Notes: generated by a model from the letters alone, not told the origin. A DNA stretch of 64,000 nucleotides from Parapedobacter defluvii (GCF_014642075.1 NZ_BMIK01000022.1:1-64000), one strand, 5' to 3'; shown: positions 1 through 64,000, numbered from the stretch's first letter. Numbers and translations: made by a program.

Positions 1-2
1 CC

Positions 3-98
3 GAGAGCACTCTGGCTTACCTAATCGCCTATCTTGCGATAGAACAAAGAACAAACGTTCGAAACGTAACCGCACACCAGATTGTAAAAGATCGTTAG
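3..98 (+). CDS. C-terminal end of an unidentified protein (partial, cut by window edge)
   Basis: An open frame enters from the left edge and stops with TAG at 96-98, giving about 31 residues ending in a helix-like stretch (TLAYLIAYLAIEQR ... VTAHQIVKDR). The composition (alternating hydrophobic and charged residues) looks more like protein than chance, but the piece is too short to name. It faces the decayed recombinase on the other strand. It could also be a spurious frame. Confidence 0.25.
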   Translation, partial: ESTLAYLIAYLAIEQRTNVRNVTAHQIVKDR

Positions 99-129
99 AG
101 ATTACTCTGTCGCCTCCTGTTTTAACCTT

Positions 130-499
130 AGTGGTTCTTGACATCACCGAACTCTCCGGAATATCCAGATCAACCGGCTAGTCAATAGCCATCACTTAAG
201 CTTGGTATTTCCTCAATATTCCTATCATCTCATATGCGTATTGTATGCTACGGCTGAACCGATCCAATTTGACAAATAGGATATACTTCTCTTCCTTGCC
301 ACGCTCCTTTTTAAATTAGCTTCTTCCATTCTGGCCGGTTGAAGTTCTTTGCGGAAAAATCCTCTCGGTAAATCCCTTTAACAAGAATATTGTTGGATTC
401 ACAATATTTAAGTAACCGGTCCTCCTGTTCTGGCAGAGAAAAACCTTTCCTCTTTTGTTCGTCAGTGCTTACCCGCACATATAAATAAGCTGATTTCAT
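130..499 (-). pseudogene. Decayed serine site-specific recombinase (N-terminal catalytic region only)
   Basis: From ATG 499 the frame reads a typical large-serine-recombinase resolvase start (YVRVSTDEQ, SLPEQEDRLLKYCE, FSAKNFNRPEWKKLI) and hits a stop near 311. The family sequence resumes in another frame immediately after, with ILFVKLDRFSR, YAYEMIGILRKY and DLDIPESSVM, but that frame carries two further in-frame stops (about 196-198 and 178-180). Similarity ends at about 130-140. The catalytic serine of the YVRVS motif is present, but the zinc-ribbon and DNA-binding C-terminal region is absent, so the gene is dead. Such recombinases mobilise Bacteroidota islands, so this is probably the relic of the integrase that brought in the AT-rich genes to the right. 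Frameshift and stops are seen directly; the island role is inferred. Confidence 0.85.
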
Positions 500-566
500 A
501 AAACGGGAAATATTTAACTTCAGTTACCTAACAAATAAGGAATGGGAATGGGTTTAAGATAATATA

Positions 567-605
567 CCGGCAAAATATCATTATGACTGAAGATATTTTT
601 TCCGG
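567..605. terminator. Strong inverted repeat, possible terminator
   Basis: The arms CCGG(c)AAAATATC and GATATTTT(tt)CCGG flank a short loop, between the 3' end of the gene at 647 and the recombinase start at 499. It would end minus-strand transcripts of the 647-1078 gene. No long T-tract follows, so an operator or attachment-site role is also possible. Confidence 0.4.
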
Positions 606-646
606 CAATGTATAGCGGTGCTCATACCCAATATTGGAAGGAAGGC

Positions 647-1078
647 TTAAAGAAATATTTGCTGATCGACTAATGAATCGAGAAACGATCTTACTTTATC
701 AACAAGCGCTTCGTACAGCTTAGGGTCAGCAACTGTTTCGGAAACCGCCTGCTCGCCCTTGTCTAGTCCTTCAAACTCGATTTTACCCTTTTTTAGGAAC
801 CAACTTACTTCATATAGCTTGGTATAATCAGCACTTCTTGACAATTTATAATAGGGTGTTAGTTTTGTTTTCCTTAGTTTTCCTTTATTTACCCAGAGAA
901 GAAACCTGTCATCTTTATCTTTCGTATATCCGATAATTAAGTCACCAATGAAGTCCATCTTTTCATTGAAACAGGATTCATGCTCAATTTGATTAAACAT
1001 GGTTTTAGTTAGCCGTTTGTTACCTACGACAACCTCTCTAACAGTAACATTCAATTGCGTCAATTTATAATCTACCAT
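647..1078 (-). CDS. Hypothetical protein, 143 aa
   Basis: The frame starts with ATG at 1078 and ends at 647. No family is recognised. The protein is soluble, rich in Lys and Asp, without a signal peptide or membrane segment; a Lys-rich middle (VNKGKLRKTKLTPYYKL) is followed by an acidic C-terminal helix region. It is transcribed divergently from the HEPN gene at 1178 with about 100 bp between them, so the two may share a control region. Codon and base use are AT-rich as in the rest of the island. It could be an antitoxin-like or immunity partner of the HEPN protein, but nothing in the sequence proves this. Confidence 0.6.
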   Translation of the reverse strand: MVDYKLTQLNVTVREVVVGNKRLTKTMFNQIEHESCFNEKMDFIGDLIIGYTKDKDDRFLLWVNKGKLRKTKLTPYYKLSRSADYTKLYEVSWFLKKGKIEFEGLDKGEQAVSETVADPKLYEALVDKVRSFLDSLVDQQIFL

Positions 1079-1177
1079 TTATCGGATGTTTAGGACAATA
1101 AAGATATATATCTTATGTGGAATATTTCTTCTTTTGGCTTACCGCCTTTATCCCGACATTTATAGAAATTTTCGAGT

Positions 1178-2704
1178 ATGCCGAAAAAAATTACATCCGC
1201 GGAGTTGGCGAGCCTAAATCCAACAGATTTTACTTTGGAGGAAGTTTTAGATATTATAGGACAACTCATTGACCTTGCATCAGATGAAGGGAACCGTGCT
1301 TTCCTTGATAAAGCCTTTTTATTATCGGAATCAATAGATGTTGATCGATTGAACAATCCTCAGCAAATGCACTATCATTATTTTTTGGCCAATGCTTGGG
1401 CTGCAAAACGACACTTCAATAGATTTGAAACCGAGGCAAGTTGGGACTACGATCAGGAAGAACTTACCAAAGAACTCTACCACCTAAGAAAATGTATATC
1501 TATACCCGGATTCAAGAACACCATGAAGGAATTTCAATGTCAGGTTTACACCAATTTGGGCAACCATTTTTCCCATGTCGGCAGATTTGTAGAAGCACAA
1601 GAGTATTGGAATATAGCGTTGAAAGTGATCCCGGATTTCCCAATGGCATTGGGAAATCTGGGGCATGGACTACATGGCTATGCCGGATGCTTATACGACG
1701 ACTCACATCGAAATATCTTCATGTACCATTCGCACAAGTCGCTCAAAAGCGCATTAATATGGAAAGACCATATCTATCCAGCAGCATACAATTCGTTCCT
1801 ACGACCTTATCAACTTATTCGCATCCATTGGCCAACGGAATACCTGGACAAAGAACACTCCTTTGACTATGATTTGGGTACGGATAAAAGACTTGCCAAT
1901 TACCGAAAATGGTGTATAGATAAAACCTTATATATTAATCCCCTTAATGACCTCGCGCCTTACAACATCGCCTGCCAAGATATTCTGCATTTGCCGAGTA
2001 TGACGGTTGCACCAGACGACCCACCAAAATACCATTCTTTATTCAACCAAATTAAGCAGGAATACGGCACAGCAAGATTTCTTTTTTATGAGGGAACCCA
2101 GTTACCAGCACAGAGTTATGGCGATGAGGACATCCTACTCGTCGATACGCTGGAATATGCGGAGTATTCCCATAACCTTGAAAAAGTAAAGATTGCATAT
2201 CGTTTGGTTTATTCGCTTTTTGATAAAATCGCCTATTTATTGAATTTCTATTTAGGCATTGGTATAGAAAGAAATAGAACCAGTTTTCGGGGTTTGTGGC
2301 ACGAGCCCCAAAAAGGAAAGCCGCTTCGTACCGTTTTCCATAAAAACAAGAATCTTGCATTAAGGGGACTCTATTGGCTAAGTAAGGATCTTTTCGACAA
2401 AGAAGACGCCCATCAGGCAGTAATAGAACCCGAAGCAAGGGAGTTGGCTGAAATCCGTAATCATATAGAACATAAATCTTTCAAGGTCGTTGAAAATGGG
2501 GGGTCCGGGGCGGATGAATCAGACGACATGACGTATTCCATTGGGCGGGGAGAATTGGAACGAAAAACTTTAAAACAAATGAAGTTAATCCGGTCAGCGA
2601 TTATATATACTTCATTGGCCATACATCATGAGGAACAAACCAAAGAGCCGAAGTTAACCATACCCTTTACTCTGCCAAATATGCGATTTGAAGATAAAAT
2701 ATAA
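1178..2704 (+). CDS. LA2681-type HEPN domain protein with N-terminal TPR-like repeats, 508 aa
   Basis: ATG at 1178. The first 180 residues are helical and TPR-like (for example the segment NLGNHFSHVGRFVEAQEYWN), and the C-terminal third carries the HEPN-type motif RNHIEH, i.e. R-x4-H, the active-site pattern of many HEPN RNases. The overall layout (TPR followed by a HEPN at about 500 aa) fits the family named after LA2681. Members are predicted RNases in defence islands and toxin-antitoxin-like settings. No signal peptide or membrane helix is seen. It sits between a divergent unknown gene and the four-gene ATPase/nuclease/methylase operon, with 176 bp of AT-rich non-coding sequence before that operon. 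The RNase activity is inferred from the motif only. Confidence 0.75.
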   Translation: MPKKITSAELASLNPTDFTLEEVLDIIGQLIDLASDEGNRAFLDKAFLLSESIDVDRLNNPQQMHYHYFLANAWAAKRHFNRFETEASWDYDQEELTKELYHLRKCISIPGFKNTMKEFQCQVYTNLGNHFSHVGRFVEAQEYWNIALKVIPDFPMALGNLGHGLHGYAGCLYDDSHRNIFMYHSHKSLKSALIWKDHIYPAAYNSFLRPYQLIRIHWPTEYLDKEHSFDYDLGTDKRLANYRKWCIDKTLYINPLNDLAPYNIACQDILHLPSMTVAPDDPPKYHSLFNQIKQEYGTARFLFYEGTQLPAQSYGDEDILLVDTLEYAEYSHNLEKVKIAYRLVYSLFDKIAYLLNFYLGIGIERNRTSFRGLWHEPQKGKPLRTVFHKNKNLALRGLYWLSKDLFDKEDAHQAVIEPEARELAEIRNHIEHKSFKVVENGGSGADESDDMTYSIGRGELERKTLKQMKLIRSAIIYTSLAIHHEEQTKEPKLTIPFTLPNMRFEDKI

Positions 2705-2834
2705 CTTATTACCTTCTTCAGCAATTATCCTGTATACCATCAAAAATTTCCGGCGCTCTTAAGCACACTGGTGCCGCCTCCTCAATAATAAAACTTGCAA
2801 TTCCTGATATCAGGACTTTTGGATTTTGTAACCT

Positions 2835-2864
2835 TGCCCAGCTGCAAAAAATACGCTATTTTTA
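2835..2864 (+). promoter_or_regulatory. Candidate Bacteroidota promoter for the four-gene operon
   Basis: A TATTTTTA box at 2857-2864 resembles the TAnnTTTG -7 element, with a TTGC sequence 19 bp upstream. Transcription would start near 2870. The rest of the 2705-2880 gap is AT-rich and shows no gene. Confidence 0.25.
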
Positions 2865-2880
2865 AAAAAAACATCATATA

Positions 2881-4038
2881 TTGCGCCGAGTAATACCTGA
2901 TCTTGTTCGCTGGAAAACTTCATATAAGCACAGGTTTTATCACAGGATATTTATGAACAAGGTAATTTTTATTGCAAGCTTGCATAGACCTTTCAATCAA
3001 CAGCTGAAAACCACAAAGTGGGTTTGCAACTTTATTGCATCCAACAAAAATAATCTAAGCAGTTCTTATCTAAACCTGGGGTTTTATTATTACTTAATTA
3101 ATCTGCTTTATAAGGAATACAGCTTAGCAATCCCGGAAGAGTTTAACGGGCTACCTAGTGACGCTGCTATTTTCAACATCTATCAATATCTCAAGTCGAA
3201 AAAGAAAGAACAGTTTATTGCAGAGATTCCGAACATTATAAAGTCGAGGAAAACACCTTTGGAAAAGCAGATTTACTCTACTTATAAAGCAGCGTCCTAT
3301 TATATCAACCTTGCAAAGGATAAGTTCGGATTAATTAATGATAAGAATCAGCTTAGTTCTGATGGCTATTATCTGATAGGACTCCGGTCAAATTTTTACA
3401 GACTGTCCAGCCCGGAAAAAAAATTCTTTTTCAGAAAGATAATAGAAGCAGATTTTCACTTATTTATCACGCACTGCCTGTTCGCAAAACTGGAAAGGCG
3501 CTATGACTTGAAGCGGTCGATCGAAGACCAGATAGAATTCATTAATCAATTTTTATCCATTCGACATTTCAACTTCACTTCTGCTAGCCTAGAAAATTAT
3601 AATATTGTCCGCGGTTACTGGGCAGAAGCCCTAGGCGTTTTAGATTCCGCCTGTAATATCAAAAAGAAATATTTGGATATTATCACCAAGAATGAGAATT
3701 TCAGTAAATTATATGATGAAGTAACATCCTTATTTTCAATATTTGAAAAAGAAAATTTCCAGATTAAGAAAAAATATCTAAAAAATAAAAAGAAATTTTT
3801 AGATGGCTATAAAAAATGCCTTAAAACTAGCATCAGTGACCTTGGATTCATTAATTTATATGACATCAAGGCGACTATGCGCATTTCAACGGCAAACTTT
3901 CAGTTATTTCTCGACGATTTTTATGAATTGGAAAAGAATAACCTGAATCTTTTTTTCGGCAATACAGTAAATTCGATTGATAGGCGGGAACGATTTTTTA
4001 TCCGAGACCGACCGGTCATTAAAATTAAGATAAAATAA
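2881..4038 (+). CDS. Unknown basic protein, first gene of putative ATPase-nuclease-methylase system, 385 aa
   Basis: The frame opens at TTG 2881; an ATG at 2953 (FMNKVIFIASLH) is an equally likely start and would give 361 aa. No family is recognised. The protein is helical, rich in aromatic and Lys residues, with a very basic stretch (KKKYLKNKKKFLDGYKK) near residue 300, which suits nucleic-acid contact. No membrane segment or signal peptide is evident. It ends two bases before the ATPase start, so it is almost surely co-transcribed and perhaps translationally coupled. In the context of an ATPase, a nuclease and a DNA methylase, it could be a target-recognition or sensor subunit; this is inference from position only. 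Confidence 0.6.
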   Translation: MRRVIPDLVRWKTSYKHRFYHRIFMNKVIFIASLHRPFNQQLKTTKWVCNFIASNKNNLSSSYLNLGFYYYLINLLYKEYSLAIPEEFNGLPSDAAIFNIYQYLKSKKKEQFIAEIPNIIKSRKTPLEKQIYSTYKAASYYINLAKDKFGLINDKNQLSSDGYYLIGLRSNFYRLSSPEKKFFFRKIIEADFHLFITHCLFAKLERRYDLKRSIEDQIEFINQFLSIRHFNFTSASLENYNIVRGYWAEALGVLDSACNIKKKYLDIITKNENFSKLYDEVTSLFSIFEKENFQIKKKYLKNKKKFLDGYKKCLKTSISDLGFINLYDIKATMRISTANFQLFLDDFYELEKNNLNLFFGNTVNSIDRRERFFIRDRPVIKIKIK

Positions 4039-4040
4039 AT

Positions 4041-5558
4041 ATGGATACTTCAAATCTATGGGAACGCCTCCCGTTACCTAGCGACAGGTTGGCCACATTT
4101 AAAAAGGATATTGCTGAAGGCAAAGTACCTGAATTGCCTTTCTATATTATCGGTCAATTGAATTTAAAAAAGAGAGTGAAGGAACGTATTGAGCAAATCG
4201 ATTCTGCCCGTATGATTACCAATCTGATCATTGCAGAATATGGTAATGGTAAAACTAACCTGCTTAAATATCTTGAACTTTTTTACAACAAAATTTACCC
4301 TGATCTCGGAGTTTCTGTTCAATATTCAAGGGCGGATGTGGAACGGACTGATCTGGTTCTTTTCCTTCTGAAAATCGTTCAAGACAAATATTTACCAGAC
4401 TTGATTGATGGAGTTAAAGTAATCCGGGAAACGCCGGATGCTATCCCCGACTTGGTCAATAATTACCAAAGCAATTTCCGCGAGATCCAAGAATACACCT
4501 TGAAGTTATTCCTGCCGGAACATACCGACGAAGTAATTACTGAATTGCTTTACTTGGGAACGGGGAGGCTTTACAACAAAAGATACTTTGACAAATTTGG
4601 GTTGGAGCAATTAAAGGACTTCAACCGCCGTGAAATACTCGTGCTTTTCCTGAACCTTTTGTCTAGTCAATCAAAATATATAATTTTTGCTATCGATGAA
4701 ATTGAAAAGATAAGAGAAAAATCAAAAATCAGATTTAACCATTTCCTCACCTCTTACCGTGAGTTGGTCGATTTGCTTAACCAGATCAAAGGGCATTACT
4801 TATTGGTAAGCTTTACTGACAGTATTGGTTCGTCCGAAATAAGCACGGCCAATGACGCCCTTTATACGCGAATAAAAAATGACATTGTCAATATTGAGCC
4901 CTTAAAATCGAAAAGTGACATTATCGAATTGATCGAATACTTAAACGGGTTATTCGAAACACAGAAGGTCGCCGGTGACATTTACAGCGGCTTTATCAAA
5001 AAAGGTGCAACGAACAATCGAGTCGCCATCCAGGAAATCTCCAAATTGCTATATGAACAAGATCTCGACGAGTCTTTTGAAACCCAGCTGGAAAACGCGA
5101 AGCTGACCGAACTTTTCAAACAGACGGAAACCAAACTTGAGAACGACGAGGCATTTAAAAACCTGCATCGTAAATTCTTTGACCCCTTTGAATATTATAT
5201 TGATTCCCTAGGTTTAGATTCCGGAAATCTAAATAAACAGGACAGGATTTTTGTCGATCTTGCTACGGAAAAAGTTCATTATTTCATCTTCAATTCCTAT
5301 CTGGAGGACTTTGAAAACGAACGCATACGAATCTCCAACTTGTTAGCTGAATATCCTGGCTTCAATACTGTGGTTTATGCACCGGAAAAACTGGAACTAA
5401 CCCACAGCAAATTGAGTATAAGCTCTGACGATGACCTCGAAATTGTTGACGTTGATCCACGCCGCCTTTTTATCTTATTCGTTATTTATAGGGAAAATTA
5501 TGATTACCAGCCAGCTATAAGTGATATAATTTCCAGCTATACTAAAAGGAAACTCTGA
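4041..5558 (+). CDS. P-loop ATPase of putative defence system, 505 aa
   Basis: ATG at 4041. A Walker A motif of the AEYGNGKTN form lies near residues 66-72 (Lys71), and a Walker B (IIFAIDEIEKI) places Asp219-Glu220 after a beta strand. The YGxGKT variant is the one seen in BREX BrxD-like and related archaeal-type AAA ATPases that act on DNA, so a motor or regulatory ATPase is likely. The C-terminal 200 residues are helical and unassigned. The stop is followed two bases later by the next gene. Its neighbours, a PD-(D/E)XK protein and an adenine methylase, suggest it controls or powers a restriction-like complex. The ATPase call is firm; the BrxD relation is a resemblance of motif only. Confidence 0.8.
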   Translation: MDTSNLWERLPLPSDRLATFKKDIAEGKVPELPFYIIGQLNLKKRVKERIEQIDSARMITNLIIAEYGNGKTNLLKYLELFYNKIYPDLGVSVQYSRADVERTDLVLFLLKIVQDKYLPDLIDGVKVIRETPDAIPDLVNNYQSNFREIQEYTLKLFLPEHTDEVITELLYLGTGRLYNKRYFDKFGLEQLKDFNRREILVLFLNLLSSQSKYIIFAIDEIEKIREKSKIRFNHFLTSYRELVDLLNQIKGHYLLVSFTDSIGSSEISTANDALYTRIKNDIVNIEPLKSKSDIIELIEYLNGLFETQKVAGDIYSGFIKKGATNNRVAIQEISKLLYEQDLDESFETQLENAKLTELFKQTETKLENDEAFKNLHRKFFDPFEYYIDSLGLDSGNLNKQDRIFVDLATEKVHYFIFNSYLEDFENERIRISNLLAEYPGFNTVVYAPEKLELTHSKLSISSDDDLEIVDVDPRRLFILFVIYRENYDYQPAISDIISSYTKRKL

Positions 5559-5560
5559 TA

Positions 5561-7303
5561 ATGTTCGACAACACGGGTAATATATTCCTTTCTAACTACG
5601 AAGTACAGTTAGATGATATCATCGGAGCGTTATGTGATATTTCGTTCGATATTGGCATACAGCTCGAAGAAGTCATCGAGTTGACCAATAAAGAAAAGGG
5701 CTTTTCTATTGTTGATCTTTTCAAAGAGGATTTTGTTAAAGCTATATCTAATATCAGAATTGAATCGTTAGTGGACCAAACCACAGAAGAGGGAACAATT
5801 CCAGGCTATACCAATCAGGAATTCTTTTCCTATATAGCAGATCATTATAATAAGACACTTTTTTATGATTCGGGCTTCCTTGTGGCACTTGAAGGCTCGG
5901 ATATCTTACTGGTAGATAAAGAAGCTACTACGTTTTTAGGTTTGGGCGATAAATCGAAAGAACGACTTATCCCAGCTCTGAAAAATACAAAAATTCTGAA
6001 AAAACTGATCACAAACCTAAAGAGCGATAAGATCCAGCGCAGCCTTCAGAAAATTGACGCATTCGAAAACGATATATTTTATCGGAATACGATTAAAGCG
6101 ATAAAACAGGAAGGTCAGCCATTGCTGCCATTTATTAAGCTGGCTTTCTTGAATGAAGCAATAACCGATATTAGTAAAGTAGACACCGGTAATTATTGGA
6201 TCAATACTACAGCCTACCTGACCCGTCATGGTATTGATCTTACCGGCGATGAAGAGTATTATGTTATGACGGACAAGGATAATGGCAGAACACTCGGTTT
6301 AGTCATCAAGGATAATCTACTGCCGTATGCTAATGTCGATTTAGCAAATTACGTGAAGGCGGATCAATTATATAATTATTATTGGCTACTGCTTAAATAT
6401 ACGTACAGCGCAAAGCCCGCCCCAGTAGCGGCAGGTGCCGACGAGGAGCTTGATGAGTTTAAAGCGTTAGTAGTCGACCCGCAATTAAATCAATTGCTGT
6501 CAAACCTTAAAAACAACTTTTACATTAAGGACAAAACCAAAATCAACGAGAAATTTTTAAAGTTCTTTAATGATGTGGTTATTCTCGAAAAACTTGACTT
6601 TCTTGAAAGCTACTCGTTTTTAATGTCTTCCAACCATGAACAGGAGACAGCTTTAGGTGTATATAATAGTGAAAAGATCGGTACAAGTTATAACTTACTG
6701 CACTGGCTTAATCATAAAGGGGACAAAAAGGTTAATCACTTCCGCAGTCCGGTTCCCGTTGAGAAAAACAAAACCATCATTCATACCCTAAAACCCGCGA
6801 TCTGTTACTATTTCCTTGAGAAGTATTTCGAAGATCTTTTTGAACATCTGTTAAACGCTAATCATTATGCATATCTGGTTAACCGGAGATTACTGGATAA
6901 AAACGAGCTATTCTGCGAAATCGATTTTTTAGTACGAACCGAACAGAAGTTCTATTATTTTGAAACCAAAACGAAACTGTCCAAATTCTACATCGACGAC
7001 TTTTTGAAGAAGGTGTCCAAAATGATTGATAAGTTCAAACCAATGACAGATAGAGGTATTGAGATTGAATTTGTCTTGGTTGGCGGCTATAGTGATCCCA
7101 ACGTAAGTGATTATCAATATTTCATTACCAACAATGAAAATAAAGAAGGCGTGATTTATAACACAGCAAGGGCGACACTTAACACGAAACCCTATTATTT
7201 TAATGTTCCGGTTCCCGACAAAGAAGGAAAAGAAATCATTTGTATCGCCGAGCCAGAATACGATAACCTTCAAAATCTTGTAAGATCTATATGCCCGAAA
7301 TAA
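5561..7303 (+). CDS. Large protein with C-terminal PD-(D/E)XK nuclease signature, 580 aa
   Basis: ATG at 5561, two bases after the ATPase stop. The N-terminal 400 residues are not recognised. Near the C-terminus the sequence reads CEIDFLV (Asp455) then YYFETKTK (Glu468, Lys470), the D-x(n)-E-x-K spacing of PD-(D/E)XK nucleases, with a following helix (FLKKVSKMIDKF) as the fold expects. This makes it the likely DNA-cutting subunit. It overlaps the methylase start by 13 bp, which points to coupled expression of cutting and modification. No signal peptide or membrane segment. The nuclease is inferred from motif and order; fold prediction would be decisive. Confidence 0.7.
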   Translation: MFDNTGNIFLSNYEVQLDDIIGALCDISFDIGIQLEEVIELTNKEKGFSIVDLFKEDFVKAISNIRIESLVDQTTEEGTIPGYTNQEFFSYIADHYNKTLFYDSGFLVALEGSDILLVDKEATTFLGLGDKSKERLIPALKNTKILKKLITNLKSDKIQRSLQKIDAFENDIFYRNTIKAIKQEGQPLLPFIKLAFLNEAITDISKVDTGNYWINTTAYLTRHGIDLTGDEEYYVMTDKDNGRTLGLVIKDNLLPYANVDLANYVKADQLYNYYWLLLKYTYSAKPAPVAAGADEELDEFKALVVDPQLNQLLSNLKNNFYIKDKTKINEKFLKFFNDVVILEKLDFLESYSFLMSSNHEQETALGVYNSEKIGTSYNLLHWLNHKGDKKVNHFRSPVPVEKNKTIIHTLKPAICYYFLEKYFEDLFEHLLNANHYAYLVNRRLLDKNELFCEIDFLVRTEQKFYYFETKTKLSKFYIDDFLKKVSKMIDKFKPMTDRGIEIEFVLVGGYSDPNVSDYQYFITNNENKEGVIYNTARATLNTKPYYFNVPVPDKEGKEIICIAEPEYDNLQNLVRSICPK

Positions 7304-8355
7304 AACTACCTATTACAAGATATTATGGTTCAAAACGTAAGTTAGTAGGACGTATTTGGAATGAAATTGAAAACCTTGGTTTAGAATTTGATTCCGTGCT
7401 CGATCTGTTCGGAGGTACGGCTATTTTTTCTTATTATTCTAAGGTTAAGGGCAAACAGGTTACCTATAACGATATATTTAGTTTTAATACGGCTATTGGT
7501 AAAAAATTGATTCAGCATAATTCTAACGAATTAACTTATGAAGAAGCCATCTCGCTTTTAGAACCTCAGCAGGGATATCCCTATCAAAAAATTATTCAGG
7601 AAAACTTTCAGAATATATATTTTACAGATACAGAAAACAGGCAGATAGATATTTTTATCCAAAATGCAAACCTGCTTGAAAACGAGAATAAAAAACTGAG
7701 TGCCTATTATATCCTATTCCAGTCCTGTATTATAAAAAGGCCATACAATTTATTTCACCGGAATAATTTGAGTATGCGGCTTAACTATAATGGAGGCAGC
7801 TTTGGCAACAAAAAAACCTGGGAAAGAACCTTTGAGGAACTTTTTTTACGCTTCCTCAACGAATTGGATGAATTTACGTTTGATAATGGGCGTAATAATT
7901 TAGCCGTCAACTTCAGCGCTGCAGATTGTTTAGAGACAGCCGATCTCGTTTATATTGATCCGCCATATTTCAGCTCCAGCCGCAATCATACGACCTATCA
8001 CTCTAAATACCATTTCTTGGAAGGATTGGCTAACTATAATCGTATCCTTGAACACATCAATCATACAAAGAATAACAGGGAAATCACTATCAATAAAAGC
8101 GATCAATTTGAAAAACCTTCTACATTTTTAACAGAATTGGAGCAATTGATTCTGCGCCATAACGAATCAATTATTGTAATCTCTTATCGTAACAATGGGA
8201 TCCCAAGTGTGCAATCTATAAGCGACCTGTTGGTGCGGTGTAGACCAGACCGACAGGTCTTTACTTTAGATTTAGGTCTGTATGGCTATGCTCTAAACAA
8301 AGGAAACCAATTTAATAATGAGTTTTTGATTATTGGGACCAACGACCCTATTTAA
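7291..8355 (+). CDS. D12-class DNA N6-adenine methyltransferase, 354 aa
   Basis: ATG at 7291 inside the end of the preceding gene. Class D12 (Dam-like) features are in order: an N-terminal YYGSKRKL segment, the SAM-binding DLFGGTAIF motif, an acidic residue in TYNDIF, and the catalytic DPPY in LVYIDPPYFSS. The length is slightly greater than Dam (about 280 aa). It would methylate adenine in a specific sequence, protecting host DNA from the linked nuclease. It is the last gene of the operon; base composition rises towards the chromosomal average just after its stop. Methylase identity is firm, target sequence unknown. Confidence 0.9.
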   Translation: MPEIKLPITRYYGSKRKLVGRIWNEIENLGLEFDSVLDLFGGTAIFSYYSKVKGKQVTYNDIFSFNTAIGKKLIQHNSNELTYEEAISLLEPQQGYPYQKIIQENFQNIYFTDTENRQIDIFIQNANLLENENKKLSAYYILFQSCIIKRPYNLFHRNNLSMRLNYNGGSFGNKKTWERTFEELFLRFLNELDEFTFDNGRNNLAVNFSAADCLETADLVYIDPPYFSSSRNHTTYHSKYHFLEGLANYNRILEHINHTKNNREITINKSDQFEKPSTFLTELEQLILRHNESIIVISYRNNGIPSVQSISDLLVRCRPDRQVFTLDLGLYGYALNKGNQFNNEFLIIGTNDPI

Positions 8356-8363
8356 CAAAACTA

Positions 8364-8552
8364 TTGGTTGGTCTTAGTGTGATTTTGCGCCGCTCGGATG
8401 GGATGGACATCACGGTGATATGGAAGGAATATTGGTGGGTGGCGATGGAGGCTTCAATCGGTTATGAGGACGATTGGCTTCTGGAAGGAGGAAACCTGTC
8501 GAGCCTGCCGCTCGGAATTAAGGTACGTCGGTTGTGGTTGAATAAGTATTGA
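8364..8552 (+). CDS. Short open frame of doubtful coding status, 62 aa
   Basis: The frame begins at TTG 8364, eight bases after the methylase stop, and ends at 8552. It is higher in G and C than the island genes, and the change occurs at about 8375. Its middle (EGGNLSSLPLGIKV) has a leucine-rich flavour, but no family is recognised. It may be the tail of a chromosomal gene cut by island insertion, or not coding at all. Confidence 0.2.
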   Translation: MVGLSVILRRSDGMDITVIWKEYWWVAMEASIGYEDDWLLEGGNLSSLPLGIKVRRLWLNKY

Positions 8553-8563
8553 GTTTCAGTGAA

Positions 8564-8596
8564 ACAAAAAACCTGCTTATAGGATTGAAGCAGGTT
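8564..8596 (-). terminator. Rho-independent terminator, minus strand
   Basis: A perfect 9-bp stem AACCTGCTT/AAGCAGGTT with a 9-nt loop is followed on the minus strand by a run of six T. It lies just past the end of the minus-strand frame that stops at 8625. Confidence 0.75.
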
Positions 8597-8599
8597 AGA

Positions 8600-8620
8600 A
8601 TATCATTAGTATAATGATAT
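8600..8620. repeat. Perfect 21-bp palindrome
   Basis: ATATCATTA and TAATGATAT are exact inverted copies around a 3-bp centre (gta). It directly abuts the terminator at the island's right edge. It may be an operator for a dimeric regulator or a recombination site; nothing in the sequence decides between these. Confidence 0.5.
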
Positions 8621-8624
8621 CAAA

Positions 8625-8843
8625 TCATTCAAGAGTTTTCTTTGCGTTTAATACGGCCTCGTAATCCTCCAAAAAGTTCGACATTTGTAAAGTTCCCTCT
8701 ACCAAAGGAAGCCGGTCAAGAAATTGATCGGCTTTATTTTTAAACCGAAAACCATGTTTACCGTTTACGTATTGCATTCCGAAAAGTACGGCAAAATCTA
8801 TATTGGATATACCTCCAACCTGCAAGAAAGGCTGAAATCCCAC
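8625..8843 (-). CDS. Possible C-terminal remnant of an unknown minus-strand gene
   Basis: A minus-strand frame ends at 8625 with a protein-like tail (ADQFLDRLPLVEG ... FLEDYEAVLNAKK) and is followed by a good terminator, as a real gene end would be. Its upstream part runs antisense through the GIY-YIG remnant, so only the part below about 8750 can be genuine. No family is recognised. Confidence 0.25.
   Translation of the reverse strand: MGFQPFLQVGGISNIDFAVLFGMQYVNGKHGFRFKNKADQFLDRLPLVEGTLQMSNFLEDYEAVLNAKKTLE
8711..8742 (+). terminator. Hairpin followed by T-rich tract, plus strand
   Basis: GCCGGTCAA and TTGATCGGC form a 9-bp stem with one G-T pair and a 4-nt loop, followed by TTTATTTTTA. 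It ends 12 bases before the GIY-YIG start and could end transcription coming from the island. It also overlaps the doubtful minus-strand frame at 8625. Confidence 0.4.
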
Positions 8844-8897
8844 AACGAGCTCGGAAAAAAGGGCTGGACAGTCAAATTCAGGCCGTGGACACTTGTG
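8754..8897 (+). pseudogene. GIY-YIG nuclease, truncated
   Basis: ATG 8754 opens a typical small GIY-YIG protein: VYVLHSEKYGKIYIGYT contains the YVL...YIG core, followed by the Arg in NLQERLKSHN and the conserved FRPWTLV. After residue 48 (base 8897) the family pattern stops abruptly; the expected helix with the catalytic Glu of the second half is missing, and the frame continues into antisense of another gene remnant. Normal members have about 80-100 residues. It is therefore a broken gene whose 3' half was lost at a junction at about 8898-8904. Confidence 0.75.
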
Positions 8898-8904
8898 TGC
8901 TCAT

Positions 8905-9046
8905 CAATGCACGCCGCGCTGGTTGCGCTTAATAAGGAAAGAAATCCTTCCGATGGCCCCCGTGCAGCCTCGCAAACGGGACAGGTCGGGCAATCGGTGC
9001 TTTTATCATACGTATGCCCGGCGGCACAAACTTTCATCCGTTTCAT
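8905..9046 (-). pseudogene. RNA polymerase alpha C-terminal-domain-like small protein, truncated and frameshifted
   Basis: From ATG 9046 the minus strand encodes KVCAAGHTYDKS, a CPTCPVC zinc-type knuckle and EGFLSLLSA. This is the start of a small Bacteroidota protein that normally continues PARRAL... into an RpoA-CTD-like helix-hairpin-helix. Here an extra A at about 8923 shifts the frame; reading across it restores PARRAL up to 8905, after which similarity ends. The helix-hairpin-helix half is gone. It converges on the truncated GIY-YIG gene, and both end at the same point. Family assignment is from memory. Confidence 0.65.
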
Positions 9047-9120
9047 CAGAACATAATTATTGATCTATAGCCTGTTTTAGCGGCATCAATGAATGCGTTA
9101 CAGTTTGCCTTTAAAGGTCT

Positions 9121-9177
9121 GATGGAACCTGCATTTTCATTGCCTTTTGCGTCAGGCACTGACATCGCAGGTTTCAT
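9121..9177 (-). repeat. Structured repeat element, copy A
   Basis: Read on the minus strand it has outer arms ATGAAACCTG and CAGGTTCCATC, and an inner GCCT...AGGC hairpin. The same layout recurs at 54574 and 55853. This copy starts a few bases after the stop of the SRPBCC gene and about 75 bases before the start of the RpoA-CTD-like remnant. Confidence 0.7.
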
Positions 9178-9181
9178 GGAT

Positions 9182-9646
9182 TCAGTTGCGTTCACAGATT
9201 TCTCTGAGCTTTTCCAACGCTTTGGGATAGGTATTCCGAAAATATTCCACCATCTGATCGTTCACGTCGATATCAACGGTCACAGTAGTTGAACCGTTAT
9301 GGCCTTCAAATGCATAATTTTCAAAACCTTGCCAATCTTCCGCCACAGGTCCTTCCGTAATTTCATTCTCACCGTCCAAAATGCCTACATATTCGATGGA
9401 AATATAGCGATTTGGGATATTCTCCCGGATATAACCCACCATTCCTTCCCGTTTTCCCTGCTTATCGGTGCCCACAAACAATACTTTAGCCCCCTTTTGC
9501 CAGGTTCCTTCCATATCTCCTCCTTCGTAGTCCGAGCTGGGGTTAAATACCGATGTCCACTGCTTGAATGTTTCTTTGCCGATCATTTTGTCGTACACCG
9601 TAGCCACGGGGGCATTGATCGATGTCGTAAATTGCATCCTTTCCAT
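9182..9646 (-). CDS. SRPBCC/START-like (AHSA1-type) ligand-binding domain protein, 154 aa
   Basis: ATG at 9646. The start TTSINAPVATVYDKMIGKETFKQW is the typical opening strand and helix of the AHSA1/SRPBCC fold, and the whole protein fits one such domain (usual length 140-160). These proteins bind hydrophobic ligands in a helix-grip cavity; the ligand here is unknown. No signal peptide, so cytoplasmic. A TAnnTTTG promoter lies about 43 bases upstream, and a structured repeat follows the stop. The gene stands alone between the LytTR regulator and the broken RpoA-CTD-like gene. Confidence 0.8.
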   Translation of the reverse strand: MERMQFTTSINAPVATVYDKMIGKETFKQWTSVFNPSSDYEGGDMEGTWQKGAKVLFVGTDKQGKREGMVGYIRENIPNRYISIEYVGILDGENEITEGPVAEDWQGFENYAFEGHNGSTTVTVDIDVNDQMVEYFRNTYPKALEKLREICERN

Positions 9647-9688
9647 CGTAATCTGTCTTTAAGGTTTTTTACATATAAACTAACCTAA

Positions 9689-9725
9689 CAAAGATAGGGA
9701 CCAATTGTTGAACGATGCATTGGTA
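9689..9725 (-). promoter_or_regulatory. Promoter of the SRPBCC gene with overlapping inverted repeat
   Basis: On the minus strand TATCTTTG (9689-9696) matches the Bacteroidota -7 consensus exactly; no good -33 TTTG is seen. ACCAAT and ATTGGT (about 9700-9724) form an inverted repeat just upstream, which may bind a regulator in place of a strong -33 box. Confidence 0.45.
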
Positions 9726-9785
9726 CAATGCGCCAATATAAAGGGGTATTTGCGACAAAAACACGAGTCAAAACCATCCTGCAAC

Positions 9786-10514
9786 TCACCTTCCAAATAA
9801 CAAGGCCATCAAGTCGTCTTTCCGTTGGGACGATACTTCGATTTCCATCCCATCTGCCATTTCCAGCGTACCGCCATTCCCTTTACGATAGCGATTGATG
9901 TAGTAAAGATTGATCATCGAGGAACGGTTGACCCGCAGGAAGGTATCGGCTGCCAGTGCACCCTCAAACTCCTTTAATGTTTTCGACACCACGATTTTCT
10001 TTCCCTCGATGAGGTAAAACGTACAATAATTGCTCATAGCCTCAATGCGGATAATGTGGGATTTATCTACAAAGTACACCCCTTCTGCGGTGGAGAGCGA
10101 CAATCTTTTGCTCGCAAATTCGCCCGAAGGTTTGGGCGCAGCTATTGTTTTTTGGGCCACACGGCTTTTCAACCGAACAATCGCCTGACTCAGTTCGTCG
10201 TCTGCGATCGGCTTGAGCAGGTAGTCTACAGCACTCAAGCGCAACGCATCTAAGGTGTACGAATCATACGCCGTCGTAAATATGACCTCAAAGGCAAAAC
10301 CGGAGAGCCGCTCCAAAAACTGGAAGCCATTCATACCCGGCATTTCTACGTCAAGAAAAAGTACATCCGGCTTGTGATTATTGATCTCAATAAGTGCAAC
10401 TTCGGGATCGTAGAAAGTGGCCACAAGGGAGATATCCGCTTCAAAATATTGCAACTTGTGAGCCAGCAACTTGCACCCCCGGGGTTCGTCATCCAAAATA
10501 ACTGCTTTGAGCAT
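9786..10514 (-). CDS. LytTR-family response regulator, 242 aa
   Basis: ATG 10514 is preferred; a TTG at 10523 would add three residues. The N-terminal receiver has the acidic pair DDE (residues 8-10), the phosphoacceptor Asp55 in FLDVEMPGMNG, the Thr of FTTAYD and the Lys of LLKPI. The C-terminal LytTR DNA-binding domain runs from about residue 140 (FVDKSHIIRIEAMSNYCTFYL ... FLRVNRSSMINL). It is encoded a few bases after the kinase gene and so forms a pair with it. LytTR regulators bind pairs of direct repeats about 21 bp apart; such a pair exists at 26186-26218 upstream of the surface-protein operon, a possible target. Confidence 0.93.
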   Translation of the reverse strand: MLKAVILDDEPRGCKLLAHKLQYFEADISLVATFYDPEVALIEINNHKPDVLFLDVEMPGMNGFQFLERLSGFAFEVIFTTAYDSYTLDALRLSAVDYLLKPIADDELSQAIVRLKSRVAQKTIAAPKPSGEFASKRLSLSTAEGVYFVDKSHIIRIEAMSNYCTFYLIEGKKIVVSKTLKEFEGALAADTFLRVNRSSMINLYYINRYRKGNGGTLEMADGMEIEVSSQRKDDLMALLFGR

Positions 10515-10526
10515 ATCGATCAAGGT

Positions 10527-13500
10527 TTAGTGAATATCTAGTATACTGAATGGCGTCAATACCAGCGGAACACACAATACCGCTTTCGTTCCGCTCAATC
10601 CGTCTCCCGCCAGGTTCGTCAATTCCAGCTTTCCAGTCGTACAACCTGCATTCCGATTGATCAATTTAAGGCGTTCTTCAATCGTAGCCAGCCCCATTGA
10701 TGCTTTCTTATAGGGATGATTCGGTTTTGACCGTGATTTTCCCAATCCCATTCCGTTGTCGACAATGGTAAAGCAGATACTACTTCCATCCTGCTGGACG
10801 GTAACCTGTATCTTGCCCCGCCAGTTTATCTGCTGCCGTATCCCGTGATGGATGGCATTTTCGATCAGCGGCTGTACCAGCATCGGAGGGATAAAAAGAT
10901 TCTTCATATCAGGGTTTCCTATAACCGAAAAATCATAATCGAACTCATTATTGAACCGCAATGCTTCCAATTCCACGTATAAATTCAGCGCTTCCCACTC
11001 TCTCGCAACACTCACGTAACTGTAGGCCGAATTTTCGAGCACCAACCTGTTCAGCTTGGCAAACTTCTGCACCAAACGACTCGCTGCTTCTGCATCTTTC
11101 TCCAAAATATAGGATTCAATGGAGCTAAGCACATTGAATATAAAATGCGGATTCATCTGTGCGCGGATAGCCTTTAATTCGCTTTCGGATAAGCGTTTTT
11201 GGTAATCTGATTCCAATTTTTCCTTCCGCTCCGCTTCGATGCGTTCCATCTGCGCGGTTACTTCGGCGGTTTTCAACGCCAGTTGCTGCTTCAAATCCTC
11301 ATTGAAGGCAATCTGCATGGCGTTGAGCTTCTTTGATTGATCAAGCCGATACCGGAAGACACTGTATGCAATCAAAAAAAACAGGATGATAACGACTCCG
11401 TAAAACCAGGGAGTCTGCCAATACGGTCCTTTGATATGGATCGGAATTTCACTTAGGTGCGTATTCCAATTGCCCATGTAGTCACCCGTACGCACCAGAA
11501 AACGGTAATCGCCTCTGCTGATATCGGTATAGGAGACCGAAAAATCTGCTTTCGCCAGACGCCAGTCTTTATCCACCCCTTCCAGCATAAACGCAAATTG
11601 CATTTCATGCGGGTCAATGGCACCGGGGGCAGAGAGGGTGAGGGTAAAAAAGTTCTGTTCATGATCGAGTTCGATCGGCCCTCGCCGCAGCAGGTGGGAA
11701 AAATCCTGATCATGCACAAAAAAGGAGTTAACTACCGCTTTTGGAAGCGTTCTTTTTGCCACTACATCGGCGGCACGCCCCATCACAAAACCCCTATCGG
11801 TAGCCATCACAACGGTGGAGTTTGAATTGGCAGCGCAGGTTTGCAAGGCGATGTGCCGGGGAGGAACAATGCCCTGCCCGGGTTGCAACTGCTTGAATTT
11901 TTTAGAATCGGTATCAAACACCATCAGCCCATCTTCCGTAGCAATCCAAAGGTTACCCAGCGCATCTTCCGACGCGTCATGTGGGTTTTGCCAAGGTGTC
12001 GGATTGGTATTCGGAAAGTTCTGAAACGTGTAGCCGTTTCCTGATTTTTTGACGTTGGAAATCCCCAAGTATTCGGTTACCACCCATACAGACCCGTCCA
12101 TTGCCGGTACGATAGCCCGTACGGTATTCGATGGAATGGAGTTAGACATTTCAGTCCGGAACCGATCAACGGTGACCAACTTCTTATCCGAAATATGCAA
12201 TAAACCGAAGCCATCCGTACCTACCCATATATCCCCATTCATGTCTTTGGTCATGCAAATCAGTTTGTTGTCGGGCAGTCCATTCCCCGCATTGGTTAAC
12301 GTCAGGGTTTGGTCGGTACAGTTGTATTTATAAAGCCCCGAATTCCAGGCAGCAATCCATAAATAGGGCGACCCGTCAATCGTATCCGAGACAACATTTC
12401 CGCAATCGGCCTGGCGAAAACCATAGGTGTCTCCCCGGATGGGCAAGGGATACGGGGGTTTGCCGCCATCCTGTATCCAAACCCCTTTATCGTATGTAGA
12501 CAAGTATAGTTTCCCTCCGATTTCGGTAAAATTACTTGTCCACAAACCATTCAAGTCGTAACGCTTGACTGTTCTTTTCTCCCTCTTGTCGTATAGCTGT
12601 ATATGGGATGCCGTACGGTACCACCACCGGTCGCCCCCTGCCATGCGCAGTTGCTTGATTGGCTCCGATAAGGACAGGGAATAAAAAGACGAAAAACGGT
12701 TCTGATAATCCGAATACCGGATCAGGCCTTTATTACGTGTACCGATCCAGATCGTACCTCCTGCGTCCACGTGTATTGTCGCAATGATATCACTCGTGGG
12801 GTCTTCTGGGGTTAGTGTCTCCCAATCCAACAAGCTACAGGCCCCGGTAGTCCGGTCATAGCGGTATATCCCTTTTGACTGATGCCCCGCCAGCACTGTA
12901 TTTCCCCGGATGGCCACGGCATGGATCGCGTTGTCATAGACCCGATCGTTAGGGCCAATGCCCAGCAAATCCGTACGCAGTTCACCGGTTTTCAAATTCA
13001 GGCTGCAAAGGTTATAATCGTAATAGGAAAACCACAGGATGCCATCGTGTTCTGCAAAACTGCCGCAGCCATTTTCATCGACCCAGGGTTTTGCTTCCGG
13101 TTTTAAATTATATGCTTTTGTGACTCCCGTTTTCGGGTTGACGCAAAAAATACCGTGATGCCGGGTACCTACCCAGATAGTACCGTCTTCCGCCCGGAAA
13201 AGATCATAGATAGATAGCGGCCCAAGGGAGTCGGGCACCAAGGTAACCTTTGAAATCTGCTTTGTGGATGCATCCATCTTCAGCACACCGGTATCCTGCC
13301 CACCAAACCAGATATTGCCGTCCGCATCGGATACGACATCGTTAAGCATCCGTATCGAAAGGGTATCTCGGCCGTCCCAATAGTAGGTATAATTGGTAAA
13401 TGCCCGGGGGCTGGGCAGCGATTTGTCATAATAGCTCAACCCACCCGTATAACTGGTAATCCACATCCCGCCATGTTCGTCCTCGTAAATGCCCGAGAGG

Positions 13501-13757
13501 TTATTACTGGAAATAGAGGCTGGATTTTGGTGGTCGTGCGTAAAATTCTTGCTATTGACCAGGTCGAACAGGTAAAGCCCCTTATTGGTTGCCAGCCATA
13601 CAAACCCTTCACGGTCGGTGATGATTCGCCGGATGGCATTACCCGGTACCTGTCCTTCTTTCGTAAACCACTCAAAATTGTAAAGACGTTCCTGCGCGCT
13701 GCTCACGTGTATGAGCATCACCATCATCAACCAACCGGGTACTATCTTTGCTATCAA
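10527..13757 (-). CDS. Two-component beta-propeller sensor histidine kinase (LytS-type), 1076 aa
   Basis: The only start giving a full signal peptide is TTG 13757 (MIAKIVPGWLMMVMLIHVSSAQ), with a stop two codons upstream. Residues 40-690 are Reg_prop beta-propeller repeats (IWVGTRNKGL, IWIGTRHHG-type blades), then a Y_Y_Y domain, one membrane helix at about 775-797 (VVIILFFLIAYSVF) and a coiled-coil linker. The His_kinase domain has His871 in MNPHFIFN, and the ATPase domain has ENAIHHG and DNGMGLG. The propeller is periplasmic and probably senses a glycan or envelope signal. Unlike the common hybrid form, it is split from its regulator, which follows directly. An unusual 80-bp hairpin lies about 93 bp upstream. 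Confidence 0.93.
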   Translation of the reverse strand: MIAKIVPGWLMMVMLIHVSSAQERLYNFEWFTKEGQVPGNAIRRIITDREGFVWLATNKGLYLFDLVNSKNFTHDHQNPASISSNNLSGIYEDEHGGMWITSYTGGLSYYDKSLPSPRAFTNYTYYWDGRDTLSIRMLNDVVSDADGNIWFGGQDTGVLKMDASTKQISKVTLVPDSLGPLSIYDLFRAEDGTIWVGTRHHGIFCVNPKTGVTKAYNLKPEAKPWVDENGCGSFAEHDGILWFSYYDYNLCSLNLKTGELRTDLLGIGPNDRVYDNAIHAVAIRGNTVLAGHQSKGIYRYDRTTGACSLLDWETLTPEDPTSDIIATIHVDAGGTIWIGTRNKGLIRYSDYQNRFSSFYSLSLSEPIKQLRMAGGDRWWYRTASHIQLYDKREKRTVKRYDLNGLWTSNFTEIGGKLYLSTYDKGVWIQDGGKPPYPLPIRGDTYGFRQADCGNVVSDTIDGSPYLWIAAWNSGLYKYNCTDQTLTLTNAGNGLPDNKLICMTKDMNGDIWVGTDGFGLLHISDKKLVTVDRFRTEMSNSIPSNTVRAIVPAMDGSVWVVTEYLGISNVKKSGNGYTFQNFPNTNPTPWQNPHDASEDALGNLWIATEDGLMVFDTDSKKFKQLQPGQGIVPPRHIALQTCAANSNSTVVMATDRGFVMGRAADVVAKRTLPKAVVNSFFVHDQDFSHLLRRGPIELDHEQNFFTLTLSAPGAIDPHEMQFAFMLEGVDKDWRLAKADFSVSYTDISRGDYRFLVRTGDYMGNWNTHLSEIPIHIKGPYWQTPWFYGVVIILFFLIAYSVFRYRLDQSKKLNAMQIAFNEDLKQQLALKTAEVTAQMERIEAERKEKLESDYQKRLSESELKAIRAQMNPHFIFNVLSSIESYILEKDAEAASRLVQKFAKLNRLVLENSAYSYVSVAREWEALNLYVELEALRFNNEFDYDFSVIGNPDMKNLFIPPMLVQPLIENAIHHGIRQQINWRGKIQVTVQQDGSSICFTIVDNGMGLGKSRSKPNHPYKKASMGLATIEERLKLINRNAGCTTGKLELTNLAGDGLSGTKAVLCVPLVLTPFSILDIH

Positions 13758-13849
13758 CGCTTATCGACCTACGTAAATATCCAATTTTTTCCACTCAAAT
13801 AAAAAGAAAATAACAATCCGTTAACTGACCAGTGCGCAGATGACTCCTT

Positions 13850-13929
13850 TGAATGAGCGAAACGAACCTGTTATTGAGGGAATGGATAAAATGGCCTTCC
13901 CTTATCGCAGGGCAGTGTCCGCTCATTCA
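13850..13929. repeat. Long nested hairpin in the kinase upstream region
   Basis: Perfect outer arms TGAATGAGCG and CGCTCATTCA enclose CCTG/CAGG and an inner AGGGAA(t)GG/CCTTCCCT stem around a short loop. The nesting suggests one folded element of 80 bases, in the leader of the kinase gene on the minus strand or upstream of the remnant at 14023 on the plus strand. The region 13758-14022 otherwise shows no gene. Confidence 0.55.
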
Positions 13930-14022
13930 ACCCTACCCTTTACGCATTGTTAAAAAACCAACAGGCCACCGCGCTCGTAGTTTCAATAAAAATTACTCCC
14001 CATTGATGATTAAAACTGCCAT

Positions 14023-14400
14023 GAAACCGATTTCACGTGCGATCCGCTTACTTTAGATGGCCACCTGGATAAGTACTCCTGCCTTACACGCTCAACTTCC
14101 CGTACAGGATTCGCTGCAACAGCTGCTCAATGCCCATCCGCAGCATGACGATCGCCGTGCCGAATTGCTTAACAGTTTGGCTTTTTTTACATACCTAAAT
14201 CAAGCAACTTTGGCTGTATGGCGCACTGTTGATTGTGTTACTTATTTCGCTGGGCGGATACCTACTTAGCTAGTCGCGTATCCAACGGCATACAAAGAAA
14301 AATCGATTGGCCTGGCAGGGATCGAAAACAGTTACCCGCGCACAGCTAATCCTGCCCCTGATCCCTGCAACAGAACCGTCTGTCGTACAATAGGGACGGA
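14023..14400 (+). pseudogene. Remnant of an exported TPR-type sensor/regulator
   Basis: ATG 14023 starts a signal peptide (MKPISRAIRLL) that is interrupted by TAG and then continues in frame as MATWISTPALHAQLPVQDSLQQLLNAHP, which is the usual opening of Bacteroidota TPR histidine kinases. At about 14190 the frame shifts and the sequence resembles a membrane helix (LWLYGALLIVLLISLGGYLL), again followed by a stop and a basic segment. The TPR region and any kinase domain are missing. It looks like an internally deleted and decayed gene. Each piece is short, so the family call is tentative. The stretch 14270-14419 holds nothing else recognisable. Confidence 0.5.
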
Positions 14401-14419
14401 ATACGGATACGGCCGGATT

Positions 14420-16411
14420 TCATTGCCTGCGAATCGACTGGGCCAAGCCCCGGTTGCCCTCCGCTGTTCCCGAGGCTACGCCGACCGCATATTCATACAG
14501 CGTGTCGTTCTTGACATTTTTATCAACAAATACGCTGTTCACGGCTGTTGTACCGATCTTTGAAAACTCCGCCTGCCCGGCCGCCTTTCGGTAAATAACA
14601 TACTGCTTTCCGGCGACCGTTAGCGGAACAGGCCACGCAACCTCAATCCCGGCAGTCAGGTTGCGCAGGTACAGCTGAGTGGGTGCCGCCAATTCCTCTG
14701 TCTGGTCTGCGGCAAGTGCAGTATTGGGCGAAAGGATACTTTGGTTGCCCCAGGCATCCACTGATGCAACAGCGTATTCAAGGGCCACCGTTTTATCGAC
14801 CGTACTATCGGTAAAAAACGGGAGTTTAAGCAGTTCCGGCGAGATCACCTGGTAATTTTCATCTCCTTCTTTACGCCTATACACGACAAATCCCGCCACG
14901 TTGTCGTCCCGAAGCATCACGTTATCCCATTGGAGAGAAGTCCCATCCACCGTATGGCGGGCCTGGATGCCCCCTGGCGCGGTCAATACAACCGGTTGCC
15001 GAAGGGTTACGGAAGCCACTTCGGAAGTATCGCTAACCACCTGATGCAGGTTGATGGACTGCAACGCATAGTGTAACTGTCCGGCCTGTTGCACCGAAAA
15101 TGTCGTATCGACAAACACGGTATCCTGTACAGGCGAGGAGATGACTTCCATATTCGTCGCCGAGGTGCCCCTCAGCACATAGTAACCAAATAAATCAAGC
15201 TCATCTCCCGGCTGCCAATTGATTTTTATTCCTTCTGGCGTGACCGACGCATTTACGACCCTCGGTGCCGTTGGTGGCAGGCTATCCACGCCTTTCTTAT
15301 AACCGCTCACTTCGGAAAAAGCCAGCGGGGCACTTCCCGGCAGATTCAGGATCAGCGGCCTCACCTTGTAGAAGTACGACGTGGCATTGATCACCCGTGT
15401 ATCCAAATAACGGGTTTCCGTAGCCGGAATGGTATCCAGTTCCACATAATCGGATCCTACCTGACGGGATTTCAGAATCTGGACGCCCCCATAAACCGCC
15501 TGCCGGGGAAGCGGATCCCAGGTGAGCAATATGCCGCCCAGCGTGTCGGCCGTTTTCAGGTTGCTGATGCGGGCAATCTTCGCCGGCTCCACAGCAATCG
15601 TATAAAGCGTATCGGAAGCCGGGCCCTCGTTGCCGGCGAAATCCGAAACACGCATAAAATAGCGGTAGCGTTGCCCGGGTGTAACCGTTTCGCTGAAATA
15701 AACCCGTGTGCTGTCGGAAACCCCATCGGTTGCAACCAGCAACCTCGACACCTGCTGGAATTCCGTATCGCCGACACTCCGGTAAACCGTTGCAAACGAC
15801 GGCATCTCCCCTTCAAAATGTTGCGCTAATGAAAACCAACTAACGGAAACTGTACTGTCCGTTGTTAAAAAGGTGTTTCCCCGGTACCGCTCACTCAATG
15901 TGGGCAGTCCGGCCTTTACAACGGCCTCCATCTGCTTTGCTTCTTTTCCGTCCTGCTGCCAGGTTATCCGATAGGACGACGAAACCCCGGGGTCCCGATC
16001 GCGGTCAACAAAAATCAGTCCCAGCGCCTCCTGGATTTCCGTACTGATCAGCAACAGGCCCAACGTGTCGGGGCCGGTGCTTACCAGCCGGTCATATGCT
16101 TCCTTTATGGTACGTACGGACAGCTTGTTCAATATTTCTGTGGTAAATGCGCCGGTCCGTTTCTCCAATTCAGCCGCGGATGCCGGAAAGGTAACCACGC
16201 CAATCCGTTTGTAATTCTGCATTTGCCCATCGGCCCGCTCGACAACAAACGATTCATTTTCCCTTAGAAATCCGGTCGGACGGGAGTCGTCCAACAATGC
16301 GCCCACCAGTACCAGGGTATGGTCCGGTCCCGGAAGCACCAGTGGAAACGATTCGTCTTGCGCGATTGCGCAAAGCGGCAGAAAAAAGATTGCTAAAATC
16401 AGTTGCTTCAT
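14420..16411 (-). CDS. Secreted fibronectin type III repeat protein, 663 aa
   Basis: ATG 16411 gives a clean signal peptide (MKQLILAIFFLPLCAIAQ); the frame extends six codons further upstream without support. After an N-terminal unique region of about 190 residues come four or more FN3-like modules, recognised by patterns such as ISNLKTADTLGGILLTWDP, INWQPGDELDLFGYYVLRG and LQWDNVMLRDDNVAGFVVYR, each with the W...GYxVYR spacing. It is the last gene of the surface operon and starts five bases after the giant protein's stop. No sorting domain is obvious at the C-terminus. Probably an envelope or extracellular scaffold working with the giant protein. Confidence 0.8.
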   Translation of the reverse strand: MKQLILAIFFLPLCAIAQDESFPLVLPGPDHTLVLVGALLDDSRPTGFLRENESFVVERADGQMQNYKRIGVVTFPASAAELEKRTGAFTTEILNKLSVRTIKEAYDRLVSTGPDTLGLLLISTEIQEALGLIFVDRDRDPGVSSSYRITWQQDGKEAKQMEAVVKAGLPTLSERYRGNTFLTTDSTVSVSWFSLAQHFEGEMPSFATVYRSVGDTEFQQVSRLLVATDGVSDSTRVYFSETVTPGQRYRYFMRVSDFAGNEGPASDTLYTIAVEPAKIARISNLKTADTLGGILLTWDPLPRQAVYGGVQILKSRQVGSDYVELDTIPATETRYLDTRVINATSYFYKVRPLILNLPGSAPLAFSEVSGYKKGVDSLPPTAPRVVNASVTPEGIKINWQPGDELDLFGYYVLRGTSATNMEVISSPVQDTVFVDTTFSVQQAGQLHYALQSINLHQVVSDTSEVASVTLRQPVVLTAPGGIQARHTVDGTSLQWDNVMLRDDNVAGFVVYRRKEGDENYQVISPELLKLPFFTDSTVDKTVALEYAVASVDAWGNQSILSPNTALAADQTEELAAPTQLYLRNLTAGIEVAWPVPLTVAGKQYVIYRKAAGQAEFSKIGTTAVNSVFVDKNVKNDTLYEYAVGVASGTAEGNRGLAQSIRRQ

Positions 16412-16416
16412 ATTCT

Positions 16417-19400
16417 CTAATTTGAACAAATATTACCGTCGTTACTTCGGCCCAATCCGACGCCGAGGTCAATGCCATTGTGGGTACTGATCTTAAAGGA
16501 GGCATGTGCACCGATACATATCCGTGCTCCGCACGGGAAAATGAGTTTCTTCCCGATTGAATTGCAATCCGCATCGCAGCCAATCCTCGCCTCAAAAGCG
16601 CCTGCGGCTTTACCGGCCAGAAACCAACCTTCGTAATCACTGTAACCACCGGTAAACATGTAGCAGGCATCAAATCCTGCTCCGATGCATGCGAAAGCCA
16701 AGCAACCCTCGGCACCCGCGCTCAGTGACCCCGCCAGCCTGAACCGGTAATCATTGGCGGCAAAATTCAGCAACAGCAATACATCCGAAGTCGAATGAAA
16801 CCATGCCTTTCCGCTCACCACTTTCAGGTCGAATCCTACCGCCTTTTCCTTGGGCACCCCGATGGAACTCTGCGTGTGCAGATACACACCCGAAAACGTA
16901 TAATCTCCACCGCTGGCATAGAGGTCTTCGTCGAGATACCGGAAATATCCCGCGATGTCGTCGTTCCGGTATTTCGGATCCCAGATATTGACACCCAATG
17001 CATATTCGCCATAATTGTGGATGAACCCAAGCAGGTTAACATCGGTATTCACACCCAGGAACACATAACGGTCGTCCGGATCCCACTTGATGCGGAGTAG
17101 CCCCTGGAGCCGGGCGGAAGCCACTCCTTTGATCGGCTCGATATCGGAATCGACATGGATGGCAAAGAACTTACCCGGCATGTTCAACGTTACGGATGCA
17201 TCCACCAATTTGAAGGCCGTGCCTACCACCACCCCTACCTGGCCCGTAATAATCGGTCCCGATTCCACGGTGAGGCTGATCGGGTTCAGCTCCACCAATG
17301 CCCGCATGCCGGTGATGGTTGCTCCGCCGTTGATGTTGATCATGAACTTCTTGTTGGCCGTATTGTAGCTGAAGCCTCCACCCACCCGGGTGATTTCCAC
17401 AATCCCGATCGGAATGGAAATACCGGATTTGAAGCTTGCCCCGATGTCTACGCCCCCACTCACCTTATAATAGTGGAAGTTTACCTCCGCATTGATGGGT
17501 GTACCCGGTATCCCGAGCTTCCCGCCTCCTTCAAATCCATTTTCCTTCAGTCCCACCGTTACGCCCACCTTCATAACCGCTACCGACAGCTCACCGCCGA
17601 TGGTGCCCACCGAGAAGTTTGTTCCCCCATTGGGGTTGGCCGTAAACCGGATGTCGGAAGCGTTGAACTTAAGCCCCGGGAATTCAACCTTGAACTCACC
17701 TTGTACGCTTATGGCAGGCGCTTGGCCAGAAAGCGTACTGACCGTAAGGGTCTTGATCTTAAATTTGGCAAACGCCAGATCGGCATCGTAATTCACCGGC
17801 GATTCCAGCAGGAACCGTCCGTCTGTCTGCACCTGGAACGAGGGAATCTTGATGGTCTTCGTGATCAGCTTGTCGAATTTCATGTTGGCGCTGCCGGACA
17901 GGTAATAGACCTGGAGATTGCCAACCCGTCCGAAGCCCAAGGGGCTGCCGCCCGAAGTCAGTTGGACGATATTCAGCACATTGACACCTTCATTGGGGAA
18001 GCTGAATTGGCCGCCGTACAGCGCGTCTTTGCCGAAGCTCAGGTTCGAAAATTCAACCGTGGATGCTCCGGATTTGGGAAGTGTAAATTTCAGCTTTCCC
18101 CCTAATTTGAATCCATTTTCGTTGAACAGCAAGGAAGTAAGCGACGCACTCCAGTCAGCTATTTTCAAGGTAGGAAGATCGGTGGTCTTCACTTTCACCG
18201 ATTGGATACGCAATTCTTTGCTGATACTGAATTTCTCGATGGCCACAGACATGCCTGAAATCGGACCCATCGAAGGCGTTGAGATAGAACCGACGAGGTC
18301 CAACCCGGTCTGTCCGATAGTGGATTCCGATAGGCTCAGCGTAAGCGAAAAACCATAGAGGTCCATGGACACATCCCCGGCTTGGTCGGCCACCAGGCGC
18401 AAATTGGAAGCAGTACTTCCACCCCGATCTCCGGCGCTGCTGAAGATCACCACCTGATCTGCCCCTGCATCCACTGCACTGACATACAGCGCTTTCTGCT
18501 GAGGGAAGGCAAAACCGCGGCTCCCCTGTATCTGGCCTACATCCAATCGCAGCTTACCCTGAATCACCCCGTTGCCCTGGGCATTGCCTTCGACCTTGAT
18601 CTGCGGATCACCCTGAAGTACAACAGGCAGATAACCAAATATTTTCAGCGGCAGATTCGTAACATCGGTTTGCACCTCGTTGCCTTGTGGCGTAGGATTC
18701 CCCTGTGCGTCGAAGGTGACGTTGACATTGGCAAAAGGCAGCGAAACCGATGCCCCATTTCCGAACCACGCCGTCGAGGGTTTGAGATTCACGAAACGCC
18801 CGCTCCATTTTTCGCCGTTCCCGTCGGGAATCCGTTTGTCTAATTCGATGTCGAAGCCCAACAGCTTGGAAATGTTCTTTCCGCCTCCATCTTCCAAATT
18901 AAAATTCAGTTCCAGTTCGGCTCCCGGCTGGATGTTCCGGTTTTCCTTTTTGGAGAGGTAACCGTTTTTAGCCGCCCGGACCACCTGTTCACCCGCTGGA
19001 AGGAAAAACTCGTAACTTCCATCGGCTTCGGAAAGGACCTGGAGGTATTCCCGGCCCTCTACCGTTACCTTTGCATTTTCCAACGCGTCTCCACCCCCGG
19101 TTATTTTTCCATATAGCCGTACACCTTTTTCCAATTCAAGGGTCACCTCGGTAATTTTTCCAGTTTCGTTGACCTGGATCGAACGTTGCAAGGTAATCAG
19201 TCCTTTTCCCGCGGGAGGAGTGACTGTTACGGTCGCTTGCCCACCAAAACCTTCATATAGCCATTTGCCTTCCGCATCGGTCACCTGTGTCGAATCAAAC
19301 AGCTGCACCACGGCCCCCGGAACCGGCGTACCGCTTCCCTGTTCCACGACGGTAAAGCGTACCTTACCTACCCGAGGCAACATCGGGCCGATGTCGCCCA

Positions 19401-22400
19401 GGTCGGTTGTCTTCGTGGCGAATGAATACTGATTGGCGTTAAATGTAGCCAGAATCTGGGGAGCAAAGGCCGTGTTCAGCATCTGTTGCTGGCTTAACAC
19501 AGGAGCTTCGGGTTCCATGGGAGCCGGGCCGCCACGCAGTGCACCCGGTAGCTGCGTAGCAACAGCCCCGCCGCCGTTCATCGGACTGCCGACCGCAAAT
19601 CCGAACATGGCCGGGGAAAATACCTCACCGGCAGCAACCGCCTGCTGTACCGTGGGTGAAGACTGCATGCTTTCAACCCATGCCCCCGGACTGGCCATAT
19701 TCATCATCACATCGGCACCCGGCGCTACCGTGGTTTTTTTCGTCAGCTTCCTGGCCGCTTCCTTCAATAGGTTTTTCGTTTTGCCATCGACCACTTCGCC
19801 ACCCAGCTTGACAGGAAACTCCAGGGTAAGGTAACCCTCTTTCTCGACAACCAACGTATGATCGCCCTCGTAGAAGCTCGTCTGGAAGATGCCCGTCTCC
19901 CCCGTGTCAAAATAGGTGGTGCTGCCTTTAAAGTGAACACGTGCCGATGGAATGCCATTTTTCTCTCCGTCAACAATCCGACCCACCAAATTAAATACTT
20001 CGGGCTGGATGCGGAACGCTACGTTGGGATTTTCTCCTTTCAGCGCCTTCACCTGCCTTTCTTTGCCGTCGGCAACTTCCATGTTGCGGTAGTTGTACGG
20101 AACATCAACCAGTTTTACCGTATAGTTTGCCGAATCTGCCAGAAGTGGAAGGTTGCCGATGTAGAACTGACCAGCACTATCCGTTTTAACGGCATATGGT
20201 CCATATTTGGAACGGATCTGTGCATCTGTCAGGTCGCCATCTGCTCCCGCTAATGCGTACGAGAGAGTTGCAGCACCGACGGACTGCCCGACGGATGCGG
20301 ATACTTCCTCGACGGCTACTGCATGGGATATCCCGTCGCTGCTCAATGCGGCACCGATCGCCATCGGATTGGCGTTCGATCCGGTAGCATACGACACCGT
20401 GCCTGCATTGCCGCTCAATCCGCTCCCAACGAAATTAAAGTTTGCCTGACGGACATCTTGTCCTACCTGTATCAGTTGGCTGCTAGCCGCCGCACCGGCA
20501 TGCTCATGCACGACAGCCTCCGTATTGAACGAAACCATGACCACAGCACCTCCCACGGGAATCATCGATTCGCCCGCTTCAAGAATCACCTCTCCCTGCA
20601 CACCGGGTTTCGCCAAACTGCTATTAAATTGCGGCTTGGCTACTAAAATACGGGAAGCACTTGTTTCCGGATCGGTCAGCCGGATGGTCGACGTCCGCTT
20701 TTGATAGCTCGGTGCCAGCGGCTCCAGTTCTACGTAGAGGCTTCCCTCGTAGAACAGTTTTCCCACCGAAAATTCGATTGCCTTTCTGATATTCCCGCCT
20801 GCCTCCACACGTTCGTCGGCCACGGGAATGTATTTCCGCCCGTTCACCACAACGGGATTTTTCGCTTCACCCGTTAAGTTGCCCTCCAGTTGCAGATAGG
20901 GATGCTGATCCACTTCGCTGGCGAGGCGGAATACCCTGAACCGCATACCGGGGTCTGCAACATCTGCTGTCGGCTGTTCCAGTTCCATTTTCGGAGTCAG
21001 CCGATAGGTCCGCGCAAGTACAAGGATTTCGCCGAGGTTGATGGTTTCGAGCGAATCCAACTGGTTGGATGGCAATGTGTATTCATAAGGCTCAAAGCCC
21101 GGACTCTTTATGGACACTACCAATCGATCGTAACGTTTTTGCCCTTCGTAACGCGGATTCAGTAGTTGCAGCGAAAAATTGCCTTCCGCATCCGTGCGGG
21201 CTGTGGCCAATATGGTCGAGGCGGGATCATTTCCCGTCCGGGTATTCACAGGCTGCAAGTCTTGGAGGGTCCTATTGCCCGCCATTACTCCTGCCGTTGC
21301 CGAAATCGCTGTCGGTGCAGCGACCGACCTATTAACACCTTGCGGGATGTTAACACCTTGCGGGGCAACTACGGGAGCCACGGTCACACCGTTTTTCAGG
21401 GTCTGTTCCAAGGTGGTTTGGGTGCGGAGTCCCGCCCACGTGATATCCTGGCTGCGCGTTACGGATGTTAACGATGCGGTCGTCGACACCATGCTAAACG
21501 TGGGCACCGTTGTTTCATCTTGTACACCCGCCAACGTTACCGTCACGTTAGCCAACGGATGCCGCTGGCTTCCCGTATCCACCTGCACGGATTCATAAGA
21601 AATGGCCAGCGAAGACGACCCGGGAGCGCTGATGACGTCACTCGCTTCCGGAGGAGGGTTGAGAGTACCGTATGCATTTAACGTAGGGTCAGATTGGGCC
21701 ATACCCGAAGCATTGATTTGCTGCGTCGGGTTACCACCCGTATACAATTGAACCAATGCGCTATTTCCGATCTGCGTTCCCTGCTGGACCGTGTTCTGCC
21801 CGACTGTGGACTGGACGGCCATCGCCGATGATGACAGGACTGCGGCACTCGCCTGAAATTCCCTAACATTTTGCGATACAACCCCTGACATCACGGCTTG
21901 ACCTCCATACGATGAGGGTCCCTTTGAAAACCGTTCTTCCGACGCCTTGAATGCCCAGGAAAGTTTACCCCTAATGCGATTGGTGGCATATTCCACGTCC
22001 GAAGGTTCTTCCCGCTTAGGTGGGTTGGTTTCATCCGCTGAAGCCACCCCTTTTGAATCCCGCCCATAGGTGAATACGGTCACTTCACTCATTCCCTGAT
22101 TACGGAAACTGATCGTACCATAGGGGTCGATGGCCTGCACCATCAGCGCATACTGCCTACCCGGTGTAAGTTGCGGATACTGTGGCCCGTAGAGCAGCAT
22201 ATTGGTATTCACGGTTTCCTCAAAAAAAGGCGGCGTGGTAGCCGATTGCATCGCATCGTTGGGGTTCCGGGGAGCAATGATCTCCACCATTTTGACCTTG
22301 TATTGGGTTAGGGGTGATGACCCCGGTGGGGTACTCCACGTGATGGGGAACGCCTGGGGGCCATCGGCTCGCAGTTCCTGTTCGTTAAACGGTTGGATAA

Positions 22401-22914
22401 TGGTAGGTGGCTCCACGCTGCTGATCACCAACTGCGTACATCCCATCGGTTCTTCGGGGCTCAGCGGTTCGTGGGTATCGTAATCCAATGCGCGGACACA
22501 TAGCTGATACGTGCCTTCCAACAAGCCCCTTCCCCGGGTGAAGTCGGCCTGGCTGATACCCGTGTATTGAATCTGGTTGTGATCAAATAAAAAAGCGATA
22601 TCACTGCCGTTAAGCGTAACAACCTGTCCGGATGCCAGCTCAATAGGCTGCGGACTGCGATAGCCGGGGTTTACCCAAGCACCTATACCGTTGTCGCCGC
22701 TGATGGCCGCCGTCAGTTGCACACGGCGCACCGAGGTAGACGTATTGGTCAGCGTGAGCAACATCAGATCCGGTCGCGATGCATATTCGGTAATGCGGCT
22801 TTGATAGGGAGGTAATATCCGGATCGTCACATTAACCTGCCCCATGGCCGCGTGTGCAGCCACGAGTGCTACTAAAAAAAAGATGAAACGATACGTTAAG
22901 GATAATGTCTTCAT
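16417..22914 (-). CDS. Giant secreted multidomain protein, 2165 aa
   Basis: ATG 22914 overlaps the upstream stop as ATGA and starts a signal peptide (MKTLSLTYRFIFFLVALVAAHAAMGQ). The N-terminal 250 residues (VNVTIRILPPYQSRITEYAS ...) resemble what Bacteroidota annotation calls a TANFOR domain, from memory. A Ser/Thr/Gln-rich low-complexity part follows, then several carboxypeptidase-regulatory-like beta modules (ATARTDAEGNFSLQ, LVGRIVDGEKNGIPSARVHF, VEGREYLQVLSEADGSYEF). The C-terminal 900 residues are beta-rich and Gly-rich, ending in a Cys-rich segment (ACIGAGFDACYMF, GCDADCNS, CGARICIG) that may hold disulfides. It is most likely surface-exposed or periplasmic. Not recognised as a known system. 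Confidence 0.8.
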   Translation of the reverse strand: MKTLSLTYRFIFFLVALVAAHAAMGQVNVTIRILPPYQSRITEYASRPDLMLLTLTNTSTSVRRVQLTAAISGDNGIGAWVNPGYRSPQPIELASGQVVTLNGSDIAFLFDHNQIQYTGISQADFTRGRGLLEGTYQLCVRALDYDTHEPLSPEEPMGCTQLVISSVEPPTIIQPFNEQELRADGPQAFPITWSTPPGSSPLTQYKVKMVEIIAPRNPNDAMQSATTPPFFEETVNTNMLLYGPQYPQLTPGRQYALMVQAIDPYGTISFRNQGMSEVTVFTYGRDSKGVASADETNPPKREEPSDVEYATNRIRGKLSWAFKASEERFSKGPSSYGGQAVMSGVVSQNVREFQASAAVLSSSAMAVQSTVGQNTVQQGTQIGNSALVQLYTGGNPTQQINASGMAQSDPTLNAYGTLNPPPEASDVISAPGSSSLAISYESVQVDTGSQRHPLANVTVTLAGVQDETTVPTFSMVSTTASLTSVTRSQDITWAGLRTQTTLEQTLKNGVTVAPVVAPQGVNIPQGVNRSVAAPTAISATAGVMAGNRTLQDLQPVNTRTGNDPASTILATARTDAEGNFSLQLLNPRYEGQKRYDRLVVSIKSPGFEPYEYTLPSNQLDSLETINLGEILVLARTYRLTPKMELEQPTADVADPGMRFRVFRLASEVDQHPYLQLEGNLTGEAKNPVVVNGRKYIPVADERVEAGGNIRKAIEFSVGKLFYEGSLYVELEPLAPSYQKRTSTIRLTDPETSASRILVAKPQFNSSLAKPGVQGEVILEAGESMIPVGGAVVMVSFNTEAVVHEHAGAAASSQLIQVGQDVRQANFNFVGSGLSGNAGTVSYATGSNANPMAIGAALSSDGISHAVAVEEVSASVGQSVGAATLSYALAGADGDLTDAQIRSKYGPYAVKTDSAGQFYIGNLPLLADSANYTVKLVDVPYNYRNMEVADGKERQVKALKGENPNVAFRIQPEVFNLVGRIVDGEKNGIPSARVHFKGSTTYFDTGETGIFQTSFYEGDHTLVVEKEGYLTLEFPVKLGGEVVDGKTKNLLKEAARKLTKKTTVAPGADVMMNMASPGAWVESMQSSPTVQQAVAAGEVFSPAMFGFAVGSPMNGGGAVATQLPGALRGGPAPMEPEAPVLSQQQMLNTAFAPQILATFNANQYSFATKTTDLGDIGPMLPRVGKVRFTVVEQGSGTPVPGAVVQLFDSTQVTDAEGKWLYEGFGGQATVTVTPPAGKGLITLQRSIQVNETGKITEVTLELEKGVRLYGKITGGGDALENAKVTVEGREYLQVLSEADGSYEFFLPAGEQVVRAAKNGYLSKKENRNIQPGAELELNFNLEDGGGKNISKLLGFDIELDKRIPDGNGEKWSGRFVNLKPSTAWFGNGASVSLPFANVNVTFDAQGNPTPQGNEVQTDVTNLPLKIFGYLPVVLQGDPQIKVEGNAQGNGVIQGKLRLDVGQIQGSRGFAFPQQKALYVSAVDAGADQVVIFSSAGDRGGSTASNLRLVADQAGDVSMDLYGFSLTLSLSESTIGQTGLDLVGSISTPSMGPISGMSVAIEKFSISKELRIQSVKVKTTDLPTLKIADWSASLTSLLFNENGFKLGGKLKFTLPKSGASTVEFSNLSFGKDALYGGQFSFPNEGVNVLNIVQLTSGGSPLGFGRVGNLQVYYLSGSANMKFDKLITKTIKIPSFQVQTDGRFLLESPVNYDADLAFAKFKIKTLTVSTLSGQAPAISVQGEFKVEFPGLKFNASDIRFTANPNGGTNFSVGTIGGELSVAVMKVGVTVGLKENGFEGGGKLGIPGTPINAEVNFHYYKVSGGVDIGASFKSGISIPIGIVEITRVGGGFSYNTANKKFMININGGATITGMRALVELNPISLTVESGPIITGQVGVVVGTAFKLVDASVTLNMPGKFFAIHVDSDIEPIKGVASARLQGLLRIKWDPDDRYVFLGVNTDVNLLGFIHNYGEYALGVNIWDPKYRNDDIAGYFRYLDEDLYASGGDYTFSGVYLHTQSSIGVPKEKAVGFDLKVVSGKAWFHSTSDVLLLLNFAANDYRFRLAGSLSAGAEGCLAFACIGAGFDACYMFTGGYSDYEGWFLAGKAAGAFEARIGCDADCNSIGKKLIFPCGARICIGAHASFKISTHNGIDLGVGLGRSNDGNICSN
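21332..21367. repeat. 18-bp tandem duplication inside the giant gene
   Basis: Two 18-bp units sharing TTAACACCTTGCGGG lie head to tail, encoding a repeated VNIPQG-like hexapeptide in the low-complexity region. It keeps the frame and is a natural site for length variation. Confidence 0.7.
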
Positions 22915-24620
22915 AGCCCGAAATTGATTTGATATGCCAACTCCCCGCGTGTTTCGGTGAATGCAGGGTTTACACCCGTCACCACACTGCCAGGATTGTT
23001 GTTGGTTAAAAAGAATGATGCACGGATGGACTGCCAACCATTGATGCGGTAGTTCAGGTTCAGCGATCCATTGACGATCATACTCTTACCTGCTATCGTC
23101 TTTCCTTGCATCAGACTGGTGTTGATTCCCGCCTGCAATTGCGGTTTAGCCAGGCTGTAATTGCCGCCCAGCGAGACACCGTCATAGCTGGTTTCCGTAC
23201 CGGCTCCTTCCATCGCGGTATGACTTACACTGGCAAAAACACTCAGCAGCTTCGCCGGGAAGCTAATGTTGTAGTTTAACAGGTATTGGCTGGTATGGAT
23301 ATCCCGATTTGCCGCTTCCTGTTCAAAATAACTGTTGTAATCTTTCATGCCGCTGAGGTTTACCGACAGCATCACCATGTGCACCATGCGCTCGCCCACC
23401 ACGGTGTAGCGTGGCATTACATTGAACGTTTGGGTTGTCTGCACAATTTTCAGTGAATCGGCAAATCGCAGCGTATTGGGGCGCTGATTGTTGGAAAAGT
23501 TGCTGTAGTTGATATCGACACCCAGTTGATCCGTAAATTCAGCACCGATCGTACCGGCTCCGATGATGCGCTTGCTGGTTGCCTGTTTCTGCAGGTTCAC
23601 GTTATCCTGCTGTATCCCCAGACTGGCATTGACACGAAACTTGCCATTAGGCAGCGTAAAATTCGGGTTGATGGTCAAATTCTCCACATCGTTGGCGAAG
23701 AAATAGGCACCCATGGTCTTGAAATCGGGTTCAATGCGGCGGTAGTTTACCTTGATGCCATAATTTTTCTCCCGGTAGCCAATACCCGCGTTGAAGGCCA
23801 AAAACCATTCCGTGGAACCGTTCACATCGAGCAATCCCTTCAGGCGCTTCAACATCGGGTCGGCAATCGAATCAAACGTAATGGGTGAATTGAGATCGCG
23901 GGTGTAGATACTCGCTGCACCTTCGCTCTCAATGGACAGTTTTTTGAATAACAGAAACTTCATGCTGTACCCAAGCACCGTGTTGGCCGCCGCCAGCACC
24001 CGTGTATTGTCATGCAGCGGAATACCCGGTCCGGAGGTACTATCGTCTTTGGCATGAAGAAAATTCAGATCGAAATGATTGGTAGCCGTACCGTAACCGA
24101 GTTTGGCGGCCATGCCTTTGCGGCTGAATGAAAACGGAACCAGCGACTGGGTCGTGGTATCGATGACCGTGGCGCGGTTAAGCCGTCCATACATGAAGCC
24201 TACACGTAGCTTGCCTGGATTGATTTCGAAACCGCCACCCAGCATGGTATGGCCAGCTAAAGTATAAGGCGAAAACGTGACGTTGCGGTAGCCCGCGTGC
24301 AGGGTGATCCACCTATAGGTAGGGCTCATCCCAAACTGGTTGAACGGCTGCCGGAACGAGCGTTCATCCTTGCTCACCATGAAACTGAAGGGGATGCTCC
24401 AACCATAAAGGCTTACCGTAGGGCTGCCGCTCAGTAGGTAGGTAAAAGGCTCACGGCGGTTGGCGATGCCGTTGGCATTGTAATAGATGCCCCGAAGTTC
24501 CAATGCGCCGGAGAACCCAAGTGGCCGCTGGGCTTCTAAATTAGAAAGATCTTGCCCATGCAAGGGTAAGGCCACCGTGACACCACTTATTAACAGGTAT
24601 ACAAACAAAAAGCTTTTCAT
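22911..24620 (-). CDS. Outer-membrane beta-barrel protein, 569 aa
   Basis: ATG 24620 gives a signal peptide (MKSFLFVYLLISGVTVALPLHG); a start six codons upstream is less likely. The mature protein is built of alternating aromatic/polar strands (YRWITLHAGYRNVTFSPY, GIGYREKNYGIKVNYRRIEPDF, QLGVDINYSNFSNNQ), the texture of a large barrel, and ends in YQINFGL, near an aromatic terminus. Family not recognised. It overlaps the giant gene by four bases, implying coupled translation, and follows the collagen-like gene by 20 bases. A role as the outer-membrane anchor or export pore of the giant protein is an inference from this order. Confidence 0.75.
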   Translation of the reverse strand: MKSFLFVYLLISGVTVALPLHGQDLSNLEAQRPLGFSGALELRGIYYNANGIANRREPFTYLLSGSPTVSLYGWSIPFSFMVSKDERSFRQPFNQFGMSPTYRWITLHAGYRNVTFSPYTLAGHTMLGGGFEINPGKLRVGFMYGRLNRATVIDTTTQSLVPFSFSRKGMAAKLGYGTATNHFDLNFLHAKDDSTSGPGIPLHDNTRVLAAANTVLGYSMKFLLFKKLSIESEGAASIYTRDLNSPITFDSIADPMLKRLKGLLDVNGSTEWFLAFNAGIGYREKNYGIKVNYRRIEPDFKTMGAYFFANDVENLTINPNFTLPNGKFRVNASLGIQQDNVNLQKQATSKRIIGAGTIGAEFTDQLGVDINYSNFSNNQRPNTLRFADSLKIVQTTQTFNVMPRYTVVGERMVHMVMLSVNLSGMKDYNSYFEQEAANRDIHTSQYLLNYNISFPAKLLSVFASVSHTAMEGAGTETSYDGVSLGGNYSLAKPQLQAGINTSLMQGKTIAGKSMIVNGSLNLNYRINGWQSIRASFFLTNNNPGSVVTGVNPAFTETRGELAYQINFGL

Positions 24621-24640
24621 AGTCAGGGGCCTTGACACAA

Positions 24641-25297
24641 CTAATCTACCATGCTGAACATTGCCTTCACACTGCCATAGTCCTGTAAATTTAGCCCCAA
24701 GGTTGCAGCAACCGAACCGGGAATCAGCACATACCGGAATTGATAATCAGCTGCGACCATCGTCCCTCTGGACATTACCCGTATCGCACTTTTTGCGATT
24801 GAAAACTCAATATATTCACCGTGAGGAGAATTGAATGGTAATTTATAAGTCCCCAACAGCGTTCCCGTACTGCCACTCCCACCTTTATAAACCTTCGCAT
24901 AAACAGCCACTACTCCTTTATCCGCTATATCTTGGGTCAACTGAGGTACATTGATGGTAAATTCTTCCCACTCTCCCTGCGGCATGTTCAACCACCCGCT
25001 ATACGTCACATTCACCGAACCCGCCGGGCCCTGTGGACCCGTAGCACCCCGCGGACCCGCCGGACCCGTAGCGCCGCGGTCACCTTTATCACCTTTCGGG
25101 CCTGTGGCGCCACGTGGTCCCGTATCTCCCCTGTCGCCTTTGGCACCATTCGTACCTCTGGGTCCCGTATCACCCTTTTCTCCCTGCTCACCCTGTGTTC
25201 CTTGTTCGCCCTGCGGACCTACATCGCCTTCTTTCGTGCAGGAAACGGTGTAAAGGCCCAAAGCCACCAGCATTATTAAATACCGTAATGTTTTCAT
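24641..25297 (-). CDS. Collagen-like lipoprotein, 218 aa
   Basis: ATG 25297. A lipoprotein signal ([20 protein letters not shown]) puts the acylated Cys at residue 20. Residues 26-93 are about 22 uninterrupted Gly-X-Y triplets ([18 protein letters not shown]), with GPR/GDR/GEK triplets that favour triple helices in bacterial collagens. A C-terminal beta-rich domain of about 120 residues follows and probably trimerises the molecule. Second gene of the five-gene operon and a paralogue of its upstream neighbour. Confidence 0.85.
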
Positions 25298-25322
25298 GGT
25301 TTCTTCGTAATAAAATGATCAG

Positions 25323-26105
25323 TTAATTTTCAAATTGAAATGTGCGCGATACGCTACGGTAATCCGTAGGGCTTATAACACTGGTGCCGGGCGTGCCACC
25401 GGGAACCAGCACATATCGATATTCGTAACGCATGATTGGATCTGCTTCCTGCACATAGGAAGCAGAATAGGCCCATGTGAGGCTAGAAAGACCGGGGTTT
25501 GACAATACCACACTTTTCAATAAGGCTGCCAGCGTGCGCAAACCCAAATCCGCCTGTTTGTCCGAATTTGAAGCTAACAGCTCAACCGTTTCTATCCAAA
25601 TCTTTCCCTTTCCCAGCGAATACCGGAATTGCCAATATGAATGGGTATAGCCATCCACCAGATAAACCGCGCCGGAAGAACTGCTGGGATTTCTCAAATA
25701 CACATAGACTTCACCTTGATCCAAAATTTCCGAAGTAAGTTTAGGCGCATTGATCTCCAGCCTGCCATCCGGCGTGATCGAAAGCGAGGTCGGGTCGATC
25801 CATTCGGAGTAAATTACATTTGCAATTCCTGGAGCGCCCTGCGCCCCCCTCGGTCCGGCAGGCCCCTGCGACCCGGTATCGCCCCGGTCGCCCTTCGGTC
25901 CCTTCGCACCGTTCGGTCCTGCATTGCCCCGGTTGCCTTTTGCCCCTTTTTCCCCCGCAGCGCCCCGGTCGCCCTGCGCTCCCTTCGGACCGTCCTTCCC
26001 CTGCTCTCCCTGCGGCCCCATTGCTCCCGTCTTCTCACAACCAGGTGAAAAACAGGCGATCATAACAACAAACAATACGGATCTGATCAAGTGAAGTGTC
26101 TTCAT
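25323..26105 (-). CDS. Collagen-like lipoprotein, 260 aa
   Basis: ATG 26105 starts the lipoprotein signal ([23 protein letters not shown]); upstream in-frame codons lack a signal peptide. About 21 Gly-X-Y triplets follow ([13 protein letters not shown] ... [10 protein letters not shown]), then a C-terminal domain of about 165 residues with the same opening as the downstream paralogue ([10 protein letters not shown] versus [10 protein letters not shown]) and a related ending (YRYVLVPGG). First gene of the surface operon; a paired direct repeat that may be a regulator site lies about 80-115 bases upstream. Confidence 0.85.
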
Positions 26106-26185
26106 AGCTACGTGAAATTGATACGATGCATCGGTGATTCCGACACTGCCAAATAGCCAAATAATTTCCAATCGATTTCTCGGAA

Positions 26186-26218
26186 TGAGTGAACACCCTA
26201 TTTTATTGAGTGAACGCC
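26186..26218 (-). promoter_or_regulatory. Direct repeat with 21-bp period upstream of the surface operon
   Basis: TGAGTGAACACC (26186) and TGAGTGAACGCC (26207) are near-identical and exactly 21 bp apart; on the coding strand they read GGCGTTCACTCA and GGTGTTCACTCA. The core GTTCA and the spacing resemble LytTR sites (consensus core GTTN[AG], 12-13 bp spacer). Position upstream of the expected promoter suits an activator. Confidence 0.5.
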
Positions 26219-26241
26219 GGGATTCGACAAGTTACGGCAAC

Positions 26242-26272
26242 GAAAAACGCCCGCACGTTTTGTGCAGGCGCA
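26242..26272 (-). terminator. Rho-independent terminator after the lipoprotein gene
   Basis: On the minus strand GCGCCTGCAC and GTGCGGGCG pair around AAAAC, followed by TTTTTCG. It separates the lipoprotein gene at 26307 from the surface operon starting at 26105, so that operon must have its own promoter. Confidence 0.75.
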
Positions 26273-26306
26273 TCCAGATTGATAAGGGTGAGATGTAGGA
26301 ACCGAA

Positions 26307-27284
26307 TTACAAATTATTCAGCCAACTGATGTCTTGTTGGTTCGCTGGCTGCGGGGTAAGGGTGTAAAGGCCATTTGCCGCGATCGTGATATTTTCTTGT
26401 TTAGCAAAATATAGGTTGTCCTGTGCATCTTTCGCGATAACCGCGACCGAAATGATTTCCCCGATTGGCAGATTAGGCGTCAATGAAAAGCTTTCCGTAC
26501 CGAACCACTCCATTGCCGGATCGTAGTTGAGACCTATCACTGCATTCAGGTTTTCAAATACCATCATCACGGCAATGTCTTGCAGGCCGTTTGCCGATCC
26601 CGGCGTCAATTTCACATGCACATACGTAAGTTGATCAGCGGGATAACCCAAAAACTTATCCACATTGATCCAGCCAAAAGTTGGGATATTGAAGTCGTAC
26701 GAATAGGGCTGCACCATCGCCTGAGGCGACTCGTCAAACACCAACCAGGTAAACGAGTCGTCGTTCAGCAGATTCTCATCATAACGCGGTCCCTGATTGA
26801 ATAAAATCATTCCGGCGGGGTCGGCCCCCATGCTGCGCGGCAACTTCACATGCACAGGATCATTACTCCATTGACCATGATCCGGATTGAGTTGTAATGT
26901 ATTTCCGTTTTGGAGTGCCTGGATGTACAATTCGCCTCCCGATTCCAAAAGCTGCCCATTTGATTCTGTGGCTACTCCCGAAAGCAGCAGGTCCTTTTTA
27001 GTCAGGATTTCGATGATGCCGATCTCCACCTGACCCGATACCACATGGCCATCTTCGTCTACGAAAGCGTTGACCGGAAAACTGATTTCCGTGCCACCGG
27101 CACCTGTAATGACAAACCCGGCAGACGCGTCGCCGCTGAATAACTGAAGGGTTGCTCCATGTTCATTGTAAAACGCTGCAGCATTGATTGACTGGGGAGT
27201 AAAGTGCTCTTCACCTTTATGACAAGCTGAGAACAGCAAGGTACATGCTCCAACGATCCCGGTTACAAATAAAAACTTTTTCAT
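26307..27284 (-). CDS. Lipoprotein of unknown function, 325 aa
   Basis: ATG 27284 and a lipobox signal (MKKFLFVTGIVGACTLLFSAC) make this an envelope lipoprotein. The segment TEISFPVNAFVDEDGHVVSGQVEIGIIEI resembles ZU5-like or regulatory beta modules found in Bacteroidota surface proteins. The C-terminal part is beta-rich and contains no catalytic motif that I recognise. It is followed by a terminator and lies downstream of the sigma factor/anti-sigma pair, about 140 bases from the latter's stop, and may belong to the same regulon. Function unknown. Confidence 0.7.
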   Translation of the reverse strand: MKKFLFVTGIVGACTLLFSACHKGEEHFTPQSINAAAFYNEHGATLQLFSGDASAGFVITGAGGTEISFPVNAFVDEDGHVVSGQVEIGIIEILTKKDLLLSGVATESNGQLLESGGELYIQALQNGNTLQLNPDHGQWSNDPVHVKLPRSMGADPAGMILFNQGPRYDENLLNDDSFTWLVFDESPQAMVQPYSYDFNIPTFGWINVDKFLGYPADQLTYVHVKLTPGSANGLQDIAVMMVFENLNAVIGLNYDPAMEWFGTESFSLTPNLPIGEIISVAVIAKDAQDNLYFAKQENITIAANGLYTLTPQPANQQDISWLNNL

Positions 27285-27420
27285 GATTACTTTTTTTAGT
27301 TAAACCATTCAGCCGGAAACCACTTCCGACCCGTTTTATTCGTATATCAATGGAGGTAGTACATTGTTACCATCCGGCAGTAAAAAATGCACAGGCAATG
27401 AAAAAGAGAAAAATCGGGGA

Positions 27421-28146
27421 CTACTGCATTAAGCGATCTGCCAGTTTCCGAGCCTTCCGGTGGTAATCGCTTTGGGAGGTAACACGTGTCGCGTAATGCC
27501 GTGCGTCATCCTGTTTACCTAAACGCCACAAAGCAACCGCCACAAAATAACGGGCATCATCGGCATATACAGCTGTTCCATCAGCAACGGGTTGCAGTAT
27601 GTCAACACTTTGCTGGTATTTCTTTTCTCCGAGGTAGCTTAGGCCGAGGTAATACCGGTTCCGTACATTGGTCGTATCGGCATCAACCAACGTAGTAAGT
27701 AACTGGGTACTGCGGGCATAGGCTTTGGCATTGAATGCTTTCGCAGCTTCCCGAGCCATATCATCGGCGTCTGCGCCCCTTGTCACAGTCGATGGCATAT
27801 CAGGTAAAGATTCATAATCAGTGGTCCACCAACCGGGTATGGTAAACACCCATAGCAAACACGCAGCTGCTGCCAACGGGATCAGCCATCGCACGGTTGT
27901 TGCGGATTTTCGCTTCCGTATCTTCGTGAAATGAGCCGCACTGACGGTCCGTAATGTTTCAGCTAATGTGGGTACCCCTTCATTGGCTTGAAGGCGCTTT
28001 GCAACGGTTTCCCGGAGCATACGCTGATGATCGGTTTCTATTCGCAAATCGACATCCCGTTCCAGCGCCTCTTCAAAACGCAGCCTCTCCTCCGGAGATA
28101 AGGTGCCGTCCAAATAATCCTGGATATGTTCAAAATAGTTATCCAT
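27421..28146 (-). CDS. Anti-sigma-factor-like membrane protein with TPR, 241 aa
   Basis: ATG 28146 is preferred, five bases after the sigma gene's stop; a GTG at 28161 would overlap it by 11. The N-terminal 60 residues (DYLDGTLSPEERLRFEEALERD) match the zinc-free anti-sigma helical region common in Bacteroidota. One membrane helix lies at about residues 88-105 (WLIPLAAAACLLWVF). The periplasmic C-terminus has TPR-like helices (NRYYLGLSYLGEKKYQQSVDIL, DARYFVAVALWRLGKQDDARHY). It probably holds the ECF factor inactive and senses an envelope partner through the TPR domain, perhaps the divergently encoded exported TPR-CHAT protein. Confidence 0.75.
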   Translation of the reverse strand: MDNYFEHIQDYLDGTLSPEERLRFEEALERDVDLRIETDHQRMLRETVAKRLQANEGVPTLAETLRTVSAAHFTKIRKRKSATTVRWLIPLAAAACLLWVFTIPGWWTTDYESLPDMPSTVTRGADADDMAREAAKAFNAKAYARSTQLLTTLVDADTTNVRNRYYLGLSYLGEKKYQQSVDILQPVADGTAVYADDARYFVAVALWRLGKQDDARHYATRVTSQSDYHRKARKLADRLMQ

Positions 28147-28150
28147 GTTG

Positions 28151-28717
28151 TTACTGTTCACGGTTAAACAATGGATGCGCGTTCACCAATTTTCCCAGTT
28201 GTGCCATACATTCGCTCTTTTTCTTGCGTAGATAGCCATAGGTCAGTCCCAATTGCTCAGCCACCTTTTCCTGATGCTCTTTCCCCATACACGCCTTTAT
28301 GATGTCTCGGCAGGTTGAACCCATCGTTTCAAGCACCTGCATCACTGCATTTTCCCGTTCCAGCTGATCTGCGTGTACATTGGCTTCCGTTTCATCGTTC
28401 CGTTCGAATGTAAATCCTTCGTCCAGTGATTTTGTTACGGGGTTGCGCGTCTTTTTTTTCAGCACATTCAACCATTTGCGTTTACAGACCGTTACCAAAA
28501 AAGCTTCGAAGGGGCACGTCAGCACGAATTTTCCATCGGCACTCAGCCGATAGATGTCTATCAGCGCTTCTTGGAGAATATCGGCAGCATCCGCGTCATT
28601 ACCATTGTTATGGCTGATCATCCGAACAATCTTATTGGCGTATAGACGGTAAATCTCCGCAATCCCCTGACTGTCGTTATTCCGTAAATAGTTGATGAAC
28701 CGTTGATCGGGATGCAT
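28151..28717 (-). CDS. ECF-type RNA polymerase sigma-70 factor, 188 aa
   Basis: ATG 28717. Region 2 includes IYRLYANKIVRMI and DILQEALIDIYR (the core-binding and -10 contact helices); region 4 includes the helix-turn-helix QEKVAEQLGLTYGYLRKKKSECMAQL. Length is normal for ECF factors. It heads the minus-strand pair with the anti-sigma-like gene and is separated by 163 bp from the divergent PKD/CHAT genes; that gap contains the short palindrome AAACCGGTTT near 28847. Local arrangement suggests it drives its own locus and the divergent pair. Confidence 0.9.
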   Translation of the reverse strand: MHPDQRFINYLRNNDSQGIAEIYRLYANKIVRMISHNNGNDADAADILQEALIDIYRLSADGKFVLTCPFEAFLVTVCKRKWLNVLKKKTRNPVTKSLDEGFTFERNDETEANVHADQLERENAVMQVLETMGSTCRDIIKACMGKEHQEKVAEQLGLTYGYLRKKKSECMAQLGKLVNAHPLFNREQ

Positions 28718-28880
28718 GGTGTAATCAGATGCGATGGTGGTAAAAATAAAAAAAATTCTTACTTTTCAGCCAAAACATCACAAATCACAATTGGTATGCG
28801 GCCTGCGAAGGTTTTTGACACAAACTTTTCCATCGGGACGATGCCAAACCGGTTTCTTTACGAACCGTTTTTAAACACGT

Positions 28881-30866
28881 ATGGAAATAAAACACTACCT
28901 AACGTTATGTACGCTTCTGACCATTTATGCAACCGCACATGCGGATGGTATTGACACCGTCCAAGCAAAGATTAACGTACAATTCCTTGGTAACCAAGCC
29001 GCATTCGGGGCAGACTTACCTGAACTCAATGGCATTCCGGGTGGGCGTCAACCCTTTTATACCTACTTATGGGATTTTGGCGACGGTCATTTCAGTACCG
29101 ACGAAGCTCCCAAACATCAATATGCCGAACCCGGTGATTATGAAGTGACTCTCTATACGGTCAATAATTACGACAATGGCCCCCGACCGAAACGCCCAAC
29201 GAGGAAGATTAATGTAGATTCAACCAAGGTAACACCGAAACCCATGGCATCTACTGCGGAACAGAACTTTTTCGATACCGATGGTACCTTTAAACTTTCC
29301 AAAAATGCCAATGCATTGCCTGGGCAAGACATGGTAGTCATTGCCGGAATAAACACAACCGAAAAAGGAAAGATATTCTTGCTGACCAACGAAAAGATTT
29401 TTGGGCCCGAAGGATTTGCCTATGCTGGTCAGACAACCTATAACGATGAAGTCGTCACACCGTCAACTGACCCGAAAAGCCTCGAAAGCCTATGGGCAGC
29501 GGTACCCAGCGTAACCGTAACCCAAAGCGGCAGCCCCGATTATGGCATCCGCGAAGAGCTGGACTTCAAAGGCAGCGAGGCTATCGACTATTTTGCCGAG
29601 CTGTATGGCAGCTATAAAACCGTGACATCCTATGAAGTTACGGGCAGGAACACCGCCCAGTTTTCGTTGATTAATTTGGACATCACCCCGGAAATGCTGG
29701 CGGATACCAACGCCACGGTGACCATTACCGGCGTATTCATCCCTGAAAAAGGCCCGGCGCGGGTACATCGGCTAGACGTACCGATTGTGACGTCCCACGA
29801 CCCCAATAAAATGTCGCTTAAGCAATCCCGTCTGAGTTACCGTTTGCTATCCAAACGGAAAGAGCTGACTTACAAAGTGCAATTCCAAAACGATGGCGAG
29901 GGCGATGCCAAAAACATACGTCTTGAAATTAAATTACCGGAGATACTCGATCCGGCAACCTTCAAGTTACTTAACTTGTATCCCCAATGTGACTCCTGTA
30001 CCACCGCGGAGCAAACGGCATGTTACCAATACAGCATCCAGGGTGCCGATACTTTGGTGTTCCACTTTAAAGACATTGCCCTACCGGGTTCTAAAGCAGC
30101 GGATGTGCATGACAAGGACAGTACCCAAGGGTTTATCCGGTTTACCGTCCGCCCCAAAAAGAAATTGCCAAACCAGTCGTTTAAAGGGCATACCGATATC
30201 TATTTCGACAAAAATGAACCCATCGTAACAAATTCCGCTACGGGCAGGTTCCGGAAAGGCTTTTCGCCAATCGTATTTGCCGGGTATCATCATTTCCTCC
30301 AAAAACCGGAACAGACGCATAAAGATGAAACGGTGAAAAATGGGCCATTGCTCGGCTTGGGACTTGCGCCGATAGCACCGTATCGTAAACTCTACTGGCA
30401 GGTAGAAGTGTATGCCAATGCCTACCGGACATCGGAATCTGCTACCGTTTATGACCATGGAGTGATTGAGCTTCCGGATCCCGGCACTGACCGCATCCAA
30501 AAATATGAATATGAGCGGTATGATACACATCAGCTTGCCCGATTCATTCAACTACGGATTGTGCCCCTGCACATACGATACAACGTCAATAGCTGGCTAT
30601 CCGCCGGTCTGGGTGCCTTGGTAGAAACGACCATCAATACCCGGTATTCCGAAGCGCGCACCTATTATTTACTCACAGCTAACGGAGAAATGGCTACCCC
30701 GTTATCGCAATCGGACGAGCGGCTGGCCATGGGGCGGCTTCACGTACAGCCGTTTGCCGACGTCAATTTCGGACGGACCTATTTAGGTCCTGTCGTTGGA
30801 TTACGGTATGTGTACGGTGGCAATCAGGGGCAATTCGGGCACGTGTATGCAGCATGGCGGTTTTAG
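28881..30866 (+). CDS. Exported PKD-domain protein with outer-membrane-like C-terminus, 661 aa
   Basis: ATG 28881 and a signal peptide (MEIKHYLTLCTLLTIYATAHA). A PKD domain is clear at residues 50-95 (YLWDFGDGHFSTDEAPKHQYAEPGDYEVTLYT). The middle holds a DUF11-like immunoglobulin module with a conserved repeat pattern (KVQFQNDGEGDAKNIRLEIKLPE), and the last 170 residues alternate aromatic and polar strands and end in AAWRF, as in beta-barrels. So it is probably an outer-membrane protein with its PKD part on one side. It overlaps the CHAT gene by 13 bp, implying a functional pair. Its exact role is not known. Confidence 0.75.
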   Translation: MEIKHYLTLCTLLTIYATAHADGIDTVQAKINVQFLGNQAAFGADLPELNGIPGGRQPFYTYLWDFGDGHFSTDEAPKHQYAEPGDYEVTLYTVNNYDNGPRPKRPTRKINVDSTKVTPKPMASTAEQNFFDTDGTFKLSKNANALPGQDMVVIAGINTTEKGKIFLLTNEKIFGPEGFAYAGQTTYNDEVVTPSTDPKSLESLWAAVPSVTVTQSGSPDYGIREELDFKGSEAIDYFAELYGSYKTVTSYEVTGRNTAQFSLINLDITPEMLADTNATVTITGVFIPEKGPARVHRLDVPIVTSHDPNKMSLKQSRLSYRLLSKRKELTYKVQFQNDGEGDAKNIRLEIKLPEILDPATFKLLNLYPQCDSCTTAEQTACYQYSIQGADTLVFHFKDIALPGSKAADVHDKDSTQGFIRFTVRPKKKLPNQSFKGHTDIYFDKNEPIVTNSATGRFRKGFSPIVFAGYHHFLQKPEQTHKDETVKNGPLLGLGLAPIAPYRKLYWQVEVYANAYRTSESATVYDHGVIELPDPGTDRIQKYEYERYDTHQLARFIQLRIVPLHIRYNVNSWLSAGLGALVETTINTRYSEARTYYLLTANGEMATPLSQSDERLAMGRLHVQPFADVNFGRTYLGPVVGLRYVYGGNQGQFGHVYAAWRF

Positions 30867-33508
30867 AAAAGATCTCAGCGATACTTGGATGGCTCTTCCT
30901 GGGAAGCCTGTTTAGCTGTCAATATCCCGCGCAGTTGCCCTCCGATGGCAAAATTGCGGATGTGCCCACGGATACGTTTGCCCTACTTGACCAACTGGAA
31001 ACGTTGGGTAATATCGCATATGATCATCCGGAACAGTTCATCCACAACCCCGATTCGTTTTTAAACCAGCTTACCGCTAAACCTGTAACGGCCGAAGGGC
31101 AAGAGATGTACGCCTGGCTGTTGCTGAATATCGGTTACGCCTTGCGGGAAAATGGAAATATCCTGGGAAGTACCCGGTATTACGAAATGGCGATAGAGTA
31201 TTGTACCCAGCATAGCCTGAGGGAGCCCGATTTTGTCGCGTACATCGCCAAGCCGCTCGGCAATCTCTACACACAGATCGGCGATCTACAGAAGGCGCTG
31301 CATATCCATCAGCTTGCCATTGCCCACCAGAAAAAACTGGGAACCGTACAGCAACTCCCGGCACTGTATGGAAATATGGCCATCATTTACCAGCAAGCCG
31401 GTTTGCCCGATAGCGTTTTACTTGCCTGTACCCACGGCCTGTCCCATCTGCGAAAAAATGACATCCATGCAGCATTGCTCTACAACACCTTGGCACGCAC
31501 CCATCAGGACCTCGGCAACCTGGACAGTGCACGGCACTATAACCACATGGCTCTCACGCTATTTTCCAATCGGCCGTTGCAAGAGGACACATTGATTTGG
31601 TACACCGCCGCTTTGCACCAGCAGAGCGTTCTGCAAATTCAGGACAACCAGTCAGTATCCGCCCAGCGAACCATCAACCGGGCTATTGCTCTCGCCGAAA
31701 TGCATTTTCCAAACACCAAACAACGTGAAAAGGCAAAGTATTATTATGCGCGGGGGAACCTCCATTTGCTGCAGCAACGATTCAATCAGGCGCGGGAAGA
31801 TTTCCAGCAAGTGCTGCATTTGTTTTCACCTTCCCCGGCCACTCCGCACCTCTTCCCCGACTATACCTTCACCGAAGCACTCTGGGCAACGGCACGGGCT
31901 TATGCAAACGTTCAGCCTGACTCCACAATTTATTATTATGTGAAGTCGATCGAAAACGCCTACTATACACAACAACTGATTGTCAGCAATCAAAGCCATT
32001 ACCAAAACTCAGCGTGGAATCGCACGCTGCTCAGTGATGCAATGGCCTATCTGTGGCAAACGTACCAACAACAGCACAGTGAAAATATACGGCAGTCGCT
32101 CGCCACCACCATGCTTTGGATCACGGAATTGTCAAAGGGCAGACAGCTGCTTCAGGAAATCAACCGTTCCAACCAGTGGAACGACGCAGATTCCCTTCAC
32201 GCAAACTTAAGAGGGAGATTGCAATTCATTTTCCGGACGCTGGCGGAAGAACATGACCCCGGGAAAAAAAAAGAGTTGGAACGGGAAGCGGACAACCTCG
32301 CTTACCGGCTCCAATTGGCAGAAAACCATTTTGCTCAATCGTTCTCCCCGCCTGATTTCGGTGCCTTCCATCGACACATTACCGCTTCATCAGAGGCTAT
32401 GACGATCGTTAGTTACTTTGTCAGTCCGACCGGCGATGCCTATTGTACAAGTATCGCAAATAGCCAAACCGAAGTTTTCCATCTTGCACCGGAAATTTTT
32501 GCGGAATTACCCAACTTTGTGGCCACCTATTTCGGAGAAAGTCCGGTAGCCTATGAAAATGATCCGAACCGATACCGCGATCTCGCCTCGCAGCTGGCAA
32601 CCCAACTGCTTCCGGCTATTTCGACCGCTCCTCATGACCGCATCGTCATTTCCGCCGATGGTCCGCTACTGACCCTCCCCTTCGATGCATTGTTCCATCG
32701 AGGACATTTTATTGCACAGCAGAAAACAGTCCATTATATCTATACGCTGTTGCTTCCAATACTTGATGATGCCGGTGGAGAAGGCTATCGTACCGGAATG
32801 TCCGTCTTTGCACAAACCCATTACCAAGATAGGGGACTGCCAGACTTACCCTTCGTGGCGACGGAAATCGATTACCTCACCCGGCACTTCCAGACCACCT
32901 GTTACCTGGATACGGCCGCCAATGATCATTCCTTCTCCCATGCATTGACCGAAGGAAAGCTGATTCACCTGGCAGCTCACGCCGTAGCTGACAGCGAAAA
33001 CGGCCCCTATATTGCGCTCAACCAGCCGGTGACATTAAATCAGATACGCTACATTCCGGCAGCTTCCCCACTGATTTTCCTAGCCGCCTGCGAAACTGCT
33101 TCCGGAAACCTGCTTCCCGGCGAAGGCATGGAAAGCCTGAACAAGGCCCTCCTCAGTAAAGGTATTAAGGGGGTCATCGCATCCTATTGGGCGATAGACG
33201 ATGCGACGGCCCCCTTGCTGACCCGGTTGTTCTATGAAGCACTTGCGGAGGCCCGCCGCCCTTCCCTTGCGCTGGCTACTGCCAAGCGTCGGTACCTGGC
33301 TTCGGCTCCGGCGGCGGCGCAAAATCCTTGGTATTGGTCATCGCTCCAGTTTACCGGTACAGACACCATTCTTTACCCCGACCAACGCCGGCCGGTGGTG
33401 GGAACACTGCTTGTCTTGAGCTGCATAGTAGCAGTGGGCGGTATCGGATGGTGGCTCTCAAAAGCCACGAAACGTCCATTTCACCGCAAACACCAAAAAG
33501 CCGATTAA
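30854..33508 (+). CDS. Exported TPR-CHAT (caspase-like) protease, lipoprotein, 884 aa
   Basis: ATG 30854 inside the end of the PKD gene. The start MAVLEKISAILGWLFLGSLFSC is a lipoprotein signal. TPR repeats fill residues 85-330 (LLNIGYALRENGNILGSTRYYEMAIEY, NTLARTHQDLGNLDSARHYNHMAL). The CHAT domain is at about 600-840 with catalytic His709 (IHLAAHAVA) and Cys746 (FLAACETASG), both intact. A membrane helix at about 850-868 (LLVLSCIVAVGGIGWWL) follows. CHAT proteases are usually cytoplasmic; here signal and C-terminal helix imply a periplasmic catalytic domain. TPR-CHAT proteins cleave a specific partner on activation in known defence and developmental systems; the partner here could be the PKD protein or the anti-sigma factor. 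Confidence 0.85.
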   Translation: MAVLEKISAILGWLFLGSLFSCQYPAQLPSDGKIADVPTDTFALLDQLETLGNIAYDHPEQFIHNPDSFLNQLTAKPVTAEGQEMYAWLLLNIGYALRENGNILGSTRYYEMAIEYCTQHSLREPDFVAYIAKPLGNLYTQIGDLQKALHIHQLAIAHQKKLGTVQQLPALYGNMAIIYQQAGLPDSVLLACTHGLSHLRKNDIHAALLYNTLARTHQDLGNLDSARHYNHMALTLFSNRPLQEDTLIWYTAALHQQSVLQIQDNQSVSAQRTINRAIALAEMHFPNTKQREKAKYYYARGNLHLLQQRFNQAREDFQQVLHLFSPSPATPHLFPDYTFTEALWATARAYANVQPDSTIYYYVKSIENAYYTQQLIVSNQSHYQNSAWNRTLLSDAMAYLWQTYQQQHSENIRQSLATTMLWITELSKGRQLLQEINRSNQWNDADSLHANLRGRLQFIFRTLAEEHDPGKKKELEREADNLAYRLQLAENHFAQSFSPPDFGAFHRHITASSEAMTIVSYFVSPTGDAYCTSIANSQTEVFHLAPEIFAELPNFVATYFGESPVAYENDPNRYRDLASQLATQLLPAISTAPHDRIVISADGPLLTLPFDALFHRGHFIAQQKTVHYIYTLLLPILDDAGGEGYRTGMSVFAQTHYQDRGLPDLPFVATEIDYLTRHFQTTCYLDTAANDHSFSHALTEGKLIHLAAHAVADSENGPYIALNQPVTLNQIRYIPAASPLIFLAACETASGNLLPGEGMESLNKALLSKGIKGVIASYWAIDDATAPLLTRLFYEALAEARRPSLALATAKRRYLASAPAAAQNPWYWSSLQFTGTDTILYPDQRRPVVGTLLVLSCIVAVGGIGWWLSKATKRPFHRKHQKAD

Positions 33509-33528
33509 AAGTTTGATGATTTCCATGA

Positions 33529-35307
33529 CTAGTACTCCAATACTTTGATTTCCGTACGACGGTTTTGTTCGTGTGCATCTTCCGGGCAATCCACACCGTT
33601 GCTGCACCCGTTCACTAACTGGGTTTCGCCATATCCACGGGCAATCATCCTTCCACGGAATATTCCTTTTGATTCCAGGTAGTGCACCGCGGCTTCGGCT
33701 CGGTGTTGTGAAAGGCGCATGTTGTAAGCGTCATTTCCCCGGCTATCCGTATGGGACGAAAGCTCGATGCGCATCGTCGGATTTTGTTTTAGAATATTGG
33801 CGACATTGTCAAGCACCAATGCTGCATCCCGGCGGATATCACTCTTATCAAAATCATACAGGATGTTTTTCACTACCCAGGAAGCTCCCGCTTCCAGCAT
33901 GCAGACACCAAGCTTTAGCGTTACATACAGGGTTTTGCTGCGGTCTAGCCCCCGGGTAGAAACCCGCTCGGTCTGCGAATATTTACCCGCTTGGTTGGCT
34001 ACCACATTGTAAGTTGACTGAGGCTCCAATTGAAAAATAAATTTACCTTCAGCGTCAGACACCTGACTGATATTGAAATCATTACCCTCGTGGGTCAGCG
34101 TGGTATTGATACCTGAAATCTTCTGTTCCGTATCGCATTCCACGGTCTCCCCTACCAAGGTAAAACGGGGATCGTCGTGCAACAGTTCCCTGTAAATCAC
34201 CTGTCCTGCGGCGGAAAAATCAGCTGCTGTGAGCGTAACGTCTGTTGTTTTGATGCCATTTTTATCCCCCTGAATGTGATAAGTCCCTACCGGCACGGCT
34301 ATCAGGCGTTCTGCCTCGCCATTGGCATTCGTTGTGGTTATATGCTCCAATTCCGCTCCATGCACCGATACCTTCACACCGCTTAAAGCTAAACCTGTTT
34401 GCTTATCTTTTACGACGATGACAACATCCTTAGTTTTGGGCTGTTCAGAATTGACCGGAATAGTTTCAGTCAGTTGGGATGATACGGCTGGCTCAATATC
34501 CCGCTTTCGGCCGAAAGCATACTTGACACCGGCGGTGAAATTCAGCGCTTGCGTAAACGTACGGCGCAACTCGGGCTTTTCCCCAAAAAACTCATAAGGA
34601 CTGTCAACGAAATGCACTGCTGTCAACGGTTGGACAACCGGTAACTCCTCCACGAAAAATTCAGCCGACTTGCCCCCAAAGCGTGCACCAAATGCACTTA
34701 AATAGTCTCCCTGTACAAAAACACTTAAATTACGTGCTACTTCGTAATTGAAACGGACACCCCCCACTCCCATCCACGCTAACGCCCTGTCAGCCGCGTT
34801 GGCCGTTTTGCGAATGATCAGGGATTGCGCAACCGTTCCTCCACGCGGATCGGTTGCTTCATAAACAAGCTGCCGTTCATAGTTGGGAAATTGCTGGAAT
34901 AGTACACCGCCCTTTGCAAATAGTTCCAAAGCAAATCTACCGGTACAGAACCGGTAGCTAGGTCCTGCGGCTAATCCGATGTGTTGAAACCGCTTTGCCG
35001 TATGAAAGGTAGTCGCCATAAATCCATTCCTGAAAAACACGCTGTCATTACCCCATAATGGATGCTGCATCCACCGTGCATCGACACCAATGCCGAAATC
35101 ACCACCGCCGAAATAATAATCGGCAAATGCTCCACCTACATATCCCATATTCGCCTGTGCGGTATCGCCATGGTAGGTACCCAACGTCGGACTTATCCCG
35201 CCGAATACGCCGATTTGCCACGGATCACGCTCCTGAGATTTTGCCGATTGATGCCACATCAGCCATACAAACAGTACCGCCAATGTCCCGAGTAAAAACT
35301 TCTTCAT
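33529..35307 (-). CDS. OmpA-family outer-membrane protein, 592 aa
   Basis: ATG 35307 starts a signal peptide (MKKFLLGTLAVLFVWLMWHQSAKS). An N-terminal beta-barrel of about 250 residues is followed by carboxypeptidase-regulatory-like modules (KDKQTGLALSGVKVSVHG, ISQVSDAEGKFIFQLEPQSTY) and a C-terminal OmpA domain with the peptidoglycan-binding pattern (LYDFDKSDIRRDA, ELSSHTDSRGND, LSQHRAEAAVHYLESKGI, ARGYGETQLVN). It ties the outer membrane to the cell wall. It converges on the CHAT gene with a 20-bp gap and may be its own unit. Start chosen from the signal peptide. Confidence 0.9.
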   Translation of the reverse strand: MKKFLLGTLAVLFVWLMWHQSAKSQERDPWQIGVFGGISPTLGTYHGDTAQANMGYVGGAFADYYFGGGDFGIGVDARWMQHPLWGNDSVFFRNGFMATTFHTAKRFQHIGLAAGPSYRFCTGRFALELFAKGGVLFQQFPNYERQLVYEATDPRGGTVAQSLIIRKTANAADRALAWMGVGGVRFNYEVARNLSVFVQGDYLSAFGARFGGKSAEFFVEELPVVQPLTAVHFVDSPYEFFGEKPELRRTFTQALNFTAGVKYAFGRKRDIEPAVSSQLTETIPVNSEQPKTKDVVIVVKDKQTGLALSGVKVSVHGAELEHITTTNANGEAERLIAVPVGTYHIQGDKNGIKTTDVTLTAADFSAAGQVIYRELLHDDPRFTLVGETVECDTEQKISGINTTLTHEGNDFNISQVSDAEGKFIFQLEPQSTYNVVANQAGKYSQTERVSTRGLDRSKTLYVTLKLGVCMLEAGASWVVKNILYDFDKSDIRRDAALVLDNVANILKQNPTMRIELSSHTDSRGNDAYNMRLSQHRAEAAVHYLESKGIFRGRMIARGYGETQLVNGCSNGVDCPEDAHEQNRRTEIKVLEY

Positions 35308-35400
35308 AACAAATTGCATTACGATTAAAAATTCTGTTCTTTTCCAGTATATCAACCCTAACTTCAGATTGTTACCTATGCCCCAACACCAAAAATTAAT

Positions 35401-35430
35401 TTTGATTTAAAAGACAGATGTTTAAATTAG
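35401..35430 (+). promoter_or_regulatory. Bacteroidota promoter for the YegP-like gene
   Basis: TTTG at 35401-35404 and TAAATTAG at 35423-35430 (7 of 8 bases of TAnnTTTG allowing the A) are 18 bp apart. The leader would be about 65 bases. Confidence 0.6.
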
Positions 35431-35502
35431 CATGGCAGAAACTTGTTAATTTTCAATTATCAAGGGTTAATTATTAATTATTTAAACCAATTCATCAATA
35501 TC

Positions 35503-35835
35503 ATGGGAAAATTCGTGATTTCAATGCGTAAGAATGGGGAATTTCAATTCAACCTAAAAGCCGGTAATGGAGAGGTCATCCTAGCAAGCGAAGGATACGT
35601 TGCAAAGACTTCAGCCATAAACGGCATCGAATCCGTACGTAAAAATGCGGCTGATGACAACCGTTATGAACGGAAGGAATCGAAAAACGGAAAGTTTATG
35701 TTCAATCTGAAAGCCCGTAATGGCCAGGTAATCGGCACCAGCGAATTGTATGAATCTGCTTCCGGGCGCGACAAGGGGATTGAGTCCGTAAAACGCAATG
35801 CGCCGGACGCCACTATTGAAGACCAAACCGTATAG
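35503..35835 (+). CDS. YegP family (DUF1508) tandem-repeat protein, 110 aa
   Basis: ATG 35503; upstream in-frame codons are AT-rich leader. Two copies of the DUF1508 unit follow each other: GEFQFNLKAGNGEVILASEGY and GKFMFNLKARNGQVIGTSELY, each ending in ...GIESVRKNA / GIESVKRNA. The two-repeat form is the usual YegP length. Function of the family is not known; a structural or stress role has been suggested. A promoter lies upstream and a terminator directly downstream, so the gene is monocistronic. Confidence 0.93.
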   Translation: MGKFVISMRKNGEFQFNLKAGNGEVILASEGYVAKTSAINGIESVRKNAADDNRYERKESKNGKFMFNLKARNGQVIGTSELYESASGRDKGIESVKRNAPDATIEDQTV

Positions 35836-35842
35836 TTTATAC

Positions 35843-35883
35843 GCGGATTGGCAAGAAAACCTTTCTTCCGATCCGCTTTTTTT
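35843..35883 (+). terminator. Rho-independent terminator after the YegP-like gene
   Basis: GCGGAT and ATCCGC pair around a 22-nt loop and are followed by seven T. The T-run also provides a TTTG motif facing ilvE. Confidence 0.75.
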
Positions 35884-35913
35884 GCTAACTTGCACACCTT
35901 AGATTTTATAGCT

Positions 35914-36984
35914 ATGAACGAGGCAGCAACAACAGCAATCCGGGTGGAGCAAACGCAGCATTCGAGGCTCCCGCAAGTCGATTTCAACAACCTTACATTC
36001 GGTCAAATTTTATCGGACCATATGCTGGTGGCGGAATACGCACACGGCCACTGGGAGGATGTGAGCATCGTGCCATACGGAAACCTGTCGTTGAGTCCTG
36101 CCACGTCTGCCTTGCATTATGGACAGGCGATTTTCGAAGGATTGAAAGCTTACAAATTTGCCGATGGAACGATCAGCATGTTCCGGCCCGACAAAAACAA
36201 TGAGCGCTTCAACAAATCCGCCCGCCGGCTGGAAATGCCCGAGGTACCCGAAGAAATATTCATTGGCGGACTGAAAGCGTTGATCGATCTCGATCGCAAT
36301 TGGGTACCAGGTACGGATGGTGCTTCGCTCTATATCCGCCCTTTTATGTTTGGTACGGAAGCAGCATTGGGCGTACATCCTTCCAACTCGTATAAATTTA
36401 TCATCATCACCGGTCCGGTAGGTGCCTACTATAACAAACCCCTGCGGCTGAAAGTGGAAACACAGTTCACCCGTGCCGCCGAAGGAGGGGTTGGTTTTTC
36501 TAAGAATGCAGGCAACTATGCCCTCTCACTTCATCCTACGCGGCTTGCACAGGAAGAGGGATACGACCAATTGATGTGGACGGATGCCAAAGAACACAAG
36601 TACGTGGAAGAAGCCGGAACGGCCAATCTGGTATTTCGTGTAGGCGACACGATCATCACGCCATCAGCAGACACCATCCTCCATGGTATCACACGCCGTA
36701 CGATTATCGAAATTGCCCGGCATTGGGGATATCAGGCGGAAGAACGCAAAGTGTCAGTCAAAGAATTGATCGACGGAATCGAAAACGGTAGTGTCACCGA
36801 AGCATTTGCAGCCGGCACTGCTGCCACACTTACCCCGATTACAGAAATCGGATACGAAGGCAAACGATACACCTTATCAGATCCCGCTACGCGCGAGTTT
36901 TCCAACAAAGTGCTGCAATACCTCAACGACCTGCGTTATGGCCGTATTGAGGATGAGTTTGGATGGAATTTTATTATAGATTGA
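35914..36984 (+). CDS. ilvE: Branched-chain-amino-acid aminotransferase, 356 aa
   Basis: ATG 35914 (MNEAATTAIR) is chosen over an upstream in-frame start that lies in the terminator. The fold-type IV aminotransferase pattern is present: ALHYGQAIFEGLKAYKF, the PLP lysine region in GVGFSKNAGNYA, EEAGTANLVFRV and GTAATLTPITEIGYEG. It transfers amino groups between Leu/Ile/Val and 2-oxoglutarate in the cytoplasm. Length fits the long class II form. A weak TAGATTTT box ends about seven bases before the ATG, so transcription may begin close to or at the start codon. It converges on miaA with a two-base gap. Confidence 0.95.
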   Translation: MNEAATTAIRVEQTQHSRLPQVDFNNLTFGQILSDHMLVAEYAHGHWEDVSIVPYGNLSLSPATSALHYGQAIFEGLKAYKFADGTISMFRPDKNNERFNKSARRLEMPEVPEEIFIGGLKALIDLDRNWVPGTDGASLYIRPFMFGTEAALGVHPSNSYKFIIITGPVGAYYNKPLRLKVETQFTRAAEGGVGFSKNAGNYALSLHPTRLAQEEGYDQLMWTDAKEHKYVEEAGTANLVFRVGDTIITPSADTILHGITRRTIIEIARHWGYQAEERKVSVKELIDGIENGSVTEAFAAGTAATLTPITEIGYEGKRYTLSDPATREFSNKVLQYLNDLRYGRIEDEFGWNFIID

Positions 36985-36985
36985 T

Positions 36986-37894
36986 TTAATCGCCGGTAAT
37001 ATAGGCTTTCATTTCCGCTACATCAGTGGGTTCAAACCACTGGGTTAACGGATCTTTCCGGAACCAGGTAAGCTGTCTTTTCGCATACCTACGGGTATTT
37101 TGTTTAATGCGGTCTACGGCCTCTTCCAGCGCGCAATTACCATCCAAGTACTCAAACAGTTCGGCGTACCCCACCGTCTGCAGCGGCGGAAGGTTTCGGT
37201 ATGGCAATAAGGACGCTACTTCTTCCAATAAGCCTGCATCCATCATGGCGTCTACCCGCGCATTGATGCGCTGATAAAGGTTTTGGCGGTCCGTATTTAA
37301 ACCAAGTTTATGTATCTGGAAAGGACGATTACTCCGTTGCTGTTTTCGAAAATGGGAAAAGGGCTGCCCGGTACTCTCGTGGACTTCCAACGCCCGGATT
37401 ACCCGTTGGGGATTATAGATATCTACTTCTTGGTAATAAAGCGGATCTACTTCCTTCAGCCGTTGTTGAAGGTATGGAAGTCCTTTGTCCGCATACAGCC
37501 GATTCAGTTGGTCGCGTACACCCGGCAGTGGTTGGGGCAGGTCATCCAGTCCACGACATACAGCATCTACAAATAATCCCGATCCACCGACCAGCAGGAC
37601 GACATCGTGCCGTGCAAACAGTTCTTTTAACAGCTGTAACGCATCACGCTCAAAATCACCGGCGGAGTATAGATCCGTCAAACGGTGGGAATTGACAAAA
37701 TAATGGGGAACCGCCGCCAATTCTTCGGGAGTAGGTTTGGCGGTACCGATATTCATTTCCCGGTAAAACTGCCGGGAATCAGCGGATAAGATAACCGTCT
37801 GAAGGTGTTGTGCCAACTGGATAGCGACCGCAGTCTTACCGATAGCGGTGGGACCCACCACACACACCAACGTCTTTGCCGCCGCATGCTCCAT
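36986..37894 (-). CDS. miaA: tRNA dimethylallyltransferase, 302 aa
   Basis: ATG 37894 overlaps the upstream stop as TAATG. The P-loop GPTAIGKTAVA is at the N-terminus, followed by SADSRQFYREMNIGTAKP and VGGSGLFVDAV, and the zinc/tRNA-contact YAKRQLTWFRKD motif near the end. It adds a dimethylallyl group to A37 of tRNAs reading UNN codons. Full length for the family. It is translated with the preceding pRiA4b-type gene. Confidence 0.97.
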   Translation of the reverse strand: MEHAAAKTLVCVVGPTAIGKTAVAIQLAQHLQTVILSADSRQFYREMNIGTAKPTPEELAAVPHYFVNSHRLTDLYSAGDFERDALQLLKELFARHDVVLLVGGSGLFVDAVCRGLDDLPQPLPGVRDQLNRLYADKGLPYLQQRLKEVDPLYYQEVDIYNPQRVIRALEVHESTGQPFSHFRKQQRSNRPFQIHKLGLNTDRQNLYQRINARVDAMMDAGLLEEVASLLPYRNLPPLQTVGYAELFEYLDGNCALEEAVDRIKQNTRRYAKRQLTWFRKDPLTQWFEPTDVAEMKAYITGD

Positions 37895-38475
37895 TAATAT
37901 TCATCCTCATAGCTCCCGTTCTCCTCCTCTTTCCCTTCGGTCTGCTCCTCCTCGTCCAGCATGTCGAAATCCTCTTCTTCGTTGATGCCGTATTCCGTTT
38001 CCTGAAGGAAATCATACTCATCTCCTCCTTTCTTTGTAACCGCATCAGTAGGTAATACAGCCGCACCGGGAAGTTTGGGAGCTTGCCCCACACTCTTGAA
38101 TAAAGCGGGATATTCCTTCCCTGCTTCCTCTTTCAGAATTTTGATCAGTTGCACATGGAAATCAAATGGCTGACTGATGTTATATACATAGTAAAATTTC
38201 TGATGGGGATCGTCGATAAATTTGCTTAGCTTCGAGTCTTCCATCAATGCAACACCCCGTTCTTTTTTCCGCTCGTCAGGTAAATAAGCGATCTCATCGC
38301 CCTTTTTCCAATGGTCATTGCTCACGTAAAAAGATGACGGTATTTCCGGATTATAACCTGTTGTGGCATGCAATGCTTTATGCAGATCCAGAAAGGTCTG
38401 CTTTGGCAGTACATCAATCTCACGGATGATATCATCATAATCTTCGAATGAAACCCTAAAACGATAGATGGCCAT
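37894..38475 (-). CDS. Plasmid pRiA4b ORF-3-like family protein, 193 aa
   Basis: ATG 38475. The first 130 residues (MAIYRFRVSFEDYDDIIREIDV ... FLDLHKALHATTGYNPEIPSSFYVSN) fit the pRiA4b ORF-3 / TnpR-passenger fold, followed by an acidic C-terminal tail (DEEEQTEGKEEENGSYEDEY). In Bacteroidota it is a conserved chromosomal gene beside miaA and is not itself mobile. Its function is unknown. Overlap with miaA implies co-expression. Confidence 0.85.
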   Translation of the reverse strand: MAIYRFRVSFEDYDDIIREIDVLPKQTFLDLHKALHATTGYNPEIPSSFYVSNDHWKKGDEIAYLPDERKKERGVALMEDSKLSKFIDDPHQKFYYVYNISQPFDFHVQLIKILKEEAGKEYPALFKSVGQAPKLPGAAVLPTDAVTKKGGDEYDFLQETEYGINEEEDFDMLDEEEQTEGKEEENGSYEDEY

Positions 38476-38512
38476 AACGCTTCCCTGTGATTATTTTATT
38501 TTTTAATCTATT

Positions 38513-39925
38513 TTAATTACGAATATCTGAAATTAATCCCATTTCCTGTCCTTTTTCGAGCATAAACCGGTATGCTTCTTCACGGCTATTGGCGATATCT
38601 CCCTCTAGGATTGCTTCCCGGATGGCATTTTTAATGATTCCCACTTCCCTGCCGGGTTTCAGTTCAAACGCAGCCATGATATCCGCTCCGGTAACTGGAG
38701 GTTGCCAATTCCGGATTTTATCCCGTTCCTCCACATCACGGAGTTTCTGTTTCACCAATTCGAAGTTCTGCCGGTATTTTTTTCGTTTATACTCATTTTT
38801 GGTCGTTACGTCAGCATGGCAAAGTATCATGAGGCTATCGATATCATCGCCTGCCTCAAACAGCAGCCGCCTGACGGCCGAATCGGTAACAATATCCTGA
38901 GCCAATACAATAGGCCTCAAATGCAGCAGCACCAACTTTTGCACGAATTTCATTTTTTCGTTGAGCGGCAGTTTAAGCGCTGCGAACAGCCTCGGTACCA
39001 TCCTAGCCCCCTTATCTTCGTGGCCGTGAAATGTCCACCCATGCCGCCGGTCAAAGCGCTTGGTGGCGGGCTTGGCGATATCGTGCATAATCGCTGCCCA
39101 CCTAAGCCAGAGGTCATCGCTTACCGTTGCCACGTTATCCAGCACCTCCAATGTATGGTAAAAGTTATCCTTATGCCCTTTTCCATCAATGATTTCCACA
39201 CCGTAGAGGTTCGCCATCGCCGGAAAAATAATTGCTAGCAGACCGGTATCAAACAGGTATTTGAATCCAAGCGAGGGCTTCTCTGCTAAAACAATCTTGT
39301 TAAGCTCATCAATGATGCGCTCTTTGGAAATGATATTGATCCGTTCGCGGAGTTCTGCTATCGCCTTAACAGCCTGAATATCAATTTTAAAATTCAGTTG
39401 CGTTGCAAACCGGATCGCGCGCATCATCCGCAGCGGATCGTCCGAAAAGGTGTCAACGGGATTTAAAGGTGTCCGGATCATCCGGTGCTGAATATCTGAA
39501 ATTCCCCCGAATGGGTCGATCAATTGTCCGAAATCACGTTTATTGAGTGATAGCGCCATCGCGTTGATGGTAAAATCGCGCCGGTTCTGATCATCTTCCA
39601 AACTTCCGTTCTCAACAATGGGTTTACGTGAGTCCGAACGATACGACTCTTTGCGGGCTCCCACAAATTCCAGCTGCAGCGGTCCATGGTTGAGCATGGC
39701 TGTACCGAAATTCTTGTAAACCTTAACCTTAACACCTAGTCGGTTACCCACCCGGCTTGCAAAATCAATACCGCTTCCGACGACGACAATATCGACATCG
39801 TTTTTAAAGTCGCGTTTCATGATTTGATCCCGTACGTACCCGCCCACAACGTAACAAGCTATCTGGGATTCATCGGCAACGTCGCTCAATAGCGAGAAGA
39901 TGGGATGTTGTAAAAATTCCTTCAT
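38513..39925 (-). CDS. CCA-adding-type tRNA nucleotidyltransferase with HD domain, 470 aa
   Basis: ATG 39925. The class II nucleotidyltransferase head has GGYVRDQIM and the metal-binding Asp pair in NDVDIVVVG; next are RRDFTINAMALSL and the RNA-binding helices (DDPLRMMRAIRFATQL). A C-terminal HD domain (WAAIMHDIAKPATKRF, FHGHEDKGARM) follows. Length matches HD-containing CCA transferases. It matures tRNA 3' ends; class poly(A) polymerases look similar but the HD arrangement and length favour CCA addition. Downstream of pdxA with a 27-base gap. Confidence 0.9.
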   Translation of the reverse strand: MKEFLQHPIFSLLSDVADESQIACYVVGGYVRDQIMKRDFKNDVDIVVVGSGIDFASRVGNRLGVKVKVYKNFGTAMLNHGPLQLEFVGARKESYRSDSRKPIVENGSLEDDQNRRDFTINAMALSLNKRDFGQLIDPFGGISDIQHRMIRTPLNPVDTFSDDPLRMMRAIRFATQLNFKIDIQAVKAIAELRERINIISKERIIDELNKIVLAEKPSLGFKYLFDTGLLAIIFPAMANLYGVEIIDGKGHKDNFYHTLEVLDNVATVSDDLWLRWAAIMHDIAKPATKRFDRRHGWTFHGHEDKGARMVPRLFAALKLPLNEKMKFVQKLVLLHLRPIVLAQDIVTDSAVRRLLFEAGDDIDSLMILCHADVTTKNEYKRKKYRQNFELVKQKLRDVEERDKIRNWQPPVTGADIMAAFELKPGREVGIIKNAIREAILEGDIANSREEAYRFMLEKGQEMGLISDIRN

Positions 39926-39952
39926 GATAGTTTCCGATATTGTCCCTGCTGA

Positions 39953-41008
39953 TTAGTCCCGGTCACGCGACAAGCGCTTGGTGACCAACGGATTTGATGA
40001 CAATTCTGCCTGTTCTCTCCGTTGTCTGACAATATGGATCGCCGAAAAAATTGCTTCACGGAACGAGGCTTCCGAAGCCAGGTTCTTGCCGGCAATATCG
40101 TAACCTGTGCCGTGATCCGGCGACGTGCGTACAACCGGCAGCCCAGCTGTAAAATTAACGCCGCTGCGCGAAGCTATGTGCTTGAAAGGGATAAGTCCCT
40201 GATCGTGATACATAGCCAATACCGCGTCAAATTTGGTATATGTGTCCGAAGCAAAGAAACCATCCGCCGGATAAGGGCCGAAGCAAAAAATTCCTGCCGC
40301 TTTTGCCTGTTCAATTGCAGGGCCGATGATCTGCTCATCTTCCGAACCGATCAACCCGTGGTCGCCCGCATGAGGATTCAAACCCAATACCGCAATTTTC
40401 GGTTTTTGCACCCAAAAATCCCGCTTCAGGCTTGCATTCATCAGCGCAAGCTTGGAAACAATGGCTTCGACCGTAATATTCGGAGCAATGTCTTTCACCG
40501 GAATATGCCCCGTAACGACGCCGATGCGCAGGTCCTCACAAATCATAAACATGAGCACATCCTCGCTATTTGTCCGGGATTGCAGGTATTCAGTATGGCC
40601 GGGAAATTCAAATTCATTCCGCTGAATGTTGTGTTTGTTGATCGGAGCGGTCACCAGCGCATCAATCTTACCGTCCACCAAGTCATCCACAGCATGCTTC
40701 AACGATAAGAACGCATATTTCCCCCCGATTTCATTTTCCTCCCCCAGGCTAATCTTCACTTCCTCCTGCCAGCAATTAATCATATTAGGGCGTTTGCTAT
40801 GTGCCTGTTCGGGAGAATTGATTACATGAAAACTGAAATCATTGATGCCGAGTGCCTTGCGATGGAAAGAAGCGACTTTGGTATTTCCATAAACAATAGG
40901 TGTAAAATATTCCAGTATCCGATTGTCCATCAAGGTTTTAATAATAACCTCCAACCCGATACCGTTTACATCGCCTATCGAAATTCCGATCTTCAGTTTA
41001 TCGCTCAT
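39953..41008 (-). CDS. pdxA: 4-hydroxythreonine-4-phosphate dehydrogenase, 351 aa
   Basis: ATG 41008. PdxA signatures are present in order: ISIGDVNGIGLEV at the N-terminus, FPGHTEYL with the metal-binding His, GLNPHAGDHGLIG, and MYHDQGLIPFKH. The enzyme oxidises 4-phosphohydroxythreonine in vitamin B6 synthesis. Length normal (about 330-350). It precedes the tRNA nucleotidyltransferase gene on the same strand and likely shares its transcript. Confidence 0.97.
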   Translation of the reverse strand: MSDKLKIGISIGDVNGIGLEVIIKTLMDNRILEYFTPIVYGNTKVASFHRKALGINDFSFHVINSPEQAHSKRPNMINCWQEEVKISLGEENEIGGKYAFLSLKHAVDDLVDGKIDALVTAPINKHNIQRNEFEFPGHTEYLQSRTNSEDVLMFMICEDLRIGVVTGHIPVKDIAPNITVEAIVSKLALMNASLKRDFWVQKPKIAVLGLNPHAGDHGLIGSEDEQIIGPAIEQAKAAGIFCFGPYPADGFFASDTYTKFDAVLAMYHDQGLIPFKHIASRSGVNFTAGLPVVRTSPDHGTGYDIAGKNLASEASFREAIFSAIHIVRQRREQAELSSNPLVTKRLSRDRD

Positions 41009-41056
41009 ATCCGTTTCCTAGTTTGGCTACCAAAAGTATGAATTTAAAGGACGCTC

Positions 41057-41278
41057 TCAAAACAATTTACGAGCGAGCCAGATGATCAAGCTAAGTACTG
41101 CGCTCAGCAATAACATGCTGGTAAGCGGCATATAGAAGCTAAATCCCGGTTTTTCTATGCGGATATCGCCAGGAAGATTGCCGAATCCCCTTAACCGGTC
41201 ACCGAGAAAATAAATAATCAGTCCGATCACCAAAAGTGATCCGCCTCCAAACATCAATATTCTGGCAATGTCTTTCAT
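41057..41278 (-). CDS. DUF2905 small membrane protein, 73 aa
   Basis: ATG 41278 (MKDIARILMFGGG) is preferred to an upstream in-frame ATG at 41320. Two membrane helices (LLVIGLIIYFLG and SMLLLSAVLSLIIWLA) flank the conserved GNLPGDIRIEKPGFSFYMPL loop that defines the family. It is a conserved inner-membrane protein of unknown function. It is divergent from rsmA with an intergenic of about 87 bases. Confidence 0.93.
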   Translation of the reverse strand: MKDIARILMFGGGSLLVIGLIIYFLGDRLRGFGNLPGDIRIEKPGFSFYMPLTSMLLLSAVLSLIIWLARKLF

Positions 41279-41365
41279 CTCATCTGCAAAGCTACAAAAT
41301 ATGGATATTGGCGCCTTCAATTAAAAAGGCTATTTTTGCTCGGTCTTTCGCAAATCCAAGCATTA

Positions 41366-42145
41366 ATGAGCAGCGTCCGCGCAAAAAAACATCTGGGTCA
41401 GCATTTTTTGACGGATAAGAATACCGCAGCCAAGATTGTGGGCGCACTTCGCCCACAACTGGGGTACGACACCGTATTGGAGGTTGGCCCCGGCATGGGA
41501 ATCCTGTCGGACTTTCTACTCGCTCAGGACGCCTATCAAACGTGGCTTATCGACGTCGATGGCGAATCCATTGAATTCCTGAAACAGCACTATCCGCAAT
41601 TAGACAAGCAGCTTATCTACGGTGATTTTCTCCGGTTGGATTTTTCAGCCCATTTTCAGGGCAAACTAGCCGTTATCGGTAATTTCCCCTACAATATTTC
41701 TTCACAGATTCTATTCAAGGTGCTGGAAGAACGCCACCGCGTGGTCGAAGTTGTAGGCATGTTTCAGAAAGAAGTAGCCGAACGATGTGTTGCCCCGCCG
41801 GGCGGCAAGGAATATGGCATTCTTAGTGTATTGATCCAAGCTTATTACGGTGTGGAATATCTTTTTACCGTCAAGGCCGGCGCATTTAACCCTCCCCCGA
41901 AAGTGCTTTCGGGTGTCATCCGGCTTACACGTAATGCCACCGAAACATTGGATTGCGATGAGCTGCTATTCGGACGTGTCGTTAAAGCTGCTTTCAACCA
42001 ACGGCGCAAAACATTACGCAATGCACTGGCAGGCCTTATTCCGAAAGACCGGATGGGTAGTAACCCGCTGTACGATCTACGTGCCGAACGGCTTTCTGTA
42101 ACCGACTTTACCACATTGACGAACGAAATTTCCCAACGCTTATGA
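41366..42145 (+). CDS. rsmA: 16S rRNA (adenine1518/1519-N6) dimethyltransferase, 259 aa
   Basis: ATG 41366 gives the standard KKHLGQHFLTDKN opening. The SAM motif EVGPGMGILSDFLL, the catalytic NFPYNISSQILF (NxPY type) and the C-terminal FNQRRKTLRNAL are all intact. It dimethylates two adenines of helix 45 in 16S rRNA. The stop overlaps the next gene as ATGA. Confidence 0.97.
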   Translation: MSSVRAKKHLGQHFLTDKNTAAKIVGALRPQLGYDTVLEVGPGMGILSDFLLAQDAYQTWLIDVDGESIEFLKQHYPQLDKQLIYGDFLRLDFSAHFQGKLAVIGNFPYNISSQILFKVLEERHRVVEVVGMFQKEVAERCVAPPGGKEYGILSVLIQAYYGVEYLFTVKAGAFNPPPKVLSGVIRLTRNATETLDCDELLFGRVVKAAFNQRRKTLRNALAGLIPKDRMGSNPLYDLRAERLSVTDFTTLTNEISQRL

Positions 42146-43080
42146 CAACACTTCCTACGAAAGTACTGATCGTGGATGACATTCATCCCATATTTATGGA
42201 GAAGCTGCAAGGCAAACATATTGCATTTGACTATCGTCCCACAATTAATAAAGAAGAAACCCTGCAAATTATACCCCAGTATACCGGATTGGTTATCCGA
42301 TCCAAATTTAAAGTCGATGCTGCCTTCATCGACGCCGCTCCACAATTGACTTTTATTGCCCGCGGCGGAGCGGGCATGGACAACATTGACGAACGTCACG
42401 CATTGCAAAAGGGAATCACATTGCTCAATGCACCCGAGGGCAACCGTGATGCAGTAGGCGAACACATGGTGGGCATGCTATTGGGACTGATGAACAACCT
42501 CAACCGCGGCAATATGGAAGTAAAAAGCGGATTGTGGCGACGCGAGGAAAACCGCGGAGTGGAATTGGGCGGCCGAACAGTCGCCCTGATCGGCTATGGT
42601 AATAATGGGCAGGCCATGGCCCGCAAATTATCCGGATTCGACGTGACGGTAATTGCATATGATAAGTACAAAACCGGATTCAGCGATACCTATGCGACTG
42701 AGGTAAGCATGGAAGAAGTGGTCAAGCGGGCCGACGTGCTTAGCCTTCACATTCCCCTTACCCACGAGACACGCAACTTGGTAGACGATGAATACCTACA
42801 CCTCTTTCGCAAACCTATTTTCTTTCTCAATGGTGCACGGGGAGAAATCGTCAACATTCCCTCGATTCTGAAGGCACTTGACGAAGGCCGGATATTGGGG
42901 GCTGCATTTGACGTATTGCCCGTAGAAAAAATTCCTGACTTGACGCAACAGCCATGGTTTATTCCCTTGACACAACACGAAAAAGTGGCATTAAGCCCGC
43001 ACGTAGCCGGCTGGAGTGTGGAAAGCTACTTTAAAATTGCGGATGTGTTGGTGAATAAAGTAATTGCATTTTTAGATTAA
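42142..43080 (+). CDS. D-2-hydroxyacid dehydrogenase (phosphoglycerate-dehydrogenase-like), 312 aa
   Basis: ATG 42142 overlaps the rsmA stop. A Rossmann NAD-binding segment (VALIGYGNNGQAMARKLSGFDVTVIAYD) lies in the middle, with the substrate Arg/His features of the family (RGGAGMDNID, LSLHIPLTHETRNLV, NGARGEIVN, HVAGWSVES). It has no C-terminal ACT domain, so it is the short form. In this phylum the gene is often annotated as SerA-like. Oxidation of 3-phosphoglycerate is possible; the substrate cannot be fixed from sequence. Confidence 0.85.
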   Translation: MTTLPTKVLIVDDIHPIFMEKLQGKHIAFDYRPTINKEETLQIIPQYTGLVIRSKFKVDAAFIDAAPQLTFIARGGAGMDNIDERHALQKGITLLNAPEGNRDAVGEHMVGMLLGLMNNLNRGNMEVKSGLWRREENRGVELGGRTVALIGYGNNGQAMARKLSGFDVTVIAYDKYKTGFSDTYATEVSMEEVVKRADVLSLHIPLTHETRNLVDDEYLHLFRKPIFFLNGARGEIVNIPSILKALDEGRILGAAFDVLPVEKIPDLTQQPWFIPLTQHEKVALSPHVAGWSVESYFKIADVLVNKVIAFLD

Positions 43081-43089
43081 ATATCCCCG

Positions 43090-43965
43090 CTAGCTACCGC
43101 TCACTCCCCACATCACCAAGAACTGAATTGCCATCATTCCATCCAACAGCAGGAAATAATAGTATTCATTTTTTTTCACCAGCGGAAATAAAATTACAGC
43201 CAAGCAGAGCAGGGATACCGACGATAACCCCAAACGAACGGGTAGGGGGTACCTGCTTAACCAAATCCAACCGGTATGCAAAATCAATAACATTGCAGAT
43301 AGCGCCAACGCCTTACGCTCGCCGACCATAACCGGAATGGTTTTGAGTCCATAGTATTTGTCCTGATAAATATCGCGGATATCAAAAGGAATCGTGATAG
43401 CCACGATAAATAAAAACACCCATGCGAATAATTGGGCCACCTGCCCCGTATCAATAGCAAAACCATCGTGATAGGCTTCCGCTACGGGAAGTAGCACATT
43501 GCTCATCGCCCACATCAAACCGATGTAAAATAGCTTAAGCCCGGTAATCTGACGTAACCCTGTCCAGTGCCGTTTACCCCGGATTGGAAGTACGGGAAGG
43601 TTATAGGCAACACCCATTGCCCCCATGAAACCTAACAGCAGAAACGATGGCCGGTGTAGCCGCAATCCCAACACGACCAATACAACCACTGCAATCCCAG
43701 TCCAGATCCAAAGCGAACGCTCGTGTGTAAATACCCAACGCACACGACGGAAACGTGATTTATCCGGCTGCGGGGGTTTGGCCAATATCATGCTGAAATT
43801 GTACAGCGCCAGCGTCGAACATCCCAATATGGTCAATACTTCTCCATTGAAAGGCAGTGCAAGCAAAAGATAAATCATCCCGCCTTGTGCAACGGCACAC
43901 AGGGCAATGAACACATTACTAAATAATAACATGTCTAAAATCCGCTGTGCGTAATTTCGAAGCAT
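43090..43965 (-). CDS. UbiA-superfamily-like membrane protein, 291 aa
   Basis: ATG 43965 (MLRNYAQRILDMLLFSNVFIA) opens a protein of about eight membrane helices. The second Asp-rich motif of UbiA prenyltransferases is present (DIRDIYQDKYYGLKTIPVMVG), but the first (NDxxDxxxD) is replaced by NFSMILAKPPQPDKSRFRR. So it belongs to the fold, but the magnesium/diphosphate site is incomplete, and prenyltransferase activity is doubtful. It converges on the dehydrogenase gene and is divergent from acs. Function unknown. Confidence 0.75.
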   Translation of the reverse strand: MLRNYAQRILDMLLFSNVFIALCAVAQGGMIYLLLALPFNGEVLTILGCSTLALYNFSMILAKPPQPDKSRFRRVRWVFTHERSLWIWTGIAVVVLVVLGLRLHRPSFLLLGFMGAMGVAYNLPVLPIRGKRHWTGLRQITGLKLFYIGLMWAMSNVLLPVAEAYHDGFAIDTGQVAQLFAWVFLFIVAITIPFDIRDIYQDKYYGLKTIPVMVGERKALALSAMLLILHTGWIWLSRYPLPVRLGLSSVSLLCLAVILFPLVKKNEYYYFLLLDGMMAIQFLVMWGVSGS

Positions 43966-43999
43966 TTGGCAGAAAATTCTCTTTTTTACAAAAAGTGTG

Positions 44000-44007
44000 T
44001 AAATTAG
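44000..44007 (+). promoter_or_regulatory. acs: Candidate -7 element of the acs promoter
   Basis: TAAATTAG matches the element found upstream of the YegP-like gene. The -33 region is only T-rich (TTTTTT). The acs leader would be about 60 bases. Confidence 0.35.
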
Positions 44008-44072
44008 CCAGCAATAAAACCAAATTAGGCCAATGTGTCCAGCAAAATAACACATAAAAAGTTAAACTAAAC

Positions 44073-45992
44073 ATGGATTTACAAATCAAATCGTTTGAGG
44101 AATATCAACGGGTTTACCAAAAGAGTGTTGAAAAACCCGAGGATTTTTGGGCAGAAATCGCAGCGCATTTTTATTGGAAGCGCAAGTGGAACCGGGTATT
44201 GGAGTGGAATTTTAAGGAGCCCAAGATCAAATGGTTTGAGGGTGCTCGACTCAATATTACTGAAAACTGCCTCGACCGGCACATTTACAAACTCGGTGAC
44301 AAGCCGGCCATTATTTGGGAACCCAACGATCCCAACGAGGCCCATCGTGTGCTTACCTACAAGCAACTGCTGGAAAAAGTAGAGCAATTTTCCAATGTAC
44401 TCAAAAACAATGGTGTCCGCAAAGGGGATCGTGTGTGCATTTACCTACCGATGGTACCTGAATTGGTCATTTCGGTACTTGCCTGTGCCCGTATCGGAGC
44501 GATTCACTCCGTAGTTTTTGGTGGATTCTCAGCACAATCAATTGCAGACCGCATTAACGACACGGGTTGCCGATTGGTCATCACATCGGATGGTGGTTTC
44601 CGCGGCACGAAAACCATTGAGCTAAAAAACATCGTCGACGATGCATTGGTACAGTGCAAATCCGTAGACCGCGTGATTGTACTTACCCGTACCCGCACAC
44701 CGGTATCCATGATCAAAGGCCGCGATGTATGGTGGGAAGACGAGATTAAAAAAGTAGAAACCCAGGGCAACCCCGCTTTCCCCGCAGAGGAGATGGATGC
44801 CGAAGATATGCTATTCATTCTTTACACCTCGGGATCTACCGGCAAACCCAAGGGAGTTGTACATACCTGCGGCGGTTACATGGTTTATACAGGGTACACC
44901 TTTGCCAATGTATTCCAATACCAACCGGATGAAGTTTATTTCTGTACCGCCGATATCGGATGGATTACCGGACACTCGTATATCATCTATGGCCCGCTAT
45001 CCCAGGGAGCAACCTCATTGATGTTTGAAGGAATACCCACGTGGCCAGACGCGGGACGTTTCTGGGATATTGTGGATAAGCATAAAGTGAATATCCTGTA
45101 TACGGCGCCAACAGCGATCCGCTCCTTGATGGCCGCAGGCGATGAATACGTTGACGGAAAAGACCTTAGCAGTATCCGAAAACTCGGCAGTGTGGGCGAA
45201 CCCATCAACGAGGAAGCCTGGAATTGGTACAACGAAAAAATCGGGAAAGGAAAAGCTCCCATTGTGGATACCTGGTGGCAAACTGAAAACGGTGGTATCC
45301 TGATCTCGCCCATCGCCGGGGTCACCCCCACCATCCCGAGTTATGCCATGCTTCCGCTTCCGGGCGTACAACCTGTTCTGGTGGATGAAAATGGAAAGGA
45401 ACTGCAGGGCAATGGCGTAAGCGGAAATCTCTGTATCAAATTCCCGTGGCCGGGGATGATCCGTACTACGTATGGCGACCACGAGCGCTGCAGGCAGACG
45501 TATTTCTCCGCTTATGAAAATATGTATTTCACCGGCGACGGCTGCTTACGCAATGAAGATGGGTACTATCGCATTACAGGACGGGTAGACGATGTGCTGA
45601 ATGTCTCTGGACACCGCATTGGTACCGCAGAATTGGAAAATGCGATCAACATGCACAGCGATGTGGTGGAATCAGCGATCGTGGGGTATCCGCATCCTGT
45701 CAAAGGCCAGGGTATCTACGCCTACGTGATTGCCTCCGGACACCATGTCGACGAAGATCTTACCCGTCAGGACATCAACCAAACGGTAAGCCGTATCATA
45801 GGTGCCATTGCCAAGCCGGATAAGATCCAGTTTGTAAGCGGTCTACCTAAAACGCGCTCGGGGAAAATCATGCGGCGCATTTTGCGGAAAATTGCCGAAG
45901 GAGACACCTCGAATCTGGGAGACACGACGACGCTACTTGACCCGGGCGTGGTGGATGAAATCAAGGAAGGTGCAGAAAAGCTACGGGGATAA
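44073..45992 (+). CDS. acs: Acetate-CoA ligase (acetyl-CoA synthetase), 639 aa
   Basis: ATG 44073. Full-length ANL-family enzyme: the P-loop YTSGSTGKPKG, GWITGHSYIIYGPL, the WWQTENGG motif, the hinge in GRVDDVLNVSGHRIGTAE and the catalytic Lys in TRSGKIMRRILRK are all present. It activates acetate to acetyl-CoA via acetyl-AMP. The Lys is the usual acetylation site that switches Acs off. Monocistronic, ended by the large hairpin at 46002. Confidence 0.97.
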   Translation: MDLQIKSFEEYQRVYQKSVEKPEDFWAEIAAHFYWKRKWNRVLEWNFKEPKIKWFEGARLNITENCLDRHIYKLGDKPAIIWEPNDPNEAHRVLTYKQLLEKVEQFSNVLKNNGVRKGDRVCIYLPMVPELVISVLACARIGAIHSVVFGGFSAQSIADRINDTGCRLVITSDGGFRGTKTIELKNIVDDALVQCKSVDRVIVLTRTRTPVSMIKGRDVWWEDEIKKVETQGNPAFPAEEMDAEDMLFILYTSGSTGKPKGVVHTCGGYMVYTGYTFANVFQYQPDEVYFCTADIGWITGHSYIIYGPLSQGATSLMFEGIPTWPDAGRFWDIVDKHKVNILYTAPTAIRSLMAAGDEYVDGKDLSSIRKLGSVGEPINEEAWNWYNEKIGKGKAPIVDTWWQTENGGILISPIAGVTPTIPSYAMLPLPGVQPVLVDENGKELQGNGVSGNLCIKFPWPGMIRTTYGDHERCRQTYFSAYENMYFTGDGCLRNEDGYYRITGRVDDVLNVSGHRIGTAELENAINMHSDVVESAIVGYPHPVKGQGIYAYVIASGHHVDEDLTRQDINQTVSRIIGAIAKPDKIQFVSGLPKTRSGKIMRRILRKIAEGDTSNLGDTTTLLDPGVVDEIKEGAEKLRG

Positions 45993-46001
45993 GGGAGTAT
46001 T

Positions 46002-46076
46002 GAACACGGATGACGCGGAAAAAACGGATTTATGATGGATCTGCTCAATCTGCGTCCTCCGTGTCCTATCTTTTTT
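46002..46076 (+). terminator. Long hairpin with T-tract between convergent genes
   Basis: GAACACGGATGACGCGGA and TCTGCGTCCTCCGTGTCC are near-perfect inverted arms of 18 bases with a 29-nt loop, followed by TTTTTT. It terminates acs transcripts and probably blocks read-through into the convergent phosphoesterase gene. The arm sequence resembles dispersed repeats seen in this phylum. Confidence 0.65.
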
Positions 46077-47160
46077 AATCCAGCTCAAATGTAAACTGGT
46101 CGTATTCGGCCGTGCGCCACGCATGTTGCCGTGTAGAAGGAGAGATGGCAAACAACGGTGAAAAGGTCCTGACATTGACCGTCTTCCCGTCTGGTAAAAA
46201 TTCCAGGTAGCGTAACCAACCGTCTCCTCCGTTGCCGTGCCATCCACCACCCAATGCCTGCGCATTGAACACCATCTGCTGTACACGTTTTCCGGCGGCG
46301 TTGGTATCTGTCCGGAATCCGATATGCCCCAGTATATCATCGGGTTTACCGATATGCCCGCTGAACACCAGTTGGATATTTTTTGAAGGCTTTACCAGTT
46401 TCTCCCAAACTGCGGCACCATAGTTTCCATCGGTGATGGGATAACCTTCCTTGACGATGTGTTCACCCCCGGCATTAAGGAACGAATGGGTTAATAGGAC
46501 AACCGTATAATCCGCATACTTTTCCTGATTGACAATTTCCAATGCCCAACGGAGCACGGTATCCCTCGGTGCGAATTCAAGCACCATGAAGAGAAATTTG
46601 CGTCCGTGAGGACTCATAAACTCGTATGTTGCATTGGTCAGCGATGGATAACCGTCATTGTCAATCCCAACATCCCGCAATAGCCGTTGCGATAAGGGAT
46701 TCTTATCCACCGGAAAGTAGTGGTTATAATTCGTCCGGCGGTATTCGATACTCTTTACACCATAATCGTGATTACCTGTCGCTGCGATATAGGGTACCTT
46801 TCCATCCAATCGGCTAAATGCACCTGCCACCGCTTCCCATTGTTTCTTTCCAGGTTGATTGGCTTGAGTTCCATTCGGATTCAGCCAATCGTTGTGTTCC
46901 ACCAAGTCGCCCGTGCACAGTACCATACCGATATTCAATGGCTCAATCTGTTCACTGACCCATCCCGTCATCAGTTCCAAAATCCCCTGATTGCGTTCAA
47001 ACTTTACGTAACTCTGCGGGTCAGGTAGCAACACCAACGACCAGGAGCGGGGGTTGCTTAATGTGGGCGGCTGATAAGAAGCGATCTGTGCCTTGCCACC
47101 GAGCGTTGAAAAACCAATAAAAACAATGGCTAATAGCCGGATGAAGTAAGGAGTACGCAT
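46075..47160 (-). CDS. Exported calcineurin-like metallophosphoesterase, 361 aa
   Basis: ATG 47160 with a signal peptide (MRTPYFIRLLAIVFIGFSTLGGKAQ). The metal-site motifs are present: the DPQSYV start, GDLVEHND, TGNHDYG, LLTHSFLNAGGEH and FSGHIGKPDD. Periplasmic phosphoesterase; substrate not determinable. It follows the 2-hydroxyacid dehydrogenase gene by two bases, so the two are co-transcribed, although a biochemical link is not obvious. Confidence 0.87.
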   Translation of the reverse strand: MRTPYFIRLLAIVFIGFSTLGGKAQIASYQPPTLSNPRSWSLVLLPDPQSYVKFERNQGILELMTGWVSEQIEPLNIGMVLCTGDLVEHNDWLNPNGTQANQPGKKQWEAVAGAFSRLDGKVPYIAATGNHDYGVKSIEYRRTNYNHYFPVDKNPLSQRLLRDVGIDNDGYPSLTNATYEFMSPHGRKFLFMVLEFAPRDTVLRWALEIVNQEKYADYTVVLLTHSFLNAGGEHIVKEGYPITDGNYGAAVWEKLVKPSKNIQLVFSGHIGKPDDILGHIGFRTDTNAAGKRVQQMVFNAQALGGGWHGNGGDGWLRYLEFLPDGKTVNVRTFSPLFAISPSTRQHAWRTAEYDQFTFELD

Positions 47161-47162
47161 GA

Positions 47163-48122
47163 TTAAAGATTTACTACATTTATAGATTTACCCTCAAGAA
47201 ATGCCGCCAAATTTGAAACCACCATTTTCATCATGCGACTTCTTGCCTCGCGGGTAGCCCAGGCAATATGAGGCGTAATGAGGCAACTTTCGATACCAAA
47301 CAACGGATGGTCCGAAGGAGGAGGCTCGGTGGATAGGACGTCCAGTCCGGCTCCGGCCAATTGTCCACGCTTCAGTGCATCGGCTAAATCTTCTTCTACG
47401 ATAATCGGACCTCTGGACGTATTGAGCAGAAAGGCACTCGCTTTCATTTTGGCCAGCGTTCCGGCATGGATCAATCCCTTTGTCTGTGGAGTAAGCGGAC
47501 AATGGATACTCACCACGTCCGACTGTTCCAACAATTCATCCAAACTCGCCCAGCTGAAATTACGGCGATGGGATTGATCGGTCTTTGTGCGGCTATATCC
47601 CAGTATTTTCATTCCAAATGCCGATGCTACATCGGCCACTTGCTGGCCGATATCACCAAATCCGATGATACCCAATGTTTTCCCCGAAAGTTCAACCAAC
47701 GGGTATTCCCAGAAACAGAAATCGGGCGACTGCGACCACTTGCCTTTGGTTACACTATCACTGTGCCGTTGCACCCGTTGACATAATTCCAACAAGAGCG
47801 CAAATGTCAGCTGTACCACCGAATTGGTACCATATCCCGGCACATTGGTTACTACGACACCCCGTTGTTTGGCAACGTCTACATCGATGATGTTATAACC
47901 GGTAGCTAATACGCCGATATACCTCAATTTGGGAAGCTTTTCCAAGGTAGTCTTATCCAGCGGCACTTTGTTGGTGAATAGGGCCTCAGCGTCTTTTGCA
48001 CGCTCCACAATATCCGGCACAGCAGTACGGTCATAAACAGTCAGGTTTCCATGCTGTTGCAGGTCACTCCAGCTTAAATCGCCCGGATTTAAGGTATAGC
48101 CATCTAATACAACGAGGTTCAT
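47163..48122 (-). CDS. D-2-hydroxyacid dehydrogenase, 319 aa
   Basis: ATG 48122. The Rossmann motif (TLGIIGFGDIGQQVADVASAFGMKILGYSR), the VVSIHCPLTPQTKGLIHA strand-helix, NTSRGPIIVEEDLADAL and the catalytic His in LITPHIAWATREAR are present. It resembles glycerate/hydroxypyruvate reductases. Heads the two-gene operon with the phosphoesterase. Only about 33% like the earlier dehydrogenase by eye; they are not recent duplicates. Confidence 0.87.
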   Translation of the reverse strand: MNLVVLDGYTLNPGDLSWSDLQQHGNLTVYDRTAVPDIVERAKDAEALFTNKVPLDKTTLEKLPKLRYIGVLATGYNIIDVDVAKQRGVVVTNVPGYGTNSVVQLTFALLLELCQRVQRHSDSVTKGKWSQSPDFCFWEYPLVELSGKTLGIIGFGDIGQQVADVASAFGMKILGYSRTKTDQSHRRNFSWASLDELLEQSDVVSIHCPLTPQTKGLIHAGTLAKMKASAFLLNTSRGPIIVEEDLADALKRGQLAGAGLDVLSTEPPPSDHPLFGIESCLITPHIAWATREARSRMMKMVVSNLAAFLEGKSINVVNL

Positions 48123-48197
48123 TTGCGTATTTCCTTTAGAATCTCAATAATAAGAAGAACTTTTCAAATACGGGAAATATTCCACTTTTTTCAATTT

Positions 48198-48231
48198 TTT
48201 GACGATACCCTTGGCAGAATTTATATATTTT
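48198..48231 (+). promoter_or_regulatory. Candidate promoter of the Mrp antiporter operon
   Basis: TTTG at 48198-48201 and TATATTTT at 48224-48231 are separated by 22 bp. The leader to mrpA would be about 20 bases. Confidence 0.35.
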
Positions 48232-48255
48232 AGTCACCGTTCAAACAAAAGGCAA

Positions 48256-50565
48256 ATGTTAATTGCGGTTCTGTCAGGTTTAATTGTTTCTATTTTATAC
48301 GTCCCCTTTGGTAAATACCTCAAAGGCAGGCTTTCCATTTGTGTGTCGCTGTTGCCGATCACCCTGTTTGCTTATTTTGCCAGTTTTATCCCTTCTATCC
48401 GCGGAGGCAACCATGTTACCTTTCACTATCCGTGGGTTCCTTCCCTGGGTGTCAATTTTGATTTCCACCTGGACGGGCTTTCTCTCCTATTCAGTTTATT
48501 GATTACGGGTATAGGTTCATTGGTCTTTTTATATGCTGCACCTTACCTGCAGGGCCACCGATACCTCGATCGTTTCTATGCCTACCTGAGTTTATTCATG
48601 GCAGCCATGCTGGGCGTTGTACTGGCCGATAATGTGTTGTTGTTGTTTATCTTTTGGGAACTTACGAGCATCAGCTCTTTTTTTCTGATCGGTTTTAACA
48701 ACGATAATGCCGATTCGAGGAAAAGCTCATTAATTGCATTGGGGATAACCGCCGGGGGAGGTTTTTTCCTGATGGCCGGTTTGATTCTGATGGGTCATCT
48801 TTCGGGCAGTTACTCAATCCAGGAGATGCTGGGCACGAATGAGTACCTGAAAAGCCATGCGCTGTATGGATGGATACTGGCATTAGTATTTGCAGGAGCA
48901 TTCACGAAATCGGCGCAATTCCCTTTCCATTTCTGGCTCCCGGGAGCAATGAAAGCTCCTACGCCGGTGTCGGCTTATCTACATTCTGCCACTATGGTAA
49001 AGGCTGGCATATACCTGCTTGCCCGGCTCAATCCGGTGTTGGGCGGCACGGATTACTGGATGTACCCGCTCGTTATTGTTGGCGGTCTCACCATGCTTTA
49101 CAGTGCGTTCCATTCCCTGTTCCGAACGGATTTGAAAGCCATATTGGCTTATTCAACCATCGCAGCACTGGGTATACTGGTTTTTCTCATCGGTATCGGC
49201 ACCCCGGAATCGTTACTGGCAGCTTCGGTATTTATTTTGGTTCACGCATTATATAAAGCATCGCTATTTCTTACCACGGGCGTAATTGACCATGAAACAG
49301 GCACCCGTGATATCACGCAATTGGGTGGACTCCGTAAGGTTTTATGGCCGCTTTCCATTGCGGGGGTAGTAGCCGCTCTATCAAGCGCCGGTGTACCGCT
49401 TACCTTTGGCTTCATTGGCAAAGATCTGATCTACGAGGCAACGTTACACACACAGGGCATATTACCGATTGTTCTCACCGCGGTTGCCGTGCTTACCAAC
49501 ATATGGGTTTTATACGCCGGTTTTCTCGCAGGCATCAAACCTTTTGCCGGGGCGCTCCCCGAACGTTATGCTCACATCCACCTTCCAAATCCACTGATGT
49601 GGCTTGCCCCATTGCTGTTAGCGCTCTTGGGTTTATTATTTGGATGCTTCCCGTTTCTCGTGGATGGGGCCTTGTTGAATCCAGCCGCGCGGGCGATACT
49701 CCAGGCACCTATCGGAACACCTTTGAAGATCTGGCATGGTTTCAATCCTGTACTATTGCTCAGCGGCATCACATTGGCAATCGGCACCTTGCTGTATGTG
49801 ATACGGAAGCCGTCATCTCACAACTTGGCTTTCGTTGAGCGGTTCAATACGCTTTCTCCCCGATATATCGTTGGCCGGATTGCCCGCTTTGCCAAGGTAA
49901 TATCCCGTCGCTATACAAATACGCTACACAACGGCTTTCTACGGGTGTACTTACTACGGATTATCGTATTTGCCGTTTTACTGCTTGGATTCCGGCTGTT
50001 TACAGGGGGGGCCGTCAGCCTGACCTTAAACCACCTCTCTCCGATCAGTGCATATGAAATCATCGTAGCAGCCATTCTCATTGGGGCGATATTTCTGGCG
50101 GTCACCACGCCGTCGCGGCTTACCGCCGTGGTAGCCACCAGCGTCATCGGCTACTGCATTTGCCTCCAATTCGTATTTTACAGCGCACCCGATTTGGCGA
50201 TGACCCAGTTTTCCATCGATACGCTCACGGTGGTTCTGTTCGTACTGGTACTTTTCCGGCTCCCACCCTTTCTCAATTTTGCGAACCGCTCAACCCGTCT
50301 GCGCGATTGGACAGTTGCATTGGCTTTCGGTGCCGTAATCTCACTGATTGCCATCCAGGTATTGAACCAGCCATTTGACGAGGCCGTCAGCCGCTTTTAC
50401 GGTGACAACGCATACACGTTGGCTAAGGGAAAAAACGTGGTCAACGTAATTCTTGTCGATTTCAGAGGTTTCGACACGATGTTCGAAATTGTGGTATTGA
50501 GTATTGCAGCCATCGGCGTATTCAGTTTATTGAAATTAAGGCTTAAAGCATCGGAAAAAGAATAA
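48256..50565 (+). CDS. mrpA: Mrp-type Na+/H+ antiporter subunit A, 769 aa
   Basis: ATG 48256 ([15 protein letters not shown]) with an AAAAGG site just upstream; the in-frame ATG at 48199 falls in the promoter. About 20 membrane helices; the NuoL-like proton-channel half shows [15 protein letters not shown], the [34 protein letters not shown] segment with its key Lys/His, and the C-terminal half matches the DUF4040 and MbhE modules. Couples cation export to proton entry in the inner membrane. First of seven tightly spaced genes. Confidence 0.93.
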
Positions 50566-50566
50566 T

Positions 50567-50980
50567 ATGAACAGCTCCATTTTAAAAACTGCGTCCAATT
50601 ACCTGCTGCCCATTTTGCTGCTCTTCTCCGTCTTTCTGTTGCTGCGGGGGCATTATCACCCCGGCGGCGGATTCGTGGGCGGACTGATCGCTTCCATTGC
50701 TTTTGTACTGCATGGCTTTACCCACGGAACAGATGCTACGTTGCGACTGCTCCGGATCCATCCGGGTGTGCTGATCCCAGTAGGCCTGGGGCTTGCGGCG
50801 CTGAGCATGTTTGCGCCTGTATTAACCGGACAGCCGGTGATGACCGGATTGTGGATTGAAGAGCCCCTGCCCGTGATTGGCCTGATCGGCTCAGCATTGT
50901 TCTTCGACCTAGGGGTATACCTGGTGGTTATTGGAGTCGTACTCACCATTCTGTTTACCATTTCCCAATACAGCGAATAA
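50567..50980 (+). CDS. mrpB: Mrp antiporter subunit B, 137 aa
   Basis: ATG 50567, one base after mrpA. Four membrane helices and the family loop [18 protein letters not shown], with the C-terminal [16 protein letters not shown] segment. Full family length. Assembles with MrpA and C in the membrane. Confidence 0.95.
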
Positions 50981-50982
50981 GC

Positions 50983-51339
50983 ATGGAAATTGTACTGGTT
51001 CTACTAATCGGCATACTGTACGCTTCGGGCATCTTCATGCTGCTCCGAAGGAGCATGGTGAAACTGTTGATCGGACTTACTTTGCTGGGAAATGGTGCCA
51101 ACCTGTTGATTTTCTTACTGGGTAGGATTACCAAAGGAAAACCACCGGTCATTGATACCGCGGCCAAACTGTTTACCGACGTGTATGCCGATCCGGTTCC
51201 GCAAGCGTTGATTTTGACAGCGATTGTCATCAGTTTTGGTCTGCAGGCGTTTGCCATCGTTTTATTAAAACGGGTTTATGTACTGGTCAATTCAGATGAT
51301 CTCGACGATTTGAACACACCGGAGGAAGAAGACATATGA
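50983..51339 (+). CDS. mrpC: Mrp antiporter subunit C (NuoK-like), 118 aa
   Basis: ATG 50983, two bases after mrpB. Three membrane helices with the NuoK pattern (GIFMLLRRSMVKLLIGLTLLGNGANLLIFLLG and DPVPQALILTAIVISFG). The acidic C-terminal tail (DDLDDLNTPEEEDI) overlaps the mrpD start as ATGA. Confidence 0.95.
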   Translation: MEIVLVLLIGILYASGIFMLLRRSMVKLLIGLTLLGNGANLLIFLLGRITKGKPPVIDTAAKLFTDVYADPVPQALILTAIVISFGLQAFAIVLLKRVYVLVNSDDLDDLNTPEEEDI

Positions 51340-52859
51340 CAGATAACACACTTATTTTTCCGGTGCTTACACACCTCTTCACAGCCATCGTATCGCTCTT
51401 TTTCTGGCAGAAGACGGTCTCCCAGCGCATAATCAGCATTGTGGGAAGCGCCGTTGCCATGGGGCTATCCATCGAATTGTTCGTCAAGGTATGGACCGGT
51501 GGTATCCTCACCCTGCAGGCGGCAGGCTGGGATGCTCCTTTCGGTATTTCCTTTGTGGCCGACGTATTCAGTTGCAGCATGGTGCTGCTCACCTCGTTTT
51601 CGGGGTTTGCCGTATCGTTGTATTCGGCTACAGGCATCGCGCGCGCGCGGATGCTGTATGGCTATTTCCCCATCTTTCATTTCCTGTTGATGGGGCTCAA
51701 CGGTGCATTCCTGACGGGTGATATCTTCAATCTTTACGTGTGGTTTGAAGTCATTATCATCGCGTCTTTTGTGCTTATGACATTAGGCGGCAGAAAGGCA
51801 CAGATCGAGGGGTCCGTCAAATACATGGCGATGAACATCCTGGCTTCTGCATTTTTTCTTACCGGCATCGGCATTCTGTACGGCATCACCGGTACGCTCA
51901 ACATGGCCGATCTATCGCTGAAAATCAGTGCGCTTGAAAACCGTAAATTAGTGGATATCACCGCCATCTTTTTTGTAATTGGATTTGGTATCAAGTCTGC
52001 GGTATTCCCTTTATATTTCTGGCTCCCCTCCTCTTACCATACGCCCCCATCGGCTGTAGCAGCAGTATTCGGTGGTTTATTGACCAAAGTAGGCATCTAT
52101 GCGTTGTTCCGCGTCTTCACGTTGATTTTTATTCCGGACAACTTTCTCAGTACGTTATTGGTGGCATTAGCCATATTCACCATCCTGACTGGTACGTTTG
52201 GCGCCGTCATCAAAAACAATATCAGGCGCGTATTTTCCTACCTTATTGTCTGCCACATCGGCTTCATGGTAGGCGGATTGGGCATGTACTCAGAGATTGC
52301 GCTCACGGGCGCACTATTCTACCTGTTTCACGATATTTTGGTCAAGACAAACAGTTTTCTCATTGCAGGGCTCATCCGGAAACTACGCGGCACCATGAAC
52401 ATGGAAAAACTGGGTGGACTCTATGCTGAATACCCACTGCTTTCCCTGTTAATAGCCATCGTATTTTTCTCGCTGGTGGGCATACCTCCCCTATCCGGAT
52501 TCTGGCCGAAAATCTATCTGTTTGAAGCCGGGTTTATGGATCGTCACTATGTGCTGATCGGAGCAATTATTGTCGGTAGCTTTGCTACACTCTACGTAAT
52601 TGCCAACCTGTGGGCGCAGGTTTTTTGGAAAAATCCACCGGAGACGCCGGGCGACAGTCCGCTCACGGACGATTTCAAACCCATGACACGCTTCCGGAAA
52701 GCCCTGTTAGTTGCCCCCATTGCCTTTTTAGCAGCCATTACGTTGTATGTTGGTTTGGGAGCGGAGAACATTACGCTGGTGGTTCAGCATATTGCACGAG
52801 AAATGAAAGATCCATCGCCGTATATCGAAGCTGTTTTGAGCAAAAATATACCACAATAA
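51336..52859 (+). CDS. mrpD: Mrp antiporter subunit D (NuoN/M-like), 507 aa
   Basis: ATG 51336. About 14 membrane helices; FNLYVWFEVIIIASFVLM, VFPLYFWLPSSYHTPPSAVAAVFGGLLTKVGIYAL carry the conserved Glu and Lys of the proton-pumping complex I subunits. Second antiporter-like subunit of the complex; must work with MrpA. Confidence 0.95.
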   Translation: MTDNTLIFPVLTHLFTAIVSLFFWQKTVSQRIISIVGSAVAMGLSIELFVKVWTGGILTLQAAGWDAPFGISFVADVFSCSMVLLTSFSGFAVSLYSATGIARARMLYGYFPIFHFLLMGLNGAFLTGDIFNLYVWFEVIIIASFVLMTLGGRKAQIEGSVKYMAMNILASAFFLTGIGILYGITGTLNMADLSLKISALENRKLVDITAIFFVIGFGIKSAVFPLYFWLPSSYHTPPSAVAAVFGGLLTKVGIYALFRVFTLIFIPDNFLSTLLVALAIFTILTGTFGAVIKNNIRRVFSYLIVCHIGFMVGGLGMYSEIALTGALFYLFHDILVKTNSFLIAGLIRKLRGTMNMEKLGGLYAEYPLLSLLIAIVFFSLVGIPPLSGFWPKIYLFEAGFMDRHYVLIGAIIVGSFATLYVIANLWAQVFWKNPPETPGDSPLTDDFKPMTRFRKALLVAPIAFLAAITLYVGLGAENITLVVQHIAREMKDPSPYIEAVLSKNIPQ

Positions 52860-52870
52860 TTAGGAATGCC

Positions 52871-53347
52871 ATGGTAAAACAATTTTTGATGAACCTTTTG
52901 CTCTCCTTTATTTGGGTAGCCTTAACAGGAGTGCTGTATTACACAAACTTCCTGTTTGGTTTTGCAATCGGTTTTTTTCTGATGTGGTTGATGAATCGCA
53001 ACGAGAGCGATCAGCGCTATTTTACGCGGGTACCCAAAATCATTGGTTTTTTCCTGTATTTTCTCTATGAAATGATCAAAGCCAATATACAGGTTGCTTA
53101 CGATGTGGTGACACCGAAATTTTTCATGAAACCGGGAATTGTAAAATATCCGATGAACGCAAAAAGCGAAATCGAGATTAATTTGCTTTCCACGGTAATA
53201 TCGCTGACACCGGGTACGCTGATTCTCGACGTGAGCGAAGACCGAAAGGTATTGTATATCCACGTGATGTATTTGAAAGATAAGGAGCAGTTTATCCAGC
53301 AAATTAAAGACGGCTTCGAACGGAGGTTATTGGAAATCTTACGATGA
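52871..53347 (+). CDS. mrpE: Mrp antiporter subunit E, 158 aa
   Basis: ATG 52871 (MVKQFLMNLLLSFIWVALTG); the longer frame upstream lies inside mrpD. Two N-terminal membrane helices and the cytoplasmic domain with TVISLTPGTLILDVSEDRKVLYIHVM, a signature of the family. Overlaps mrpF by four bases. Confidence 0.95.
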   Translation: MVKQFLMNLLLSFIWVALTGVLYYTNFLFGFAIGFFLMWLMNRNESDQRYFTRVPKIIGFFLYFLYEMIKANIQVAYDVVTPKFFMKPGIVKYPMNAKSEIEINLLSTVISLTPGTLILDVSEDRKVLYIHVMYLKDKEQFIQQIKDGFERRLLEILR

Positions 53348-53616
53348 CACTGAGCACTTACATAGACTACGTGATTTTACCCATCCTGGGATTGTCCTTG
53401 CTACTGGTTTTTATCCGGCTGCTCCGGGGGCCGAATGTGGTTGATCGCGTTATCGCCCTGGATCTGCTCATTACCATTGGCGTAAGTGTCATTACGGTAT
53501 ACAGCATCAGCACGGAGAAATCAACTTTTATTGACGTGGCGATGATCCTTGCACTGATTGCCTTTTTGGGTACCATCGCATTTGCATATTATTTAGAAAA
53601 GAGAGGTAGAAAATGA
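53344..53616 (+). CDS. mrpF: Mrp antiporter subunit F, 90 aa
   Basis: ATG 53344. Three membrane helices with the family core RLLRGPNVVDRVIALDLLITIGVSVI and the FIDVAMILALIAFLGTIAFAYYLEK end. Overlaps mrpG by four bases. Confidence 0.95.
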   Translation: MTLSTYIDYVILPILGLSLLLVFIRLLRGPNVVDRVIALDLLITIGVSVITVYSISTEKSTFIDVAMILALIAFLGTIAFAYYLEKRGRK

Positions 53617-53993
53617 TAGCTATTCTAATCGGCATCCTATGCACCATCGGTGCATTAGCCATTCTCATCGCTGCAATTGGTATCCTACGCATGCCAGACT
53701 TTTACCTGCGCCTGTCCGTCACCGTCAAAGCGGCTACCCTGGGTGGCGGTCTTTTACTGCTTTGTGCCGCATTTTATTTTCCGGAAGAGGTTTCCGTAAC
53801 CACCAAAGCAGTGGCCATCATCTTCTTTCTGACGCTTACAGCTCCGGTTGCTGCCCACCTCATCGCCCGGGCAGCCTATTTCATCGGCACCGAAAAATGG
53901 AGTGGTACAGTACGAGACGATCTTGCCGGCATGTACGACAAAGAGACGCATAAACTCAGCAGCGGAAAAAAGGATACAGAAAACTTCATGTAA
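53613..53993 (+). CDS. mrpG: Mrp antiporter subunit G, 126 aa
   Basis: ATG 53613. Three membrane helices and the conserved GILRMPDFYLRLSVTVKAATLGGGLLLL and TAPVAAHLIARAAYF segments. Last gene of the complete A-G set; only five bases separate it from the convergent gene at 53999. Confidence 0.95.
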   Translation: MIAILIGILCTIGALAILIAAIGILRMPDFYLRLSVTVKAATLGGGLLLLCAAFYFPEEVSVTTKAVAIIFFLTLTAPVAAHLIARAAYFIGTEKWSGTVRDDLAGMYDKETHKLSSGKKDTENFM

Positions 53994-53998
53994 TTGCA

Positions 53999-54547
53999 CT
54001 ATTTCGGCAAATGAAACCGGAATCCCGTGCCGATAATCAACCCGTTCGAAAATACAGGTTGATTGGGAAGCTTGTCTGCTTTTGCTCCTGTCCCCACTCC
54101 CCCAATCTCTATAAAGTAATTGCCGTTTCTCCGGAAAAAAAACTCGAAACCAAACAGACCGTACCCACCGAATTTGGTACGGTCGGAAGAAAATTTATCC
54201 GAAGGAAACAGGCCAACGATGCCTCCTTCACTGTATAACCGGATGTCTCCTACATAACCAACTACCCCAATAAAGCCGAGTGAGGCATTGGAATAAGGTG
54301 TCCACGTTGTTGCCTCTTGGTCTGGATGCTCATAAAATAGGATATTGCCCCGCAAACGCACAGCTACCCTATCGTTCGCAAAATAAGGACTTGTAATGTT
54401 CAACCCCGCTCCGAAATCCTTTTGGTATTGATTCAGTTGAAAACCAAATCCGACACCCCGATCCAAGGGGGTATCCTGTCCAAATAACGCAAAGGTGTAG
54501 CATAGAAACACCACCCCACAGATAAGATACCTTTTTGTCCTGTCCAT
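53999..54547 (-). CDS. Small outer-membrane beta-barrel protein, 182 aa
   Basis: ATG 54547 with a signal peptide (MDRTKRYLICGVVFLCYTFALFGQ). The mature 158 residues alternate aromatic and polar strands (GVGFGFQLNQYQKDFGAGLNITSPYF, FGGYGLFGFEFFFRRNGNYFIEIGGVGTGA) and end IGTGFRFHLPK, as in eight-stranded porin-family barrels. Function unknown. Repeat B lies 27 bases upstream of the start. Confidence 0.7.
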   Translation of the reverse strand: MDRTKRYLICGVVFLCYTFALFGQDTPLDRGVGFGFQLNQYQKDFGAGLNITSPYFANDRVAVRLRGNILFYEHPDQEATTWTPYSNASLGFIGVVGYVGDIRLYSEGGIVGLFPSDKFSSDRTKFGGYGLFGFEFFFRRNGNYFIEIGGVGTGAKADKLPNQPVFSNGLIIGTGFRFHLPK

Positions 54548-54573
54548 TCTAAAAGTCTTTGTTTTAACAATCG

Positions 54574-54637
54574 CATGGAACCTACATGATCATTTTTATC
54601 GCCTTTAGCGTAAGGCGATGAATAGGCAGGTTTTATC
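54574..54637 (-). repeat. Structured repeat element, copy B
   Basis: On the minus strand: ATAAAACCTG, inner CGCCTTACGC...AAAGGCG hairpin, and AGGTTCCATG. The inner stem is longer than in the other copies, with matched changes on both arms (ATCGCCTT with AAGGCGAT on the plus strand), which supports a real structure. The remaining 54641-54712 shows no gene. Confidence 0.75.
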
Positions 54638-54712
54638 GATTCGTAAATCAGTGTTTAGAGGATAAGACGAGTCTATCCGCCGATGCGCTACAAAATTACG
54701 TCGATTAATGTC

Positions 54713-55825
54713 TTAGAATACCAAACATACGGGCGCGGGCACGGCAATGCGGTGCTGTGTATCGGTGAGCATACCTGTTTCTGTATTCCTTGCAAATACG
54801 ACCACTTCATCCGTATTTTGGTTGGCAACCAGCAGGTACCTGCCATCCGGCGAAATCGCAAAGTTACGGGGTACGCGCCCTAATACCGATTGATTGCCTA
54901 CCTTAACAAGCGTGCCATCTACACTCACACGGTAAATCGCCAGTGTGTTGGCGTCACCCCGATTAGAGGCATACAGAAATTTCCCATCGGGTGATAATTT
55001 GATGTCGGCAGCCCCATTTTTCCCCGAGAAGCCTTCTTCGTTTATCTCTACTTCTTGCACAGCTTTCAACTGTTCATTCTGTTGCCGATAAACCATCACC
55101 TTGGCTGTCATTTCCTGTACGAGGTAAACTACACTTCCATCTGCGGATTGCGCAATGTGCCGTGGGCCACCACCCGGTGCACTTTTAACAAAGGGCGGTG
55201 TTGCCGGAACCAATGGATGGTCCGCATTCGTCGGTTGAAAATCGTAAATATTAATCTTATCCGTTCCAAGGTCCTGCACATAGATGCGTCTTTCGTCGGG
55301 TGTAAAAAAAGCGGAATGCACATGCGGTTCCTGTTGCCTGGTTTTATCGGGCCCGCTACCCGTATGCTGAATCAATTGCTTAAGCGGACCCAGGCTGCCA
55401 TCCCGCTCAATTGCAAACACGCTGATACTGCCACCGGTATAATTAGAGGCGATAACGTGTGTTCCCCCTTTATCGGTCGTGATATGGCACGGTGCATCTC
55501 CTTGCGTCAGCTGTTGGTTCAGTAATTTGAGTTTTCCCGTTGCCTTCTCATAGGTAAAGGCGCTAGCCGCGCCTCTGCCCGCTCCATTTTCATTGACCGC
55601 GTAGACATACTTTCCATCGGTGCTAAAGGTCAGGAAGGACGGGTTTTCCGATGCTGCCGTATTTTTCAGCGTGGCACTGCCTGTAGCCGGATCGAACGCA
55701 TATACATAGATACCTTTGCTTTTCCCATTATCCGTATAGGTGCCGATCAATAGATCAATCGGGTGGTGCTGGGCAAAAATCATGGTGGGTAATGTGATTA
55801 AGAGAAACGCAATTTGTGTTTTCAT
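54713..55825 (-). CDS. Exported lactonase-family (YbhE/6-phosphogluconolactonase-like) beta-propeller protein, 370 aa
   Basis: ATG 55825 starts a signal peptide (MKTQIAFLLITLPTMIFAQ); codons upstream belong to repeat C. The seven-bladed propeller is shown by recurring patterns (IDLLIGTYTDNGKSKGIYVYAFD, PSFLTFSTDGKYVYAVNE, PDERRIYVQDLGTDKINIY, LSPDGKFLYASNRG, AISPDGRYLLVANQNTDEVVVFAR). The periplasmic location argues against a role in the pentose phosphate pathway; it probably opens other lactones or acts on muconate-type rings. Promoter and repeat C lie upstream. Confidence 0.88.
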   Translation of the reverse strand: MKTQIAFLLITLPTMIFAQHHPIDLLIGTYTDNGKSKGIYVYAFDPATGSATLKNTAASENPSFLTFSTDGKYVYAVNENGAGRGAASAFTYEKATGKLKLLNQQLTQGDAPCHITTDKGGTHVIASNYTGGSISVFAIERDGSLGPLKQLIQHTGSGPDKTRQQEPHVHSAFFTPDERRIYVQDLGTDKINIYDFQPTNADHPLVPATPPFVKSAPGGGPRHIAQSADGSVVYLVQEMTAKVMVYRQQNEQLKAVQEVEINEEGFSGKNGAADIKLSPDGKFLYASNRGDANTLAIYRVSVDGTLVKVGNQSVLGRVPRNFAISPDGRYLLVANQNTDEVVVFARNTETGMLTDTQHRIAVPAPVCLVF

Positions 55826-55852
55826 TCGAAAATGATCTATTCTTAGTTGCCA

Positions 55853-55910
55853 CATGGAACCTGCATATTCTTTGCCTTTTGTATTAGGCGTTGATAGGAC
55901 AGGTTTCATC
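55853..55910 (-). repeat. Structured repeat element, copy C, at the 5' end of the lactonase leader
   Basis: On the minus strand: ATGAAACCTG, inner GCCTAATACAAAAGGC hairpin, and CAGGTTCCATG. It lies directly after a TAGCTTTG promoter box and ends 27 bases before the lactonase start, so it should occupy the very start of that transcript. Confidence 0.75.
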
Positions 55911-55913
55911 AAA

Positions 55914-55946
55914 CAAAGCTATAACTAGAGTCAAAAACCGTACAAT
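55914..55946 (-). promoter_or_regulatory. Promoter of the lactonase gene
   Basis: On the minus strand ATTG (55943-55946) and TAGCTTTG (55914-55921, an exact match to TAnnTTTG) are 21 bp apart. The transcript would begin at about 55910. Confidence 0.6.
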
Positions 55947-56017
55947 TTAGGAAGAAGAGGGATGACGAGTGATCATCTTCTCTCCCTCTCCCCCCACTGG
56001 TTCTTCTCTTAATGCGG

Positions 56018-57073
56018 CTAATCAATACCCAATAGCCGCCGGTTGCTAGCCTCATCGGCCTTTCCTCCGGCAAAATCGTCAAACGTCTTTTCCGTTACAC
56101 GGATAATGTGATCCTGGATGAATACGGCTCCTTCACGCGCCCCATCTTCCGGATGCTTCAATGCACATTCCCACTCCATGACAGCCCAGCCTTTAAAGTC
56201 GTATGCCGTCAGCTTACTGAATATGGCTTTGAAGTCCACCTGCCCATCACCAAGCGAGCGGAATCGGCCGGCACGTTCTACCCAACCCGAATAACCTCCG
56301 TATACACCTTGCTTACCCGTGGGATTGAACTCGGCATCTTTCACATGGAACATCCGTATGCGTTCGTGGTAATGATCAATGTAGGATAAGTAGTCTAGGC
56401 ACTGTAGCACAAAGTGTGAAGGGTCGTACAACAGGCACGCTCTTGGATGATTATCTACCTTTTCCAAAAAGCGCTCATAGCTTACTCCGTCATGCAGATC
56501 CTCACCGGGATGGATCTCATAACATACATCCACACCATGCTCATCAAACACATCCAATATGGGTCGCCAGCGCCTAGCTAATTCTTCAAATCCGGTATCT
56601 ACCAATCCTTGTGGCCGCTGAGGCCAGGGGTATACGGTATGCCATAGCAGTGCCCCGCTGAAGGTACCATGCGCATTCAACTCTAGGTTGGCAGATGCCT
56701 GCGCTGCGTATTTCAGTTGCTGTACCGCCCACTCGGTCCGGGCTTTTGGATTGTTGTGGTACTGCGCAGGTGCAAATCCATCAAACAGCTGATCGTATGC
56801 CGGATGCACCGCCACCAATTGTCCCTGTAAATGCGTGGATAGTTCAGTAATCTCAAGACCAATTTCATTTGCCAACCCCTTAATTTCATCTGCATAAGTT
56901 TTGCTTTCGGCCGCCTTTTGCAAGTCAAAATAAGAGGTTGCCCATGTGGGGATCTGAATACCTTTGAATCCCAACCCCTTTGCCCACCGGCAAATGGCCT
57001 CGAAAGAATCAAACGGGGGTTGATCGCCTAAAAACTGCGCCAGGAAGATCCCTGGTCCTTTTAGTGTCTGCAT
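56018..57073 (-). CDS. Sugar phosphate isomerase/epimerase-type TIM-barrel protein, 351 aa
   Basis: ATG 57073 (MQTLKGPGIFLAQFLGDQPP); upstream in-frame codons lie in the gap after the dehydrogenase. Xylose-isomerase-like barrel with metal-binding residues in VCYEIHPGEDLHDG, LLYDPSHFVLQ, FHVKDAEF and WAVMEWECAL. Follows the Gfo/Idh/MocA gene by 38 bases; together they probably convert an unusual sugar or polyol. Substrate unknown. Confidence 0.88.
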   Translation of the reverse strand: MQTLKGPGIFLAQFLGDQPPFDSFEAICRWAKGLGFKGIQIPTWATSYFDLQKAAESKTYADEIKGLANEIGLEITELSTHLQGQLVAVHPAYDQLFDGFAPAQYHNNPKARTEWAVQQLKYAAQASANLELNAHGTFSGALLWHTVYPWPQRPQGLVDTGFEELARRWRPILDVFDEHGVDVCYEIHPGEDLHDGVSYERFLEKVDNHPRACLLYDPSHFVLQCLDYLSYIDHYHERIRMFHVKDAEFNPTGKQGVYGGYSGWVERAGRFRSLGDGQVDFKAIFSKLTAYDFKGWAVMEWECALKHPEDGAREGAVFIQDHIIRVTEKTFDDFAGGKADEASNRRLLGID

Positions 57074-57111
57074 CTTTATCTCATTTAAAATAAAACAATT
57101 ATTCTCTGCCC

Positions 57112-58275
57112 CTACACGGTAAAAGGGGTCCACTTTTCACTGCTTTCGCTGCTACGTACCACGTTATCCAGAAACGCCATTCCACGCACGCCATCGTCTA
57201 CAGACGGGAAATCGTAATCGTTGATTTCTGCTCCTGAAAGTTTTGCCCGCAGCGCATTTCCGAATAGTTTATAGAGGTTGGCAAAAGCCTCGAGGTATCC
57301 TTCCGGGTGTCCCGAAGGAGTACGGCACAGGGATGCCGCTTCAGCCGACAGCCCGGGGCCGTTTGCCCGATAGATTTGTGTAGGCTGATCCAACCACCTC
57401 ACCAGTAACGTGTTAGGCTCCTGCTGATGCCATTCCAACCCACCATTTTCTCCATAAACGCGTATCTTCAGGGCGTTTTCTTCACCAGCGGCAACCTGCG
57501 AAGCGATCAGCACCCCGCTTGCACCGTTGTCAAATTGAAGCAATACATTGCCATCGTCGTCCAATTTCCTTCCTTCAACATAGGTATACAGTGAAGCACA
57601 GAGTTGTGTGGTCTTCAGTCCCGAGATAAACTCAGCGAGATGCAGCGCATGTGTACCGATGTCGCCCATGCAGCCGGCTTTGCCTGATTTTGCAGGATCT
57701 GTACGCCAGGATGCCTGTTTGTTGCTGTCATCCTGTTCGCGACTCAGCCAGCCCTGCGGATATTCTACATAAATTTTCCGGATTTTGCCTAAAGCACCGT
57801 CGCGCACCAATTTCCTCGCCTGCCTGACCATGGGATAGCCTACATACGTATGGGTCAATAAAAATAGCAACCCCGTCTCATCCACCTTTTCTTTAAGCTT
57901 TTTGGCTTCGGCCGAATCGAAGGTCATCGGTTTGTCCAGCACAACATGGAATCCATTTTCCAGCGCCAGCATTGCCGGGCTAAAATGAACGTGATTCGGC
58001 GTAACGATACTAACAAAATCCATGCGTTCGCCTTCCGGTAATTCACGCTCCCGTTCAATCATCTCCTGATAACTCCCATACACCCGGTTCTCCGGAAGGA
58101 ACAGGGAACGCCCGCTCTCCTTGGATTTTGATGCATCTGAGCTGAACGCTCCGCAGATCAATTCAATCTGGTTATCTAACTGGGCGGCAATGCGGTGCAC
58201 TTCCCCGATGAAGGCTCCCTGGCCGCCCCCTACCATCCCCATCCTGAGTTTACGATTGATGCTGTTGTTGACCAT
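57112..58275 (-). CDS. Gfo/Idh/MocA family oxidoreductase, 387 aa
   Basis: ATG 58275. N-terminal Rossmann motif [15 protein letters not shown], then [16 protein letters not shown] with the catalytic Lys (EKP-type motif) and the [13 protein letters not shown] segment containing the catalytic His. NAD(P)-dependent oxidation or reduction of a sugar-like substrate in the cytoplasm. No Tat signal. First gene of a two-gene catabolic operon; the 247-bp divergent region upstream holds an ATCGGC/GCCGAT inverted repeat at about 58338-58364 that may be an operator. Confidence 0.9.
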
Positions 58276-58522
58276 AATTATACTGATTTTGATTTAATTT
58301 TTTTCTGCTATCGTTGGCATTACCCTTGGTTATCGGCAGCTGTTTCACGGAACCGCCGATACGCAAAAATAGCATTAATACCCAAAAAAACCTGCTTTAC
58401 TTTAAACATTTTACGAACGGGGGCAATTGTGTTAAAAATGGTTAAATTCCCGTTCTATTGCGCACAAATATGTACTTTAGCTTCTTGAATTATAAATGGG
58501 TGCCGTGTTGTTTGGAAACTAA

Positions 58523-59365
58523 ATGGTTAGGGTATTTATATCAATCGCTGTCATTTCTATATCGTTGTTAGTAGCATGTCATCGCGAAAAGCCGAAACCG
58601 TTGGCGAGATCATTTGACCGGTTTTTATACCCCGAAGATTTACAGGGAGTTGTACCTGCCGGTGTGAGCAGTGACGACAGCATCCAACTGATTAATGCTT
58701 ACATTGAACAGTGGACACGTCAACAGGCGCTATTGCATTACGCCCAGCGCAACATCAAGATTAATACGAAACGATTGGAAGCGCAAGTCGAAGAATACAA
58801 AAACGGATTGATTGTTTATGAATATGAGCAAGCATTGGTGAGCCAAAAACTTGATACGGTGGTTACCGATGCGGAAATCCGTACATACTACGATACCCAA
58901 CGGGAGTTATTCATACTCAAACAACCGATCTTGAAACTTTCTTACATTCGCTTACGCACCGATGCTCCTGAGCTGGACCGGGTAAAGCGGTTGTTTCTTT
59001 CGCCCGATTTTGAAGAACAGGATTTGCTGGAAAAATATTGTGCCCGTTACGCCATCCAATACAGCCTGCGTGACACAACCTGGCAGTATGCCGACAACCT
59101 CATAAAAAAAATCCCCCTTTCACACATCAGCGAAGAAAACTACAGCCGTACCGGGCGAATTTTTGAAATAATTGAAAATAATGAATTATATCTGATAATT
59201 TTGCACGATTCGAAGTTCAGGGATGCCCGCTCGCCGCTGTCATTGGAATATGACAACATCCGCAACCTGATTTTGAATAAACGCAAAATAGATTTGGTTG
59301 ACCAAATGCAAAAAAGCATCGTAACGGATGCCCGAAAAAAAAACAACATTGAAATATATAACTAA
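58523..59365 (+). CDS. SurA-like lipoprotein without PPIase domain, 280 aa
   Basis: ATG 58523. Lipoprotein signal (MVRVFISIAVISISLLVAC), then a helical chaperone-like core (INAYIEQWTRQQALLHYAQRN, TRLEAQVEEYKN-type helices, DAEIRTYYDTQRELFIL) typical of SurA/PpiC N-domains. The parvulin domain that normally follows is degenerate: no conserved catalytic residues are visible. It ends directly before the SurA gene (adjacent codons), so the two act together in outer-membrane protein folding. Confidence 0.75.
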   Translation: MVRVFISIAVISISLLVACHREKPKPLARSFDRFLYPEDLQGVVPAGVSSDDSIQLINAYIEQWTRQQALLHYAQRNIKINTKRLEAQVEEYKNGLIVYEYEQALVSQKLDTVVTDAEIRTYYDTQRELFILKQPILKLSYIRLRTDAPELDRVKRLFLSPDFEEQDLLEKYCARYAIQYSLRDTTWQYADNLIKKIPLSHISEENYSRTGRIFEIIENNELYLIILHDSKFRDARSPLSLEYDNIRNLILNKRKIDLVDQMQKSIVTDARKKNNIEIYN

Positions 59366-60751
59366 ATGAATAGAAATCGCTGCATTTTTCTGTTTTTGAT
59401 CCTAATAGGTATTTGCTATCGGGGATTGGCCCAGGAGGCAAAAGTAATCGACAAAGTGGCAGCCGTGGTGGGTTCCAATATCATCCTCCAATCGGAAATT
59501 GAGATGCAATATGCCCAATACCTTGCACAAGGCAATAAGGCAGATGACGATTTCAAATGTTACATCCTGCAACAGCAGCTTACCCAAAAACTATTGGCCC
59601 AGCAAGCCGCCATTGACTCCATTGATGTAAGTGAAGGCGAAGTGGATGACAACATCAATTCCCGCTTACGTTACATGTCCAACCAGGCAGGGGGACAGGA
59701 AAGGCTTGAACGGTTCCTCAATCGTTCGTTGCTTCAATACAAGGAAGAAATGCGCCCGAGTGTATATGAGCAACTGAAAGCCAACAAAATGCAGCAGAAT
59801 ATTGTATCGGGCATCGATGTGACTCCCCTCGAAGTCAAACGTTATTTTGAATCTTTGGATAAAGATAGTCTCCCTTATTTCAACACCGAGGTGGAAGTGG
59901 GTGAATTGGTTGTCTTTCCGCAGCTTACCCGTGAGGAAAAGCAACAGTTTCGTGACCGGGCAGAGGACTTACGCCGCCAGGTAGCCGAGGGGGCTGATTT
60001 TGCGACAATAGCCCGTTTATATTCGCAGGACGGCGGTTCGGCTCCCTATGGGGGTGATTTAGGTTTCCACACACGGGATATGATGGTAAAAGAATACACC
60101 GCGGTGGCTTTTCGTATGAAACCAGGCGAACTCTCGCCAGTTTTTGAATCTGAACACGGGTTCCACTTTCTGGAAGTATTAGAACGTCGCGGCGAAGAGG
60201 TCCGCACTCGGCATATCCTCGTTCAGATCAAGCCCTCGGCAGCCAGTTTGGACCGTGCCAAAACACATATCGACAGCATTTATCAGCACGTTGTTGATAA
60301 AAAAATTGATTTTTATACCGCTGCAACGCTTTATTCCGATAATAAGGAAACCAAATACAACGGGGGGATGCTGCTCAATATGGAAAACCAGCAAAGCCGC
60401 ACCACATTGATTCCCGCAGATAAACTCGATGCTTCGATATTTACGGCCATTGACACCCTGCAACCCGGACAATTTTCCCGGCCAGCCGAATTTACCGACC
60501 GGACCGGAAAAACGGGATATCGGTTTACCTATCTCAAATCGCGTACCCCTCCTCATCAGGCAAACCTTGAGCAGGACTTTGCTAAAATCAAGGAAGCTGC
60601 CCTGCAGGACAAGATCAACCGCAAGTTAAGCGAATGGTTTGAAGGTCGACGCAAGGTAACTTTCATCGATATTAATCAAGAATACCATGACTGCGACGAT
60701 CTGAAGATCTGGCTGAAAGATCAGGATGGAACAGCAGTGGCCCAGCGTTGA
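59366..60751 (+). CDS. surA: Periplasmic peptidyl-prolyl isomerase/chaperone, 461 aa
   Basis: ATG 59366. Signal peptide (MNRNRCIFLFLILIGICYRGLAQ), a SurA N-domain (IDKVAAVVGSNIILQSEIEMQYAQYL), and two parvulin domains: residues 175-275 (FATIARLYSQDGGSAPYGGDLGFHTRDMM) and 280-390 (RTRHILVQIKPS, ATLYSDNKETKYNGGMLLN). The first keeps the conserved GGDLG loop; the second is weaker. It escorts outer-membrane proteins. Pairs with the preceding lipoprotein. Confidence 0.88.
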   Translation: MNRNRCIFLFLILIGICYRGLAQEAKVIDKVAAVVGSNIILQSEIEMQYAQYLAQGNKADDDFKCYILQQQLTQKLLAQQAAIDSIDVSEGEVDDNINSRLRYMSNQAGGQERLERFLNRSLLQYKEEMRPSVYEQLKANKMQQNIVSGIDVTPLEVKRYFESLDKDSLPYFNTEVEVGELVVFPQLTREEKQQFRDRAEDLRRQVAEGADFATIARLYSQDGGSAPYGGDLGFHTRDMMVKEYTAVAFRMKPGELSPVFESEHGFHFLEVLERRGEEVRTRHILVQIKPSAASLDRAKTHIDSIYQHVVDKKIDFYTAATLYSDNKETKYNGGMLLNMENQQSRTTLIPADKLDASIFTAIDTLQPGQFSRPAEFTDRTGKTGYRFTYLKSRTPPHQANLEQDFAKIKEAALQDKINRKLSEWFEGRRKVTFIDINQEYHDCDDLKIWLKDQDGTAVAQR

Positions 60752-60755
60752 TTTG

Positions 60756-61619
60756 CTAAGCTTCAAATAGCATTTCAATAATAACCCGCCACTGAAAGTC
60801 CGGCTGCAACTGCCATATCCGGACGTAATTGCATTTTAGTTGGTCGGTTTTTGTGGCTACGGTAGCGGTGCCGTACGAGTAAGCAAGTTCTCCGCTGTAA
60901 GACCGGCTTGCTACCAATGACTCGGCCTGAATAGCCATATCCTGCTTTTTGACAAATGATAGAATATTTTCTTTGCCAACAATCGGTGTATTCCAAGGGA
61001 AATAAAAGCGGGCGTCATCTGCCAAAAATTCGCCGTAAGCGATAGCAGCGTTTGATTTTAACACGGCAGACAGCAATTGGTCGTTGCTCAATACAATTTC
61101 CTTTCGCTGCTGTATCCGCTCTTTTGTTCTGAATCTCGTATAATCTTTATCGTCAGGTTCAATGTATTTGAGTTCCGGCTCTTCTTTGCCGCCCTTGTGT
61201 TCAATCTGCGCACGTAAGTTTATCTTCCAATTTCCTTTGCGGTCGCGATGCCACACGGTAAGGTACTCGCCATACCGTTTTATCGCTCCAACACGCTGAA
61301 AGGAAAGCGAACCTACGGTTACTCCCCACTCCATACTTTTAGCTACCGCAGCGAAAGCCGGTTTCCATGTCATCACATCCGGAATATTGGGCCGGCTATC
61401 CAAGTATTCAAGTGCTCCTACCGGTGCCGGGGTGAAAAACAGTGAGTTCTTATCGACAATAGACCGCAATGCGGTATACGGCCCTTCCGTAGCCGAAAGC
61501 CGGGCGGCTGTTCGGTCTGCTGCCAGCAAACTACCGACCTTTCCAAGTACCTGCGCGAAGGACGAAGCCGACCACAGAAGAAAATAAACGGATACGAAAA
61601 TCCGGATCATGTGACTCAT
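60756..61619 (-). CDS. Exported NTF2-like (DUF4440-type) protein, 287 aa
   Basis: ATG 61619; another at 61610 would shorten the signal peptide (MIRIFVSVYFLLWSASSFAQ). Two NTF2/SnoaL-like halves: the first contains VGSLSFQRVGAIKRYGEYLTVWHRD, the second a SnoaL-like DARFYFPWNTPIVGKENILSF and RIWQLQPDFQWRVII ending. Function unknown, probably small-molecule binding in the periplasm. Follows cysS by 16 bases and may be on its transcript; converges on surA. Confidence 0.75.
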   Translation of the reverse strand: MSHMIRIFVSVYFLLWSASSFAQVLGKVGSLLAADRTAARLSATEGPYTALRSIVDKNSLFFTPAPVGALEYLDSRPNIPDVMTWKPAFAAVAKSMEWGVTVGSLSFQRVGAIKRYGEYLTVWHRDRKGNWKINLRAQIEHKGGKEEPELKYIEPDDKDYTRFRTKERIQQRKEIVLSNDQLLSAVLKSNAAIAYGEFLADDARFYFPWNTPIVGKENILSFVKKQDMAIQAESLVASRSYSGELAYSYGTATVATKTDQLKCNYVRIWQLQPDFQWRVIIEMLFEA

Positions 61620-61635
61620 CAAATTGATTCTGAAT

Positions 61636-63099
61636 TCAAATCTTATTCCAAAGTGTCCCCTCTTTACTGTCTTTGAGTTGGATACCGATCGCGCTCAGCC
61701 CCTCTCGAATGCGATCGGACGTTGCATAATCTTTATTTTGTTTGGCTTCATTGCGGAGCTCAATGATTACCTCCATTACTTTTTCAAAATCATCGGATCC
61801 TGTATTGTCATCCAATAGACCCAGTACGTCATGTACAAAATGCTGCATTAACGTACGCAATTCCTCCAATGAAAGCGGGTCTATGGTCAGTTTACCATCG
61901 TATAGGCTATTGACGATACGGACGGCCTCAAACAATTCAGCAATTAACACAGGACTATTGAAATCGTCGTCCATCGCCTCGTAGCAGCGCTGCCTCAGCG
62001 CCGCTACATCACTCTCCGCCTTTTTACCCGAAGCCTTTAATTTAGGTAGCAGTGCCATTGCGTTCATCAACCGCTTATACCCCCTATCTGCGGCCTCCAA
62101 TGCTTCATTCGAAAAATCGAGTGTGCTCCGATAGTGGGCCTGCAACATGAAAAAGCGTACCGCCATCGGCGAATACCCGCGATTCAGCAAGGGATGCGAT
62201 CCACTGAAGAGCTCATGAGGCAGGAAACCGTTACCGGCAGATTTAGACATCCGTGTGCCATTTACCGTCAGCATATTTGTATGCATCCAATACTTAGCAG
62301 GCTGGGTGTGGTTGCAAGCCTGAGACTGTGCAATTTCATTGGTGTGGTGTGTAGCAGCAAGGTCCATTCCGCCTCCATGGATATCAAACTGATCGCCCAG
62401 GTATTTGCGGCTCATTGCCGAGCACTCGATATGCCATCCCGGGAATCCCACTCCCCAAGGTGAGGGCCAGCGCATGATGTGCTCAGGCTTGGCTTTGATC
62501 CATAATGCGAAATCCAACCGACCCCGCTTTTCGTCCTGACCGTTCAGTTCCCGGGTATTGTTCAGCAGATCTTCCAATTTCCGATTGGTGAGAATGGTGT
62601 AATCGTATTCTTTTACATATTTCTCCACATCGAAATACACCGTTCCGTTTACTTCGTATGCATAACCCTGCTCCAGGATTTTCTGAACCATGGCAATCTG
62701 TTCAGAGATATGGCCCGTAGCCGTCGGCTCAATATTGGGTGGCAACGTATTAAACAGCCGCAGCACCTCGTGAAACCCAAGCGTATATTTCTGCACAATC
62801 TCCATGGGTTCCAACTGTTCCAGTTTGGCCTTTTTTGCAAACTTATCGTCTCCTTCATCGTTATCACCTTCCAAGTGTCCTGCGTCCGTGATGTTACGGA
62901 CATAACGCACCTTGTAACCCAGGTGAGTCAGGTATCGGAATATCAGGTCGAAAGACACAAACGTACGGCAATTGCCCAGATGCACATCGCTGTATACCGT
63001 GGGGCCGCACACATACATTCCGACGAAAGGCGGATTCAGCGGTTCGAACTTCTCTTTTTTTCTTGTTAACGTATTGTAAAGAACCAAACGGTTGTCCAT
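61636..63099 (-). CDS. cysS: Cysteinyl-tRNA synthetase, 487 aa
   Basis: ATG 63099. Class I signatures: [19 protein letters not shown] (HIGH box as HLGN; zinc Cys in YVCGPT), [10 protein letters not shown] (second zinc Cys), and the TRMSKSAGN loop. The C-terminal DALR region follows. Charges tRNA-Cys. Normal length. It follows der on the minus strand with an 18-base gap. Confidence 0.98.
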
Positions 63100-63117
63100 G
63101 GGCGCGAAAATACGAAT

Positions 63118-64000
63118 TTATTTCTGCCTGAAATACACCTGTACAGGAACACCCTCGAAATCGAAGTTTTCACGCAGCTTGTTCTCTACAAAGCGTTTGT
63201 AAGGCTCTTTGATGTATTGCGGCAGGTTGCAGAAAAAGGCAAACATCGGCGACTTCCCCGTCAATTGGGTTACGTATTTAATTTTGATGTATTTGCCTTT
63301 GGTAGCCGGAGGTGGGTAATTTTCGATGATGGGCAGCATCACGTCATTCAGTTTTGACGTGGGCACCTTTTTTGTCTTATTTTGATATACGCGGGTTGCT
63401 ACTTCAATCGCCTTAAAAATCCGCTGTTTTTCGGTGACCGAAGTAAAAACAATCGGTACATCTGAAAACGGTGCGATTTTCTCGCGGATGAGGTCTTCAA
63501 ATACCTTGGTGGTTTTGTGGTTTTTCTCGATAAGATCCCACTTATTCACCAAGATCACAATTCCCTTTTTATTCTTTTCAGCAAGATGGAAAATATTGAT
63601 ATCCTGTGCTTCAATGCCTTCAGTCGCATCCAGCATGAGGATGACCACATCTGATTCTTCCAAGGCTTTGATGGTCCGCATGACGGAATAAAACTCAATG
63701 TTTTCTTTTACCTTTGCCTTACGCCGCAACCCTGCTGTATCAATGAGAATAAAATCGTGTCCGTACTGATTATAGTGTATGCGGATGGAATCCCGGGTAG
63801 TACCCGCCACGGGGGTCACGATATTGCGCTCTTTACCAATCAAGGCATTGATCATCGAAGACTTGCCGACATTCGGCCGGCCAACGATGGTAAACTTCGG
63901 TCGATCTTCGGTTTCCTCCTCCTCCTGCTCAAAGTGCTTGACCACTTCGTCCAGCAGCTCGCCGGTGCCCGAACCCGTCATTGATGAGAGCGGATAAATT
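63118..64000 (-). CDS. der: GTPase Der, 3' part (partial, extends beyond window)
   Basis: The frame runs in from the right edge ([18 protein letters not shown]) and stops at 63118; about 294 residues are present, i.e. the end of the first and the whole second GTPase domain plus the KH-like domain. Second-domain motifs: [16 protein letters not shown] (P-loop), [19 protein letters not shown] and the C-terminal KH segment ([34 protein letters not shown]). Essential for 50S ribosome assembly. The first GTPase domain lies outside the window. Confidence 0.97.

Follow-up and report, generated by a model that had tools for sequence, protein, structure and literature searches.

A conserved four-gene operon of Parapedobacter defluvii predicted to encode an ATP-dependent restriction-modification system whose type IIS-like specificity module is a subunit of its own

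Do four closely packed genes in a 64,000-nucleotide stretch of Parapedobacter defluvii DNA (the window) form a restriction-like system whose composition has no name? This had been proposed by an original prediction, which described an unknown protein, a P-loop ATPase, a PD-(D/E)XK protein and a D12 adenine methylase. All four open reading frames of the operon were confirmed in the window, each on the plus strand. Gene 1 (2953..4038, 361 aa) encodes a protein predicted to be all-helical, with winged-helix-like lobes, which we propose as the specificity (DNA-recognition) subunit. It is followed by gene 2 (4041..5558, 505 aa), for a BrxC/BrxD-like P-loop ATPase, by gene 3 (5561..7303, 580 aa), whose product has an N-terminal half at about residues 1-270 and a predicted C-terminal PD-(D/E)XK nuclease at about 410-580, and by gene 4 (7291..8355, 354 aa), for a D12-class N6-adenine DNA methyltransferase. 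The packing is as tight as had been described, with 2-base gaps at 4039-4040 and 5559-5560 and a 13-base overlap at 7291-7303. The gene 1 reading frame is present as predicted, and the TTG at 2881 that had been taken as its start is probably unused: relatives align from 2953, and in one of them (L014) a stop codon lies directly upstream of that point, so translation probably starts at the ATG at 2953. Consensus scans for promoters and terminators of the operon returned matches at chance level, which are uninformative in either direction.

Do the four genes belong together? Among 84,980 species genomes, a scan that queried with the ATPase profile and alignment yielded 13 loci; since it relied on two short conserved ATPase peptides, distant members may have escaped it. 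All four genes are present at 13/13 loci (a contig end truncates gene 1 in L016 and gene 4 in L023), which excludes chance. Gene order and direction are kept in 12 of them; the exception is Sphingobacterium haloxyli (L015, the same place as L008), where the methylase is inverted and closes a different set of genes. The same four-gene set was thus found to co-occur in other genomes, and the objection that the genes do not co-occur failed: the four genes are a real operon and one unit. The hosts fall into at least three phyla, with Algoriphagus, Flavobacterium, Chryseobacterium, Pedobacter, Sphingobacterium and Bacteroidales among the Bacteroidota, relatives of Sulfurovum in the Campylobacterota, and one metagenome-assembled genome of the Cloacimonadota. 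The lowest identity to the window is 33% for the ATPase, 30% for gene 1, 20% for the nuclease and, at operon loci, 43% for the methylase. Separate profile searches with genes 1, 2 and 3 found the same 6 of 300 genomes of the order, at adjacent places; one extra gene 1 match among these 300 genomes (G112, E 7e-4) was judged to be chance. In a sample of the class, 1/395 genomes carried the system, namely the source genome. The system is rare and patchy. No relative of the ATPase was detected in the plasmid collection or in IMG/VR, and none of the nuclease in the phage collection.

The ATPase motifs named in the original prediction are intact, with Walker A residues G68-N-G-K71-T72 and Walker B residues D219-E220 invariant in 14 ATPases. 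All 14 members are touched by the Pfam family BrxC_BrxD (PF10923; best E 2.2e-9), and the window ATPase itself lies under that family's cut-off (14.7 vs 22.2 bits). A profile alignment to true BrxD with hhalign gave E 4e-6 over the N-terminal, Walker A-containing part, and when the ATPase profile was searched across the phylum true BrxD was the only other match. McrB was not among the Pfam matches of the 14 members. Judged by sequence, gene 2 is probably a diverged BrxC/BrxD-type ATPase. The match across the phylum (G812, E 9e-4), whose true BrxD lies next to a helicase, was rejected as a member: it is distantly related but belongs to another system. L041:5761-11718 holds in a row an 800-aa protein, a true BrxD (PF10923, 510 bits) and a helicase-like protein near a contig end; no methylase is in view there, and the set is possibly BREX-related.

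Gene 1, which had been described as an uncharacterised basic protein, has no family match in Pfam or PADLOC, and BrxA was never named in Pfam searches with all 14 members. Its AlphaFold2 model is confident (pLDDT 90). The top Foldseek rows include PaqCI (probability 0.96) and BrxA (0.75), none below E 0.05, and VIA-align gave Z scores of 9.1 for PaqCI, 8.9 for BrxA (rmsd 4.3 over 177 residues), 7.8 for FokI and 6.3 for N.BspD6I; each of the best structural rows is either BrxA or the recognition module of a type IIS enzyme. Values of 8-9 are modest, as helical proteins can reach such Z by chance; the recognition reading draws on the agreement of the top rows and on the neighbouring methylase, which independently points to type IIS. 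An hhalign comparison of gene 1 with the recognition part of FokI, made with an approximate FokI sequence, was not significant (probability 0.5%); its sole short alignment pairs the helix bearing the invariant N215/V219/W223 with FokI 221-243. PDB sequence searches with genes 1-3 returned nothing convincing. A kinship of BrxA with BpuJI and FokI has been reported from the BrxA structure (PMC9240713); according to a 2026 survey, BrxA-like proteins of the various BREX types carry two or three lobes of this sort (PMC12839542). This refines the earlier description: going by its modelled fold, which is akin to those of type IIS enzymes and BrxA, gene 1 probably encodes a DNA-recognition subunit.

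A BrxA-like predicted fold beside a BrxC/D-like ATPase raises the question of whether the operon is a reduced relative of BREX, which would mainly block replication of unmarked DNA, its PD-(D/E)XK protein serving not as the main cutter but as a back-up or abortive effector. PD-(D/E)XK auxiliary effectors are indeed known in BREX (PMC12839542). However, the operon is without PglZ or a PglX-type methylase; the only PglZ domain of the genome lies on contig C4, the operon being on C22, and none occurs in the four-gene sets of the relatives. The nuclease, moreover, occurs at all loci, which would not be expected of an optional auxiliary. We consider this explanation unlikely, if the best of the alternatives. 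The earlier statement that the operon is not BREX thus holds for its composition, but two of its parts are probably BREX-related.

In gene 3, the catalytic residues Asp455, Glu468 and Lys470 are exactly as had been predicted and are invariant in 14 nucleases, as are E424 and E453. In the predicted structure (pLDDT 85), D455 and E468/K470 lie on neighbouring strands after the helix that bears E424, which is the PD-(D/E)XK order. NERD is the nearest Pfam family (9/14 members), and none of the 14 members matches McrC in Pfam. By structure, the nuclease half best matches the CRISPR ancillary nucleases Can2, Cdn1 and Card1, and then McrC (Z 8.7, rmsd 2.8, 124 residues), while a viral fold search returned nothing at E <= 0.001. 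The model thus supports gene 3 as a PD-(D/E)XK nuclease resembling Can2/Card1 and McrC. Such a likeness would also fit a sensor-type abortive system, in which a Can2/Card1-like protein, activated by a ligand or by the ATPase, degrades DNA broadly and the methylase serves only as host protection or as a regulator. Yet the N-terminal half of gene 3 yielded no CARF domain, the conserved set is without a nucleotide cyclase or CRISPR gene, and the nuclease core is common to many PD-(D/E)XK enzymes, including McrC and restriction enzymes. We regard an abortive sensor as improbable.

As predicted, gene 4 is a D12 methylase with a DPPY motif (PF02086, 54.7 bits vs a cut-off of 22). The PADLOC model MTase_II (PDLC03261) matches gene 4 at 4e-51 over its C-terminal half, and gene 4 is best matched by tandem methylases, in their C-terminal halves, that lie beside AlwI-type type IIS endonucleases on plasmids. 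Such type IIS systems use two methylase units, for the two strands of their asymmetric site (PMC12898733). Each operon here has one D12 unit; the genome has three further D12 places, all on other contigs than the operon. The putative DNA-reading stretch of gene 4 differs from that of the AlwI-type relative.

Do all four genes share one history? The identities of genes 1, 2 and 3 correlate with one another (Spearman 0.89-0.91), and those with the methylase are 0.77-0.79. In Pedobacter sandarakinus (L021), the core of genes 1-3 groups with L020 (100/100), whereas the methylase falls into the clade of the window (99/98), to which it is 71% identical, compared with 28-42% for the remaining genes. 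In S. haloxyli, too, the methylase lies outside the clade of its core. Co-variation of the core and displacement of the methylase indicate that genes 1-3 travel as one machine and that the methylase is exchangeable. Since gene 1 is not exchanged along with the methylase, the site read is probably identical or similar across the members. In the core tree the window groups with Algoriphagus and Flavobacterium; this crossing of families points to horizontal transfer.

The neighbourhoods of the operon differ between loci. Upstream in the window, on the same strand at 1178-2704, lies a gene whose 508-aa TPR product carries an LA2681-like HEPN domain at its C-terminus (PF18733, E 5e-74); it is not conserved at other loci and is likely a separate defence or toxin-like gene. 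An open reading frame at 8724-9056 begins like a GIY-YIG nuclease and continues with unrelated sequence, perhaps through a frameshift. Elsewhere the operon lies near a type I HsdR (L013), an HNH protein (L011) or a conjugative element (L025). Beside a Pedobacter copy, L010:13901-18975 is a small defence island with a SIR2-domain protein like ThsA/Dsr2, an HsdM and an open reading frame that reads like HsdS. At L022:11436-15432 (minus strand), genes for Tn7-like transposition, namely TniQ and a Mu-type transposase, directly adjoin a Sulfurovum copy, which a Tn7-like element may therefore carry as cargo. A second, conserved-looking set surrounds a related D12 methylase in Sphingobacterium (L008:7415-12290, minus strand) and Rhizobium (L026:7905-13135). 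It includes a Ham1-type NTP pyrophosphatase fused to a P-loop domain like that of nucleotide kinases, a protein annotated on the Rhizobium plasmid as GHMP/RFAP-synthase-like, and small unknown proteins; PADLOC found nothing in it beyond a weak dCTPase match. In Sphingobacterium, the methylase of this second set stands in for the operon's own. Copies beside conjugative (L025) or transposition (L022) genes would suit a mobile-element or genome-maintenance module whose methylation times replication or transfer, but this is the least probable of the alternatives, as a very patchy spread (6/300 in the order, 1/395 in the class), changing neighbourhoods with other restriction genes and a tree across families are typical of defence modules.

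What, then, would the system do? A predicted restriction-like system of unnamed composition stood as the best reading, genes 1-3 having matched no known system in PADLOC and the four genes having been found together elsewhere. The computed results, namely the conserved linkage, the intact catalytic residues, the family and fold assignments and the exchange of the methylase, are consistent with an ATP-dependent, multi-subunit restriction-modification system against foreign DNA that has a detached type IIS-like specificity subunit, a reading that we hold to be reasonably probable. From them we infer complex formation, an asymmetric site, one-strand marking and cutting, as follows. Gene 4 would methylate adenine in a short, probably asymmetric host site, probably on one strand, and gene 1 would read the same site when unmethylated, via its type IIS-like helix-turn-helix lobes. 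Gene 2 would assemble on the gene 1-DNA complex and spend ATP to license or translocate, after which gene 3 would cut DNA lacking the adenine mark with its PD-(D/E)XK domain; the N-terminal half of gene 3 probably docks to the ATPase, as McrC does to McrB. Marking of one strand would leave one unmarked daughter after replication. Type III systems, and likely BREX, handle such a daughter by NTP-driven communication between sites (PMC12707154), and communication of this kind would fit the ATPase here. Restriction is also favoured by neighbours that include type I restriction genes, a SIR2 protein, HEPN, and Tn7-like and conjugative genes. On the other side, the Can2/Card1 likeness of gene 3 could mean a signal-activated effector, the structural matches of gene 1 are modest and its sequence comparison with FokI non-significant, and the window ATPase scores below its Pfam cut-off.

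The system would be a variant of restriction-modification and, should it mark one strand and depend on ATP, may form a class of its own. More tentatively, and on balance doubtfully, this class could be defined by a freed type IIS-like specificity module, a BrxC/D-type ATPase, a separate nuclease and one-strand marking of an asymmetric site; if so, the operon would be a surviving intermediate that links simple type IIS enzymes to machines of the BREX kind. A system of this kind bears on how a detached sequence reader works together with an ATPase and a nuclease, and on the role of BrxA in BREX. With its BrxA/FokI-like predicted reader and obligatory nuclease, the four-gene set is small enough for direct purification.

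How does the operon compare with known systems? Genes 1 and 2 have no model match in PADLOC-DB 2.0.0 at E up to 1, and gene 3 matches only CARF_PDDEXK at a chance-level E of 0.036, so no model of that database fits genes 1-3 and a known system did not account for them. No description of the four-gene composition was found in a literature search that lay mostly outside subscription papers and preprints. The claim that the operon is not type I is borne out, since none of the four genes matches the HsdR helicase, HsdM or HsdS in Pfam or PADLOC. With the type IIS enzymes FokI, AlwI and PaqCI the operon shares the modelled recognition fold of gene 1, and gene 4 most resembles methylases of the AlwI type, in their C-terminal half. 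Unlike in those enzymes, the recognition-like fold and the nuclease are in separate proteins at all loci, an ATPase is present, and there is one methylase unit rather than two. LlaJI demonstrates that NTPase machines of the McrBC kind can read unmodified asymmetric sites (PMC12707154). The nuclease half of gene 3 matches McrC in structure, whereas the ATPase is BrxC/D-like in sequence with no McrB among its Pfam matches, and LlaJI differs by its B3 reader domain and its second methylase. On the Lactococcus plasmid pTR2030, LlaI combines three restriction genes, of which one bears a nucleotide-binding motif, with a methylase like that of FokI; compared by description, its tandem methylase and McrB-like GTP-binding protein are unlike the four-gene operon. 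With BREX, finally, the operon would share a BrxA-like predicted reader fold, a BrxC/D-like ATPase and, by prediction, an adenine mark, but a D12 methylase (PF02086) replaces the PglX type, PglZ is missing, and a PD-(D/E)XK nuclease is found at every locus. Such a combination would support a recognition part common to BREX and type IIS restriction, an idea that came from the structure of BrxA alone (PMC9240713).
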